Translations under genes and position numbers: made by a program
Source: Pseudomonas vranovensis DSM 16006
GTDB lineage: Bacteria; Pseudomonadota; Gammaproteobacteria; Pseudomonadales; Pseudomonadaceae
DNA: 64,000 nt
Reading direction: 5' to 3'
Assembly (NCBI RefSeq): GCF_000425805.1
Contig: NZ_AUED01000018.1
Location: 62,001 to 126,000 of the forward strand
Notes under the pieces: generated by a model
What the model saw: only the letters and a program-made list of their open reading frames with translations
Told to the model about the DNA's origin: nothing
Databases searched by the model: none
Shown here: one piece after another, positions 1 to 64,000 of the stretch
Layout: each line of letters starts with the position of its first letter
How positions within the stretch are numbered: position 1 is the stretch's first letter

Positions 1-55
1 GCCGAGCCTTGAGCTTGGGTCTTTCGGCGATCAGCGACTGCTGCTGGTTGTACAT
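1..55 (-). CDS. Unrecognised protein, N-terminal fragment (cut by window edge)
   Basis: Only the first 18 codons are inside the window, beginning MYNQQQSLIAERPKLKAR. The start is supported by a good ribosome-binding site, AAGGAG, seven bases before the ATG on the minus strand. The peptide is polar, with no signal sequence visible so far. I do not recognise the family from so short a piece. It reads in the same direction as trhP, which lies about 250 bases upstream of it, but is probably a separate transcription unit. Confidence 0.6.
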   Translation of the reverse strand, partial: MYNQQQSLIAERPKLKAR

Positions 56-306
56 GTGAATACTCCTTTTCGTGGCCAGTCCAGGTCTTTGAAAATTGTT
101 CCCTACACCCTATAAGACGAACGAGCGTGGAAAAACTGCAGTGCCTGGCAAAAAAAATTATCGGGCCACTCAGGTAAAGACGAATCTGAGCGGTCGATCC
201 CGTAAATTTATTGGCTGTACGTTGGTGCAGGAGTGTCCGTGAGTCCTGAGGTTCGGCGCGCTGCGCGGCCGATCTCAGGCTGTCGCCAGCGGCTACCAGG
301 GCTTGC
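56..306. other. Intergenic region between trhP and the edge gene
   Basis: No convincing coding sequence is seen here. The stretch is AT-richer around 145-165 (an A-run followed by TTATC) and 205-215, which probably holds the promoter of the gene cut by the window edge. The part near trhP (240-300) is GC-rich with several short inverted repeats but no clean hairpin followed by a T-run. Confidence 0.5.
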
Positions 307-1626
307 TTACTGAATCAGTTCTTTGAGCAGCAAGCCAAACGCCAGGTCCACCTGCTCCGGGATCGGCAGATAGACGGTGTGTCCATCTCCCGGTGCCACT
401 TCAATTGCAGCTCCCTGGCGATCACGCAACTGATGCAGGTCGAAGTGATAGTTGCCACGCGGCGTCATCAGCTCCAGGTGATCGCCCAGGGCAAAGCGGT
501 TCTTCACCCGCACTTCGGCCAGGCCCTCGACACGTTCACCGGTCAGCTCACCGACAAACTGCTGGCGCTCCGACACCGAATTACCACGCTGGTAGTTCTG
601 GTATTCATCATGCACGTGGCGCCGCAGGAAGCCTTCGGTATAACCGCGTTGGGCCAGGGATTCGAGGTTGAGCATCAGGCTGCGGTCGAACGCACGACCG
701 GCCACCGCGTCGTCGATCGCCTGGCGATAGGCCTGGGTGGTGCGAGCACAGTAGAAGTGCGATTTGGTCCGGCCCTCGATTTTCAGCGAATGCACGCCCA
801 TGCGAGTCAGCCGCTCCACATGCTGCACGGCCCGTAGGTCCTTGGCATTCATGATGTAGGTGCCGTGCTCATCTTCAAACGCCGGCATGTCTTCATCCGG
901 GCGGTTGCTCTCCTGGAGCAGGAACACCTGGTCGGTCGGTGCCCCCACGCCCAGTGTCGGTTGCACTTCACGGACGATATCGCCGCTGGCGTCTTCGGTG
1001 GCCGCGGTGGCGCTGTATTTCCAGCGGCAGGCATTGGTGCAACTGCCCTGGTTGGCGTCGCGGCGGTTGAGGTAGCCCGACAGCAGGCAACGACCGGAGT
1101 AGGCCATGCACAGGGCGCCATGGACAAACACCTCCAGTTCCATGCCCGGCACGTGCTGGCGGATCTCCTCGATCTCTTCCAGCGACAATTCACGGGACAG
1201 GATCACCCGGGTCAGTCCCTGGCTGCGCCAGAACTCGACGCTGGCCCAGTTAACCGTGTTGGCCTGGACCGACAAGTGGACCGGCATCTGTGGGAAGTGC
1301 TGGCGCACCAGCATGATCAGCCCCGGGTCGGACATGATCAAGGCGTCGGGGGCCATCTCGATCACCGGCGCCAGGTCCTTGAGGAAGGTCTTGAGCTTGG
1401 CGTTGTGCGGGGCGATGTTGACCACCACATAAAAACGCTTGCCCTGGGCCTGGGCTTCCTGGATGCCGAGGGCGAGGTTGGCGTGGTCGAATTCGTTGTT
1501 GCGCACGCGCAAGCTGTAGCGCGGTTGGCCGGCATACACCGCGTCGGCGCCGTAGGCAAAGGCGTAGCGCATGTTCTTCAGGGTGCCGGCAGGGGCGAGC
1601 AGTTCGGGTTTGGCAAGAAGGGTCAT
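307..1626 (-). CDS. trhP: tRNA hydroxylation protein P, peptidase U32 family (YegQ/TrhP)
   Basis: 439 residues, the usual length for YegQ-type U32 proteins. Members are not true peptidases: TrhP acts with TrhO in parallel routes of prephenate- or oxygen-dependent hydroxylation of uridine-34 that lead to cmo5U/mcmo5U in tRNA anticodons. The N-terminal ELLAPAGTLKNMRYAFAYGA segment and the central FVHGALCMAYSGRCLLSGYL signature (about residues 168-187) are characteristic. The two cysteines in that signature plus two just after it (QGSCTNACRW) are the set expected to hold an iron-sulfur cluster. The ATG at 1626 begins directly with the conserved N-terminus. The gene is divergent from the AI-2E-type exporter gene, with 122 bases between the two starts. 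The assignment to the TrhP subgroup rather than UbiU/UbiV rests on length and the single-protein arrangement. Confidence 0.85.
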   Translation of the reverse strand: MTLLAKPELLAPAGTLKNMRYAFAYGADAVYAGQPRYSLRVRNNEFDHANLALGIQEAQAQGKRFYVVVNIAPHNAKLKTFLKDLAPVIEMAPDALIMSDPGLIMLVRQHFPQMPVHLSVQANTVNWASVEFWRSQGLTRVILSRELSLEEIEEIRQHVPGMELEVFVHGALCMAYSGRCLLSGYLNRRDANQGSCTNACRWKYSATAATEDASGDIVREVQPTLGVGAPTDQVFLLQESNRPDEDMPAFEDEHGTYIMNAKDLRAVQHVERLTRMGVHSLKIEGRTKSHFYCARTTQAYRQAIDDAVAGRAFDRSLMLNLESLAQRGYTEGFLRRHVHDEYQNYQRGNSVSERQQFVGELTGERVEGLAEVRVKNRFALGDHLELMTPRGNYHFDLHQLRDRQGAAIEVAPGDGHTVYLPIPEQVDLAFGLLLKELIQ

Positions 1627-1748
1627 GATCGGGTCGGGGTAAAAGGCGCGGATGCTATCGCTCTTGCAGCAAACGACTATTGATCTGTATCAAGGGCACT
1701 TTTACCAGGGCGCTGCGCACTAACGTTGTGAACAGCAACGGAGCGCAC

Positions 1749-2813
1749 ATGAACCAAACCTCCCAGCAGCACAAGGCCCTGCTTCTCTTCCTGGCCCTGG
1801 TCACCATTGCTTTCATCTGGATACTGCTGCCGTTCTATGGCGCGGTGTTCTGGGCAGTGATCCTCGGAATTCTGTTCGCACCGATGCAGCGGCGGCTGCT
1901 TTTACGCCTGGGCTGGCGCCGTAACCTGGCGGCAGGCGTGACACTGCTGGTATGCCTGATGATCGCCATTTTGCCGGTGATCGTCATCAGTACCTTGCTG
2001 GTGCAGGAAGGCGCGGCGTTGTACCAGAGGATCGAAAGCGGTCAGTTGGACATTGCCGGCTACCTCGAACGTTTCCAGCAGATGCTCCCGGCCTTTGTCC
2101 AGAATGGTCTGGACCGCATGGGGCTGGGTAACTTCGAAGGCATGCGCGACAAAATCGCCAAGGGGGCGATGCAAGGCAGCCAGTTCTTTGCAAGCCAGGC
2201 CTTCAGCTTCGGGCAGGGCACCTTCGACTTCTTGATCAGCTTCGGCGTGATGTTGTACCTGCTGTTCTTCTGCCTGCGTGATGGCGCCGAACTTGCGCGT
2301 AAAGTGCGCACCGCAGTGCCGTTGGCCGAACAGCAAAAGCGTCGCCTGCAACTGAAGTTCAACCGTGTGGTGCGCGCCACGGTCAAGGGCAACCTGCTGG
2401 TGGCCGTCACGCAAGGGGCCCTGGGGGGAATCATTTTCTGGATACTGGGTATCCCGAGCCCGCTGGTGTGGGGCGTGCTGATGGCATTTCTGTCTTTGCT
2501 ACCGGCAGTGGGGGCGGGCATCGTCTGGGCGCCCGTGGCGATCTACTTCCTGGCTACCGGGGCAGTGTGGCAAGGGGTGGTGCTGGCCGCCTTCGGCGTC
2601 TTCGTGATCGGTCTGGTGGACAACCTGTTGAGGCCGATGCTGGTGGGCAAGGACACGAAAATGCCGGACTACCTGATTCTGATCTCCACGCTCGGGGGCC
2701 TGGCGGTGTTCGGCCTCAATGGCTTTGTGATCGGGCCGCTGATCGCCGCGCTGTTCATCTCCAGCTGGGCGATCTTCGTTTCAACCAAGCCGCAGGTGCA
2801 GTTGCCCAGTTAG
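1749..2813 (+). CDS. AI-2E family transporter (TqsA/PerM-like membrane protein)
   Basis: 354 residues from the ATG at 1749; an upstream in-frame extension to 1680 lacks a plausible start and ribosome-binding site, whereas GGAG precedes 1749. It has about eight hydrophobic segments: two pairs near the N-terminus (residues about 10-55 and 55-90), then a long soluble stretch (about 95-190) and a C-terminal bundle with LPAVGAGIVWAPVAIYFLAT and a DNLLRPMLVG motif typical of the family. Members export autoinducer-2 or other small solutes, or sodium in exchange for protons; the substrate here cannot be read from sequence. Its stop codon overlaps that of the convergent TonB-dependent receptor by three bases, leaving no room for a terminator between them. 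Confidence 0.85.
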   Translation: MNQTSQQHKALLLFLALVTIAFIWILLPFYGAVFWAVILGILFAPMQRRLLLRLGWRRNLAAGVTLLVCLMIAILPVIVISTLLVQEGAALYQRIESGQLDIAGYLERFQQMLPAFVQNGLDRMGLGNFEGMRDKIAKGAMQGSQFFASQAFSFGQGTFDFLISFGVMLYLLFFCLRDGAELARKVRTAVPLAEQQKRRLQLKFNRVVRATVKGNLLVAVTQGALGGIIFWILGIPSPLVWGVLMAFLSLLPAVGAGIVWAPVAIYFLATGAVWQGVVLAAFGVFVIGLVDNLLRPMLVGKDTKMPDYLILISTLGGLAVFGLNGFVIGPLIAALFISSWAIFVSTKPQVQLPS

Positions 2814-4876
2814 CGGAAGCTGTAGGACACGCCGGCATAGACCCCGAAACCTTCGCCCGGGGTTGAGCGGGCGATGTCCTGGCCCCGGTCGTTGTAGCCC
2901 GGCGTGACGGTGGCGGCGTAGCGCTTGTTGGTCAGGTTGCGCAGGTCGAGCCAGGTTTGCCAGTCCTGCTTGGGCGAGTTGTAGCCCAGGGTAGCGCCAA
3001 ACACCGCATACGCATCGCTGGGGTAGCTGTTGGCATAGTCGACCTGGACCTTGGAGGCCATCTGGGTGTTCAAGCCGGCGTACAGGCCGCTGGGCAGGTC
3101 GAAGCGCAGCTCGGCCTGATAGTAGTGCATCGGGATGCCCGGCAGGCGGTTGTCGCCGAATGTATCGTCGTCGCGGTAGTGGAAGTCGCTGAAGGTGTAG
3201 GCCTGGCGCAGCGACAGTTTGCCCACGCCGCCACGCTCCCACAGCAGGCTGTCCAGGCCGGCTTCCACGCCCTGGTGTACGGTGGGGCTGGCGTTGAATT
3301 CAGCGGCCGGAGCACCTGGTACGATCTCGACCGCCAGCAATTCATGGCGCACGTCCGAGTAATACCAGGCCAGGTCCCAGCGCCCGATGGCCGCCTCACC
3401 CCGGGCACCGAGCTCAAGGGTGGTGGCGGTCTGGTTTTGCATCTCGATGGGTTGGGTCTGCAGGCCATTGACCGCTGGCGAGCTCCAGATCAGCGCCCAG
3501 GGGTGTGGTGGCTCCACCGAGCGGCTGAGGTTGCCGTACAGCTGCAGGTCGGGGGTCAGGTCGTAGCGCAGCCCCAGGCGAGGCGCGTAGTCCCAGTCAT
3601 GCTGGCTGACCTTGCCGCCGCTTTCAGGGTAGGTGACGGCGCTTTCGCGGCGGGTGTAGATCATCGCCAGGCCCATGCTCAGCCACAGGTCCGGGATCAG
3701 CTCCAGTTCGTTGCCCAGATGCAGGACAGTGTCTGAGCCCTGATAGGTAAAGTCTCGGGTTTTCGCGCCCAATACCCCATTGACCCGCGCGTATTGCGAA
3801 GCACCGCTGTTGGGCAAGTGCTTGGTGGTGCGCCAGCCAATGGTGGTTTTGCTCTCGTGTCCGAACACCGTGTGGCGGCGCTGATAATTCAGGGTGCCGC
3901 TGACGTCGGTGTAGGCAACCTTCAGGCGCATCGGGCCTTCGCGCAGGTCCATTGGATAGTCGTGATAGACAAGGCCTGCTTTGAGCTGCGAATCCTCATC
4001 GAGGTAGAAGGTGGTCTTGTTGCCCAGCCAGGTACTGCCCGGCTGCGGACGGCTGTCGTCGCGGCTCAAGTACAGCGAGTTGGCCGCGCGCGGATCATGC
4101 TTGATCTGGTCTTTGGTCAGGCGTCCGGCCAGGTCGTTCTCGGTTTCCCGGTAACGCAGGTAGAAGCGGGTTTCCAGGTTCGGGTTGAAGCGGTAGCCAA
4201 CGTTGGCAGCGATGCCCTTGCTGCTGCCGCTGCTGTGTTCCTGGTAGCCGTCGTACTCGGCATCGGTCAGGGCCACGTAATAGTCCAGGTCTCCCAGCAC
4301 CTGCCCCGAGCTGATCTGGCGCTTGGCGTATCCCCGGCTGCCCAGCTCATAGCGCACCTGCAACGGCGCGGCGTCGTGGCCCGTGTGGGTGACGTAGTCG
4401 ATGGCGCCGCCCAGGGCCAGCGCTCCGCGATCAAAGCCGTTTGCACCACGCAGTACTTCGGCGCGGCTCAGCCACAGCGGCTCGAACAGTTCGTACGGCG
4501 TACCACCCGGGCCGGTCAGCGGCAAACCGTCGAACATCGTGTAGACGCCGGAACCGTGGCTGCCCGGTGCGCGGTTGATGCCTGACCCGCGGATCGATAG
4601 CTTGATGCCGTCGTTACCTGCCGACTGGGCAAACACGCCCGGCTGGTAGGCCAGTACATCCTGATTGCTGGCGACCCGGCCTTGTTCGACTCGTTGCATG
4701 TCCACCAGGTTGGTGGCGCCAGGTACTTGTCGCAGGCGTTCACGAGCGTCCTGCAGCTCGCTTTGCTCCTGTTCCTGGATCAGTACCTGGCCGAGTTCGA
4801 TGCCTTCGCTGGCCTGGACCGAGGCGGTGCAGGAGATCAGCAAGGCGAGGGAGGAGCGGGGTAGGGTGGGACGCAT
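2810..4876 (-). CDS. TonB-dependent outer-membrane receptor
   Basis: 688 residues from the ATG at 4876, which opens a signal peptide (MRPTLPRSSLALLISCTASV, cleavage probably after VQA). The longer frame to 4918 would need a TTG start. A plug domain follows (QDVLAYQPGVFAQSAGNDG, then LSIRGSGINRAPG and VEVLRG-like AEVLRGANGF), then a beta-barrel ending in the aromatic terminus GVSYSFR expected of outer-membrane proteins. It would import a chelated metal or other large ligand using TonB energy. The substrate is not recognisable, and I see no Fur-box match in the 90 bases upstream, so an iron-siderophore role should not be assumed. It lies just downstream of the nuo terminator in the same orientation, and its stop overlaps that of the convergent exporter gene. 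Confidence 0.85.
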   Translation of the reverse strand: MRPTLPRSSLALLISCTASVQASEGIELGQVLIQEQEQSELQDARERLRQVPGATNLVDMQRVEQGRVASNQDVLAYQPGVFAQSAGNDGIKLSIRGSGINRAPGSHGSGVYTMFDGLPLTGPGGTPYELFEPLWLSRAEVLRGANGFDRGALALGGAIDYVTHTGHDAAPLQVRYELGSRGYAKRQISSGQVLGDLDYYVALTDAEYDGYQEHSSGSSKGIAANVGYRFNPNLETRFYLRYRETENDLAGRLTKDQIKHDPRAANSLYLSRDDSRPQPGSTWLGNKTTFYLDEDSQLKAGLVYHDYPMDLREGPMRLKVAYTDVSGTLNYQRRHTVFGHESKTTIGWRTTKHLPNSGASQYARVNGVLGAKTRDFTYQGSDTVLHLGNELELIPDLWLSMGLAMIYTRRESAVTYPESGGKVSQHDWDYAPRLGLRYDLTPDLQLYGNLSRSVEPPHPWALIWSSPAVNGLQTQPIEMQNQTATTLELGARGEAAIGRWDLAWYYSDVRHELLAVEIVPGAPAAEFNASPTVHQGVEAGLDSLLWERGGVGKLSLRQAYTFSDFHYRDDDTFGDNRLPGIPMHYYQAELRFDLPSGLYAGLNTQMASKVQVDYANSYPSDAYAVFGATLGYNSPKQDWQTWLDLRNLTNKRYAATVTPGYNDRGQDIARSTPGEGFGVYAGVSYSFR

Positions 4877-4972
4877 CGATGGGGTTCCGGGACTGTTAGC
4901 GGGTATCTGACGTCGCAATCATCAGACGAAGCACAGTCGCCGATCTGTACAGGCACAGCAGCTGAAAACAAA

Positions 4973-4994
4973 ACACCCCGCCTAAGCGGGGTGT
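4973..4994 (-). terminator. Rho-independent terminator of the nuo operon
   Basis: Perfect 9-bp stem (ACACCCCGC / GCGGGGTGT) with a CTAA loop. On the minus strand the right arm runs into TTTTGTTTTC. It begins 18 bases after the nuoN stop. Confidence 0.9.
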
Positions 4995-5012
4995 CTGTCG
5001 TTGCAGCAGTGA

Positions 5013-6482
5013 TCAACCGATCAGTTGAAGGCCTGCGTGTTGGACCATGTCCAGCAACGGCTGCGGGTACACACCCAGCACGAAGGCAAGCAGTGCGATT
5101 GCCAGCAGCATGACGCCGCCGGTGCGCTGCTCCCAGTTCAGCGGGGCATCGTGACGACGCAGGTTCGGCTCGATCAGGTACAGGGTGACCATCACGCGCA
5201 GGTAGTAGAACACGCCGATGGCACTACCGATCACCAGGGCACCGACCAGCCACCACAGCTGCGACTCGACGCCGGTGGCGATGATGTAGAACTTGCCGAT
5301 GAAGCCTGCGGTGAGCGGGATACCGGCCAGCGACAGCATCATCACGGTCAGTACCGCGGTCAGGTACGGACGGCGCCAGAACAGGCCGCGGTACTCGTAC
5401 AGTGCGTCAGCGTCACGGCCGTTGTACGGCGAGGACATCAGGGTGATCACACCGAAAGCGCCCAGGCTGGTGATCACGTAGGTGACCAGGTACACGCCGA
5501 TGGCTTCCACGGCCAGGCCCTTGCTCGCCACCAGGGCGATCAGCAGGTAACCGAAGTGGGCGATGGACGAGTAACCGAGCAGACGCTTGAGGTTGCTCTG
5601 GGTCAGCGCCAGCAGGTTGCCGATCAGGATCGAGGCCACCGCGATCACCGACAGTACGGTGGTCAGCACACCGCTGCTGGCTGCAGGGGAGAGCATGAAC
5701 AGGCGCACGACGACGGCGAACACCGCAACCTTGCTGGCGGTGGCCAGGAAGGCGGCAACCGGCGCCGGAGCACCTTCGTACACGTCTGGGGTCCACAGGT
5801 GGAACGGTACCAGCGACAGCTTGAATGCCAGGCCGACCAGCATCATGCCCAGGCCCAGCTGAGCCAGCAGGCTTGGCATATTGGTAGCGGCCAGGGCCTT
5901 GCCGATGCCGTCGAAGCTCAGGCTGCCAGCGTCGGCGTACAGCAGGGCCATGCCGAACAGCAGGAAGGCGGAGCCGGCGGCCGACAGCACCATGTACTTG
6001 ATGCCTGCTTCCAGCGAGCGCTTGTTGAAGAAGGCATAGGCCACCAGGCCATAGACCGGTACCGACAGCAGTTCCAGGCCGATGAACAGGCCAGCCAGAT
6101 GCTGCGCGCTGACCAGAACCAGGCCACCGAGGGCAGCCATCAGGATCAGCAGGTACAGCTCTTCGCGGTTGCCCGGGTAGCCTTTGCCGCCGTCACCCAG
6201 GTAGGCATGGGCGAGGGTCACGCAGGCCAGGGTGGCGATCAGTATGATCGCCATGTACAGGCAGGCGAACTTGTCGATGGTCAGCAGCGGGGTGACCGCC
6301 AGTGGAACCACTTTCAATACCGGGATGATCGACAGCAGGGCCAGGTTGAGGCCCACGGTCGACAGCAGGAAGGTTTGCGAGTGGTTGCGGCGCCAGGCGA
6401 TCGCCAGCATCACCACGACAACGGTGATGGTGGTGATCAGCAGCGGCGCAAGCGCGATAAAGTGTTGAATCGTCAGGTCCAT
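5013..6482 (-). CDS. nuoN: NADH:quinone oxidoreductase subunit N
   Basis: 489 residues from the ATG at 6482 ([15 protein letters not shown]); a 20-codon upstream extension in the same frame overlaps nuoM and is not needed. It is an antiporter-like (Mrp-type) membrane subunit with about 14 transmembrane helices that forms part of the proton-pumping arm of complex I. It contains the family core [20 protein letters not shown] with the conserved lysine and the broken-helix proline, and the [14 protein letters not shown] segment. It is the last gene of the operon, 7 bases after nuoM and directly before the terminator. Confidence 0.97.
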
Positions 6483-6489
6483 AGCGCTC

Positions 6490-8022
6490 TTACCGGGCCG
6501 AAGCGAGTTGAGTGAAAGCGGTACCGATCCACTGCTGCACACCGCTCATGGTGGCGGCAGAAGTGTCCAGGAACGGCTGCGGGTAGATGCCCAGCAAGAT
6601 CAGCAGGCCAGCCAGGCCCAGTACCATGATCATTTCGCGGGTATCCATGCCAGCCAGGACTTCATCGGATTTCGCAGGGCCGAAGTAGGCACGGTGGATC
6701 ATGATCAGCGAGTAGACCGAACCGAATACCAGGCCGGAGGTGGCGATCACAGTGACCCATGGGGAACTGACGAAGGCACCGATCAGGATCAGGAACTCAC
6801 CGACGAAGTTACCGGTGCCCGGCAAGCCGAGCGAGGCGGCGGCGAAGAACAGGCTGATGGCCGGCAGGTAGGCGATGCGGTGCCACAGGCCACCCATCTG
6901 ACGCATGTCACGGGTATGCAGGCGCTCGTACAGCTGGCCGCTGAGGATAAACAGCGCCGCAGCCGACAGGCCGTGGGCCAGCATCTGGATCACCGCGCCT
7001 TGCAGGGCTTGCTGGCTGCCGGAGTAGATACCGATCAGTACGAAGCCCATGTGCGAAACGCTGGAGAAGGCGATCAGGCGCTTGATGTCGGTCTGGGCAA
7101 AGGCCAGGAATGCACCGTAGAAGATCCCGATCAGACCCAGGGTCATGGCGATCGGCGCAAACTCGGCCGAGGCGTTCGGGAACAGCGGCAGGGCGAAACG
7201 CAGCAGGCCGTAGGCAGCGGTTTTCAGCAAGATACCGGCCAGGTCGACGGAACCTGCGGTAGGTGCCTGGGCGTGAGCGTCAGGCAGCCAGGAGTGGAAC
7301 GGTACAACCGGTAGCTTGACCGCGAAGGCGATGAAGAAGCCGAGCATCAGCAGGTATTCGGTGCCCGCCGGCAGGTCGGCCTTGAGCAACTGGGTGTAGT
7401 CGAAGGTGATCACACCGGTGTTGCTGTAGTTGACCAGTACCAGACCCAGGATCGCCACCAACATGATCAGGCCGCTGGCCTGGGTGAAGATGAAGAACTT
7501 GGTTGCCGCGTAGATCCGGGTCTTCTTGCCGTCGGAGGAGCTGTGACCCCAGAGCGCGATGAGGAAATACATCGGCACCAGCATCATTTCCCAGAAGAAG
7601 AAGAACAGGAACAGGTCCAGAGCCAGGAACACACCGACCACGCCGCCCAGAATCCACATCAGGTTGAGGTGGAAGAAGCCGACGTGACGCTGGATCTCTT
7701 TCCAGGAGCACAGTACCGAGAGCACACCGAGCAGGCCGGTGAGCAGGATCATCAGCAGCGACAGGCCGTCGAGGGCCAGGTGCAGACTGATGCCGAAGCG
7801 CTCGATCCACAGTACTTTGAATTCGACCGCCCACTCAGGCGCAGCGCCGGGTGCAGGGGCCAGGGTGTAGTCCCCGTTGGCCCACAGCCAGAGGCCGATA
7901 CCAAGCAGCAGGGACATGGTCAGCAGCGCAATCCAGCGTGGCAGGGTGGCGCCGAAGCGCTCACCCAGCCAGCACAGCAGGCCGCCGATGAAGGGGATCA
8001 GGATCAGCCAAGGCAAAATCAT
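6490..8022 (-). CDS. nuoM: NADH:quinone oxidoreductase subunit M
   Basis: 510 residues with the antiporter-like fold and about 14 membrane helices; a proton-translocating subunit of complex I. The conserved segment [20 protein letters not shown] (about residues 231-250) contains the key lysine and the histidine/proline pattern of the family. A glutamate in the helix [14 protein letters not shown] (about residue 144) corresponds to the charged residue essential for pumping. The start ATG at 8022 gives the expected N-terminus [14 protein letters not shown]. It lies 39 bases after nuoL and 7 bases before nuoN. Confidence 0.97.
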
Positions 8023-8061
8023 GACGGGCTCAATTCCTTTCGCAAAGTCGCAAGGTTCATA

Positions 8062-9911
<1,850 letters not shown>

Positions 9912-9915
<4 letters not shown>

Positions 9916-10220
9916 CCGCGCATCTCACTGGCTGCATCGATGTCGAGAGTGTGGAAGCGGCGATACAGTTGCAACAGGATCGCCAGGCCGATACTGGCCT
10001 CGGCGGCTGCCAGGCTGATCACCAGGATGAACATGATCTGTCCATCTGGCTGCGCCCAGCGGCTGCCGGCGACGATGAAGGCCAGAGCAGAGGCGTTCAT
10101 CATGATTTCCAGGCTCATCAACACGAAAAGAATGTTGCGGCGCACCATCAGGCCGACGAGGCCGAGGCAGAACAGGATGCCGGCGACTGCCAGGCCGTGT
10201 TCGAGAGGGATAGCTGGCAT
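9912..10220 (-). CDS. nuoK: NADH:quinone oxidoreductase subunit K
   Basis: 102 residues with three transmembrane helices. The helix [20 protein letters not shown] carries the glutamate conserved across NuoK/ND4L and needed for coupling; a second glutamate lies in [13 protein letters not shown]. It overlaps nuoL by 4 bases and starts 4 bases after the nuoJ stop. Confidence 0.97.
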
Positions 10221-10224
10221 GTGA

Positions 10225-10725
10225 TTACTCCTTCGCCTCGTTGCGGCCGAGGTGGAAAGCCGTCACCGCTGCGGCGAGCAGCAGCATCGAGGCCAGTTCC
10301 ACCACCAGCAGGTAAGGACCGTACAGGCTGATGCCAACGGCCTTGGCGTCGACCGTGGTGTGGCCGATGCTGGCACCGCTTTCGTTGCTGAACAGCACGT
10401 ACAGCAGTTCAAGCAGCAGCAGCGAGGCCAGGACCACAGGGCCCAGCCAGATACCTGGCTTGAGCCAGCCACGTTCCTGGGCGACCGAGGCCGGGCCCAG
10501 GTTGAGCATCATCACCACGAAGACGAACAGCACCATGATGGCGCCAGCGTAGGCAATCACTTCCAGGACACCGGCGAACGGGGCGCCAAGGGCGAAGAAA
10601 GTCATCGCCACGGAGATCAGCGAAATGATCAGGTAGAGCAGGGCGTGCACGGGGTTGGTGTTGGTGATCACCCGAAGGGTGGACACCACAGCGACACCGG
10701 ATGCGAAATAGAAAGCGAATTCCAT
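10225..10725 (-). CDS. nuoJ: NADH:quinone oxidoreductase subunit J
   Basis: 166 residues with about five membrane helices. The segment [20 protein letters not shown] (about residues 55-75) is the diagnostic NuoJ/ND6 motif, with the tyrosine and glycine that form the pi-bulge helix. It is part of the link between the quinone site and the proton-pumping subunits. Spacing is 9 bases after nuoI and 4 before nuoK. Confidence 0.97.
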
Positions 10726-10734
10726 CTTTCTTCC

Positions 10735-11283
10735 TTAAGGGAGCAAGCTCTTCACGTTGATCGGCTCGGCTTCGTTCTGCGCGGCGCCTTTCGGCTTGCC
10801 GGCAACAGCCATACCTGCAACACGGTAGAAGTTGTAGTCAGGGTTCTTGCCGGGGCCGGAGATCAGCAGATCTTCTTTCTCGTACACCAGGTCCTGACGT
10901 TTGAACTCGGCCATTTCGAAATCCGGCGTGAGCTGGATCGCGGTGGTCGGGCAGGCTTCCTCGCAGAGGCCGCAGAAAATGCAACGGGAGAAGTTGATGC
11001 GGAAGAACTCCGGGTACCAACGACCGTCTTCTGTCTCGGCTTTCTGCAGCGAGATGCAACCGACCGGGCAAGCCACGGCACACAGGTTGCACGCTACGCA
11101 GCGCTCTTCGCCATCCGGGTCGCGGGTCAGGACGATGCGGCCACGGTAGCGTGGCGGCAGGTAGACCGGCTCTTCGGGGTACTGCAGGGTGTCACGTTTG
11201 CGAAAACCGTGAGAGAACACCATCACCAGGCTGCGCAGCTGAGTGCCGGTGCCCTTAACGATGTCGCCAATATATTTGAACAT
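10735..11283 (-). CDS. nuoI: NADH:quinone oxidoreductase subunit I (two 4Fe-4S clusters)
   Basis: 182 residues. Two ferredoxin-type motifs, [15 protein letters not shown] (about residues 61-75) and [12 protein letters not shown] (about 100-111), bind the tetranuclear clusters N6a and N6b, which pass electrons from NuoG towards NuoB in the peripheral arm. The N-terminal amphipathic stretch ([20 protein letters not shown]) lies against the membrane. The gene sits between nuoH and nuoJ as in other gammaproteobacteria. Confidence 0.97.
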
Positions 11284-11294
11284 GGGTCAAATCC

Positions 11295-12302
11295 TCACTG
11301 GGCCGCAACAGCTGGCGTGTTGAGCAACACGAGCGCAGCGGTCACCAGCAAATTGATCAGGGTCAGCGGCAGGCAGAACTTCCAGCTGAAGTCCATCACC
11401 TGGTCATAGCGCGGGCGCGGAATCGAGGCGCGCAGCAGGATGAACAGCATGATGAAGAACGCGGTCTTCAGGGCGAACCACAGGAACGGTACTTGCGGCA
11501 GGATGCCGAACGGACCGTGCCAGCCACCGAAGAACAGGGTTACCAGCAGCGCCGAGATCAGGATGATGCCGATGTATTCACCGACGAAGAACATGCCCCA
11601 TTTCATGCCGGCATATTCAATGTGGTAACCGTCGGCCAGTTCCTGTTCTGCTTCCGGCTGGTCGAAGGGGTGACGGTGAGTCACGGCCACGCCAGCGATG
11701 AAGAAGGTGCAGAAGCCAAAGAACTGCGGAATGATGAACCACAGGTTCTGTGCCTGGTAGTCGACGATGTCACGCATGTTGAACGAGCCAACCTGCGCCA
11801 CGATACCCATCAGCGCCAGGCCCATGAACACTTCGTACGACACGGTCTGGGCCGAGGCCCGCAGGCTGCCGAGCAGGGCGTACTTGTTGTTCGAGGCCCA
11901 GCCGGCGAACAGTACGGCATACACCGACAGACCGGCCATGGCGAAGAAGAACAACAGGCCGATGTTCAGGTCCGCGACACCCCAGGTCGGGGTGATCGGC
12001 ACGATGGCGAAGGCGATCAGCAAGGCACTCATGGCCACGACCGGTGCCAGGGTGAAGATCATCTTGTCGACGAAGGGCGGGTTCCAGTCTTCCTTGAAGA
12101 ACATCTTCAGCATGTCGGCCGCGATCTGGAACATACCGAACGGGCCCACGCGGTTCGGACCGTAGCGGTCCTGCCACCAGCCCAGCAGGCGCCGCTCGAC
12201 GAAGCTGAGCAGCGCGCCGCAGACCACCACGGCCAGCAAGACCACGATGGCCTTGACGACGGTGATGATCACATCGATCACTTCGGGGGTGAACCAGGTC
12301 AT
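11295..12302 (-). CDS. nuoH: NADH:quinone oxidoreductase subunit H
   Basis: 335 residues with about eight membrane helices. Diagnostic stretches are [20 protein letters not shown] (quinone-channel loop, about residues 38-57) and the acidic loop [20 protein letters not shown] (about 213-232), whose glutamates couple quinone reduction to proton pumping. NuoH is the membrane subunit that contacts the peripheral arm and lines the quinone tunnel. It overlaps nuoG by 4 bases. Confidence 0.97.
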
Positions 12303-15013
12303 TGTGCTGCCTCCTGCAGGCCTTCGACGGATGCACCGAAGATGGCTGGCGGGATGCCGGCCAGGCCTTTCGGCAGGGCAACCAGGCCTGCGCCCAGTTC
12401 TTCATTGATACGCAGCGGCAGACGCAGGGTCTGGCCCGCCACGTTCAGGCTGAGCATCGCACCATCGTTGACACCCAGGCGGTCGGCTTCGGATTTGGCC
12501 AGCGCGACGTAGGCTTGCGGGATGCGCTCTTGCACTGGAGCGGCGCGCGAGGAGTTCTCTTCGCTGCCGAACAGGTGGTAGAACGGCACGGCCTGCCAGG
12601 TACCACGGGCGGGCGAGAAAGCACCCGGAATGGCAGTGAACCAGTTGAGCTTGTCGCCCTGGGATTCGATCAGGCGGGTGCCTGGGTCGCCTGCACGCAG
12701 GTGACCGCCGACCTCGTCCTGGAACTTGTTCCAGGCCTGTGGCGAGTTCCAGCCCGGGGACCAGGCGAACGGCACTTGCGAGCGTGGTTCGGCCGAGCCC
12801 GAGTAACCTTCCATGGAGAAGGCAAAGGCGGTGTCTTTGTCTTGTGGGGTACGTGGTTCGTGCACGCTGATGTTGGCGCGCATGGCGGTACGACCGGAGT
12901 AGCGCAGCGGCTCACGGGCGAGCTTCATGCCCTTGATGCGGAACGCGGCCGATGGCGCGGCATTGACGATGCCGGTCAGTTGCGGGGCGGCCGAGGCGCA
13001 GGCGCTGGTGACGTGGTCCAGTTGAGTCCAGTCGACCGGCTTGTTGAGCAGGGTGGCACGCAGGGCATGCATCCAGCGCCAGCCTTCGTGAACCAGGATG
13101 CTGCTGTCCAGGTAAGTAGGGTCGAACACCTGGAAGAAGCGCTGGGCGCGGCCTTCCTGGCTGACCAGGGTGCCGTCGCCTTCGGCGAAGGTCGCCGCCG
13201 GCAGCACCAGGTGGGCGCGGTCGGTGGTGGCGGTCTTCTGGTGGTCGGCAACGATGACTACCTTGGCGGCGGCCAGGGCAGCGTCGACCTTGGCGGCCGG
13301 GACGCGGCTGAAGAGGTCGTTTTCCAGCACGACGATGGCGTCGGCCTTGCCGGCAATCACGGCATCCAGGGCGGCGTCGACGGACTCGCCAGCAAGCATG
13401 GCCATGCCCAGGCTGTTGGCCTCTGGGACCACCAGGCTCAGGGAGCCGTTCTTCTCGCGCAGTTTCAGCGCCTTGGCGATGTTGGCAGCCGCTTCGATCA
13501 GGGCCTTGGAGCCCAGCGAAGTACCAGCAACCACCAGCGGACGGTTGGCAGCAACCAGGGCATCGGCAATGCGCTTGGCCAGGGCCAGGGCTTCGGCGTC
13601 CAGGCCTTCGACGGCCGGAGCGCTTGGGTCGATGGCATGGGCAACGGCAAAGCCGATACGCGCCAGGTCGTCGGGAGCGGCGTGTACGCACTCTTCGGCA
13701 ACGTCATCAAGCTTGGTCTCGGCCAGGCTGGCGATGAACAGCGGGTACATGGCGTGCTGGCCGATGTTCTTCACTGCCGCATCGAGCCAAGGCTGAACGC
13801 GCATGGCATCGGCCATGGCCTCGGCCTTGCCCTTGACCGATTGGCGCAGGGCCAGGGCGACGCGGGCGGCGGTCTGGGTCAGGTCTTCGCCGAGGACGAA
13901 CACGGCGTCGTGGTCTTCCATCTCGCGCAGGGTAGGAACCGGCAGCGGGCTGTCGTTCAATACCTGCAGGGCCAGGCGCACACGCTCCAGCTCACCGGCT
14001 TCCATACCCGAGTAGAAATGCTCGGCTCCGACCAGCTCGCGCAGGCCGTAGTTGCTTTCGAGACTGGCGCGTGGCGAACCGATACCGACGATGTTGCGAC
14101 CGCGCAGCATGTCGGCGGCTTTGTCCAGCGCCGCATCCAGGCTCAGCTTGGTGCCGTCGGCCAGCAGCGGCTGACGTGGACGGTCCGTGCGGTTGACGTA
14201 GCCATAGCCGAAACGGCCACGGTCGCACAGGAAGTACTGGTTGACCGAACCGTTGTAGCGGTTCTCGATGCGACGCAGTTCGCCGTAACGCTCACCCGGG
14301 CTGATGTTGCAGCCGCTGGAGCAACCGTGGCAGATGCTTGGGGCAAACTGCATGTCCCACTTGCGGTTATAGCGCTCGGAGTGGGTCTTGTCGGTGAACA
14401 CACCGGTCGGGCAGACCTCGGTGAGGTTGCCCGAGAACTCGCTTTCCAGCGCGCCGTCTTCAACGCGACCGAAGTAGACGTTGTCGTGGGCACCGAATAC
14501 GCCGAGGTCAGTACCGCCGGCGTAGTCCTTGTAGTAGCGCACGCAGCGGTAGCAGGCGATGCAGCGGTTCATCTCGTGGGCGATGAACGGGCCGAGTTCC
14601 TGGTTCTGGTGGGTACGCTTGGTGAAACGGTAGCGGCGCTCGTTGTGGCCGGTCATTACCGTCATGTCTTGCAGGTGGCAGTGGCCGCCTTCCTCGCAGA
14701 CCGGGCAGTCGTGCGGGTGGTTGGTCATCAGCCATTCGACGACGCTGGCACGGAATACCTTGGCTTCTTCGTCTTCGATGGAAATCCAGCTGCCGTCGGA
14801 GGCAGGGGTCATGCAGGACATGACGATACGACCACGGGTGTCGTTCTCGTCGGTGTACTGCTTGACCGCACACTGGCGGCAGGCGCCGACGCTACCGAGC
14901 GCCGGGTGCCAGCAGAAATAGGGGATGTCGAGGCCGAGCGACAGACACGCCTGTAACAGGTTGTCTGCGCCGTTGACTTCGAGCTCTTTGCCGTCTACGT
15001 GGATAGTGGCCAT
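12299..15013 (-). CDS. nuoG: NADH:quinone oxidoreductase subunit G
   Basis: 904 residues, the long enterobacterial/pseudomonad form. The N-terminal domain holds a 2Fe-2S ferredoxin pattern ([15 protein letters not shown] and a later MSCMTP), then [29 protein letters not shown] and CPTGVF for the 4Fe-4S clusters. A further set, [15 protein letters not shown] (about residue 227), corresponds to the extra cluster N7 found in E. coli-type NuoG. The rest is a molybdopterin-oxidoreductase-like scaffold without the cofactor site. It carries electrons from NuoF/NuoE onward in the peripheral arm. It is separated from nuoF by 133 bases, the only real gap in the operon, and overlaps nuoH by 4. Confidence 0.97.
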
Positions 15014-15146
15014 GGTTCAAAGTTCTTCGTTGGCCCGCGTGTGCGGGCGTGGCTAATGGAAAACTGTGTGCCTGCAGCCCGCGACAGGTATCCCCGAGCG
15101 AGCTGAGCAAGCAACGGGCGGCACGGACCGCCCGCATTTCTATTCG
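15014..15146 (-). promoter_or_regulatory. nuoF-nuoG intercistronic region with two hairpins
   Basis: This is the only long gap within the operon. It contains two GC-rich inverted repeats: 15115-15134 (CGGGCGG / CCGCCCG, 6-base loop) just after nuoF, and 15033-15048 (GCCCGC / GCGGGC, GTGT loop) just before nuoG. Neither is followed by a T-run, so they look more like RNA processing or stability elements than terminators. This role is inferred. Confidence 0.4.
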
Positions 15147-16514
15147 TTATGCGCCGACGACGATCGGCTTCGCCAGGTCCGGGCGCAGGGCAGCGGCTGC
15201 AGGAGCAGCAGTCGCAATGCCGGCCTCGAACTCGGGGCGGAAGTACTTGATCGCGCTACCCAGCGGCTCCACTGCACCTGGTGCGTGTGCACAGAAGGTC
15301 TTGCCTGGGCCGAGGAAACCGACCAGGCCCAGCAGCGTCTCGATATCGCCCTGCTGGCCCTGGCCGTTTTCGAGGGCGCGCAGGAGCTTGACGCTCCACG
15401 GCAGGCCATCGCGGCACGGGGTGCAGAAGCCGCACGATTCGCGGGCAAAGAACTCTTCCATGTTGCGCAGCAGCGACACCATGTTGACGCTGTCGTCCAC
15501 GGCCATGGCCAGGCCGGTACCCATGCGGGTGCCGACCTTGGCGATGCCACCGGCGTACATTTGCGCATCCAGGTGTTCAGGCAGGAGGAAACCGGTACCG
15601 GCGCCGCCAGGCTGCCAGCACTTGAGCTTGAAGCCATCGCGCATGCCGCCGGCGTAGTCTTCGAACAGCTCGCGGGCAGTCACGCCGAACGGCAGTTCCC
15701 ACAGGCCCGGGTTCTTGACCTTGCCAGAGAAGCCCATCAGCTTGGTGCCGTGGTCTTCGGAGCCTTCGCGGGCCAGCGACTTGTACCAGTCGATGCCGTT
15801 GCCGACGATGGCCGGCACGTTGCACAGGGTCTCGACGTTGTTCACGCAGGTCGGCTTGCCCCAGACGCCAACGGCGGCAGGGAAGGGCGGCTTGGAGCGG
15901 GGGTTGGCACGGCGGCCTTCGAGGGAGTTGATCAGTGCGGTTTCTTCACCGCAGATGTAACGACCGGCACCGGTGTGGACGAACAGCTCGAAATCGAAGC
16001 CGCTGCCCAGGATGTTCTTGCCCAGCAGGCCGGCCGCCTTGGCTTCTTCGACCGCGCGGTTGAGGTTGCGCGCTGCGGTGGTGTATTCGCCACGCAGGAA
16101 GATGTAGCCGCGGTAGGCCTTGAGCGCACGGGCGCTGATCAGCATGCCTTCGATCAGCAGATGGGGCTGCTGCTCCATCAGCATGCGGTCTTTCCAGGTG
16201 TTGGGCTCCATTTCATCCGCGTTGCACAGCAGGTAGCGGATGTTCATGGATTCGTCTTTGGGCATCAGGCCCCATTTGACGCCGGTGGGGAAGCCCGCAC
16301 CGCCACGACCCTTGAGGCCGGAATCTTTCACGGTCTGGACGATATCGTCCTGGGACATCTGTGCCAGTGCCTTGCGGGCAGCGGCATAGCCGTCCTTGGC
16401 CTGGTACTCGTCGAGCCAGATCGGCTCGCCGTCGTCACGCAGGCGCCAGGTCAGCGGATGGGTTTCAGCCGCACGGGCGATACGGTTGGCCGGGCCGAAG
16501 GAAGTGATGGTCAT
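15147..16514 (-). CDS. nuoF: NADH:quinone oxidoreductase subunit F (NADH/FMN subunit)
   Basis: 455 residues. This is the entry point of electrons: it binds NADH, FMN and the 4Fe-4S cluster N3. The glycine-rich [18 protein letters not shown] stretch (about residues 67-84) is the nucleotide/FMN site, [15 protein letters not shown] is a further family signature, and [12 protein letters not shown] (about 358-369) supplies three of the cluster cysteines. Its start overlaps the nuoE stop by 4 bases, consistent with the two forming the NADH dehydrogenase head. Confidence 0.97.
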
Positions 16515-17008
16515 ACGTAACCCTCCAGCAGTTTGGAAACGCCAGCAGGCTGGACGTCGCCAAAGGTGTCGTCGTCGATCATCAGTGCCGGTGCCTTGTC
16601 GCAGTTACCCAGGCAGCACACAGGCAGCAGGGTGAAGCGGCCGTCGGCGGTGGTCTGGCCCAGGCCGATACCCAGTTCGCTCTGGATCTGGCTGACTACG
16701 GACTCATGGCCGCCGATGTAGCAGACCATGCTGTCGCAGACGCGGATGATGTGCCGGCCAACCGGCTGACGGAAGATCTGACTATAGAAGGTGGCCACGC
16801 CTTCGACGTCGCTGGCAGGAATGCCGAGCACTTCGCCAATGGCGTAGATGGCGCCGTCAGGCACCCAGCCGCGTTCCTTCTGAACGATCTTCAGGGCTTC
16901 GATGGACGCGGCGCGCGGGTCCTCGTAGTGATGCATCTCGTGCTCGATGGCCGAGCGCTCGGTTTCGCTCAGGGCGAAACGGTCGGTTTGGATAAGCGTG
17001 CTGTTCAT
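16511..17008 (-). CDS. nuoE: NADH:quinone oxidoreductase subunit E (2Fe-2S, thioredoxin-like)
   Basis: 165 residues with a helical N-terminal part and a thioredoxin-like C-terminal domain. The cysteines of the 2Fe-2S cluster N1a are visible as VCDSMVC (about residue 92-98) and PVCCLGNC (about 130-137). The N-terminal part contains the family motif VASFYSQIF-like [16 protein letters not shown]. It lies 2 bases after nuoCD and overlaps nuoF by 4. Confidence 0.97.
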
Positions 17009-17010
17009 GC

Positions 17011-18810
<1,800 letters not shown>

Positions 18811-18870
18811 TCAACGTAGAGAATGAAGCCAGGCTGCCTGTCGCACGCGCGCAGGCAACTGATAGCTGGA

Positions 18871-19548
18871 TCAGACTTCGTCGGGGCTGCGCAGGTTGGT
18901 GACCTGGATGCGCTGTTCACGGCGTTGCTCTTTCTGTGACGGCATCTCGGCACGGTAAATGCCTTGATCACCGACAACCCAGGAAAGAGGACGACGCTCC
19001 TGGCCAATCGACTCCTGCAACAGCATCAGGCCTTGCAGGAAGGCTTCAGGGCGAGGCGGGCAGCCAGGCACATAGACATCCACGGGGAGGAACTTGTCGA
19101 CCCCCTGAACGACCGAGTAAATGTCGTACATGCCGCCGGAGTTGGCGCACGAACCCATGGAAATGACCCATTTAGGCTCGAGCATCTGCTCGTACAGGCG
19201 CTGGATGATCGGCGCCATCTTGATGAAGCAGGTGCCGGCGATGACCATGAAGTCGGCCTGGCGCGGCGAGGCCCGGATGACTTCGGCGCCGAAGCGGGCG
19301 ATGTCGTGGGGCGCCGTGAAGGCCGTGGTCATTTCCACGTAGCAGCAGGAGAGGCCGAAGTTGTACGGCCACAGGGAGTTTTTACGCCCCCAGTTGACCG
19401 CGCCACTGAGAACATCTTCAAGCTTGCCCATGAAGATGTTCTTGTGGACCTGGTCCTCTAGCAGCGAGTCGGAGACGGTTTCCCGTTCACCGATTGGATA
19501 CTGCTCGTTAGGCGCATCCGGGTCGATTCTGGTGAGATTGTATTGCAT
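18871..19548 (-). CDS. nuoB: NADH:quinone oxidoreductase subunit B (cluster N2)
   Basis: 225 residues from the ATG at 19548; the frame can be extended two codons to a TTG at 19554, but GAGG lies seven bases before the ATG. The cysteines that ligate the last cluster N2 are seen as [10 protein letters not shown] (tandem cysteines), [11 protein letters not shown] and [11 protein letters not shown]. NuoB hands electrons to quinone at the NuoB/NuoD interface. It follows nuoA after 10 bases. Confidence 0.97.
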
Positions 19549-19558
19549 TGCCAAAGCC

Positions 19559-19972
19559 TCATTGTTTCAGCTTCGCTTGCCGCTTACGACGAGCTTCCGG
19601 AGCCCAGTCAAGGGCGCCCACTCGGAATAGGTAGACAAGGCCTGCCAACAGAATTGCTATGAAAACGAGAGCTTCGACGAATCCGGTCCAGCCGCTTTCG
19701 CGGACGGACACAGACCATGCAAAGAGAAAGAGGGCTTCAATATCGAAGATCACGAACAGCATCGCGACCAGATAGAATTTGGCTGACAGGCGCAAGCGGG
19801 CGCCGCCAGTAGGCAGCATGCCGGACTCGAAGGGTTCGTTCTTGCTGCGGCCCCACGCCTTGCTGCCGAGCAGCGCGGACAGGCCGAGCATGAAGGCGCA
19901 GAGGCCAACGACACCCAAAAGGAAAATGGCAAAGCCCCAGTTGTGGGCGATGAGTCCTGTCGAATCGGGCAT
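19559..19972 (-). CDS. nuoA: NADH:quinone oxidoreductase subunit A
   Basis: 137 residues with three membrane helices. The loop between helices 1 and 2 contains the family marker [20 protein letters not shown], and helix 2 contains the [11 protein letters not shown] motif with its conserved acidic residues. It is the first gene of the nuo operon. The ATG at 19972 has AAGGA nine bases upstream. Confidence 0.97.
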
Positions 19973-19988
19973 GCTGAAAATCCTTATA

Positions 19989-20004
19989 CAGAGACCAGTC
20001 TCTG
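19989..20004 (-). promoter_or_regulatory. Inverted repeat in the nuoA leader
   Basis: CAGAGAC-CA-GTCTCTG is a perfect 7-2-7 palindrome ending about five bases before the AAGGA ribosome-binding site of nuoA. It could be a protein-binding site or a small 5'-leader hairpin. Confidence 0.4.
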
Positions 20005-20226
20005 CGGTTTGAAAAGAAGTAGAGCAGTGACGATATGTCGCAGCGGAATCTATCGCGCTGATTTTATGGGTAAACCCGATGCAAGTAAAATTTCTGCAGC
20101 AAATTTATTCGTAGCATTAAGAACAAAAATCTTTCGTAACAGCCTGCAGGCCGCATGGCGCGGGCATTGCCCCGGCTTTTGTTAATTATGTTTCTTGCAA
20201 AGCGTAATGAATCCGAAACTTCGTAA

Positions 20227-20241
20227 TGATAATTAATATCA
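20227..20241. promoter_or_regulatory. Fur-box-like palindrome upstream of nuoA
   Basis: TGATAATTAATATCA matches the 7-1-7 Fur core TGATAAT-N-ATTATCA at 13 of 14 informative positions. It lies about 255 bases upstream of the nuoA start and 90 bases past the end of the lysoplasmalogenase-like gene. The spacing does not fit an ANR/FNR site (TTGAT-N4-ATCAA). Binding is inferred. Confidence 0.4.
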
Positions 20242-20330
20242 TTTGTGGCTATAAGATTAGTCCTACTGTCGGGGTCAACTACAAAGTTGTGCAACATTGC
20301 CATCACCTGCAAGTTTCCGGGCTTGCTGTT

Positions 20331-20993
20331 CTAACTGATTTTTTCGCGCACTGCTGCGCTCTGGATCAAGGCTTTTGACGATGTGCGGGCGATCGCCGAG
20401 GCGGCGATCGCCCATTGCCCCAGCCAGTAGGCAACGATGATCAGGTAGGGCGCTGCAGCGAACTGGCCGACAAAGCGGTCAATGCCGATCAAGCTGTCAG
20501 AAAATACAAAGGCGACTGCCCCCAGTGCTGCCAGCCCGCCACAGGCCAGGGCGCGCCACAGCATTGCGGTGATGGCCAGGGCGTAGACCGTCACCGGGAC
20601 CAGCAGCTCGCCCAGCCCATGACTGATCAACAAGGTCAGCAGCGCCGTGCCGACGATAGCCGAGCCCACGAAGGCGAGGGGCGCCAGGCGGCGAGTTGTG
20701 CCCAGGTAGGCGCGCAGGTAAGCCAAGTGGGCGCAGAGAAACGCCGCAAGGCCAAATACGAACAGGTCACCGGGAGCGGCGAGAAGAATGTCGCCCAGCA
20801 GCGAGAAGCCCAGGCCAATCATGATCCACTGCCGGTAGCGACCAGGCTCGGCAGACCCCAACCACACCAGCAACGCAATCACTGGAATGGGTTTGACGAC
20901 AAGGCCCAGCAGTGGCGACTGGGTGGCCAGTGCATATATATAGAGGGCAGCGCCGAGCAGCGCCAGGCCGAGGAGGGTAATGGGACGAGGCAT
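20331..20993 (-). CDS. Lysoplasmalogenase-like membrane protein (YhhN/TMEM86 family)
   Basis: 220 residues from the ATG at 20993 (MPRPITLLGLALLGAALYIY); a 28-codon extension upstream looks non-coding. It has about eight transmembrane helices and little else. The first helix is followed by PLLGLVVKPIPVIALLVWLG, with the KPxP motif of the family, and later FSLLGDILLA carries a conserved aspartate. Family members hydrolyse the vinyl-ether bond of lysoplasmalogens. The actual substrate in a bacterium that lacks plasmalogens is unknown. It is transcribed towards nuoA but is separated from it by the 358-base control region. Confidence 0.75.
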   Translation of the reverse strand: MPRPITLLGLALLGAALYIYALATQSPLLGLVVKPIPVIALLVWLGSAEPGRYRQWIMIGLGFSLLGDILLAAPGDLFVFGLAAFLCAHLAYLRAYLGTTRRLAPLAFVGSAIVGTALLTLLISHGLGELLVPVTVYALAITAMLWRALACGGLAALGAVAFVFSDSLIGIDRFVGQFAAAPYLIIVAYWLGQWAIAASAIARTSSKALIQSAAVREKIS

Positions 20994-21079
20994 GGCCGAT
21001 CCTTGGAAATCGTGTGCGCCTAGGATAGCCAATGGGGATTTATAAGAAAGTGCCGAATCGGCCACATCGCCGGGCACTG

Positions 21080-21101
21080 TAGGGGCGGGGTTGCCCCGCG
21101 A
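21080..21101. repeat. REP-type palindrome (single unit)
   Basis: GGGGCGGGGTTGCCCCGCGA is a degenerate copy of the GGAGCGGG..TTGCCCCGCGA palindrome that recurs through the window. It lies upstream of the lysoplasmalogenase-like gene and beyond the aceA terminator. Confidence 0.7.
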
Positions 21102-21115
21102 CCTGAAAAAACAAA

Positions 21116-21143
21116 ACCCGGAGCCCCATCACAGGCCCCGGGT
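21116..21143 (-). terminator. Rho-independent terminator of aceA
   Basis: Stem ACCCGGAGCC / GGCCCCGGGT with a single mismatch and an 8-base loop. On the minus strand it continues TTTTGTTTTTTC. It begins about 40 bases after the aceA stop. Confidence 0.85.
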
Positions 21144-21181
21144 CTTGCGTTTCACCCGAATCGGTCAGCGCTGATCAGTGA

Positions 21182-22507
21182 TCAGTGGAACTGCTCTTCT
21201 TCAGTCGAGCCGGTCAGTGCGGTTACCGAAGACTTGCCACCCTGGATCACGGTGGTCATGTCGTCGAAGTAGCCAGTGCCGACTTCCTGCTGGTGCGCCA
21301 CGAAGGTGTAGCCTTTCGACGCGTCAGCGAACTCTTGCTCTTGCAGTTTCACGTAGGCGGTCATGTCGTTGCGGGCGTAATCGTGCGCCAGGTTGAACAT
21401 GCCGTGCCACATGTTGTGGATACCGGCGAGGGTAATGAACTGGTGCTTGTAACCCATGGCCGACAGTTCGCGCTGGAACTTGGCGATGGTCGCGTCGTCC
21501 AGGTTTTTCTTCCAGTTGAAGGAAGGCGAGCAGTTGTAGGACAGGATCTGGTCCGGGTATTCCTTCTTGATCGCTTCGGCGAAGCGACGGGCTTCTTCCA
21601 GGTCCGGCTTGGCGGTTTCGCACCAGATCAGGTCGGCGTATGGCGCGTAGGCCAGGCCGCGGGCGATGGCTTGATCCAGGCCTGCACGTACTTTGTAGAA
21701 GCCTTCCTGGGTGCGCTCGCCGATGACGAACGGTTGGTCGTACGGGTCGCAGTCGCTGGTCAGCAGGTCAGCGGCGTTGGCATCGGTACGGGCCAGGATG
21801 ATGGTCGGTACGCCGGCAACGTCAGCGGCCAGACGAGCGGCGCTGAGCTTTTGAACGGCTTCCTGGGTTGGTACCAGTACCTTGCCGCCCATGTGACCGC
21901 ATTTTTTGACCGAAGCCAGTTGGTCTTCGAAGTGAACGCCGGCAGCGCCTGCTTCGATCATGTTCTTCATCAGTTCGTAGGCATTCAGCACGCCGCCGAA
22001 ACCGGCTTCAGCGTCAGCCACGATAGGGGCGAAGTAGTCGATGTAGCCATCATCACCTGGGTTCTTGCCGGCTTTCCACTGGATCTGGTCGGCACGACGG
22101 AACGAGTTGTTGATGCGCTTGACCACGGTTGGAACCGAATCCACCGGGTACAGCGACTGGTCGGGGTACATGGACTCGGCCGAGTTGTTGTCGGCGGCCA
22201 CTTGCCAGCCGGACAGGTAGATAGCCTGGATGCCGGCCTTGACCTGTTGTACTGCCTGGCCGCCGGTCAGGGCGCCCATGCAGTTGACGAAATCTTTGTC
22301 TGGGCGGAAGGACGGGTGTGCGCCCTGGGTGACCAGCTTCCACAGCTTCTCGGCACCCATGCGGGCCAGAGTGTGCTCTGGCTGGACCGAGCCACGCAGA
22401 CGTACGACATCAGCGGCGGTATAGGTACGGGTCACGCCTTTCCAGCGCGGGTTTTCGGCCCAGTCTTTTTCGAGGGCTGCAATTTGCTGTTCGCGTGTCA
22501 GTGCCAT
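21182..22507 (-). CDS. aceA: Isocitrate lyase
   Basis: 441 residues from the ATG at 22507 ([20 protein letters not shown]), preceded by GAGG nine bases upstream; the longer open frame to 22768 has no sign of coding. It splits isocitrate into glyoxylate and succinate, the first step of the glyoxylate shunt. The catalytic signature [17 protein letters not shown] (about residues 193-209), with the active-site cysteine in KKCGHMGG, and [14 protein letters not shown] (about 315) are intact. It is short, like the E. coli enzyme, and lacks the extra domain of the longer type. Malate synthase for the next step is glcB near the end of the window. It stands alone with its own long upstream region. Confidence 0.97.
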
Positions 22508-22997
22508 GGAAATAAACCTCGTCGCATCGGTCTTGGGTAAAAAATTCTCGCTCACACAGCGCAGATCAGAAGCCTGGCGCAAGACATGTTCAGCGAAATA
22601 TGCGACGGTCGAACGATGGGGCTCGAAGGGGGAAGTGAGCAGGCGTTGGCGAGGTTTTCGCTGCAGGGTGGCTCGTGGTTGCCGAACTGCAGTGAACAGT
22701 GCTGCCGGGTGCCTCTTGATGCGCTTCCGTCCCTCGGGACAACTTCGTTCCAGTCGCAATCTCGTCAAACTGCCTTGTGGGCTGTACAGACACGGGCCGA
22801 CTCAGGTGGGTAGGTTAGAGTGCGGCTCGAAGGCCCTTTCCAGGGCCTCTGATTAGCGGGAGCGGGGCCATCATGCCTCTACCGATTGTGGTCGTCAAAT
22901 GTTTTGTAGTGCTTTTTTATCACCACTACATCTTTCGTCTAATGCGACTCATCAGTCAGTTTCGAGGTCTTTGGTCGAGGCCTTGATTTACCTGGGG
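22508..22997. promoter_or_regulatory. aceA upstream region, 490 bases
   Basis: No believable gene is seen; the frames that cross it lack ribosome-binding sites and resemble nothing. The part nearest aceA is GC-balanced and should hold its promoter and leader. An inverted repeat at 22905-22930, listed separately, lies about 400 bases upstream of the start. Confidence 0.55.
22905..22930. promoter_or_regulatory. TGTAGTG-N12-CACTACA operator-like inverted repeat
   Basis: Perfect 7-bp arms flank an AT-rich 12-base spacer (TTTTTTAT at its centre). It resembles the TGTAGT...ACTACA sites I remember for RccR, the KDPG-responsive RpiR-family regulator of aceA, glcB and related genes in Pseudomonas. 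That match is from memory and the spacing should be checked. The repeat lies in the same intergenic region as the aceA promoter. Confidence 0.45.
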
Positions 22998-23732
22998 TCA
23001 GTCCATTTCATCGACTTTTACCCGTAAAGTCATGTTTTCACCGCGCTGGGTGCTGTAACTGAGGGCTGAAGCGCTGCGTTCGGACTGGCTTTGCTGGTTG
23101 ACCCCCGCCAGAGTGATCCACTCACCCAGCTTGCCGGAGACTTTTGTGTCGGTGCTTTGAACGCTCACTACATCGGGACGTTCCTGGCTCATCCGGTCAT
23201 TGTTGGTGCTGATGTTCAGGTGGACGGTATCGCCAGTGACGCTGGCGGTGACATAGAAGCCCTGGGTGACGTTGCGGTACTGGGTATCGCTTTGAATGCG
23301 TCCGTAGCCATCGGTGCTGGTACTGGTGACGGGAATGCTCTGGCCCACCTGAATCAGGGCAGGGCTGCCTTCGCTGGCCTGTACCTGCTGCATGCCGCCT
23401 TCGCGGTTGGCGGTGCCGTAGTGAATGATGCGGGCGCTGCCGCGGTTGTCCTGGAAGTTGCTGTCGTTGTTGTCGACGCTGATCAGCAGGCGTCGCGGGG
23501 CAGTGTCCAGTTGAGCGAGCAGGCTGCGCAGGCTGTCGATCTGTTCGGGGTTGGCGTTGACGATCAGTTTGTTTTCAAAGGCGCTGACCGTGCCGTTCTT
23601 GCCGAGGAAGGATTGCGCGGCGGGGAGCAGTTCGGCGCTGGTGCGATGGTTCAGCGGCAGGACTTCGGTGGCGGCCAGCGCAGTGAGGCTGAACGACAGA
23701 AGCAGAGAGGCGAGAAGGGGGCGTAGCGGCAT
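22998..23732 (-). CDS. Exported short secretin-domain (NolW-like) protein
   Basis: 244 residues from the ATG at 23732, which has GGAG nine bases upstream; an ATG two codons earlier and one ten codons earlier are alternatives. A signal peptide (MPLRPLLASLLLSFSLTALAA) is followed by a domain of about 70 residues (LPAAQSFLGKNGTVSAFENK, then ANPEQIDSLRSLLAQLD) that matches the small N1/NolW repeat of type II/III secretion secretins. The remaining 150 residues are beta-rich and resemble the part that precedes a secretin pore (IQVGQSIPVTSTS; GFYVTASV), but the protein ends before the pore-forming region. It is therefore periplasmic rather than a channel. No secretion-system genes are nearby and its role is unknown. 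Confidence 0.7.
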   Translation of the reverse strand: MPLRPLLASLLLSFSLTALAATEVLPLNHRTSAELLPAAQSFLGKNGTVSAFENKLIVNANPEQIDSLRSLLAQLDTAPRRLLISVDNNDSNFQDNRGSARIIHYGTANREGGMQQVQASEGSPALIQVGQSIPVTSTSTDGYGRIQSDTQYRNVTQGFYVTASVTGDTVHLNISTNNDRMSQERPDVVSVQSTDTKVSGKLGEWITLAGVNQQSQSERSASALSYSTQRGENMTLRVKVDEMD

Positions 23733-23793
23733 GTCCATTTTCTCCGCAGGTGGAGTGGACATGATGGCAAATTTGCAGTGGTTTTGCTGGTTT

Positions 23794-23848
23794 GATCGTG
23801 GGGCAGGCCCGCTCCCACTCGTATTGTGGGAGCGGGCCTGCTCGCGAT
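23794..23848. repeat. Paired inverted REP element
   Basis: Perfect 16-bp arms (GCAGGCCCGCTCCCAC at 23803-23818 and its complement at 23826-23841) around a 7-base loop, extended by GATCG / CGCGAT at the ends. It sits between two minus-strand genes and could also act as a transcript-stabilising hairpin for the upstream GNAT gene. Confidence 0.8.
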
Positions 23849-23855
23849 TACTTAC

Positions 23856-24290
23856 TTAAACCAGCTCGCGCGACTCACGAACCATGTCCACATGCGGAAT
23901 GCCGGCTTCGAGAAACTCTTCGCTGACCACCTTGAACCCGAGGCGCTCGTAGAACGGCGTGGCATGTACCTGGGCGCTGAGCATCTGCTGCTTGAGGTCG
24001 CGATTCTGAGCTTCGACGATCACCGCTTGCATCAGTGCGTCGCCAACCTTCAGGCCGCGCCAGTCCTTGAGTACCGACACCCGGCCGATCTGGCCGTCGG
24101 CCAGCAGGCGCGCGGTACCGATGGGGTAGTCGCCTTCAAGGGCCAGGAAGTGAACGGCGGTATTGTCGTCGGCATCCCATTCCAGCTCGGGCGGTACGCA
24201 CTGTTCGGCAATGAACACGGCTTCACGAATACGGCGGATATCAGCGTTGTCTTTGTGCCAATCGGCGAGGCGAACCCGAATCTTATTCAT
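23856..24290 (-). CDS. GNAT family N-acetyltransferase
   Basis: 144 residues from the ATG at 24290. It has the full GNAT layout: an N-terminal RVRLADWHKDNADI strand-helix, a central TAVHFLALEGDYPIGTARLL sheet, the acetyl-CoA loop region IGRVSVLKDWRGLKVGDALM (V-x-x-x-x-R/K-G-x-x-G pattern), and the closing ATPFYERLGFKVVSEEF. It is like ElaA/YjcF-type enzymes of unknown substrate. Its start overlaps the end of roxA by 8 bases, so it is translationally coupled to a ribosomal-protein hydroxylase. Whether it modifies a ribosomal protein as well is speculation. Confidence 0.88.
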   Translation of the reverse strand: MNKIRVRLADWHKDNADIRRIREAVFIAEQCVPPELEWDADDNTAVHFLALEGDYPIGTARLLADGQIGRVSVLKDWRGLKVGDALMQAVIVEAQNRDLKQQMLSAQVHATPFYERLGFKVVSEEFLEAGIPHVDMVRESRELV

Positions 24291-25449
24291 TGGCAAATCC
24301 CAGGCTTCCTTGTTTGACCAGTTCACAGATCAAGGTCATGCCTTGATCGTTTTCAAGCCACTGTTCAAGGTTCTCGATGTGCAGCGCATCGGCGGCGCAG
24401 ATCAGCTTGAGCAGTTCGCGCAGGTCGCCCGGCAGCAGGCGGCTCTGGCCGCTTGCGAACAGTAGCAGATTGTCATCAACTTCCGACCAGGCCAGGCGTG
24501 CGCTCGGGTTGCGGATCAGGAGTGCGCCGTCGGCCAGGCTTTCGATCAGCTCTGCTTCATCCAGTGCTTCGCCGCTGACCAGTTCAGGGTAGCGCGGCTC
24601 GGTCATGAACTGGCCGAACCAGGTCAGCAGCAGGCGCTCGTCACTCATGTGCTCGGCCAGCAGCTTCTTCAGGCGATCCAGTGCATCGTGCTGGATCTGG
24701 TGCGGGTCGCTGACCGGCTGGGCGTCAGCGTCGGTGTAACGCTCTTCGTCCGGCAGGAACTGGCTGAGGAAGTCGGTGAAGTGGGTCAGCACTTCGGCTG
24801 CGCCCGGGGCGCGGAAACCTACCGAGTAGGTCAGGCAGTCGTCTTCGGCAACGCCGAAGTGGGCCAGGCGTGGCGGCAGGTAAAGCATGTCGCCGGGTTC
24901 GAGGGTCCACTCGTCGCTCTGCTCGAATTCAGCCAGGATGCGCAGGTCGGCGTGCTCCAGCAGCGGGCTGTCGCTGTCGCACATCTGGCCGATCTTCCAG
25001 TTGCGTTTGCCCTGGCCTTGCAGCAGGAATACGTCGTAGTTGTCGAAGTGCGGACCCACGCTGCCGCCTGGGGCTGCGAAGCTGATCATCACGTCGTCGA
25101 TACGCCAGCTGGGCAGGAAGCGGAAGTGCTCCAGCAGTTCCTGGACCTCAGGGACGAACTGGTCGACAGCCTGGACCAGCAGGGTCCAATCGCGCTCAGG
25201 CAGGGTGCTGAAGGTGTCTTCCTCGAACGGGCCGCGGCGCAGCTCCCAAGGCCGCTCGCCGTGCTCGATGACCAGGCGCGACTCGACTTCTTCTTCCAGG
25301 GCCAGGCCGGCCAGTTCGTCGGGGTCGATCGGGCTTTCGAAATCTGGAAAGGCCTGGCGCACCAGCAGAGGTTTCTTCTGCCAGTAGTCGCGCATGAATT
25401 CACGGGCTGTGAGGCCGCCCAGCAGCTGCAGTGGAGTATCAGGATTCAT
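24283..25449 (-). CDS. roxA: 50S ribosomal protein L16 arginine 3-hydroxylase (cupin/JmjC-type)
   Basis: 388 residues, matching E. coli YcfD/RoxA (about 373). It is a 2-oxoglutarate/Fe(II) oxygenase that hydroxylates an arginine of ribosomal protein L16. The cupin core shows GSVGPHFDNYDVFLLQGQGK (H-x-D iron ligands, about residues 133-135) and PPRLAHFGVAEDDCLTYSVG with the third histidine. The C-terminal winged-helix part (about 270-388) matches the dimer/wing domain of the family. It starts at 25449 with its own upstream AT-rich spacer, and its end overlaps the GNAT gene by 8 bases. Confidence 0.9.
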   Translation of the reverse strand: MNPDTPLQLLGGLTAREFMRDYWQKKPLLVRQAFPDFESPIDPDELAGLALEEEVESRLVIEHGERPWELRRGPFEEDTFSTLPERDWTLLVQAVDQFVPEVQELLEHFRFLPSWRIDDVMISFAAPGGSVGPHFDNYDVFLLQGQGKRNWKIGQMCDSDSPLLEHADLRILAEFEQSDEWTLEPGDMLYLPPRLAHFGVAEDDCLTYSVGFRAPGAAEVLTHFTDFLSQFLPDEERYTDADAQPVSDPHQIQHDALDRLKKLLAEHMSDERLLLTWFGQFMTEPRYPELVSGEALDEAELIESLADGALLIRNPSARLAWSEVDDNLLLFASGQSRLLPGDLRELLKLICAADALHIENLEQWLENDQGMTLICELVKQGSLGFANE

Positions 25450-25490
25450 GTGTAACCTATTGAAAAAAAGTAATTGTCTTTCGGTAATAA

Positions 25491-25515
25491 AAACGCCCGG
25501 CTGAGCCGGGCGTTT
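25491..25515 (-). terminator. Rho-independent terminator of purB
   Basis: Perfect 11-bp stem AAACGCCCGGC / GCCGGGCGTTT with a TGA loop; the minus strand continues into TTTTATTACC. It lies 17 bases after the purB stop and upstream of roxA. Confidence 0.9.
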
Positions 25516-25531
25516 ACGCGCAGGGCGTAGA

Positions 25532-27010
<1,479 letters not shown>

Positions 27011-27020
27011 TCATGGCCTC

Positions 27021-27088
27021 ATCGCTGGCAAGCAAGCTCCCGCAGGTGCTGGGCATGCCTGCTCTGCGGGGGTGGCTTGCCAACGAGC
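27021..27088. repeat. Degenerate palindromic repeat of the TCGCTGGCAAGC type
   Basis: TCGCTGGCAAGCAAGCTCCC and the inverted GGGGGTGGCTTGCCAACGAG face each other across about 25 bases. This is a different REP family from the GGAGCGGG/TTGCCCCGCGA type elsewhere in the window. It lies between hflD and purB. Confidence 0.6.
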
Positions 27089-27092
27089 GAGG

Positions 27093-27713
27093 TCAGCCGC
27101 GCAGCATCGGATACAGCTCTTTGAGCAGTTTGCGCCGGCTGATCACCAACTGCCAGCGGTGCCCGCCCAGCTGGCGCCACAGGCGTGCGGCGCGAATGCC
27201 GGCCAGGAGCAGGGCGCGAATCTTCGAGGCGTTGCTCGGTTGTTGCAGGTGGCGCATGTCACCATGCACTTGAATGCGTTGGCGCAGGGTGCTCAGGGTG
27301 TCCTGGTAGAGGGCGCCGCTGGAGGCAATGACGTTCTCGTGCACCAGGCCGAAATGCTCGGCCTGGGACTGGATCTGTGGCAGGCGGTTGCCGATCACGT
27401 CGAGCATGTCGGCGCGTTTGGCCAGCTGGCGTTCAAGGCCCAACATCGACAATGCGTAGCGCAGTGGCTCGCGCTGCAGGCTGCCCGGGTCGCGCTCGAG
27501 GGCGCTGGCCAGGGCGCGGTAGCCGTCGCGCAGGTTCAGGTCGTCGCCGCCGAACACTTCCAGGGTGTTCTGTGGATCGCGTACCAGCAGGCTGCCGAGC
27601 ATGCAGCCCAGGTTGGCCTCGCTGGCCTGGCCGGTGCGGGCGATGCGGTCGACCAGTACAGCGGCCTGGAACACGCCGCCCAGGGCGATCAGTTGCTCTT
27701 GGATCGAGCTCAT
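27093..27713 (-). CDS. hflD: HflD, high-frequency-lysogenization protein homologue
   Basis: 206 residues from the ATG at 27713, all-helical and largely amphipathic, typical of HflD (about 210). The N-terminal [20 protein letters not shown] and the central [20 protein letters not shown] are recognisable for the family. In E. coli HflD is a peripheral membrane protein that sequesters phage lambda CII; its native role is unclear. It is coupled to mnmA by a one-base TGATG overlap, an arrangement conserved in many gammaproteobacteria. Confidence 0.9.
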
Positions 27714-28834
27714 CAGTGGGCGCTCCACGGCTCTGCCGTTTCGATCACGCCGCCGCCCAGGCAGATCTCGCCGTGGTAGAAGACCACCGACTGGCCAGGA
27801 GTAACCGCGCGCTGGGGTTCGTCGAAGACGGCGCGGTAGCCGCTTTCTGTGAGTTCCAGGGTGCAGTCCTGATCACTCTGGCGGTAGCGGACCTTGGCGT
27901 TCAGGCGGCGCGGGTTGGACAGGTCGATCGGGTTGACCCAGAAAATTTCCGAGGCGAGCAGGGCGCGAGAAAACAGCCACGGGTGTTCGTTGCCCTGGCC
28001 GACCACCAGCACATTGCGGCTGAGGTCTTTCTCAAGCACGTACCACGGCTCGTCGCCGGCGTCTTTCAGGCCGCCGATGCCCAGGCCCTGGCGCTGGCCG
28101 ATGGTGTGGTACATCAGGCCGTGATGGCGGCCGATCACCTCGCCGTCGGTGGTCTGGATCTCGCCCGGTTGTGCCGGCAGGTACTGCTTGAGGAAGTCGC
28201 TGAAGCGACGCTCACCGATAAAGCAGATGCCGGTGGAGTCTTTTTTCTTGGCCGTGGCCAGACCGTGTTTTTCGGCAATGGCACGAACTTCGGGCTTTTC
28301 CAGCTCGCCCACCGGGAACAGGGTGCGGGCAATCTGCTCGCCGCCCACAGCGTGCAGGAAGTAGCTCTGGTCTTTGTTCGGGTCCAGCCCCTTGAGCAGC
28401 TCGGTACGCCCGTCAGTGTCGCGGCGGCGCACGTAGTGGCCAGTGGCGATCAGGTCGGCGCCCAGCATCAGGGCGTAGTCGAGGAAGGCCTTGAACTTAA
28501 TTTCACGGTTGCACAGGATGTCCGGATTCGGCGTGCGCCCAGCCTTGTATTCGGCCAGGAAGTGCTCGAACACGTTGTCCCAGTACTCGGCGGCAAAATT
28601 GGCGGTGTGCAGCTTGATGCCGATGCGGTCGCACACGGCCTGGGCGTCGGCCAGGTCTTCGCGGGCGGTGCAGTATTCGGTGCCGTCGTCCTCTTCCCAG
28701 TTCTTCATGAACAGGCCTTCCACCTGATAGCCCTGCTCCATGAGCAGGAGGGCGGAGACGGAAGAGTCCACGCCGCCGGACATGCCGACGATAACGCGTG
28801 TCTTTTCAGGTTCGTAAAGTGCTGGACTGGTCAT
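27713..28834 (-). CDS. mnmA: tRNA-specific 2-thiouridylase
   Basis: 373 residues. MnmA activates C2 of uridine-34 in tRNA-Glu, -Gln and -Lys with ATP and inserts sulfur relayed by the Tus proteins, which are encoded at 48.4-49.8 kb. The PP-loop [16 protein letters not shown] (about residues 17-32) binds ATP. The two catalytic cysteines are seen in [12 protein letters not shown] (about residue 108) and [12 protein letters not shown] (about 205). The C-terminal beta-barrel is complete. It starts at the ATG at 28834 and is followed directly by hflD. Confidence 0.97.
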
Positions 28835-28904
28835 AGGTACCGGCTGTGTATCTGGAAAAAGACGACGATTCTATCAAACTGCGGCCTACAAGGCATCGTC
28901 ACCG

Positions 28905-29345
28905 TCAGTCGCGAATCAGTGTCAGGCTGTGCAGGGGGCCAGCCAGGTAGTCACCGATGCAGCGGGGTACCAGCTCGCTGCGCCAGCGTTCGGGGGCGGC
29001 CAGCAGTTCCTCGCGCGTCAGCCATACGGCGCGGACGATGTCGCTGTCCAGGGCGCGCTGGGGGTGGTGCTTGAGTGGCCGGGCGGCGAAGCACACGCGT
29101 TGGTACGTCACGCCGTTGCTGGGGGCCGTGTAGAGGTAGATGCCGACGATGCCGGTCAGCTCGACATCCCAGGCGGTCTCTTCCAGCGTTTCGCGGATGG
29201 CAGCCTCAAGCAGACTTTCGTTGGCCTCCAGATGGCCGGCCGGTTGGTTGAAGACATGCTTGCCGGCCTTGAACTCCTCGACCATGAGGAAGCGGCCCTG
29301 GTCTTCGACGATGGTGGCGACGGTGATGTGGGGTTGCCAGGTCAT
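28905..29345 (-). CDS. nudJ: NUDIX hydrolase, NudJ-type phosphatase
   Basis: 146 residues from the ATG at 29345, which has AGGA eight bases upstream; another ATG six codons earlier (29363) is possible. The Nudix box is clear: GHLEANESLLEAAIRETLEE (about residues 37-56), with the REtLEE metal-binding glutamates, followed by TAWDVEL. NudJ hydrolyses nucleoside tri- and diphosphates and HMP pyrophosphate. It sits just upstream of mnmA in the same orientation, as in other pseudomonads, and probably in one transcript with mnmA and hflD. Confidence 0.9.
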   Translation of the reverse strand: MTWQPHITVATIVEDQGRFLMVEEFKAGKHVFNQPAGHLEANESLLEAAIRETLEETAWDVELTGIVGIYLYTAPSNGVTYQRVCFAARPLKHHPQRALDSDIVRAVWLTREELLAAPERWRSELVPRCIGDYLAGPLHSLTLIRD

Positions 29346-29379
29346 GGGATGGTCCTGTGTCATTTTTTTACCGGGATCA

Positions 29380-29404
29380 GCAGGAGCGGAGTTGCCCCGC
29401 GATC
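29380..29404. repeat. REP-type palindrome (single unit)
   Basis: AGGAGCGGAGTTGCCCCGCGAT is one unit of the window's main REP family. It lies between the idh terminator and nudJ. Confidence 0.7.
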
Positions 29405-29419
29405 AAACCCGAAAAAGCA

Positions 29420-29446
29420 GAAGCCCCGGTGCGTGGCCGGGGCTTC
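29420..29446 (-). terminator. Rho-independent terminator of idh
   Basis: Perfect 10-bp stem GAAGCCCCGG / CCGGGGCTTC with a 7-base loop; the minus strand continues TGCTTTTTCGGG. It begins about 20 bases after the idh stop. Confidence 0.85.
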
Positions 29447-29467
29447 CGATGTTACGTCAAGCTAGCC

Positions 29468-32108
<2,641 letters not shown>

Positions 32109-33365
32109 ATGGGATACCAGAAAATCAAGGTTCCGGCAGTCGGCGACAAAATCACCGTCAACGCAGACCATTCTCTAAATGTTCCTGATAATCCGATCAT
32201 CCCGTTCATCGAAGGCGATGGCATTGGCGTAGACGTCAGTCCCGTCATGATCAAAGTGGTTGATGCTGCTGTAGAAAAAGCCTATGGGGGCAAGCGCAAG
32301 ATTTCCTGGATGGAAGTCTATGCGGGTGAAAAAGCCACGCAGGTATACGACCAGGACACCTGGCTGCCCCAGGAGACCCTGGATGCCGTCAAAGATTACG
32401 TCGTCTCCATCAAGGGGCCGCTGACCACCCCGGTTGGTGGCGGTATCCGCTCCCTGAACGTTGCCCTGCGCCAGCAGCTGGACCTGTATGTGTGCCTGCG
32501 GCCGGTGGTGTGGTTCGACGGTGTGCCGAGCCCGGTGAAAAAACCTGGCGATGTCGACATGGTGATCTTCCGTGAGAACTCCGAAGACATCTATGCCGGT
32601 ATCGAGTGGAAGGCTGGCTCGCCTGAGGCGCAGAAGGTCATCAAGTTCCTCAAAGAGGAAATGGGCGTTACCAAGATCCGTTTCGACCAGGACTGCGGTA
32701 TCGGCATCAAGCCGGTGTCCAAGGAAGGTACCCAGCGTCTGGTGCGCAAGGCCCTGCAGTACGTAGTGGACAACGACCGCAAGTCGCTGACCATCGTCCA
32801 CAAGGGTAACATCATGAAGTTCACAGAAGGGGCCTTCAAGGATTGGGGCTACGAAGTGGCCAAGAACGAATTCGGTGCCGAGCTGCTCGATGGCGGCCCG
32901 TGGATGAAGTTCAAGAACCCGAAAACCGGTCGCGAGGTCATCGTCAAGGATGCCATCGCCGACGCCATGCTCCAGCAGATCCTGCTGCGTCCGGCCGAGT
33001 ACGATGTGATCGCGACTCTCAACCTAAATGGCGACTACCTCTCCGACGCCCTGGCGGCCGAAGTAGGGGGTATCGGTATTGCTCCAGGTGCCAACCTGTC
33101 GGATACGGTGGCCATGTTCGAGGCTACCCACGGCACGGCGCCGAAATACGCCGGCAAAGACCAGGTGAACCCGGGGTCGGTGATTCTCTCGGCCGAGATG
33201 ATGCTGCGTCACCTGGGCTGGACCGAAGCCGCTGACCTGATCATCAAAGGTACCAATGGTGCAATCAAGGCCAAGACCGTGACCTATGACTTCGAGCGCC
33301 TGATGGATGGCGCCACGCTGGTCAGCAGTTCCGGTTTTGGTGAGGCGCTGATCAAGCACATGTAA
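32109..33365 (+). CDS. icd: NADP-dependent isocitrate dehydrogenase, dimeric type
   Basis: 418 residues, the E. coli Icd length. The substrate loop [20 protein letters not shown] (about residues 113-132) includes the serine whose phosphorylation by AceK switches the enzyme off and diverts isocitrate to isocitrate lyase. [20 protein letters not shown] (about 303-322) is the family signature with the metal-binding aspartates. It is divergent from idh, preceded by CGGAG and followed by a strong terminator. No aceK is present in this window. Confidence 0.97.
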
Positions 33366-33381
33366 CAAAAAGCAGGCAAAC

Positions 33382-33418
33382 AAAAGCCGACCCGCTCGCA
33401 GGAACGGGTCGGCTTTTT
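33382..33418. terminator. Bidirectional terminator between icd and cspD
   Basis: Stem AAAGCCGACCCG / CGGGTCGGCTTT of 12 bp with a 10-base loop, flanked by an A-run on the left and TTTTT on the right. It can end icd transcripts on the plus strand and cspD transcripts on the minus strand. Confidence 0.9.
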
Positions 33419-33432
33419 ATTGCGTTCAGCAA

Positions 33433-33696
33433 TCAGGCGCCAATGGCGCTATCTGCTGTGGACGTGGTGGCTGGCGCGGTATCGACTTTTCTGTTGGCAT
33501 CCTGGATTTCGATGGCGTGCAATCCCTTGGGTCCCTGGATAATCTCGAATGTGACGGCCTGGCCGGCTTTCAACGTTTTATATCCATCCATCTTGATGGC
33601 GGAATAATGAGCGAAAAGGTCGTCGCTTTTCCCTTCTTCGTTGATGAATCCGTAGCCCTTGGCATTGTTGAACCACTTGACTTTACCGCTTGCCAT
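33433..33696 (-). CDS. cspD: Cold-shock-domain protein CspD
   Basis: 87 residues from the ATG at 33696 ([20 protein letters not shown]). It has a single cold-shock domain with RNP1 KGYGFI and a RNP2-like DLFAHYSAI, followed by a short acidic/variable tail rich in alanine and threonine. In E. coli CspD is a stationary-phase inhibitor of DNA replication, and the cspD-clpS-clpA order is conserved in both groups. It is divergent from clpS over 227 bases. Confidence 0.92.
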
Positions 33697-33923
33697 CCTC
33701 ATATCCCTCTGCAAAGGACTCCATCACTGGAGTATCATCCACTCCATCCGCATATGAACCTGCGAAAATTCTGGTTGACTGCGCGGATCTTTATCGACCA
33801 CGGTGGGTTCTTATTGGTTGTAACACCGTTTTGCCGATAGTCAAGGTCGGGCGACAGTCGTTCAAACGTCGGCTTTGCGGTCAACCCACAACCTTAACCT
33901 GTCGAAATGATGAATTTCTTTCC

Positions 33924-34286
33924 ATGCATGTACATAGCCAGATTCGACTAACATTCAATCAGGATCGCCCGCAATCGCATGAGGACGATGGTTCCGGCCT
34001 GGCGGTTCAGGAAGCCAAGCCAGCGCTGCAGGCGCCACCCATGTACAAGGTGGTTTTGTTCAACGATGACTACACACCGATGGATTTCGTCGTCGAAGTG
34101 CTCGAGGTGTTTTTTAACCTGAATCGCGAGCTGGCGACCAAGGTCATGCTGGCCGTCCATACAGAAGGACGGGCAGTGTGCGGATTGTTTACCCGCGACA
34201 TCGCCGAGACCAAGGCCATGCAGGTCAACCAATACGCCAGGGAAAGCCAGCATCCGCTACTCTGTGAAATCGAGAAGGACGGTTAA
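33924..34286 (+). CDS. clpS: ATP-dependent Clp protease adaptor ClpS
   Basis: 120 residues from the ATG at 33924 ([20 protein letters not shown]); the long frame upstream to 33690 is the cspD region and not coding. ClpS recognises N-terminal Leu, Phe, Tyr and Trp and delivers such substrates to ClpA. The binding pocket is visible in [20 protein letters not shown] (about residues 41-60; [10 protein letters not shown] is the hallmark) and in [20 protein letters not shown], with the pocket histidine. The flexible N-terminal tail of about 35 residues is present. It lies 30 bases before clpA and forms an operon with it. Confidence 0.96.
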
Positions 34287-34316
34287 TCGCCGACCACTTG
34301 GGTATGAGGTGAAGCT

Positions 34317-36587
34317 ATGTTAAACCGCGAGCTCGAAGTCACCCTCAATCTGGCCTTCAAGGAGGCACGTTCGAAGCGTCATGAGTTCATGACCGTCGAA
34401 CACCTGCTGCTGGCATTGCTGGATAATGAGGCCGCAGCCACCGTTTTGCGTGCCTGCGGCGCGAACCTCGACAAACTCAAACACGACCTGCAGGAGTTCA
34501 TCGACTCCACCACGCCGTTGATCCCCGTGCATGACGAGGATCGCGAGACCCAGCCAACCCTGGGCTTCCAGCGTGTATTGCAGCGCGCAGTCTTCCACGT
34601 CCAGAGCTCGGGCAAGCGTGAAGTCACTGGCGCAAATGTGCTGGTGGCGATTTTCAGCGAACAGGAAAGTCAGGCGGTGTTCCTGCTCAAGCAGCAGAGC
34701 GTCGCCCGTATCGATGTGGTCAACTACATCGCCCATGGCATCTCCAAGGTGCCGGGGCAGGGTGAGCACTCCGAAGGCGAGCAGGATATGCAGGATGAAG
34801 ACGGTGGCGAAACCTCGTCGTCGGGCAATCCTCTGGATGCCTATGCCAGCAACCTCAACGAACAGGCCCGTCAAGGCCGTATCGACCCGCTGGTCGGTCG
34901 CGAGCTGGAAGTCGAGCGCGTAGCGCAGATTTTGGCGCGCCGGCGCAAGAACAACCCGCTGCTGGTCGGTGAGGCCGGTGTGGGCAAGACTGCCATCGCC
35001 GAAGGCCTGGCCAAGCGCATTGTCGATGGCCAGGTGCCAGACCTGCTGGCGCAGAGCGTTGTCTACTCCCTTGACCTGGGTGCGCTGCTGGCCGGCACCA
35101 AGTACCGCGGCGACTTCGAGAAGCGCTTCAAGGCGTTGCTCGGCGAGCTGCGCAAGCGGCCTCAGGCAATCCTGTTCATCGACGAGATCCACACCATCAT
35201 TGGCGCCGGTGCGGCATCCGGTGGTGTGATGGATGCCTCGAACCTGCTCAAGCCGCTGCTGTCCTCGGGTGATATCCGTTGCATCGGTTCGACCACCTTC
35301 CAGGAGTTCCGTGGCATCTTCGAGAAGGACCGTGCCCTGGCGCGGCGGTTCCAGAAAGTCGATGTCAGTGAGCCATCGGTGGAAGACACCGTCGGCATCC
35401 TGCGCGGCCTCAAGGGGCGCTTCGAGACTCACCACAACATCGAGTACAGCGATGAGGCCCTGCGCGCAGCCGCAGAGCTTGCAGCACGCTACATCAATGA
35501 CCGGCACATGCCGGACAAAGCCATCGATGTGATTGACGAGGCAGGGGCGTATCAGCGCCTGCAGCCGGTCGAGATGCGCGTCAAGCGTATCGATGTGCCG
35601 CAAGTTGAAGATATCGTCGCGAAAATCGCGCGGATCCCGCCAAAGCACGTCACCAGTTCCGACAAGGAGCTGCTGCGTAACCTGGAGCGAGACCTGAAGC
35701 TGACCGTCTTTGGTCAGGATGCGGCGATCGATTCGCTGGCGACTGCCATCAAGTTGTCTCGTGCTGGCCTCAAGTCGCCAGACAAGCCAGTCGGGTCGTT
35801 CCTGTTCGCAGGTCCTACGGGTGTCGGCAAGACCGAGGCGGCGCGTCAGTTGGCCAAGGCGCTTGGGGTTGAGCTGGTGCGTTTCGACATGTCCGAGTAC
35901 ATGGAGCGTCATACTGTTTCGCGCCTGATTGGTGCCCCTCCGGGCTACGTCGGGTTCGACCAGGGTGGCTTGCTCACCGAAGCCATTACCAAGCAGCCGC
36001 ACTGCGTATTGCTGCTCGATGAAATCGAGAAGGCGCACCCCGAAGTCTTCAACCTGCTGCTGCAGGTGATGGACCACGGTACCCTGACCGACAACAACGG
36101 ACGCAAGGCGGACTTCCGCAACGTGATCGTGATCATGACCACTAACGCCGGTGCTGAAACCGCAGCGCGAGCCTCCATTGGCTTCACGCAGCAGGATCAC
36201 TCCTCGGATGCGATGGAGGTGATCAAGAAGAGCTTCACGCCAGAGTTCCGCAACCGCCTGGACACCATCATCCAGTTTGGCCGTCTCAGTCACGAGACGA
36301 TCAAGAGTGTGGTGGACAAGTTCCTCATCGAGCTGCAGGCGCAACTGGAAGACAAGCGCGTTCTGCTGGAGGTCAGCGATGCGGCGCGCAGCTGGCTGGC
36401 TGCTGGTGGTTACGACGCGCAGATGGGCGCACGGCCGATGGCGCGGCTGATCCAGGACAAGATCAAGCGGCCGTTGGCCGAGGAGATCCTGTTCGGCGAG
36501 CTGGCTGAGCACGGCGGAGTGGTACACGTCGACATTCGCGATGGCGAGTTGGTGTTCGACTTCGAGACCACGGCCGAGATGGCGTAG
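34317..36587 (+). CDS. clpA: ATP-dependent Clp protease ATP-binding subunit ClpA
   Basis: 756 residues. It is a hexameric double-ring AAA+ unfoldase that feeds ClpP. The Clp N-domain (about 1-145) is the ClpS docking site. D1 has Walker [15 protein letters not shown] (about 217-230) and Walker [12 protein letters not shown]2 has [14 protein letters not shown] (about 498-511) and [13 protein letters not shown]. The loop after D2, [11 protein letters not shown], has IGF at the ClpP-binding position where E. coli has IGL. An acidic linker lies between N and D1. It is followed by a REP pair and a bidirectional terminator. Confidence 0.97.
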
Positions 36588-36597
36588 TAGTTGCTGG

Positions 36598-36653
36598 TCG
36601 CGGGGCACGCCCGCTCCTGCAAGTTCTGTAGGAGCGGGTTTGCCCCGCGATGC
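36598..36653. repeat. Paired inverted REP element
   Basis: TCGCGGGGCACGCCCGCTCC and the inverted GGAGCGGGTTTGCCCCGCGA face each other across about 16 bases, directly after clpA. It belongs to the window's main REP family. Confidence 0.8.
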
Positions 36654-36668
36654 GTTTCAAGGCAAACA

Positions 36669-36697
36669 AAAATGCCCGGCATGTAGCCGGGCATTTT
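36669..36697. terminator. Bidirectional terminator between clpA and infA
   Basis: Perfect 12-bp stem AAAATGCCCGGC / GCCGGGCATTTT with an ATGTA loop and A/T runs on both sides. It serves the convergent clpA and infA. Confidence 0.93.
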
Positions 36698-36709
36698 TGT
36701 TGGTGTTGC

Positions 36710-36928
36710 TTATCGAGCGCGGTAGGTGATGCGCCCTTTGCTCAGGTCATAAGGCGTCAGTTCGACGCGGACCTTGTCACCGGTCAGAATACGAATGTAG
36801 TTCTTGCGCATTTTTCCTGAGATATGCGCGGTAACGACGTGCCCATTTTCCAACTCCACACGGAACATGGTGTTGGGCAGGGTGTCGACGACAGTGCCTT
36901 CCATTTCGAAGCTGTCTTCTTTCGACAT
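36710..36928 (-). CDS. infA: Translation initiation factor IF-1
   Basis: 72 residues, a single OB-fold as expected ([20 protein letters not shown] at the start; [20 protein letters not shown] in the middle). IF-1 occupies the ribosomal A site during initiation. Its position between clpA and the aminoacyl-transferase genes is conserved in gammaproteobacteria. It is convergent with clpA and lies 104 bases downstream of bpt in the same orientation. Confidence 0.97.
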
Positions 36929-37032
36929 GCAGTAAAGCCCTCGGTGTCCAGTTAATGGCCCGGTGCACGACTGCGCCAGGCAAAAAAAGTGGCGTGCATT
37001 GTGCCCGAAAAATGGACTTCAAGCCAATGATT

Positions 37033-37740
37033 TCAGTTCAGGGTCACCCAGCGCTGATTGATCAACAGCTCGATGGGGCGGTACTGGGTCTTGTAGTTCA
37101 TTTTTTTGCAGTTTTTGATCCAGTACCCGAGGTAGACGGCGTCCAGCCCCAGGCGCAGGGCTTCGGTGATCTGCCAGAGGATGGCATAGCGGCCCAGGCT
37201 CCTGCGCTCCTCGTCGGGTTCGTAGAAGGTGTAGACCGCCGAGAGGCCGTTGGGTAGCAGGTCGGTGACGGCCACGGCGACCAGGCGGCCTTGCAGGCGG
37301 AACTCGTAGAAGCGTGAAAACGGCAGGTCACGAACCAGGAACGTGGAGAACTGGTCGCGGCTGGGTGGGTACATGTCACCGTCGGCATGGCGTTGCTCGA
37401 TGTAGCGCCGGTACAGTTCGAAGTACTCTTCCTTGAAGGCTGGGCGGGCGGGCGTGACGGTCAGGTCGGCGTTGCGCTTGAGAATGCGTTTTTGCTGGCG
37501 GTTTGGCAAAAAGCGTGCAGACGGAATCCGCGCCGGTACACAGGCGTTGCAATTCTGGCAATGCGGGCGATACAGGTGGTCGCCACTGCGCCGGAAGCCC
37601 ATTTCCGACAGGTCTGCGTAGACATTCACGTCCATTGGCTGGCTCGGATCGAGAAACAGCGTTGTGGCTTGTTCGTCTGGCAGGTAGCTGCAGGAATGGG
37701 GTTGAGTGGCATAAAACTTCAACCGCGCCAGCTCTGTCAT
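37033..37740 (-). CDS. bpt: Aspartate/glutamate leucyltransferase (arginyl-transferase family)
   Basis: 235 residues from the ATG at 37740; a TTG two codons earlier is less likely. It transfers leucine from Leu-tRNA to proteins with N-terminal Asp or Glu, making them ClpS substrates. Family landmarks are [20 protein letters not shown] near the N-terminus, [20 protein letters not shown] (about residues 58-77, with three cysteines that mark the ATE N-terminal domain), and [20 protein letters not shown] (about 170-189) of the GNAT-like C-terminal domain. It is probably transcribed together with aat, 57 bases upstream. Confidence 0.93.
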
Positions 37741-37797
37741 GATCAACCCCTCGGGAGGTGCGTTTGAATTAAGTGTAAGCCAGCTGGAAAAACTCGC

Positions 37798-38478
37798 CTA
37801 GCAAACCCAACTGGCGTTGTTGGGTTCATCCAGGTAGCGCTGCAAATAATCGGCAAAGGTCGCGCGGGCAATGGCGCGCGCGCCCAGGCTGTGCAGGTGG
37901 TCAGTGGGCATCTGGCAGTCGATCAGCACGAACCCCGCATGCCGCAGGTGTTCGACCAGGCTCGCAAAGCCGACTTTCGAGGCGTTGTCGGCGCGGCTGA
38001 ACATCGATTCGCCGAAAAACAGTCGGCCCATGGCCAGGCCGTACAGGCCACCTACCAGCTCACCGTCCTGGCGCACTTCCACCGAATGGGCGAAACCCTG
38101 CTGGTATAGCGTGAGGTAGGCCGCCTGCATGCTGTCGGTGATCCAGGTGCCATCGGCGTAGTCACGGGGTGCGGCGCAGGCGCGGATGACGGCAGCAAAA
38201 TCCTGGTCGAAGCTGACCTGGTAGCGGCCCTGGCGCATGATCTTGCGCAGGGAGCGTGATACATGCAGTTCATCGGGGAACAGTACAGTGCGCGGATCGG
38301 GTGACCACCAGAGGATCGGCTGGCCATCCTGATACCAGGGGAAGCAGCCATGACGATAGGCCTGCACCAGGCGCTCGGCGCTCAGGTCGCCGCCAGCGGC
38401 GAGCAGGCCATTGGGGTCGCGCAGGGCTTTGTCCAGTGGAGGGAAGTTCAGGGTGTCGCGGCTCAACCAGGTCAGCAT
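37798..38478 (-). CDS. aat: Leucyl/phenylalanyl-tRNA--protein transferase
   Basis: 226 residues from the ATG at 38478 ([20 protein letters not shown]); the frame continues upstream through a REP element, which is not coding. Aat adds Leu or Phe to proteins with N-terminal Lys, Arg or Met, creating N-degrons for ClpS/ClpA. Recognisable segments are [40 protein letters not shown] and [19 protein letters not shown], which form the tRNA 3'-end and substrate pocket. Upstream lies ftsK, divergently oriented. Confidence 0.96.
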
Positions 38479-38529
38479 CGTCGTTCTGTGATGGAGGAGG
38501 GGAGGGTGGTCAGGATCGCCTGAAAGGCT

Positions 38530-38585
38530 ATCGCGGGACAAGCCCGCTCCTACCGGTTGGGTTGGAGCGGGCTTGCCCCGCGATG
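38530..38585. repeat. Paired inverted REP element
   Basis: ATCGCGGGACAAGCCCGCTC and the inverted GAGCGGGCTTGCCCCGCGAT are separated by about 15 bases. It lies between the divergent aat and ftsK. Confidence 0.8.
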
Positions 38586-38826
38586 CACTAAAGCAACTTG
38601 CGCCACCCTTTGTTGTCACACCTGCGTAAAAACCCCGCATAAGCCTTTGTCACAAAAGAAAATGCGTGCTCAAATTGCGATATAGGAAATTGGCCCCCGT
38701 TTACGCTTCCTTCTGGCGTGCCGTCATGGCGGTAGGCGGGCAGTAATGTTAAAAGTAGTGGTTTGTTGACTGTTCAATTGGGTCAATCACTGTTGGACGC
38801 GCATCGAGCGCAGGAATAGAAGCGTT

Positions 38827-41235
38827 TTGAAGAAATCCACCGCAACATCGAATCCCTTGCCTGTGCCGCTCTGGCGCCAGCAGCTGCATTATCGCCTCAA
38901 GGAAGGTGCGCTGATCGCCATGGGGGCGCTGTGCCTGTACCTGTGGATGGCGCTGCTGACCTACGACCAGGCCGACCCAGGTTTCAGCCACACCAGCAAT
39001 GTCGAGCAGGTGCAGAACGCCGCCGGCCGCGCCGGTGCCTATTTCGCCGACATCCTGTTCATGGTGCTCGGCTACTTCGCCTACATCTTCCCGCTGCTGC
39101 TGGCCATCAAGACCTGGCAGATTTTTCGTGAACGCCACCAACCCTGGCAGTGGAGCGGCTGGTTGTTCTCCTGGCGCCTGATCGGCCTGGTGTTCCTGGT
39201 GCTCTCGGGTGCGGCTCTGGCCCATATCCACTTCCATTCCGCAGCAAGCCTGCCGGCCTCGGCCGGGGGCGCGCTGGGTGAAAGCCTGGGCGACCTGGCC
39301 AAGAACGCCCTGAACGTGCAGGGCAGCACCCTGATGTTCATCGCCTTGTTCCTGTTCGGCCTGACGGTGTTCACCGACCTGTCCTGGTTCAAGGTCATGG
39401 ACGTTACCGGCAAGATCACCCTCGATCTGTTCGAGCTGTTCCAGGGTGCCGCCAACCGCTGGTGGGCCGCCCGCAACGAGCGCAAACGCCTGGTGGCCAA
39501 GCTGCGCGAGGTCGATGACCAGGTTCATGACGTGGTAGCCCCGGTGGTGTCCGATCGACGCGAGCAGGCCAAGGCCAAGGAGCGCATCATCGAGCGCGAC
39601 CAGGCCCTGAGCAAGCATGTGGCCCAGCGCGAGCAACAGCCGGCCCCGGTGATCATGCCGGCCCCGGTCAAGGCGCCAGAGCCCAGCAAACGCGTGCAAA
39701 AGGAAAAGCAGGCCCCACTGTTCGTCGACAGCGCCGTCGAAGGCACCTTGCCACCCATCTCCATCCTCGACCCTGCCGAGAAAAAGCAGGTCAATTACTC
39801 GCCTGAGTCGTTGGCAGGTGTCGGTCATCTGCTGGAAATCAAACTCAAGGAATTCGGCGTCGAAGTCTCGGTGGACTCCATTCACCCGGGCCCGGTGATT
39901 ACCCGCTACGAAATCCAGCCGGCCGCAGGCGTCAAGGTCAGCCGTATCGCCAACCTGGCAAAAGACCTGGCGCGTTCCCTGGCCGTGACCAGCGTGCGTG
40001 TGGTCGAAGTGATTCCGGGCAAGACCACCGTTGGTATCGAGATTCCCAACGAAGACCGTCAGATCGTGCGTTTCTCCGAAGTGCTGTCGTCGCCGCAATA
40101 CGATGAGGCCAAGTCGCCGGTCACCATGGCCCTGGGCCACGATATCGGTGGCAAGCCGGTGATTACCGACCTTGCCAAGATGCCCCACCTGCTGGTTGCC
40201 GGTACCACCGGCTCCGGTAAGTCGGTGGGCGTGAACGCCATGATCCTGTCGATCCTGTTCAAGTCGGGCCCTGAAGACGCCAAGCTGATCATGATCGACC
40301 CGAAAATGCTCGAACTGTCGATCTACGAAGGCATTCCGCACTTGCTTTGCCCAGTAGTAACCGATATGAAGGACGCCGCCAACGCCCTGCGCTGGAGCGT
40401 TGCCGAGATGGAGCGCCGCTACAAGCTGATGGCGGCCATGGGCGTGCGCAACCTGGCGGGCTTCAACCGCAAGGTCAAGGATGCCGAAGAAGCTGGCGAG
40501 CCGATCTACGACCCGATGTTCAAGCGCGAAAGCATGGATGACGTGCCGCCGCTGCTCAAGACCCTGCCGACCATCGTGGTGGTGGTGGATGAGTTCGCCG
40601 ACATGATGATGATCGTCGGCAAAAAGGTCGAAGAGCTCATCGCCCGTATCGCCCAGAAGGCCCGGGCCGCGGGTATCCACCTGATCCTCGCGACCCAGCG
40701 TCCGTCGGTGGACGTGATCACCGGTCTGATCAAGGCCAACATCCCGACCCGTATGGCGTTCCAGGTATCGAGCAAGATCGACTCGCGGACCATTATCGAC
40801 CAGGGTGGCGCGGAGCAGTTGCTTGGTCACGGTGACATGCTCTACATGCCGCCAGGCACCAGCTTGCCGATCCGTGTGCATGGCGCCTTCGTTTCCGACG
40901 ATGAAGTCCATCGCGTGGTCGAGGCATGGAAACAACGGGGTGCGCCGGACTACAACGACGATATCCTCAATGGCGTCGAAGAGGCGGGTAGCGGCTTTGA
41001 AGGCGGCGGTGGCGGCGACGGCGATGATGCCGAAACCGATGCCTTGTACGATGAAGCCGTGCAGTTTGTGCTCGAAAGCCGTCGTGCCTCCATCTCTGCG
41101 GTCCAGCGCAAGCTGAAGATTGGCTATAACCGCGCCGCGCGAATGATCGAGGCCATGGAAATGGCCGGTGTGGTGACCGCCATGAACACCAACGGCTCAC
41201 GTGAAGTGATTGCCCCAGGGCCATCTCGCGACTGA
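38827..41235 (+). CDS. ftsK: DNA translocase FtsK
   Basis: 802 residues from a TTG codon (TTGAAGAAATCC), with AGGA fifteen bases or so upstream; no in-frame ATG exists before the first membrane helix except at residue 32. The N-terminus has four membrane helices (about 25-180) that anchor it at the division septum, then a short proline/alanine/lysine-rich linker (about 220-300). The motor follows, with Walker [19 protein letters not shown] (about 458-475) and Walker [16 protein letters not shown]. The C-terminal gamma winged helix ([20 protein letters not shown], about 740-802) reads KOPS sites and activates XerCD at dif. The linker is much shorter than in E. coli FtsK. Confidence 0.96.
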
Positions 41236-41298
41236 TGAACCACCCAGCCTGCGGCCCGTAGCGGCCGCGGGCCCATTCATACTGCAACGAGGATTTCC

Positions 41299-41922
41299 AT
41301 GCGCCTGATTCGCATGATGTTGGTTTCCGCTATCGCCCTGTCCAGCGCTTCTGTGTTTGCCGGAGAACAGGATGTGGCGCGCTTGACCCAGCTGCTGGAA
41401 AAATCCAGGACGATCGAAGCCCGTTTCTCCCAGTTGACCCTGGACGCCAGCGGCACCAGCCTGCAGGAAGCCGCAGGGCAGATGTCGGTACAGCGTCCAG
41501 GCCTGTTCTACTGGCACACCGATGCACCGCAGGAGCAAGTGGTGGTGTCGGACGGCAAGACCGTCACCCTGTGGGACCCTGACCTGGAGCAGGCGACCAT
41601 CAAGAAGCTCGACCAGCGCCTGACCGAAACGCCGGCGTTGCTGCTGTCCGGTGACGTGTCGAAGATCAGCCAGAGCTTCGACATCACCTCCAAGGAGCAG
41701 GGCGACGTGATGGACTTCACGCTCAAGCCGAAAACCAAGGACACTCTGTTCGACTCCCTGCGCCTGTCGTTCCGCAAAGGGCTGGTCAACGATATGCAAC
41801 TGATCGACAGCGTCGGTCAGCGCACTAATATCCTGTTCACCGGGGTCAAGGCCAACGGGGCGATTCCGGCGAGCACGTTCAAGTTCGAGATCCCGAAAGG
41901 CGCCGATGTCATTTCGGAATAA
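41299..41922 (+). CDS. lolA: Outer-membrane lipoprotein carrier protein LolA
   Basis: 207 residues with signal peptide [20 protein letters not shown] cut after VFA. The mature beta-barrel half-closed cup begins with [20 protein letters not shown] and includes the family segment [20 protein letters not shown]. It carries lipoproteins through the periplasm from LolCDE to LolB. It lies 63 bases after ftsK and 18 before rarA, in one likely operon, an order conserved in gammaproteobacteria. Confidence 0.96.
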
Positions 41923-41940
41923 GAGGTAGTAGCAGCGCCC

Positions 41941-44935
<2,995 letters not shown>

Positions 44936-46324
44936 ATGGAGTTTCTGCCGCTGTTCCACAAGCTGCGCGGTAGCCGTGTACTGGTTGTCGGTGGGGGCGA
45001 GATTGCCTTGCGCAAATCCCGCCTGCTGGCCGATGCCGGCGCTGTGCTGCGCGTGGTCGCGCCTGAAATCGAAGCGCAACTGGCCGAACTTGCCCGGCAC
45101 AGCGGTGGTGAAATCCTCGGTCGTGGCTACCAGCAAACCGACCTGGATGGCTGCCAGCTGATCATCGCTGCGACCGACGATCCGGCGCTCAATGCCCAGG
45201 TCTCGGCTGATGCCCACCAGCGCTGCGTGCCGGTCAATGTGGTCGATGCACCGGCGCTGTGTTCGGTAATATTCCCGGCGATTGTCGACCGTTCGCCCCT
45301 GGTGGTGGCGGTGTCCAGCGGCGGCGATGCGCCGGTGCTGGCGCGGCTGATCCGGGCCAAGCTGGAAACCTGGATTCCGGCGGCCTACGGTGAATTGGCC
45401 GGGCTGGGCGCGCGCTTTCGCGACAAGGTCAAGGCACTCTACCCGGACGTCAATCAGCGTCGCGGCTTCTGGGAAGATGTGTTCCAGGGCCCGATCGCCG
45501 AGCGACAACTGGCCGGGCAGGGCGCTGAGGCCGAGCGCTTGCTGCAAGCCAAGATCGACGGTGCCAGCTACCTGGCACCGGGCGAGGTCTACCTGGTCGG
45601 TGCCGGCCCAGGTGATCCGGACCTGCTCACCTTCCGTGCCCTGCGCCTGATGCAACAGGCCGATGTGGTGCTCTACGACCGTCTGGTGGCCCCGGCGATC
45701 ATCGAGTTGTGCCGTCGTGATGCCGAGCGTATCTACGTCGGCAAGCGCCGCGCCGACCATGCCGTGCCGCAGGAGCAGATCAACCAGCTGCTGGTTACCC
45801 TGGCGCGCCAGGGCAAGCGGGTGTTGCGCCTCAAGGGTGGTGATCCGTTCATCTTCGGCCGTGGTGGCGAAGAGATCGAGGAACTGGCCGAGCACGGTAT
45901 TCCGTTCCAGGTGGTGCCGGGTATCACTGCAGCTAGCGGGTGCTCGGCCTATGCCGGGATTCCGCTGACGCACCGTGACTACGCCCAGTCGGTACGCTTT
46001 GTAACGGGCCACCTCAAGGACGGCACCAGCAATCTGCCCTGGAACGACCTGGTGGCGCCTGCCCAGACCCTGGTGTTCTACATGGGGCTGGTGGGGTTGC
46101 CGACCATTTGCGCTGAACTGATCCGTCATGGGCGTGCCGCTGATACGCCGGCCGCGCTGGTGCAGCAAGGCACTACGCCGAATCAGCGGGTGTTCACCGG
46201 CACTTTGGCGGACTTGCCGACGTTGGTGGCAGAGCACGAAGTGCATGCACCAACACTGGTGATCGTCGGCGAAGTAGTCCGGCTACGTGAGAAGCTGGCC
46301 TGGTTCGAAGGCGCGCAGTCCTGA
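44936..46324 (+). CDS. cysG: Siroheme synthase, trifunctional CysG
   Basis: 462 residues. The N-terminal half (CysGB, about 1-205) has the NAD-binding [20 protein letters not shown] and carries out dehydrogenation and iron insertion. The C-terminal half (CysGA, about 215-462) is uroporphyrinogen III C-methyltransferase with [20 protein letters not shown] and the [23 protein letters not shown] site. The product, siroheme, is the cofactor of sulfite and nitrite reductases. The ATG follows the serS stop without any gap. It is followed by a REP pair, and the next gene is convergent. Confidence 0.97.
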
Positions 46325-46328
46325 AAGC

Positions 46329-46377
46329 ATCGCGGGGCAAGCCCGCTCCTACCGTAGGAGCGAGCCTGCCCCGCGAT
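46329..46377. repeat. Paired inverted REP element
   Basis: ATCGCGGGGCAAGCCCGCTC and the inverted GAGCGAGCCTGCCCCGCGAT separated by only about 9 bases. It fills the space between the convergent cysG and glutathionyl-hydroquinone reductase genes and may stand in for a terminator. Confidence 0.8.
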
Positions 46378-46388
46378 CATTCCCGCCT

Positions 46389-47348
46389 CTATTTCCCCCA
46401 GATTCCTTTCCCGGGCAAGCGCTCCCGATCATGCTCCACCGCAAAGTCCTGCAGCGGCCCCTTGGGTACGATCCCGTTCGGGTTGATGGTCTTGTGGCTC
46501 ATGTAATAGTGCTTCTGGATATGTTCGAAATTGACTGTCTCGGCCACCCCTGGCCACTGATACAGCTCTCGTAGCCAGTTCGACAGGTTCGGGTAATCGG
46601 CCAGGCGCCGCAGGTTGCACTTGAAGTGCCCGTGGTACACCGCATCGAAACGGATCAGGGTGGTGAACAATCGCCAGTCGGCCTCGGTCAGGTATTCCCC
46701 GGTCAGGTAACGCCGCTCGCCCAGCCGCGCTTCCAGGTAGTCGAGCTCGGCAAACACTTCATCAAACGCCTGTTCGTACGCCTGTTGCGAGGTTGCAAAG
46801 CCTGCGCGGTACACGCCGTTGTTCACCGCCGGATAGATCCGCTCGTTAAGCGTATCTATCTCGGCTTGAAGTGGTGCAGGGTAGAGGTCCAGGACATTGC
46901 CGGTCAGGTCGTTGAAGGCGCGGTTGAAGATCCGAATGATCTCGGCCGATTCGTTGTTGACGATGCGTTGTTCCTGTTTGTCCCACAGCACCGGTACCGT
47001 GACCCGGCCGCTGTAGTGTGGGTCGTCACGGGTATAGCGCTGATGGAGAAAGTCCAGGTGGTCGAGCTTGTCGCCGGTAGAGCCCTGGCCCTGGTCGAAG
47101 GTCCAGCCGTTCTCGCTCATCAGCCAGCTGACCACCGACACATCGATGAGGTTTTCCAGGCCCTTGAGCTTGCGAAAGATCAGCGTGCGATGGGCCCAGG
47201 GACAGGCAAGTGATACATACAGGTGGTAGCGCCCGGCTTCGGCGGCGGGGAGCTGATTGTGGCGCTGCGTACTCTCGCGCTGGAACGCGCCGTCCTTGCT
47301 GCTTTCATACCACTGGTCATGCCAGCGTCCATCGATCAACAGGCCCAT
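46389..47348 (-). CDS. Glutathionyl-hydroquinone reductase (Xi-class GST)
   Basis: 319 residues from the ATG at 47348 (MGLLIDGRWHDQWYESSKDG); the open frame that continues to 47744 is a shadow of the next gene. The catalytic motif LACPWAHRTLIFRKLKGLEN (about residues 57-76) has the CPWA cysteine used to reduce glutathionyl-hydroquinones, and VPVLWDKQEQRIVNNESAEI is the GST-type glutathione site. The C-terminal helical domain ends in the family PNGIVPKGPLQDF. It resembles E. coli YqjG. Probable roles are quinone detoxification and handling of aromatic breakdown products. It lies 110 bases after ybiB. Confidence 0.92.
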   Translation of the reverse strand: MGLLIDGRWHDQWYESSKDGAFQRESTQRHNQLPAAEAGRYHLYVSLACPWAHRTLIFRKLKGLENLIDVSVVSWLMSENGWTFDQGQGSTGDKLDHLDFLHQRYTRDDPHYSGRVTVPVLWDKQEQRIVNNESAEIIRIFNRAFNDLTGNVLDLYPAPLQAEIDTLNERIYPAVNNGVYRAGFATSQQAYEQAFDEVFAELDYLEARLGERRYLTGEYLTEADWRLFTTLIRFDAVYHGHFKCNLRRLADYPNLSNWLRELYQWPGVAETVNFEHIQKHYYMSHKTINPNGIVPKGPLQDFAVEHDRERLPGKGIWGK

Positions 47349-47457
47349 GGGGAGCTCCTCGGTGATTCGTTCGAATATAGAACCCAGTGTACGGGCCTGG
47401 GTTCGAACGAATAGCGCAAAGTCTTCGCCTGTTTGATCGATTGAGTAGATGAATCCC

Positions 47458-48453
47458 TCAGGCCAGGCGTTGATCCCAGTAGCGCCGGGCCTGGGCAAAG
47501 GCTGCTTCGCGAGGTTGGCCAAGGCCGCGCAGTGCCAGGGCCATGGTTGCCACCACCGCCAGTTCACCGTAGCTGTCGTGCGATTCGCCGCGCCATACAG
47601 ACAGCAGTTGCTCGGGCTCGAGGCTGGCCGGTTTGACATGGCGCAGGGCGGCCAGGGCCGGCCATTGCTCGTCCCAGTCCTCACCATTGGCGGTTCCGTA
47701 CAGGTGGCTGCTGGTATCGGGATTGATCTCGATTTCGCCGCCATCGCCCTTGATCACAATGGCCGTGTCGCCGAGCAGGCGGCTGGCTTCGCGGTGTACC
47801 GCCTGGTAGCCGGGGTGGAAGATACTTTGCAGGCCGCAGCGAGCGCCCAGTGGGTTGAGCACCCGGGCCAGGGAGTGGATCGGCGAGCGCAAGCCCAGGG
47901 TGTTGCGCAGGTCGATCATGCGCTGCAGGCGTGGTGCCCAGTCCTGCAGGGGGATGAACGCCAGATGCTGGTTGTCCAGGGCCTGGGCAACGGTAGTCCA
48001 GTCTCGGCACAGGGGGATCTGCAGCAATTCCAGCACCTGCTCGGTGTACAGACGTCCGGCCGTATGCGCGCCGCCGCCATGCAGCAGGATGCGCACACCG
48101 TTGGCGGCCAGGCACTTGGCGGCCAGCAGGTACCAGGGCAGGTGGCGCTTTTTGCCGGCGTAGCTGGGCCAGTCGATATCCACCGCGATCTGCGGGGCGT
48201 GCAAACGTTCGCGCAAGGCTTCGGTGAACCCCGCCAACTCCTCAGGGCTCTCTTCCTTGTGCCGAAGCAGCATCAGGAAGGCACCCAACTGGGTTTCTTC
48301 AACCTTGCCATCGAGCAGCATGCCCATCGCCTCGCGGGCTTCTTCGCGGTTCAGGCCGCGGGCGCCGCGTTTGCCCTTGCCAAGAATGCGCACGAACTGG
48401 GCGAAAGGGTGTTCGGCCGGGGTGTCGGTGATCAGTGGGCGAGGGTCGGTCAT
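47458..48453 (-). CDS. ybiB: YbiB, TrpD2-family nucleic-acid-binding protein
   Basis: 331 residues. The fold is that of anthranilate phosphoribosyltransferase (TrpD): an N-terminal helical part (GLNREEAREAMGMLLDGKVE) and a C-terminal alpha/beta part (RILLHGGGAHTAGRLYTEQV; LARVLNPLGARCGLQSIFHP). TrpD2/YbiB proteins lack phosphoribosyltransferase activity and bind nucleic acid without sequence preference; in E. coli the gene is LexA-regulated. Here it is the last gene after tusDCBE and overlaps tusE by 4 bases, which suggests co-expression with tRNA sulfur modification. Confidence 0.85.
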   Translation of the reverse strand: MTDPRPLITDTPAEHPFAQFVRILGKGKRGARGLNREEAREAMGMLLDGKVEETQLGAFLMLLRHKEESPEELAGFTEALRERLHAPQIAVDIDWPSYAGKKRHLPWYLLAAKCLAANGVRILLHGGGAHTAGRLYTEQVLELLQIPLCRDWTTVAQALDNQHLAFIPLQDWAPRLQRMIDLRNTLGLRSPIHSLARVLNPLGARCGLQSIFHPGYQAVHREASRLLGDTAIVIKGDGGEIEINPDTSSHLYGTANGEDWDEQWPALAALRHVKPASLEPEQLLSVWRGESHDSYGELAVVATMALALRGLGQPREAAFAQARRYWDQRLA

Positions 48454-48785
48454 ATGCAGTTGGTCGGCTTCGGCAGGCCCGCAAGCTTTGCGGCGAGTTT
48501 GGCGGGGGTGCCTTTGAACAGGCGGTTGAGGTGCAGGCTGTTGCCTTTTTCCGGGCCCAGCTTGAGTGCGGCGTACTTGATCAGCGGGCGAGTGGCCGGC
48601 GACAGCTCGAACTCCTGGTAGAACGCACGCAGCAGCGTCAGCACCTCCCAGTGTTCGGGAGTCAGTTCCAATTGCTCGTGTTCGGCCAGGGCCTGGGCGA
48701 CTTCATCAGACCAGTCACTCAGTTCGACCAGGTAGCCGTCCTTGTCCAGGGCGATGCTGCGGTCGCCAACAGTCAGGGTACTCAT
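48450..48785 (-). CDS. tusE: Sulfurtransferase TusE (DsrC family)
   Basis: 111 residues, the DsrC/TusE fold with DGYLVELSDWSDEVAQALAE near the N-terminus and the C-terminal arm ending PKPTNCI. The penultimate cysteine is the persulfide carrier. TusE accepts sulfur from TusBCD and hands it to MnmA (encoded at 27.7-28.8 kb) for tRNA 2-thiouridine. The second cysteine found in true dissimilatory DsrC is absent, as expected for TusE. It overlaps tusB and ybiB by 4 bases each. Confidence 0.95.
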   Translation of the reverse strand: MSTLTVGDRSIALDKDGYLVELSDWSDEVAQALAEHEQLELTPEHWEVLTLLRAFYQEFELSPATRPLIKYAALKLGPEKGNSLHLNRLFKGTPAKLAAKLAGLPKPTNCI

Positions 48786-49081
48786 AGCCAGCTGTTGACC
48801 TTGTCGAAGTCCAGCGACAGCGCCACGAACGCCGGATAGTCGATGGCGCGGGTACCTTCATCTGCACTGATGCCACGCGCTTGCAGGTCTTCTTCAAGGG
48901 CGAACAGGCGTCCTTGCAGGTTTCTCGCTTGCAGGGTTGCCAGTGGCGCGCTGCCGGGTTGCAGGGCATACACCGCATCGCCACACAGCAACACGCCGTC
49001 CTGATCGCCGAGCAGGCGCAGGCAGCTGGTGAGGCGATTGTCGCCAAACGGCGAGTGGGAAATTACATGCAAGGTGCTCAT
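48782..49081 (-). CDS. tusB: Sulfur relay protein TusB
   Basis: 99 residues (MSTLHVISHSPFGDNRLTSC). It is the small subunit of the TusBCD complex, with the DsrH-like fold; LRLLGDQDGVLLCGDAVYAL is the recognisable strand-loop. It joins tusC through a TGATG overlap and tusE through a 4-base overlap. Confidence 0.93.
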   Translation of the reverse strand: MSTLHVISHSPFGDNRLTSCLRLLGDQDGVLLCGDAVYALQPGSAPLATLQARNLQGRLFALEEDLQARGISADEGTRAIDYPAFVALSLDFDKVNSWL

Positions 49082-49440
49082 CAGAGGGTTACCACCTGGT
49101 CGAAACGGTCGATCAACGCAGCCAGGGCGGCGTCATCCAGCACCGCTACCGGCAGGCTCAGGCTGTCGGCAGCAAGGCCGCGTTCCTTGAGGCTGCTGTC
49201 GGCGGCAAACAGCTCTTCGACGCCGAACATCGGCAGGGCCTGCAGGTTGGCGGCGAGGTTCTTTTGCTGCAACTGCGCAGGCGCTTGGCTGGGCGCGAGC
49301 TGGAACACGCCATCGTCGAGAAACAACATGCCCAGGGGCAGGTCGAAGGCGCCACCGGCCAGGGCAATGTCCAGGGCTTCGCGGGCGGACGGGCCGGCCC
49401 AGGGCGCCTGGCGGCTGATAATCAGCAAGGACTTGGCCAT
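49081..49440 (-). CDS. tusC: Sulfur relay protein TusC
   Basis: 119 residues from the ATG at 49440 (MAKSLLIISRQAPWAGPSAR). It is the DsrF-like subunit of the TusBCD hexamer, with APWAG and AREALDIALAGGAFDLPLGM as family landmarks and no catalytic cysteine, as expected. It starts one base after the tusD stop. Confidence 0.93.
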   Translation of the reverse strand: MAKSLLIISRQAPWAGPSAREALDIALAGGAFDLPLGMLFLDDGVFQLAPSQAPAQLQQKNLAANLQALPMFGVEELFAADSSLKERGLAADSLSLPVAVLDDAALAALIDRFDQVVTL

Positions 49441-49441
49441 C

Positions 49442-49834
49442 TCAATCACCTCCGAAGCACATCAGCCGGTCGGCGCTTTGCGCACCTTCATGCAGTTGAC
49501 CAAGGCCGGACAGCTCCCAGGGCGCTGGCAGGTTCACCGCCGGGCGTTGGTAGCGCCGGGCTTCCTCGGCGTTGAGCACGCCACGGCGCAGGGCCGCAGC
49601 GATACACACCACGGCATCGAGGCTGTGCTCACTGATAAACGCGCGCCACTGGGCGGCGACATCCAGCTCATCCTGCGGGGTGACCACATTGGCAGATGCG
49701 CTGTGTACACCGTCCTGATAGAAAAACAGCCGGACAATCTCGTGCCCGCCGGCAAGCGCCGTCTGGGCGAACAACAAGGCGCGACGGGAAGAGGGCGCAT
49801 GGGCCGGAGAAAAAACCGCGATGGCGAACTTCAT
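49442..49834 (-). CDS. tusD: Sulfurtransferase TusD
   Basis: 130 residues from the ATG at 49834 (MKFAIAVFSPAHAPSSRRAL). The active cysteine, which takes sulfur from TusA, lies in LDAVVCIAAALRRGVLNAEE (about residue 78). It is the DsrE-like subunit and the first gene of the tusDCBE-ybiB operon. Its start lies only about 40 bases below the terminator of the upstream permease, so its promoter must be very close to or overlap that hairpin. Confidence 0.95.
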   Translation of the reverse strand: MKFAIAVFSPAHAPSSRRALLFAQTALAGGHEIVRLFFYQDGVHSASANVVTPQDELDVAAQWRAFISEHSLDAVVCIAAALRRGVLNAEEARRYQRPAVNLPAPWELSGLGQLHEGAQSADRLMCFGGD

Positions 49835-49875
49835 GGAAGGCTCATTCAGCAAAACTGCGCCAATCATAAAGCAAA

Positions 49876-49898
49876 AAGCCCGCAACAGCTGCGGGCTT
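49876..49898 (-). terminator. Rho-independent terminator of the nucleobase permease gene
   Basis: 9-bp stem AAGCCCGCA / TGCGGGCTT with a 5-base loop; the minus strand continues TTTGCTTT. It lies between the permease stop and the tusD start. Confidence 0.85.
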
Positions 49899-49903
49899 CT
49901 GTG

Positions 49904-49925
49904 TGGGCGCGGGCTTGCCCGCGAA
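49904..49925. repeat. REP-type palindrome (single short unit)
   Basis: GGGCGCGGGCTTGCCCGCGAAT is a short relative of the window's main REP family. It lies directly after the permease stop, next to the terminator. Confidence 0.6.
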
Positions 49926-49930
49926 TGTCC

Positions 49931-51310
49931 TCAGGCCTTTTCTTTATGCTCAGGCAGGAACCAGTTCAACACCAGCGCACAAATCCCGCCGGTAGCCACC
50001 CCCGACTCCAGCACGTTGCGCAGTGCCGACGGCATATGTGCGAGGAACTCCGGCACTTGTGCCACACCCAGGCCCAGCGCCAGCGACACGGCGATAATCA
50101 GCAGCGCACGACGGTCCAGGTTGATGCTGGCGAGGATATTGATCCCCGACGCGGCCACCGCCCCGAACATTACCATTGCCGCGCCGCCCAGCACCGGCTC
50201 CGGCACCGCCTGGATCACCCCGGCAACACTCGGGAACAGGCCGAGAATCACCAGCATCGCCGCGATCCACACACCGATATGACGGCTGGCAATACCGGTC
50301 AGCTGAATCACGCCGTTGTTCTGGGCGAAGATCGAGCTGGGGAAGGTATTGAATACCCCGGCCAGTAGCGAGTTGGCACCGTTGACCAGCACCCCCCCCT
50401 TGATTCGCTGCATCCACAGCGGACCTTCCACCGGTTGGCGCGATACCTTGCTGGTGGCGGTCACGTCACCGATGGCTTCCAGCGAGGTCACCAGGTAAAT
50501 CACCAGCATCGGAATGAACAGCGCCCAGGAGAAGCCGAGGCCGAAATGCAGCGGCATTGGCACCTGGAACAGCTCGGCTTCATGCATGCCGGTGAAATCC
50601 AGGCGACCCAGATAGCCCGCCAGGGCATAGCCCACTGCCAGGGCAATGACAATGGCGCAGCTGCGCATCCACACCAGCGGGATACGGTTGAGCACCACGA
50701 TAATCGCCAGCACCACGCCCGACAGCAGCAGGTTCTCGCCGTTGGCGAAGGTACCGTTGCCCATGGCGGTAAAGCCGCCGCCCATGCTGATCAGGCCCAC
50801 CTTGATCAGCGTCAGGCCGATCATCAGCACTACGATACCGGTTACCAGGGGTGTGATCAGGCGCTTAACGAACGGCAAAATGCGCGAAATGCCCATCTCC
50901 ACGAAGGAGCCGGCAATCACCACACCAAAGATAGCCGCCATCACCGCCTCAACCGGCGTGCCTTGCTTGACCATCAATGCGCCACCGGCGATCAGCGGCC
51001 CGACAAAGTTGAAACTGGTGCCCTGAACAATCAACAACCCGGCACCGAACGGTCCGAAGCGACGGCACTGAACGAAGGTTGCAATCCCGGAAATCACCAG
51101 CGACATCGACACGATCAGGTTGGTATCGCGCGCCGAAACCCCCAGTGCCTGGCAGATCAACAGCCCCGGCGTCACGATCGGCACGATGATCGCCAGCAGA
51201 TGCTGCAGTGCAGCCAGCATCGCGATCAGCGGCCGCGGTCGATCCTCAAGGCCAAGAACCAGTTCATTGACCTGCGCAGGTGCGCCGAGCCCTTGCTCGA
51301 TTGAACTCAT
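49931..51310 (-). CDS. Nucleobase:cation symporter-2 family permease (xanthine/uracil type)
   Basis: 459 residues with about 14 membrane segments. The N-terminal AALQHLLAIIVPIVTPGLLI and the following VQGTSFNFVGPLIAGGALMV resemble XanQ/UapA xanthine and uric-acid transporters more than UraA. The later NGVIQLTGIASRHIGVWIAA is the NCS2 motif region that reads N-G-x-x-x-x-T. It would import a purine base with protons. No purine catabolic genes are close enough to decide the substrate. It is a single-gene unit with a terminator behind and BI-1 upstream. Confidence 0.88.
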   Translation of the reverse strand: MSSIEQGLGAPAQVNELVLGLEDRPRPLIAMLAALQHLLAIIVPIVTPGLLICQALGVSARDTNLIVSMSLVISGIATFVQCRRFGPFGAGLLIVQGTSFNFVGPLIAGGALMVKQGTPVEAVMAAIFGVVIAGSFVEMGISRILPFVKRLITPLVTGIVVLMIGLTLIKVGLISMGGGFTAMGNGTFANGENLLLSGVVLAIIVVLNRIPLVWMRSCAIVIALAVGYALAGYLGRLDFTGMHEAELFQVPMPLHFGLGFSWALFIPMLVIYLVTSLEAIGDVTATSKVSRQPVEGPLWMQRIKGGVLVNGANSLLAGVFNTFPSSIFAQNNGVIQLTGIASRHIGVWIAAMLVILGLFPSVAGVIQAVPEPVLGGAAMVMFGAVAASGINILASINLDRRALLIIAVSLALGLGVAQVPEFLAHMPSALRNVLESGVATGGICALVLNWFLPEHKEKA

Positions 51311-51370
51311 GGGAGTGCTGCCCCGGAAGAAAAAAGGAGCGCATTCTACGGCTTAATCCCCTCCACGCCC

Positions 51371-51396
51371 AGTAGGAGCGGGCCTGCCCCGTGATC
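51371..51396. repeat. REP-type palindrome (single unit)
   Basis: TAGGAGCGGGCCTGCCCCGTGAT lies between the permease start and the terminator of the Bax-inhibitor gene. It belongs to the main REP family of the window. Confidence 0.75.
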
Positions 51397-51415
51397 CAAA
51401 CCCATCACCCACAAA

Positions 51416-51437
51416 AAAGCCCGCCGAAGCGGGCTTT
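51416..51437 (-). terminator. Rho-independent terminator of the Bax inhibitor-1 family gene
   Basis: Perfect 9-bp stem AAAGCCCGC / GCGGGCTTT with a CGAA loop; the minus strand continues TTTTTTGTGG. It begins 20 bases after the stop. Confidence 0.92.
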
Positions 51438-51456
51438 CTCACGCATTCACAGCCAA

Positions 51457-52128
51457 TCAGTCATCACGACCCATCAGGCCGAACAGCTGCAGCAGGCTGA
51501 CGAACAGGTTGTAGATCGAAACATACAGGCTGACAGTTGCCATGATGTAGTTACGCTCGCCACCGTGAATGATCGCGCTGGTCTGGAACAGGATGCAGAC
51601 CGACGAGAACAACACGAAACCGGCGCTGATCGCTAGCTGCAGGCCGCTGATCTGGAAGAACAGACTGGCCAGCACCGCACCCATCAGCACGAAGAAACCG
51701 GCGGTGATGAAACCACCGAGGAAGCTCATGTCCTTGCGGGTGATCAGAACATAGGCCGACAGGCCACCGAATACCAGCGCGGTCATGGCAAAGGCCGAGC
51801 TGACCACTTCAGCGCCACCGGCCATACCCAGGTAACGGTTGAGGATAGGGCCGAGGATAAAGCCCATGAAGCCGGTGAGGGCAAAGGTAGACACTAGGCC
51901 CCAGGCCGAGTCACGCAGCTTGTTGGTGAGGAAAAACAGGCCATAGAAGCCGATCAGTACCACGAAAATGTTCGGGTAGCCAACGCGCATCTGCTGCGCG
52001 ATGAAGGCCATGACGCCACTGAAGGCGAGGGTGATAGCCAGCAGCCCGTATGTATTGCGCAGGACCTTGCTGACCTCCTGCTGCTCGACCTGCTGGCCGT
52101 GATTGACGGCATAATCCTGTTCGCGCAT
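51457..52128 (-). CDS. Bax inhibitor-1/YccA family membrane protein
   Basis: 223 residues with seven membrane helices after a polar N-terminus (MREQDYAVNHGQQVEQQEVS). The family core GLVSTFALTGFMGFILGPIL and ISAGFVLFSSVCILFQTSAI are clear, and the last helix is followed by LFGLMGRDD. Bacterial members include YccA, which is a substrate and modulator of FtsH, and YetJ, a pH-gated calcium channel; the function here is not known. A start at the ATG at 52128 has AGGAGTG upstream. It is divergent from the tRNA-Ser gene. Confidence 0.9.
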   Translation of the reverse strand: MREQDYAVNHGQQVEQQEVSKVLRNTYGLLAITLAFSGVMAFIAQQMRVGYPNIFVVLIGFYGLFFLTNKLRDSAWGLVSTFALTGFMGFILGPILNRYLGMAGGAEVVSSAFAMTALVFGGLSAYVLITRKDMSFLGGFITAGFFVLMGAVLASLFFQISGLQLAISAGFVLFSSVCILFQTSAIIHGGERNYIMATVSLYVSIYNLFVSLLQLFGLMGRDD

Positions 52129-52205
52129 GGCGACACTCCTGTGGGTTTGAAACGTTCAGATGCAAAGATCATAACAGAGCCTTGCAAAACAGCCCCATCG
52201 AGAGT

Positions 52206-52233
52206 TTGACAGCTTGTTTCATTTCGGTATTAT
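52206..52233 (+). promoter_or_regulatory. Promoter of tRNA-Ser
   Basis: TTGACA (52206-52211) and TATTAT (52228-52233) with a 16-base spacer, followed by a GC-rich discriminator GGCGCCCGC, the type expected at stringently controlled stable-RNA promoters. The mature tRNA begins 16 bases after the -10. Confidence 0.8.
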
Positions 52234-52249
52234 GGCGCCCGCAATACGA

Positions 52250-52337
52250 GGAAGCGTGGCCGAGTGGTTTAAGGCAACGGTCTTGAAAACCGTCGATGGG
52301 CAACTATCCTAGAGTTCGAATCTCTACGCTTCCGCCA
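52250..52337 (+). tRNA. tRNA-Ser (anticodon TGA)
   Basis: The acceptor arms GGAAGCG and CGCTTCC pair, and GCCA with encoded CCA follows. The D-arm region is TGGCCGAGTGGTTTAAGGCA. The anticodon stem-loop ACGGT-CTTGAAA-ACCGT carries TGA, reading UCA and related serine codons. The long variable arm (CGATGGGCAACTATCC) and T-loop GTTCGAATC are typical of serine tRNAs. Its 3' end is the likely integration site of the element that follows. Confidence 0.95.
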
Positions 52338-52342
52338 CTTCT

Positions 52343-52366
52343 AAAGCCCTGATTAGTCAGGGCTTT
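52343..52366 (+). terminator. Rho-independent terminator of tRNA-Ser
   Basis: Perfect 10-bp stem AAAGCCCTGA / TCAGGGCTTT with a TTAG loop and a following T-run (TTTTTGCG). It begins six bases after the tRNA 3' end. Confidence 0.92.
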
Positions 52367-52425
52367 TTGCGTTTCTGAGGCATAGAAAAACTACCCGTGG
52401 GAACACCCTTGGGAGTGGTTTATTT

Positions 52426-52439
52426 CGGAAGCGCTTCCG
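52426..52439. repeat. 14-bp perfect palindrome beside the integrase gene
   Basis: CGGAAGCGCTTCCG lies ten bases past the integrase stop and 88 bases from the tRNA end. Half of it (CGCTTCCG) is identical to the 3' acceptor end of the tRNA-Ser gene. It may be part of the attachment region, but this is not shown. Confidence 0.4.
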
Positions 52440-52448
52440 ATACCTTCG

Positions 52449-53509
52449 CTATTTGGTGGGTTTCGCCAGCGCTCCAACTCGGCGGTAAACCCGCTCCGTT
52501 ATGTCGCCCTTGGTATGACCCAGCAGCAGGCTGGCGTGATCGACATCCGTGATTTCCGAGGCTGCTTTCGGGCGGATGTCGCGGAATTGGAATTGGCTGA
52601 TGCGCCCTGCCAAGACCTGGTCGCCGGCGGAAACAGCCTCCTTCACCGCATCCTCCCGTACATCGTCCCAACGATGGCGAAGCATGGCCGTTGTGACCCG
52701 CTTGCCGGTGTCGGTCAGCAGCAGGTAAGGCGACCCGTGCGGCGCGTTGCGCTCAAGAATCTTCCTGATCACCACCCCCAAGCCACTTTCCACCCCTCTA
52801 CCTCAAGCAGAATCCTCAGCTTCTTGTGCGTCTTCTTCTGCTTAACACCGAGGGCCTTGTCCTCGATGTCGTCCTTTCTCATCACCAGCACGTCTGCCGG
52901 CCGCTGGCCCGTCAAATACGCCACATCCATGGCGTCCTTCAATTCACCCACTGCTTTCGCGTAAACCGCATTCCAGATCGTATCGTTCGCATAGAAGTCC
53001 CGAGGCACCTCCTTGTTCTTGCGCACGCCCTGGCAGGGGTTCTCTTTAGTCGTCAGACCCCATTCCCGCGCCATGTTGTAGACGTGGGACAGGAGCGCTA
53101 TCTCCCTATTCGCACGTACTGGAGCCGAACGAGCGTCCCGGTACTGAGCGACAAGCGATGGCGTGATGGCCTCTATGGGGGCCTTGTCGAAGACTGGGCG
53201 CAGATGACGGAGCTCCGCCAAGTTGTCCTTTTGCGTGCGGGCACCTTTCTTGGGGATTATGTCTCGCTCGTAGCGATCAAAGATCGCCTTCATCAGGAGC
53301 AAATCACGCGGCTTTTCCCTGGCCTCCAGCTCAGCCCATTTCATTCTGGCCAGGTTGAGGTCCGCGCCCAGAGGGATTTCTTTACCGTCCTTGTCGCGGT
53401 AGTAGTAGCTGATCCATGCCTTGTTCGGGTTCTTCTTGCTTTTGCTGGTGCGCTTGCGCCGGTACACGCCCGGCGGCAGATCCCTGTTTTCTTTGCTCCG
53501 AGGGCGCAT
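52449..53509 (-). pseudogene. Tyrosine integrase (lambda-Int type), broken by a frameshift
   Basis: The gene reads in two overlapping frames. The first part (52769-53509, 246 codons) has a lambda-Int-like arm-binding domain (ENRDLPPGVYRRKR, then YYYRDKDGKEIPLG), a SAM-like core-binding domain (about 95-180) and the first catalytic arginine in YLTGQRPADVLVM. It then runs into EGWKVAWGW and stops. The second part (52449-52793) continues with ESGLGVVIRKI and contains the second arginine box FQFRDIRPKAAS and LLGHTKGDITERVYRR, with the catalytic tyrosine. Adding one G to the GAGGGGTGG run at about 52793-52800 restores a single frame of about 353 codons. The gene ends facing the tRNA-Ser gene, as for elements that use the tRNA 3' end. 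A sequencing error in the G-run cannot be excluded. Confidence 0.85.
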
Positions 53510-53510
53510 A

Positions 53511-53756
53511 TCACCTCACCTTCGAAAAATCCGGCGTCCACGCCGGTACGGGTGGCGGGGGTAGCGGTGCCAGGGGCACCACCTCAATGGTGACGCCCAG
53601 TTTCATGCGGGCGTACTGGCGTCCTACCAGGGGGCGGCCGCCGCGGCTTTCAACGAAGTGCCAGCCACGATCGTTGAGCCAGCGGCGCTGCCAGCCCCTG
53701 GCCTTGTAACCGGTCAGGTCGGCCAGTTCTTCGTCCGAAAGGATCTCCGTTTCCAT
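53511..53756 (-). CDS. DUF4224 domain protein, probable excisionase-like factor
   Basis: 81 residues from the ATG at 53756 (METEILSDEELADLTGYKAR). The domain SDEELADLTGYKARGWQRRW followed by LNDRGWHFVESRGGRP matches DUF4224, a small winged-helix-like family found directly upstream of phage integrases in Pseudomonas and related genera. The tail (about 55-81) is proline-rich. It ends one base before the integrase start, so the two are one transcription unit. A directionality-factor role is inferred from position only. Confidence 0.75.
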   Translation of the reverse strand: METEILSDEELADLTGYKARGWQRRWLNDRGWHFVESRGGRPLVGRQYARMKLGVTIEVVPLAPLPPPPVPAWTPDFSKVR

Positions 53757-53851
53757 GGGGTGGTCTCCACGCCGCGCGTGGCGGCAGAGGTGGGGAGGAG
53801 TTAGGCGGCTTGTTTTGTCAGGGCGGCCAGCCGTTCGCTTATGCCCGGTCA

Positions 53852-53872
53852 TGAACGGTGAACGGTGAACGG
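53852..53872. repeat. Three tandem TGAACGG heptamers
   Basis: TGAACGG occurs three times without gaps, about 95 bases upstream of the DUF4224 start; an inverted partial copy (CCGTTCG) lies at 53831-53837. Such short iterated sites are typical of repressor or excisionase binding. Alternatively it is a simple slippage repeat. Confidence 0.6.
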
Positions 53873-53905
53873 CGCGGCCAGTGGTAGATGGTCTGCATCA
53901 GGCAC

Positions 53906-53935
53906 GAAAAACCCGGCCCCGTCCTTGGTTGGGGG
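53906..53935 (-). terminator. Possible terminator after the GNAT-Rnk gene
   Basis: On the minus strand CCCCCAACCAAGGACGGGG is followed by CCGGGTTTTTCG. The stem is short (4 bp, then a bulge and 2 more), so this is a weak call. Confidence 0.35.
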
Positions 53936-53976
53936 ATCTTCGCGCCTGATGGACGAACACTGAGTTAAAGGCGCAA

Positions 53977-54939
53977 TTACAGGTGGAAATCGCCCGCGGC
54001 CTCCGGCTGGTAAAGCACTTTCCTGATCCCAATCCGGCGTGTCCGGTCGGAAATTCGCCAATCGATGGCGTCCCCCTCCTGATATCCCAGGATAGCGGCG
54101 CCGATGTCGGAACATACGGAATACTTCCCGGCACTGTTGTCCGCGTCTTCAGGGTAGACCAGGGCCACTTCGATCTCTTCGTCGTCCAGCTGCAGCAATG
54201 CCCTGGAGTTCATCGTGACGACATTGCGCGCCACCTGTTGCGGCTTGACGACAATGGCTCGCTCAAGCTCATGTTCGAGTTCAACAACGGCCTGGCCTTG
54301 CTCGAGCGCGATCAGGCTCTCGAGCCTGGCCTTGTCGATTTCAGTGATGTAAATCTCAGTGGAGTCGCCAATGGCACCTTCGCGCAAGAAATGGAGATAG
54401 CGCCCCGCCGTCATGGAAAATGACTTCAATGTCGGGGTTTCGCTCTCAAGCAGAAAGCCGCTGCGCAGAAAGGCTTTCAGCGAGCGCGCGTTGTCCGGGT
54501 GAATCTTGGCGATGAGCTTCTCGGCCCGCATGTCGAGGAAAGCCAGTTTCATGCCTTCGCGGATCGTGCGGGCGCCAAGGTTTCGGCCCCATTTGTCGCT
54601 GTCTCCGATGACCAGGACTATCTCGCAATTGGAGCCGGTCTTGATGAGGCGGACAAAGCCCACCGGGGCGTCATGCCGGTCATAGGCCATGAAGAATCGG
54701 CCGCCCCGGTTGAATAGATGAGTCAGGATCGGCAATTGAGTCCGATCGATGACTTGCTCGATGGAGCGGGAGACATGACGCGAATCGCTCAGATAGCAGG
54801 TGACGCGCTCATCTTCCAACCAATCCATCAGCGTCAGTGCGTGTGCCCGAGTAATCTCAGGGCACAGCGAAATGAAAGGCTTGTTCATCTTCACCACAGT
54901 CATTTGTAAAGGATGAAAGCCCTTCATGGCTATGGCCAT
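53977..54939 (-). CDS. GNAT acetyltransferase fused to Rnk-type nucleoside diphosphate kinase regulator
   Basis: Up to 320 residues; the start is uncertain, with ATGs at 54939, 54927, 54903 and 54888 (the last gives MNKPFISLCPEITRAHALTL). The N-terminal half (to about residue 195) is a GNAT fold: RFFMAYDRHDAPVGFVRLIK, DSDKWGRNLGARTIREGMKL (acetyl-CoA loop) and HPDNARSLKAFLRSGFLLES. The C-terminal half (about 195-320) is a Rnk/GreA-C domain: EIYITEIDKARLESLIALEQ, then QQVARNVVTMNSRALLQLDD and CSDIGAAILGYQEGDAIDWR. Rnk binds RNA polymerase near the secondary channel. The fusion implies acetylation coupled to a transcription-related protein, but the substrate is unknown. It lies between the integrase module and a divergent exported protein. 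Confidence 0.85.
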   Translation of the reverse strand: MAIAMKGFHPLQMTVVKMNKPFISLCPEITRAHALTLMDWLEDERVTCYLSDSRHVSRSIEQVIDRTQLPILTHLFNRGGRFFMAYDRHDAPVGFVRLIKTGSNCEIVLVIGDSDKWGRNLGARTIREGMKLAFLDMRAEKLIAKIHPDNARSLKAFLRSGFLLESETPTLKSFSMTAGRYLHFLREGAIGDSTEIYITEIDKARLESLIALEQGQAVVELEHELERAIVVKPQQVARNVVTMNSRALLQLDDEEIEVALVYPEDADNSAGKYSVCSDIGAAILGYQEGDAIDWRISDRTRRIGIRKVLYQPEAAGDFHL

Positions 54940-55175
54940 GACGGTTCTTTCGGCAACCGGCCATAGTAAGACAAAACGTGAGTGATGCCGAACAGGTTGC
55001 GTACCTTTCCTCCAGGTAGCATTGCTAATGGGCTGTGCGCAAAAGCTGACGTTGCAAGCACGTATTGATCAGTTCGCCACTGGGGGAAAATGTATCGCTC
55101 TGCGTTGATGGCATCTGGCCATCCGGCGGGGTATTCTCCTTCCTTAACGTTCATCGCAACAATTAAGGACATTGC
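54940..55175. promoter_or_regulatory. Divergent promoter region between the GNAT-Rnk gene and the exported-protein gene
   Basis: 236 bases without a convincing gene. A minus-strand open frame crosses it but has no ribosome-binding site or family resemblance. AAGGA seven bases before 55176 supports the plus-strand start. Confidence 0.45.
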
Positions 55176-56147
55176 ATGCGCAAGCTGTTTCAAGTCTGGC
55201 TCGGTCTCACCCTCATATCGATGGTCTTTTATCTCCCATTCTACGTGTTCTCCAACAATGCTCTGGATGCCGTTGAAGAAGTCACGCCCGATGATCTCAT
55301 TCCTCTCACGGGCACTCGTCTGGAGGACCCGGAGCGTAAGCACAACCTGTTGGTCGCCACGGGAATAGACACGTCCATGACGCTTGAGGATGCCTTGGAG
55401 GACAACAAAAGTTTGTCCAACGTGAGTATCCAGTACGCGAAAGGTGCCGAGGTTCAGCAGGCGGAGATGGCCAGCGGGTTCAAAATCGTCGAGGCCACGG
55501 CGGACATCGGCAATGACCGGCAGATGCAGATCATGTTCACGGTCATGCCGAAGCGGTTTCTGAAGAGTAATGCGATGGTGAACGGGTTTCTGGGCATCAA
55601 GATCACTGACGGCAAACATTCCTTCGACATGATCGATGGCGTTGATGACGAACTGTACCTTTGGGCGCTGTTCGATAAATCCGGTAAGCATGCGCCTGAG
55701 TCGATCAAGCGCATGAGCCGTCAGTTTGATGTTCTCGTCGGTCGGACCCTCGAGCATGAACAGGCGCGAGCGCGTGACCTAAACCCACCAGCAGTTATGT
55801 CACAGCCGGCTCAATCGCAGTCTGCGGTCGAGTACTTCGAGGACCCCCTGAGCAACACTGGAGCGGGATCACCAGCCACGACTCAAGCGTCGCCCGCGGC
55901 AGAGGCTGGCAGCCGCACCCGAGCAGGCAACCCAGGCACTGGCAAGATCATTATTTTCCAGTTTGAAGGGCAGCCAGCGTACTGTGCCGACGAGGGGGAA
56001 GACGGTGTCAATTGCCGCGGAGACAGTTCGGCGTTTATCGGGTCGGGAAGCTATCAGGATTTCATGGATCCGGGCAGCGCAATCTGCATTGCCGGCGAAC
56101 CGGATTGCAAGCTGCCGGATTACTTCCCGGCAGATGTTCGCGGGTAG
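55176..56147 (+). CDS. Unrecognised exported or membrane-anchored protein with a cysteine-containing tail
   Basis: 323 residues; the ATG at 55176 has AAGGA seven bases upstream. I do not recognise the family. A short basic N-terminus and a single hydrophobic stretch (about residues 6-27, VWLGLTLISMVFYLPFYVFS) form a signal peptide or anchor. Residues 35-205 look like a folded domain, with GFKIVEATADIGNDRQMQIM and FLGIKITDGKHSFDMIDGVD. A linker rich in Ala, Ser, Gln, Pro and Thr (about 205-255) separates it from a C-terminal piece with four cysteines (CADEGEDGVNCRGDS and CIAGEPDCKLP) that could form two disulfides in the periplasm. It is divergent from the GNAT-Rnk gene and ends in a clear terminator, so it is expressed alone. 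Confidence 0.75.
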   Translation: MRKLFQVWLGLTLISMVFYLPFYVFSNNALDAVEEVTPDDLIPLTGTRLEDPERKHNLLVATGIDTSMTLEDALEDNKSLSNVSIQYAKGAEVQQAEMASGFKIVEATADIGNDRQMQIMFTVMPKRFLKSNAMVNGFLGIKITDGKHSFDMIDGVDDELYLWALFDKSGKHAPESIKRMSRQFDVLVGRTLEHEQARARDLNPPAVMSQPAQSQSAVEYFEDPLSNTGAGSPATTQASPAAEAGSRTRAGNPGTGKIIIFQFEGQPAYCADEGEDGVNCRGDSSAFIGSGSYQDFMDPGSAICIAGEPDCKLPDYFPADVRG

Positions 56148-56253
56148 TGATCCCGGGGCGGTTATTGCTGCCTTCGAGCCATGTGATGGGGTGATTGGAA
56201 GTCAGTGGCTGAGCGCGCGAGTCGCCACCGAGAGGGTTCCACATGGGCAAAAC

Positions 56254-56283
56254 AAGACCCCGGCCTGAGCCGGGGTCTTTGCT
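56254..56283 (+). terminator. Rho-independent terminator of the exported-protein gene
   Basis: Perfect 11-bp stem AAGACCCCGGC / GCCGGGGTCTT with a CTGA loop, followed by a short T-run (TTTGCTGTT). It lies about 105 bases after the stop. Confidence 0.85.
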
Positions 56284-56342
56284 GTTGAGCGGTCATCAGG
56301 TTCGAGGCGCTGATTTGCCGAGCCGCAGGCGCATAATCATGA

Positions 56343-56927
56343 TCATGCAACTGTCCATGACTTCAGAATATTTTCTTTAAGCTGCAGATAAACAAGTGAA
56401 GTACTCCCAGCCCAGATGGGGCCGCGGAAGTCTTGGTGAAGAAATGAGGATTTAGCAAATTGGGTCAGCCATTTTGGATTCAACTTCCCCTTGTGCGACC
56501 TGGGTAGATCACCTGCATTGACCATCCTGTTCGGATTGCCTGTGACTTTTGGATAAAATCCCATTTTTATATAGAAGCCTTCACTCCCGGGAAGAGGCGA
56601 AAGCAACGTAGTCTGTACATTTTGCTCATGGCCGAATTTCATGGCTGCATAAACTAAAAGCTGGCCTAGCCCAACATGGGGATTTGGCTTCTTTATAGTC
56701 GGATTATTTTCATTGCCCTCGACGTAAATGGCGGAGATCATCAGGTAATCACGACCCTCCGGCTCCCTGTAAATAGAGCAGCGACCATACGCCAATTCCT
56801 CGTGCCTGGGCGTAATCAGTGAAAGGTTCACTGCGTGTTGTTCATCTTCAGAGGGAAGTGTTATGTCCTCGTCCACTATCAGTGTCAAGGGATTATCGCG
56901 CTGTGGGTTTATTTCAATGAAACGCAT
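56343..56927 (-). CDS. GNAT-like protein, AT-richer than its neighbours
   Basis: 194 residues from the ATG at 56927 (MRFIEINPQRDNPLTLIVDE). The middle reads as a GNAT core: YLMISAIYVEGNENNP, then HVGLGQLLVYAAMKFGHEQN (a V-G-L-G-Q acetyl-CoA loop) and PGSEGFYIKMGFYPKVTGNP (the closing strand with FYIKMGF). The C-terminal 60 residues (HKGKLNPKWLTQFAKSSFLH onward) match nothing I know. Base composition is visibly lower in GC than the core genome, with AAA, ATT and TTT codons common, which points to horizontal transfer. Function and substrate are unknown. It is convergent with the exported-protein gene. Confidence 0.7.
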   Translation of the reverse strand: MRFIEINPQRDNPLTLIVDEDITLPSEDEQHAVNLSLITPRHEELAYGRCSIYREPEGRDYLMISAIYVEGNENNPTIKKPNPHVGLGQLLVYAAMKFGHEQNVQTTLLSPLPGSEGFYIKMGFYPKVTGNPNRMVNAGDLPRSHKGKLNPKWLTQFAKSSFLHQDFRGPIWAGSTSLVYLQLKENILKSWTVA

Positions 56928-57230
56928 GGCAGCACCATTATGATCGGATGTATGGGGTCAGGAAATTCACGCCAGACGTCCGTTGTCAGCAGTGTGAGCC
57001 GATAGTTGAAATCTTGATATTTAGAGGGCTTGGCATTCGTGTAAAGAATACGGCTGCAGCTACCTAACACGTCGGCAACGTACCCACTTTGGGTGAGGGT
57101 TACAAATAAGCAATTAATACATCTCTTTGCAAATCAGAAGCCTATAAGCGTCGGCGTAATACTGGCGTTGCGCCATTCCGTAACGTAGCAAGGTGAAACT
57201 GCCCGCCAATCGGCGGGCAGCGGGCAGGCC
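56928..57230. other. Intergenic region between the GNAT-like gene and glcA
   Basis: 303 bases without a gene. It is AT-rich at 57090-57150 and should hold the GNAT-like promoter (upstream of 56927). The right end has the glcA terminator. It probably contains the far boundary of the tRNA-Ser element, but no copy of the tRNA 3' end is seen. Confidence 0.5.
57199..57220 (-). terminator. Probable terminator of the glc operon
   Basis: Perfect 9-bp stem CTGCCCGCC / GGCGGGCAG with an AATC loop; only three T's follow on the minus strand (TTTCACC). It begins 10 bases after the glcA stop. Confidence 0.6.
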
Positions 57231-58931
57231 TCAAGACCCCATGTGCAACGGATCACTGATACCCAGCAGGTAGAAACCAATCATGCCAATGCTCCCCGCC
57301 AGCACGATGTAATACAGGGTCGGCAGCATGGTCTTGCGCAGCGTGATCCCTTCACGCCCGAGCAGGCCGACGGTGGCCGACGCAGCCACCACGTTGTGAA
57401 TCGCAATCATGTTCCCGGCGGCAGCACCCACGGATTGCAACGCCACCATCAGTGCGCCTGAGATCCCCAGCAACTCCGCAGTATTGAACTGGAACTGCGC
57501 CAGCATCAGGTTGGACACGGTATTGGAGCCGGCAATAAAGGCCCCCAGTGCGCCCACCGAAGGGGCGAAGATCGGGTACACGCCACCGACGCTGTCGGCG
57601 ACCAGGCGCGCCATGGCCACTGGCATCGATACCAGGTCCGAGGCGTTGACCCCGGAGTTGATCAGGATGCGCACCATCGGAATGGTGAAGATCAACACGA
57701 AGCCTGCGCCGAGCAGGGTCTTGCTCGATTCGTTCACGGCCGCCATCAACTCGCGTGCGCGCATGCGGTGCAGGAAAAAGGTCATCAACGAAACCACGCA
57801 GAGCAGGCCGCCTGGCAGGTAGAGCAACTCCAGGCTGGCCGATACGCCTGTCTCACCGAGGATGTCCTTCGCGCCAAAGCTCAGCGACAACATCCAGGCC
57901 TTCAGTTGCGGGATGTTGCGCGACAACACCAGCAGCACGGCGAGCAGCACATAGGGCGCCCAGGCCAGTGGCACGGAAATCGACTTCTTGCCGGCCATGT
58001 CATCGAGTTTCATCTCGATCTTGCCCATCCACTCTGCGGGCCACTCGCTGGCCGGGGCAAAGTCCCAGGTGCCCTTGGGCAGCAGGAAGCCGGCCTTGGC
58101 CGCCGGGATCACGATGCTCAGGCCTACCAGGGCACCAATCATCGAGGGGAATTCCGGGCCGAGGAATACGCCGGCGGCGGCGTAGGGAATAACGAAGGCG
58201 AGGCCGGTGAAGATCGCAAACGGCGCCATTTCCAGGCCTTCGCGCCAGGATTGGTTCTTGCCGAAGAAGCGGGTCATGATGCTGACCATGATCAGCGGCA
58301 TGAGGATGCCACACAGGGCATGGATGATCGCCACCCGCGAGAAGATCAGGTGGAAGAACACCTCCCAGTTGCTGCCAACGGCAGCCAGTTGGGTGCCGAT
58401 GCCGGTCTGGTCAAGGCCCCCGGCCACGCCGACCACCATGGGTGCGCCGACCGCTCCAAACGAGACCGGCGTCGACTGCACCAGCATGCCGAGTACCACG
58501 GCGGCCATGGCCGGAAAGCCCAGGGCAACCATCAACGGCGCGACCACCGCGGCAGGGGTGCCGAAGCCGGACGCGCCCTCGATGAAGCAGCCGAACAGCC
58601 AGGCCACGATCAGCGCCTGAACCCGGCGGTCAGGGCTGATGTTGGCAAAGCCGCGGCGAATGGCGCTGATGCCGCCAGAGTGCTTGAGGGTGTTGAGCAG
58701 CAGAATGGCACCGAAGACGATCCACAGGATCGCCGCGGTGAGGATAAGGCCCTGCAAAGTGGAAGCCAGGACCCGATTGAACGACATGTCCCAGGCCAGC
58801 AGGCCGATCAGTGCCGTGAGCAGGAAGACAACCGGCATGGCGTATTTGGCTGGCCAGCGAAAGCCGACCAGCAATATGCCTGCCAGTACCAGCGGCACGA
58901 ATGCCAGGATCGAAAGCAACGTCTGACTCAT
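57231..58931 (-). CDS. glcA: Glycolate permease (L-lactate permease family)
   Basis: 566 residues from the ATG at 58931 ([20 protein letters not shown]), with AAGGAA upstream. It has 13-14 membrane helices and belongs to the LldP/GlcA family: [20 protein letters not shown] (about residues 116-135) and [20 protein letters not shown] are the signature. LldP and GlcA transport lactate and glycolate with protons and cannot be told apart by these motifs. Its place at the end of glcDEFGB identifies it as GlcA, as in E. coli. Transcription runs on from glcB across 125 bases, which contain a Crc/Hfq-type motif. Confidence 0.88.
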
Positions 58932-58937
58932 GGTTTG

Positions 58938-58963
58938 GTTCCTTTTTATTGTTGTGAACCACA
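58938..58963 (-). promoter_or_regulatory. Crc/Hfq-type CA motif and hairpin at the glcA ribosome-binding site
   Basis: On the minus strand AACAATAA (58946-58953) fits the AANAANAA target of Hfq/Crc, placed 15-20 bases before the ATG and adjacent to the AAGGAA ribosome-binding site. It is enclosed by the inverted repeat TGGTTC / GAACCA (6-bp arms, 14 bases apart). This fits catabolite repression of glycolate uptake, which is inferred. Confidence 0.5.
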
Positions 58964-59056
58964 GTTTTCCGGGGGTATCCCGTACCACGTATCGAGAGCA
59001 CCTGTGCCCTGCGACCCGCGCCGACCGGGATCACCAGTCGGCGCGTCATGCTTCGT

Positions 59057-61234
59057 TCAGCCCTGTTGCTTGAAGCGCAGGCGCCAGGCGTGCAACAACG
59101 GCTCGGTATAGCCGCTGGGTTGCTCGCGGCCCTTGAACACCAGGTCGCAGGCCGCCTGGAACGCCATGGACCCCGCGTAGTCGCCAGCCATCGGCCGGTA
59201 CAACGGATCGCCCGCGTTCTGCTGGTCGACCACCTTGGCCATACGTTCCAGGCTGGCGCGTACCTGCGCCTCGTCGATGACCTTGTGGTGCAACCAGTTG
59301 GCGATGTGCTGGCTGGAGATGCGCAAGGTCGCGCGATCTTCCATCAGGCCGACGTTGTGGATGTCCGGCACCTTGGAGCAGCCGACGCCTTGCTCGACCC
59401 AGCGCACCACATAACCGAGGATGCCCTGGCAGTTGTTGTCCAGTTCTTCCTGGATCTGGCTGGCGCTCCAGTTCGGCTGGGCGGCCACCGGTACGCTGAG
59501 CAGGCCATCGAGCAGATCGTTGCGCTGGCTGTTCAGGTCGACGGCCTCCAGCTCGCGCTGCACCGCCTGCACATCCACCTGGTGGTAGTGCAGGGCATGC
59601 AAAGTGGCAGCGGTGGGCGAGGGGATCCAGGCGGTATTGGCGCCGGCCCTGGGGTGGGCGATCTTTTGTTCGAGCATGGCGGCCATCAGGTCGGGCATGG
59701 CCCACATGCCCTTGCCGATCTGCGCCCGGCCACGCAGGCCGCAGTTCAGGCCAACCAGTACGTTGTTGCGCTCGTAGGCCTGGATCCAGGCGCTGCTTTT
59801 CATGTCGCCCTTGCGCAGCATGGCGCCGGCTTGCATGGCGGTGTGCATCTCGTCGCCGGTGCGGTCGAGAAAACCGGTGTTGATGAAGGCTACGCGGGCA
59901 CTGGCGCTGGCGATGCACGCCTTGAGGTTGATACTGGTGCGGCGCTCCTCGTCCATGATGCCCATTTTCAGGGTGTGACGCGGCAGTTGCAGCACGTCCT
60001 CGATACGCGCGAACAGCTGGTCGGCAAAGGCTACTTCGGCCGGGCCGTGCATCTTCGGCTTGACGATGTAGACGCTGCCGGTACGCGAATTGCCCTGGCG
60101 CTTGAGGTCATGCAGGGCGATCAAGCTGGTCATCACCCCGTCGAGGATGCCTTCGGGAATCTCGCGGCCTTCGCCGTCGAGAATTGCCGGGTTGCTCATC
60201 AGGTGGCCGACGTTGCGCACAAACAGCAGTGAGCGGCCGTGCAGTTTCAACGCGCCGCCGCTGGCAGCGGTGTACTCGCGATCCGGGTTGAGACGGCGGA
60301 CGATTTGCTTGCCGCCCTTTTCCAGTGCTTCGCTGAGATCGCCTTTCATCAGGCCGAGCCAGTTGCGGTAGATCACCACCTTGTCGTCGGCATCGACCGC
60401 CGCAACGGAGTCTTCACAGTCGAGAATGGTCGACAGTGCAGACTCGATCAGCAGGTCCTTGATCCCAGCGGCATCGGTGGCGCCGATCTGGCTGCTGGCA
60501 TCGATCTGGATCTCTACATGCAGGCCGTTGTTCTTCAGCAGCACCGCTGTTGGCGCATTGGCCTGGCCTTGGTAGCCGACGAATTTGTCGGCCTGGGCCA
60601 GGCCGGCCTGGGTGCCGTTGGCCAGGGTCACCTGGAGCTGCCCGTCGCTCACCCGGTAATTGACTGCGTCGACATGCGAGCCGCTGGCCAGCGGCGCGGC
60701 CTGGTCGAGGAAGGCGCGGGCGAAGGCGACGACCTTGTCGCCACGCACCGGGTTGTAGCTCGGCCCCTTCTGCGCACCCCCGTCCTGCGCAATGGCATCG
60801 GTGCCATACAGTGCATCGTACAAAGAACCCCAGCGTGCATTGGCGGCGTTCAGCGCGTAGCGGGCGTTCATCACCGGCACTACCAGCTGCGGGCCGGCCT
60901 GGTGGGTAATCTCGCTGTCGACATTGGCGGTGCTGGCCTGCACGCTGTCTGGCTGCGGCAGCAGGTAGCCGATGGATTCGAGGAAGGTGCGGTAGGCCGC
61001 TATATCGCTCACCGGGCCTGGGTGCTCGCGGTGCCAGGTGTCCAGCTTTGCCTGCAGCGCGTCACGTTCGGCCAGCAGGGCGCGATTGCGCGGTGCCAGG
61101 TCATGCACCAGGGTGTCGAAGCCGGCCCAGAACGCCTCGCGCTGGATGCCGCTGCCCGGCAGCACTTCCTCGTCGACGAAACGTTGCAGATTGGACGCCA
61201 CTTGCAGGCGGTGGCAGTTCACGCGGTCAGTCAT
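59057..61234 (-). CDS. glcB: Malate synthase G
   Basis: 725 residues, the long monomeric G type. It condenses glyoxylate with acetyl-CoA to malate and serves both glycolate use and the glyoxylate shunt started by aceA. The start ATG at 61234 has CTGGAGAG upstream. Active-site regions are [20 protein letters not shown] (about residues 367-386, with catalytic residues close by), [20 protein letters not shown] (about 412-431) and [20 protein letters not shown]. The C-terminal WEQ-type end RRWPVLVFP-like domain is replaced by the normal [13 protein letters not shown]. It overlaps glcG by 4 bases. Confidence 0.96.
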
Positions 61235-61653
61235 TTTCCACTCTCCAGAAAACAGTTAAGGGCGGCGACGCCAGCCTTGGCCACTTGTGCGTCTTGATCG
61301 GCCTTGACCCCGGAAACGCCCACCGCGCCGATGGCCTGGCCATCGACAATCACCGGCACACCGCCTTCCAGGGAGGTCAGCAGCGGGGCAGACAGAAACG
61401 CGCTGCGCCCGCCATTGACCATGTCTTCATAACCTTTGGTTTCGCGACGCCCGATGGCGGCGCTGCGTGCCTTCTCGCTGGCAATGTAGGCAGAGATAGG
61501 CGCGCAACCGTCAAGGCGTTCCAGGGCCAGCGGATGGCCGCCGTCGTCGACCACGCTGATGGTCACCGCCCACTGGTTTTTCTCGGCCTCGCTGCGGGCG
61601 GCGGCGAGAATCTTGCTCACTTCGGTCTGGCTCAGTACGGCTTTGCTAAGCAT
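61231..61653 (-). CDS. glcG: GlcG, heme-binding/HbpS family protein
   Basis: 140 residues ([20 protein letters not shown]). The GlcG/HbpS fold is shown by [20 protein letters not shown] (about residues 27-46), [20 protein letters not shown] and [20 protein letters not shown]. Its role in glycolate use is not established; related proteins bind heme or cobalamin-like ligands. It overlaps glcB by 4 bases and follows glcF by 12, so it is coupled to the operon. Confidence 0.92.
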
Positions 61654-61665
61654 GGTGTTCTCCGA

Positions 61666-62883
61666 TTAATGCAGGGCTTCTTCGACGAGTTCGATCCAGT
61701 GCCGCACGGGGGTACGGCCGGCGCCGTCGAGGTGGGTCTGGCAGCCGATGTTGGCGGTGACGATCACCTGTGGCTTGCCGCTTTCCAGGGCATTGAGCTT
61801 GTTGTCGCGCAGTTGCCTGGACAGCGCCGGCTGGGTCAGCGAATAGGTACCGGCCGAGCCACAACACAGGTGGCTGTCGGGTACCGTCGTCAGCGCAAAA
61901 CCCAGGCGAACGAGCACACTTTCTACCGCGCCGCCGAGCTTCTGCGCGTGCTGCAGGGTGCAGGGGCAATGGAACGCCAGGCGCTTGTCGGTGCGTACGC
62001 CGAGCTGCTCCAGGGGTTCGACGCTGAGCACCTCGACCAGGTCCTTGGCCAGGGTGCTGACGCGCTTGGCCTTCTCGGCATAGGCCGGGTCATGCGCCAG
62101 CAGGTGGCCATAATCTTTGACGAAGGCGCCGCAACCGCTGGCGGTTTGCACAATGGCTTCGGCGCCCAGTTCGATGGCGGGCCACCAGGCATCGATGTTC
62201 TGCCTGGCGCGCTGCAAGCCTTGCTCCTGGGCATTGAGGTGGTAGTCCACGGCACCGCAGCAACCGGCCTCATGGATCGGCGTGACGCTGATACCCAGGC
62301 GATCGAGCACCCGCGCCGTGGCAGCGTTGGTATTGGGTGCCAGGCCAGGCTGCACACAGCCCTCTAGCATCAGCACACGGCGTGCATGCCGGGGGGCGGG
62401 GCGAGGCTTGGCGACACCCGCCGTGCGCGGCAATTTGGCTTTGAGGCTGGCGGGGAGCAGTGGCCGGAACACCTGGCCGACCTGGGTCAGCCCTTTGAAC
62501 AGGCCAGCATGCGGTACCACGGCACGCAGGCTTTCACGCAGTGCCCGTTGCGCCAGCGGGCGGGGCACGGCGGCGTCGACGACGGCGCGGCCGATATCCA
62601 GCAAATTGTGGTATTGCACGCCCGACGGGCAGGTGGACTCACAGTTGCGGCAGCTCAGGCAACGGTCCAGGTGCAGTTGGGTCTTGGCGGTGACCTCGTT
62701 GCCTTCCAGCACTTGCTTGATCAGGTAGATGCGCCCGCGTGGACCGTCGAGTTCGTCGCCAATCAATTGGTAGGTCGGGCAGGTGGCGTTGCAGAAACCG
62801 CAATGCACACAGCTGCGCAGGATTCGTTCGGCTTCTTCGGCACGCGGCAGTTGCTTGGCCTGTTCACTCAAATGGGTCTGCAC
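61666..62883 (-). CDS. glcF: Glycolate oxidase iron-sulfur subunit
   Basis: 405 residues. The N-terminus carries two ferredoxin-type motifs, CVHCGFCNATCPTYQLIGDE (about residues 26-45) and CLSCRNCESTCPSGVQYHNL (about 75-94). Two CCG domains follow (EAGCCGAVDYHLNAQEQGLQ and DSHLCCGSAGTYSLTQPALS). GlcF passes electrons from the FAD subunits GlcD/GlcE to the respiratory chain. It starts one base after the glcE stop. Confidence 0.96.
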   Translation of the reverse strand: MQTHLSEQAKQLPRAEEAERILRSCVHCGFCNATCPTYQLIGDELDGPRGRIYLIKQVLEGNEVTAKTQLHLDRCLSCRNCESTCPSGVQYHNLLDIGRAVVDAAVPRPLAQRALRESLRAVVPHAGLFKGLTQVGQVFRPLLPASLKAKLPRTAGVAKPRPAPRHARRVLMLEGCVQPGLAPNTNAATARVLDRLGISVTPIHEAGCCGAVDYHLNAQEQGLQRARQNIDAWWPAIELGAEAIVQTASGCGAFVKDYGHLLAHDPAYAEKAKRVSTLAKDLVEVLSVEPLEQLGVRTDKRLAFHCPCTLQHAQKLGGAVESVLVRLGFALTTVPDSHLCCGSAGTYSLTQPALSRQLRDNKLNALESGKPQVIVTANIGCQTHLDGAGRTPVRHWIELVEEALH

Positions 62884-62884
62884 G

Positions 62885-63949
62885 TTACACCTCGGAATAC
62901 AGGCGGCCAGGGTTGAAGATGCCCTGGGGGTCGAGCTGGGCCTTCAGCTGCTGGTGGTAGCGCAGCAATGGCGGGGAGAGCGGATGGAACGGGCTGTCGC
63001 AGTGCCCGGCGGTGAAGCAGGTGGCATGACCGCCGACCTCGGTGGCGAGCTGGCGGATCAGCGCGGCATCGGCATCGGACTTCAGCCAGCGCTGCGCGCC
63101 GCCCCAGTCGATCAGTTGGTCGCCGGGCAGTGCCAGCACGTCGGTGCTGGTCGGTACCGACAGGCGCCACAGCGGTCCCGGGGTCGCGAAAAAAACCAGG
63201 CGCTGCTCACGCAGGTCGTCCCAGTACGCGGGCTTGATCAGTTCGCCGCCAAGACGTTCGCGGGCAGCCATTACCGAGCCTTCGCCACCTTCCAGGCGCA
63301 GGTGCAACGCACCACCATCATGACTGGCGGCGCTCAGCGGAATGGGCTGCTGGCCCCACTCGGCGAGCTTGCGCAGCGCCAGGGCAGCGTCCATTTCCAG
63401 GCGAAGGCTGAGGCACTGGCGCGGCTTGGGCAACACTTTGAGCGACACTTCGGTAATCACCCCCAGGCAGCCAAAGCTGCCGGCCAGCAAACGCGACAGG
63501 TCATAGCCGGCAACATTTTTCATTACCTCGCCACCAAAACGCAGGTGCTTGCCGGTGCCGGTGATCAAGCGGGTACCCAGGACCAGGTCGCGAACCGCGC
63601 CGGACCACGGCCGCCGCGGGCCTGACAGGCCTGTAGCGAGCATTCCGCCGACGGTCGCGGCGTCGCCATGGCGCGCAGGCTCGCACGTGAGCATCTGCCC
63701 GGCTGCGTCCAGCGCAGCTTCCAGCTCCGCCAGCGGCGTGCCCGCTCGGGCTGTGATCACCAGTTCGGTCGGGTCGTAGCTGACGATGCCACGGTGGGCA
63801 CGGGTATCGAGCACTTCGCCTTCAACGTTACGGCCGAGAAACGCCTTGCTGTTGCCACCCTGGATGCGCAAGGCAGTCGAGCTGTTGAGGGCGTGATTGA
63901 CGTGTTCCAGCAGCGCCGCGCTGGCGTCGCCGTCATGCTGCATAACCAT
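62885..63949 (-). CDS. glcE: Glycolate oxidase subunit GlcE (FAD-binding)
   Basis: 354 residues. It is a shortened FAD_binding_4-type protein: YDPTELVITARAGTPLAELE (about residues 59-78) and ATVGGMLATGLSGPRRPWSG contact the FAD, and NVAGYDLSRLLAGSFGCLGV is a family signature. It forms the flavin part of glycolate oxidase with GlcD. The start ATG overlaps the glcD stop by one base (TAATG), so translation is coupled. Confidence 0.95.
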   Translation of the reverse strand: MVMQHDGDASAALLEHVNHALNSSTALRIQGGNSKAFLGRNVEGEVLDTRAHRGIVSYDPTELVITARAGTPLAELEAALDAAGQMLTCEPARHGDAATVGGMLATGLSGPRRPWSGAVRDLVLGTRLITGTGKHLRFGGEVMKNVAGYDLSRLLAGSFGCLGVITEVSLKVLPKPRQCLSLRLEMDAALALRKLAEWGQQPIPLSAASHDGGALHLRLEGGEGSVMAARERLGGELIKPAYWDDLREQRLVFFATPGPLWRLSVPTSTDVLALPGDQLIDWGGAQRWLKSDADAALIRQLATEVGGHATCFTAGHCDSPFHPLSPPLLRYHQQLKAQLDPQGIFNPGRLYSEV

Positions 63950-64000
63950 TAGAAACGCTCCAGCTCGGGAAAAGGCAACTTGCCGTGATGGACATGCATG
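63949..64000 (-). CDS. glcD: Glycolate oxidase subunit GlcD, C-terminal tip (cut by window edge)
   Basis: The last 16 codons, ending HHGKLPFPELERF, match the C-terminus expected for GlcD, the large FAD-linked subunit. Its TAA overlaps the glcE start, and its place completes the order glcDEFGBA seen in E. coli. The rest of the gene and the operon promoter lie outside the window. Confidence 0.85.
   Translation of the reverse strand, partial: MHVHHGKLPFPELERF

Follow-up and report, generated by a model that had tools for sequence, protein, structure and literature searches.

This study provides evidence that the GNAT-Rnk fusion gene of Pseudomonas vranovensis DSM 16006 appears, on sequence comparison, to be a self-contained transcription unit that has spread horizontally among bacterial genomes. 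The gene lies on the minus strand of the window, namely the whole stretch of 64,000 nucleotides that was analysed, and the unit would consist of a promoter-like stretch, a leader that folds as RNA, and a single gene, followed in some family members by a 3′ hairpin. As a tentative but plausible interpretation, we propose that it encodes a leader-controlled GNAT acetyltransferase of the resistance or immunity type, docked on RNA polymerase (RNAP) by its Rnk half.

Domain architecture and integrity of the fusion protein

The frame at 53977-54939 (minus strand) is open over 320 codons, and the fusion protein counted from the probable start codon comprises 303 residues (53977..54888, minus strand). 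An earlier note on this DNA had read it as a GNAT domain followed by a complete Rnk/GreA-C domain in one chain, and this was borne out by Pfam matches above the curated cut-offs: Acetyltransf_3, a GNAT superfamily domain, at residues 29-162 of the 320-residue frame (54454..54855, minus strand; E 1.7e-11, 45.4 bits against a cut-off of 25.4), Rnk_N at residues 195-231 (E 4.9e-8, 33.7 bits against 23.7), and the GreA_GreB C-terminal domain at residues 239-309 (E 1.3e-11, 44.7 bits against 26.9), the last two forming an Rnk-like module at 54013..54357 on the same strand.

Rnk is the regulator of nucleoside diphosphate kinase. The module shares both of its domains with the Rnk proteins of E. coli (3bmb) and N. 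europaea (2pn0), which were the PDB sequence matches of the C-terminal half, at about 32-39% identity in structure alignments, but it differs from them in being fused behind a GNAT domain and, in the sequence alignment, in lacking a few residues near the coil. In addition, the NCBIfam Rnk equivalog PRK05753 matched residues 194-319 (E 5.6e-29) at 100.7 bits, below its cut-off of 109, and a separate, stand-alone Rnk match with 41% identity was found in the same genome. On these comparisons the C-terminal half appears to be an Rnk-like domain and is not classed as an Rnk ortholog. As regards the Gre cleavage factors, which carry a long N-terminal coiled coil with acidic tip residues, the fusion aligns to the Rnk-type short form of 2pn0 and 3bmb and scored 49 bits with the NCBIfam greA models, far below the cut-off of 139.

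The PDB sequence matches of the N-terminal half were weak and of the SpeG/AAC(6′) type, that to SpeG being obtained with the fusion profile, and the related enzyme PA3944 was matched only from the query of a GNAT-only relative described below (L148; E 1.3e-4). In the AlphaFold model of the fusion, which is of moderate confidence (pLDDT 63.6), the best structural matches of the GNAT half were SpeG (Z 13.6 and 17% identity, with an rmsd of 3.8 over 144 residues) and AAC(6′)-Ib (Z 12.9), and the Rnk structure 3bmb reached Z 12.2; the lasso-peptide acetyltransferase 9iy3 was also among the fold matches (Z 11.7, 35th among the 50 matches shown). The GNAT fold is thus shared with the SpeG/AAC(6′)/PA3944 type, but the identity to SpeG and AAC(6′)-Ib by structure is only 15-17%, and the fusion scored at most 18.2 bits with the NCBIfam AAC(6′) models, whose cut-offs are at least 260, which places it outside the AAC(6′) families.

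Homologues in which the two domains are separate proteins were looked for and not found, since all 116 fusion loci, read from residue 18, carry both domains in one unbroken chain of 302-305 residues, and 110 of them have exactly 303; these loci represent 100 distinct gene sequences, so that duplicates are included and not all are independent. A copy on a viral contig (L156), outside the 116, has a frameshift inside the GNAT N-terminus. Among 600 pairs drawn at random, 552-591 of them usable, the linker had a median dN/dS of 0.319 and the GNAT and Rnk halves had medians of 0.124 and 0.111, indicating that both halves have been kept.

Boundaries of the unit and its genomic neighbourhoods

Comparison with 80 loci showed that, for most, DNA homology to the window does not extend beyond the transcription unit. 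At the 5′ side the homology ends at a median of 54994 (quartiles 54992 and 54995), which delimits a conserved promoter-like stretch (54952..54995, minus strand); no match to the sigma-70 consensus was found within it. At the 3′ side, an inverted repeat of 19 nt forms a hairpin after the stop codon (53896..53951, minus strand) and marks the homology end in part of the family, the homology extending past 53930 towards the repeat in 29 of the 80 loci. This hairpin is strong and was not called as a terminator. Four loci (L004, L030, L096, and L110) additionally share chromosomal sequence with the window on one side, and in three others (L003, L005, and L083) the homology continues to about 55075.

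When loci sharing more than 400 aligned bases were clustered by their flanks, the 80 loci gave 47 clusters on the upstream and 55 on the downstream side, with up to 11 and 14 loci each; distantly homologous flanks are counted apart by this procedure, and the downstream flank of L082 was too short for comparison. The nearest ORFs of at least 90 residues on each side, called mechanically, were scanned in 55 of the 80 loci, picked so as to represent the flank clusters, covering 107 of 108 neighbours (the 1818-residue ORF of L073 was left out). The commonest domains were those of glmS (4 of 107), and integrase and transposase families were not among the families common to at least two of the 107 ORFs; all families with two or more members are among the 25 of 87 shown, so that single integrases could hide in the remainder.

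In the Pseudomonas loci L007, L027, and L050, the nearest downstream ORF has 611 residues. This ORF is presumably glmS, which may link these insertions to the Tn7 attachment region. In the window itself, two ORFs at 56343-56927 (minus strand, 194 residues) and 55176-56147 (plus strand, 323 residues) had no Pfam match, and the DNA around the former (56355-56993) also occurs near the fusion in L004 with 74% identity.

A conserved leader hairpin

A conserved element precedes the gene, with its hairpin at 54915..54951 (minus strand; GAAAG-AA-CC-G-UCAUGGC-CAUA-GCCAUGA-A-GG-G-CUUUC) ending 26 nt before the start codon. The hairpin of the window has a predicted energy of -18.6 kcal/mol for 47 nt, which none of 200 shuffles equalled in stability, and the same fold outline was obtained for 11 of 13 leaders folded singly, L117 and L018 taking another fold. 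The distance from the hairpin end to the start codon, as counted by regular expression, was 26 nt in 83 of 116 rows and 23-32 nt in 31, the values of 61 and 67 in two further rows being taken as artefacts of the expression. The conserved leader is probably a folded RNA.

A leader alignment (A1) and a covariance model (R1) were built from 39 and 37 of the 116 leaders, respectively, after redundancy filtering. With the stricter filters of Infernal and E <= 0.01, R1 matched 42 of 298 Pseudomonas genomes, and a set check confirmed that this set coincides with the 42 fusion carriers, with one match each, at the gene. R1 had no match in the 256 genomes without the fusion, 234 of which did match the fusion query, nearly all to the Rnk part where the matches were listed. 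Likewise, the six strong R1 matches in a phylum sample of 398 genomes were the six GNAT carriers. Nine weaker matches in phylum genomes (E 0.01-0.08) were read as chance over 398 genomes, and a tblastn search with the fusion against six of these nine (loci L260-L265) gave no match. Among divergent Burkholderiales loci, L115-L117 and L151-L153 have the leader, and the divergent carrier L154 has no recognisable one.

No described Rfam family was found for the leader in the window and four further loci. The four Rfam matches in window positions 53700-55300 had E values of 1.6-6.4, all far below the gathering scores, one of them being MIR169, which overlies the leader on the other strand, and no leader match reached a gathering score in L148, L153, L115, or L014. 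An integron attC reading of the hairpin was dropped, as it is located within the unit, downstream of the promoter region; no attC core-site consensus was seen in it by eye.

A GNAT-only relative with the same leader

The same leader was found before a GNAT gene lacking the Rnk module on the gut contig MT836484.1 (L148), which is filed as phage. The encoded GNAT has 176 residues and is 34% identical over 162 residues to that of the fusion. Its leader core reads AAAAGAACCGUC GAUGCACUGCGCAUA GAAGGGCUUUU and contains AAAGAACCGTC and GAAGGGCTTT exactly, and the distance of 26 nt between core and ATG is the same as in the window. The two arms of the outer core agree with it over 11 and 10 nt, whereas A-U stands in place of G-C as the outermost pair and the inner stem differs in sequence but is still complementary. 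The R1 match to this leader had an E value of 1.7e-4 with the contig on its own and 0.0049 over 110 kb, values of rough calibration, and a second, weaker match on the contig (13.9 bits) was taken as background. The L148 hairpin is not unusually stable, since 11 of 200 shuffles of 46 nt and 58 of 200 shuffles of 80 nt were equally stable.

This one contig, on which the conclusion rests, suggests that the leader goes with the GNAT and not with the Rnk module, as it stands before a GNAT-only gene; a search of IMG/VR gave no further case of this leader with a GNAT-only gene. The host of L148 is probably a Firmicute, because the best plasmid relative of the serine recombinase encoded upstream of the GNAT gene comes from Subdoligranulum (51%). 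Group II intron pieces (Rfam) were also observed at L148:2382-2683, overlapping and following the end of the recombinase ORF.

Does the leader act as RNA or as DNA?

We favour the view that the leader acts as RNA, which would set expression after transcription has started. No covariation of the hairpin was detected in the free alignment. In the model-fitted alignment, both partners had changed in 13 cells, spread over three pairs, compared with 4.6 cells in shuffles (0 of 500); this alignment leans toward the model, includes the reverse-strand row L010, and lacks L148. In that fitted alignment, a partner slide of +3 scored higher on covariation than the proposed pairing (0.114 against 0.067).

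The conserved block might instead work as DNA, namely as the operator dyad of a repressor, which we consider possible but rather unlikely. The block is near-palindromic, the RNA model scores on the opposite strand too, and its sequence is conserved beyond what pairing requires, with scant covariation in the free alignment, all of which would suit an operator. What argues against it is that the spacing between the hairpin arms varies by -6, -1, +3, and +6 nt, shifts that would rotate the half-sites of a dyad relative to each other, and that asymmetric internal mismatches are conserved. In addition, the inner stem of L148 is replaced by a different one, and one row of the fitted alignment has C-G in place of a U-A pair, as read in L153. 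An RNA hairpin therefore remains the reading that we favour for the leader.

Structured leaders before genes of this kind have been described, as a passage of PMC2965389 reports attenuators upstream of rnk and greA. The present leader resembles the rnk- and greA-leaders, as described there, in being a structured leader before a gene with an Rnk-type domain, but it differs from them in following the GNAT, without Rnk in L148, in lacking an Rfam match at gathering score in the four loci named above, and in that R1 is silent in the 256 fusion-free genomes.

Distribution and phylogeny

The full fusion is carried by 42 of 298 Pseudomonas genomes, with 81-100% identity and no internal stops, and each of these carriers shows one or more additional matches, consistent with a resident Rnk. 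Carriage was likewise patchy in the wider samples: the GNAT half as query found 6 of 398 genomes in the phylum sample, where the three carriers outside Pseudomonas also have read-through fusions of 302-303 residues, and matches were obtained in 2 of 349 genomes of an order-level sample around one Burkholderiales carrier and in 6 of 150 genomes of the family of that carrier. The best 80 of 149 related stretches in named genomes belong mostly to Pseudomonas and Achromobacter, and also to Pigmentiphaga and Bordetella petrii.

In a tree of 86 copies, all Pseudomonas copies and two copies from metagenome-assembled genomes (MAGs) form one clade (support 100/97), which is joined with two Achromobacter copies at 100/99 among other Burkholderiales copies under midpoint rooting. 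This nesting of the Pseudomonas copies among Achromobacter copies suggests that the gene moved from Burkholderiales to Pseudomonas, provided that the midpoint root is correct. The two MAG copies, L075 (labelled as a cyanobacterium) and L062 (an alphaproteobacterium), fall among the Pseudomonas copies and are suspected to be contamination. The base composition gives no clear foreign signature, as the GC content of the gene (0.54-0.63) overlaps that of the flanks (0.50-0.70) and its GC3 correlates with the flank at 0.53. Fragments of the Rnk part of the fusion were also observed in two genomes (G063:C27:131824-132048 and G113:C1:2748146-2748331), and are probably remnants of lost copies.

Possible function of the fusion

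According to a passage in PMC4598747, E. coli Rnk binds RNAP in competition with Gre and DksA, and the same 2015 review describes its role as unknown. In the literature searched, no paper on a GNAT-Rnk fusion was found, and the Rnk passage in PMC8120321 concerns the stand-alone gene. In our tentative interpretation of a docked resistance or immunity enzyme, the GNAT half would acetylate an amine, most probably one carried by a toxic peptide or small molecule, a substrate suggested by the gene behaving like a roaming resistance or immunity gene; the Rnk half would dock the enzyme on RNAP, as E. coli Rnk does, and the docked enzyme may work near the secondary channel or be concentrated there. 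A remote relative, PA3944, acetylates polymyxin B, according to PMC8072286.

Some findings count against this interpretation. The GNAT half was not found on any of 72,556 plasmid records, which is unusual for a resistance gene of the clinical type; 137 plasmids matched the fusion, none over 80% of the protein and none with the GNAT alone. Further, the GNAT fold is generic, with only 15-17% identity to its best structural matches in a model of moderate confidence. The GNAT relative with the same leader and without Rnk, found on the single contig L148, also suggests that a role at RNAP would not be essential to the enzyme and that a target at RNAP would not be the whole story. If the Rnk half does dock on RNAP, the enzyme would be aimed at the secondary channel, which would give a first clue as to why the Rnk fold is kept; and if the leader is a sensor, it would offer a direct handle on the signal and substrate of a frequently transferred acetyltransferase.

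An alternative, which follows the reading of the earlier note and which we regard as less likely, is that the fusion is a transcription regulator whose GNAT half acetylates RNAP or an associated factor, or senses acetyl-CoA, and whose Rnk half brings the GNAT there. The Rnk-like module is complete, both halves are under similar purifying selection, and the RNAP binding of E. coli Rnk (PMC4598747) would fit such a role. Unlike a fixed regulator, however, the gene is patchy and horizontally acquired, all 42 carriers have the further match that is expected of a resident Rnk, and the GNAT relative with the same leader occurs without Rnk.

A more far-reaching version of the docked-enzyme reading is speculative and appears quite unlikely, namely that the leader represents a novel type of RNA sensing drugs or metabolites, or an antibiotic-responsive attenuator, that travels with the GNAT across phyla, and that in Proteobacteria the Rnk-tethered GNAT destroys secondary-channel inhibitors, for example of the lasso-peptide type, at their target. 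A passage of PMC7680869 describes the lasso peptides microcin J25 and capistruin as binding the RNAP secondary channel, and capistruin as active against Burkholderia and Pseudomonas; this literature and the fold match to 9iy3 are only suggestive.

Mobility and the neighbouring integrase

The earlier note had asked whether the fusion is cargo of the adjacent integrase. The mobility of the gene itself is supported by its 47 upstream and 55 downstream contexts and its patchy carriage, but the adjacent integrase is probably not the mover. A tyrosine integrase remnant (52449..53509, minus strand), split by a frameshift into the overlapping ORFs 52769-53509 and 52449-52793, and an excisionase-like gene (53511..53852, minus strand; DUF4224, PHROG excisionase) adjoin the fusion together with a tRNA-Ser(tga) gene (52250..52337, plus strand), the presumed old attachment site of the integrase. 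That the fusion is cargo of such an element at tRNA-Ser would fit this arrangement and the tRNA genes near some relatives (within 300 nt in L030 and L046 and within about 1 kb in L062), but it is very unlikely, because the integrase is frameshifted, no second copy of the tRNA-Ser end was found within the window at up to three mismatches, tRNAs occur in only 5 of the 60 loci scanned out of 80, three of these within about 1 kb of the gene, and integrase families are not common to two or more of the nearest neighbours. Neither an intact integrase nor flanking attachment repeats, as expected of cargo, were found in the window. The integrase and the excisionase-like gene are therefore judged to be probably incidental. 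The integrase frameshift may reflect natural decay or a sequencing error.

Among 50,697 phage records, no full-length match to the fusion was found, and there was one GNAT-only match. Protein searches of IMG/VR gave one copy in all, L156, a phage-like contig of 12,145 nt with the leader and the broken fusion at one end and a tyrosine integrase towards the other. A looser leader pattern returned 96 stretches from IMG/VR, among which L156 alone gave a good R1 score, nine more listed R1 matches having E values of 0.079-0.92; a stricter pattern returned L157 besides L156, and this hit lies inside a coding ORF and was taken as chance. A PADLOC search of the fusion and three of its neighbours was negative.

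Start codon of the fusion

The 320-codon frame from 54939 had been given as the gene by the earlier note. Its openness was upheld, but the start codon is more likely residue 18 at window position 54888, because in 31 of the 106 judged loci the two possible starts are separated by a stop or lie in different frames. The upstream ATG is open and in frame to the start codon in 75 of the 116 fusion loci, is followed by a stop before residue 18 in four (L048, L050, L066, and L077), and lies in another frame in 27; in the other 10 loci, which were not judged, the upstream ATG was missed by the search pattern. The stretch at 54889..54939 (minus strand), earlier read as residues 1-17, is thus more likely an untranslated leader, the extra 51 nt upstream of 54888 being probably part of the 5′ leader.

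A translated upstream frame (leader peptide ATGGCCATAGCCATGAAG...) is unlikely since neither the frame nor the ATG is kept, and this reading together with that of a plain N-terminus of the protein is scarcely probable. In favour of these readings, the window has the ATG in the frame of the gene, and this frame is open in the 75 loci named above; against them, that frame is lost or stopped in 31 of the 106, the ATG is absent from L114 and L117, the peptide differs in L148 and L115, and the wobble positions, judged by eye, are conserved no less than the others. Residue 18 is preceded by GGTGAAG.
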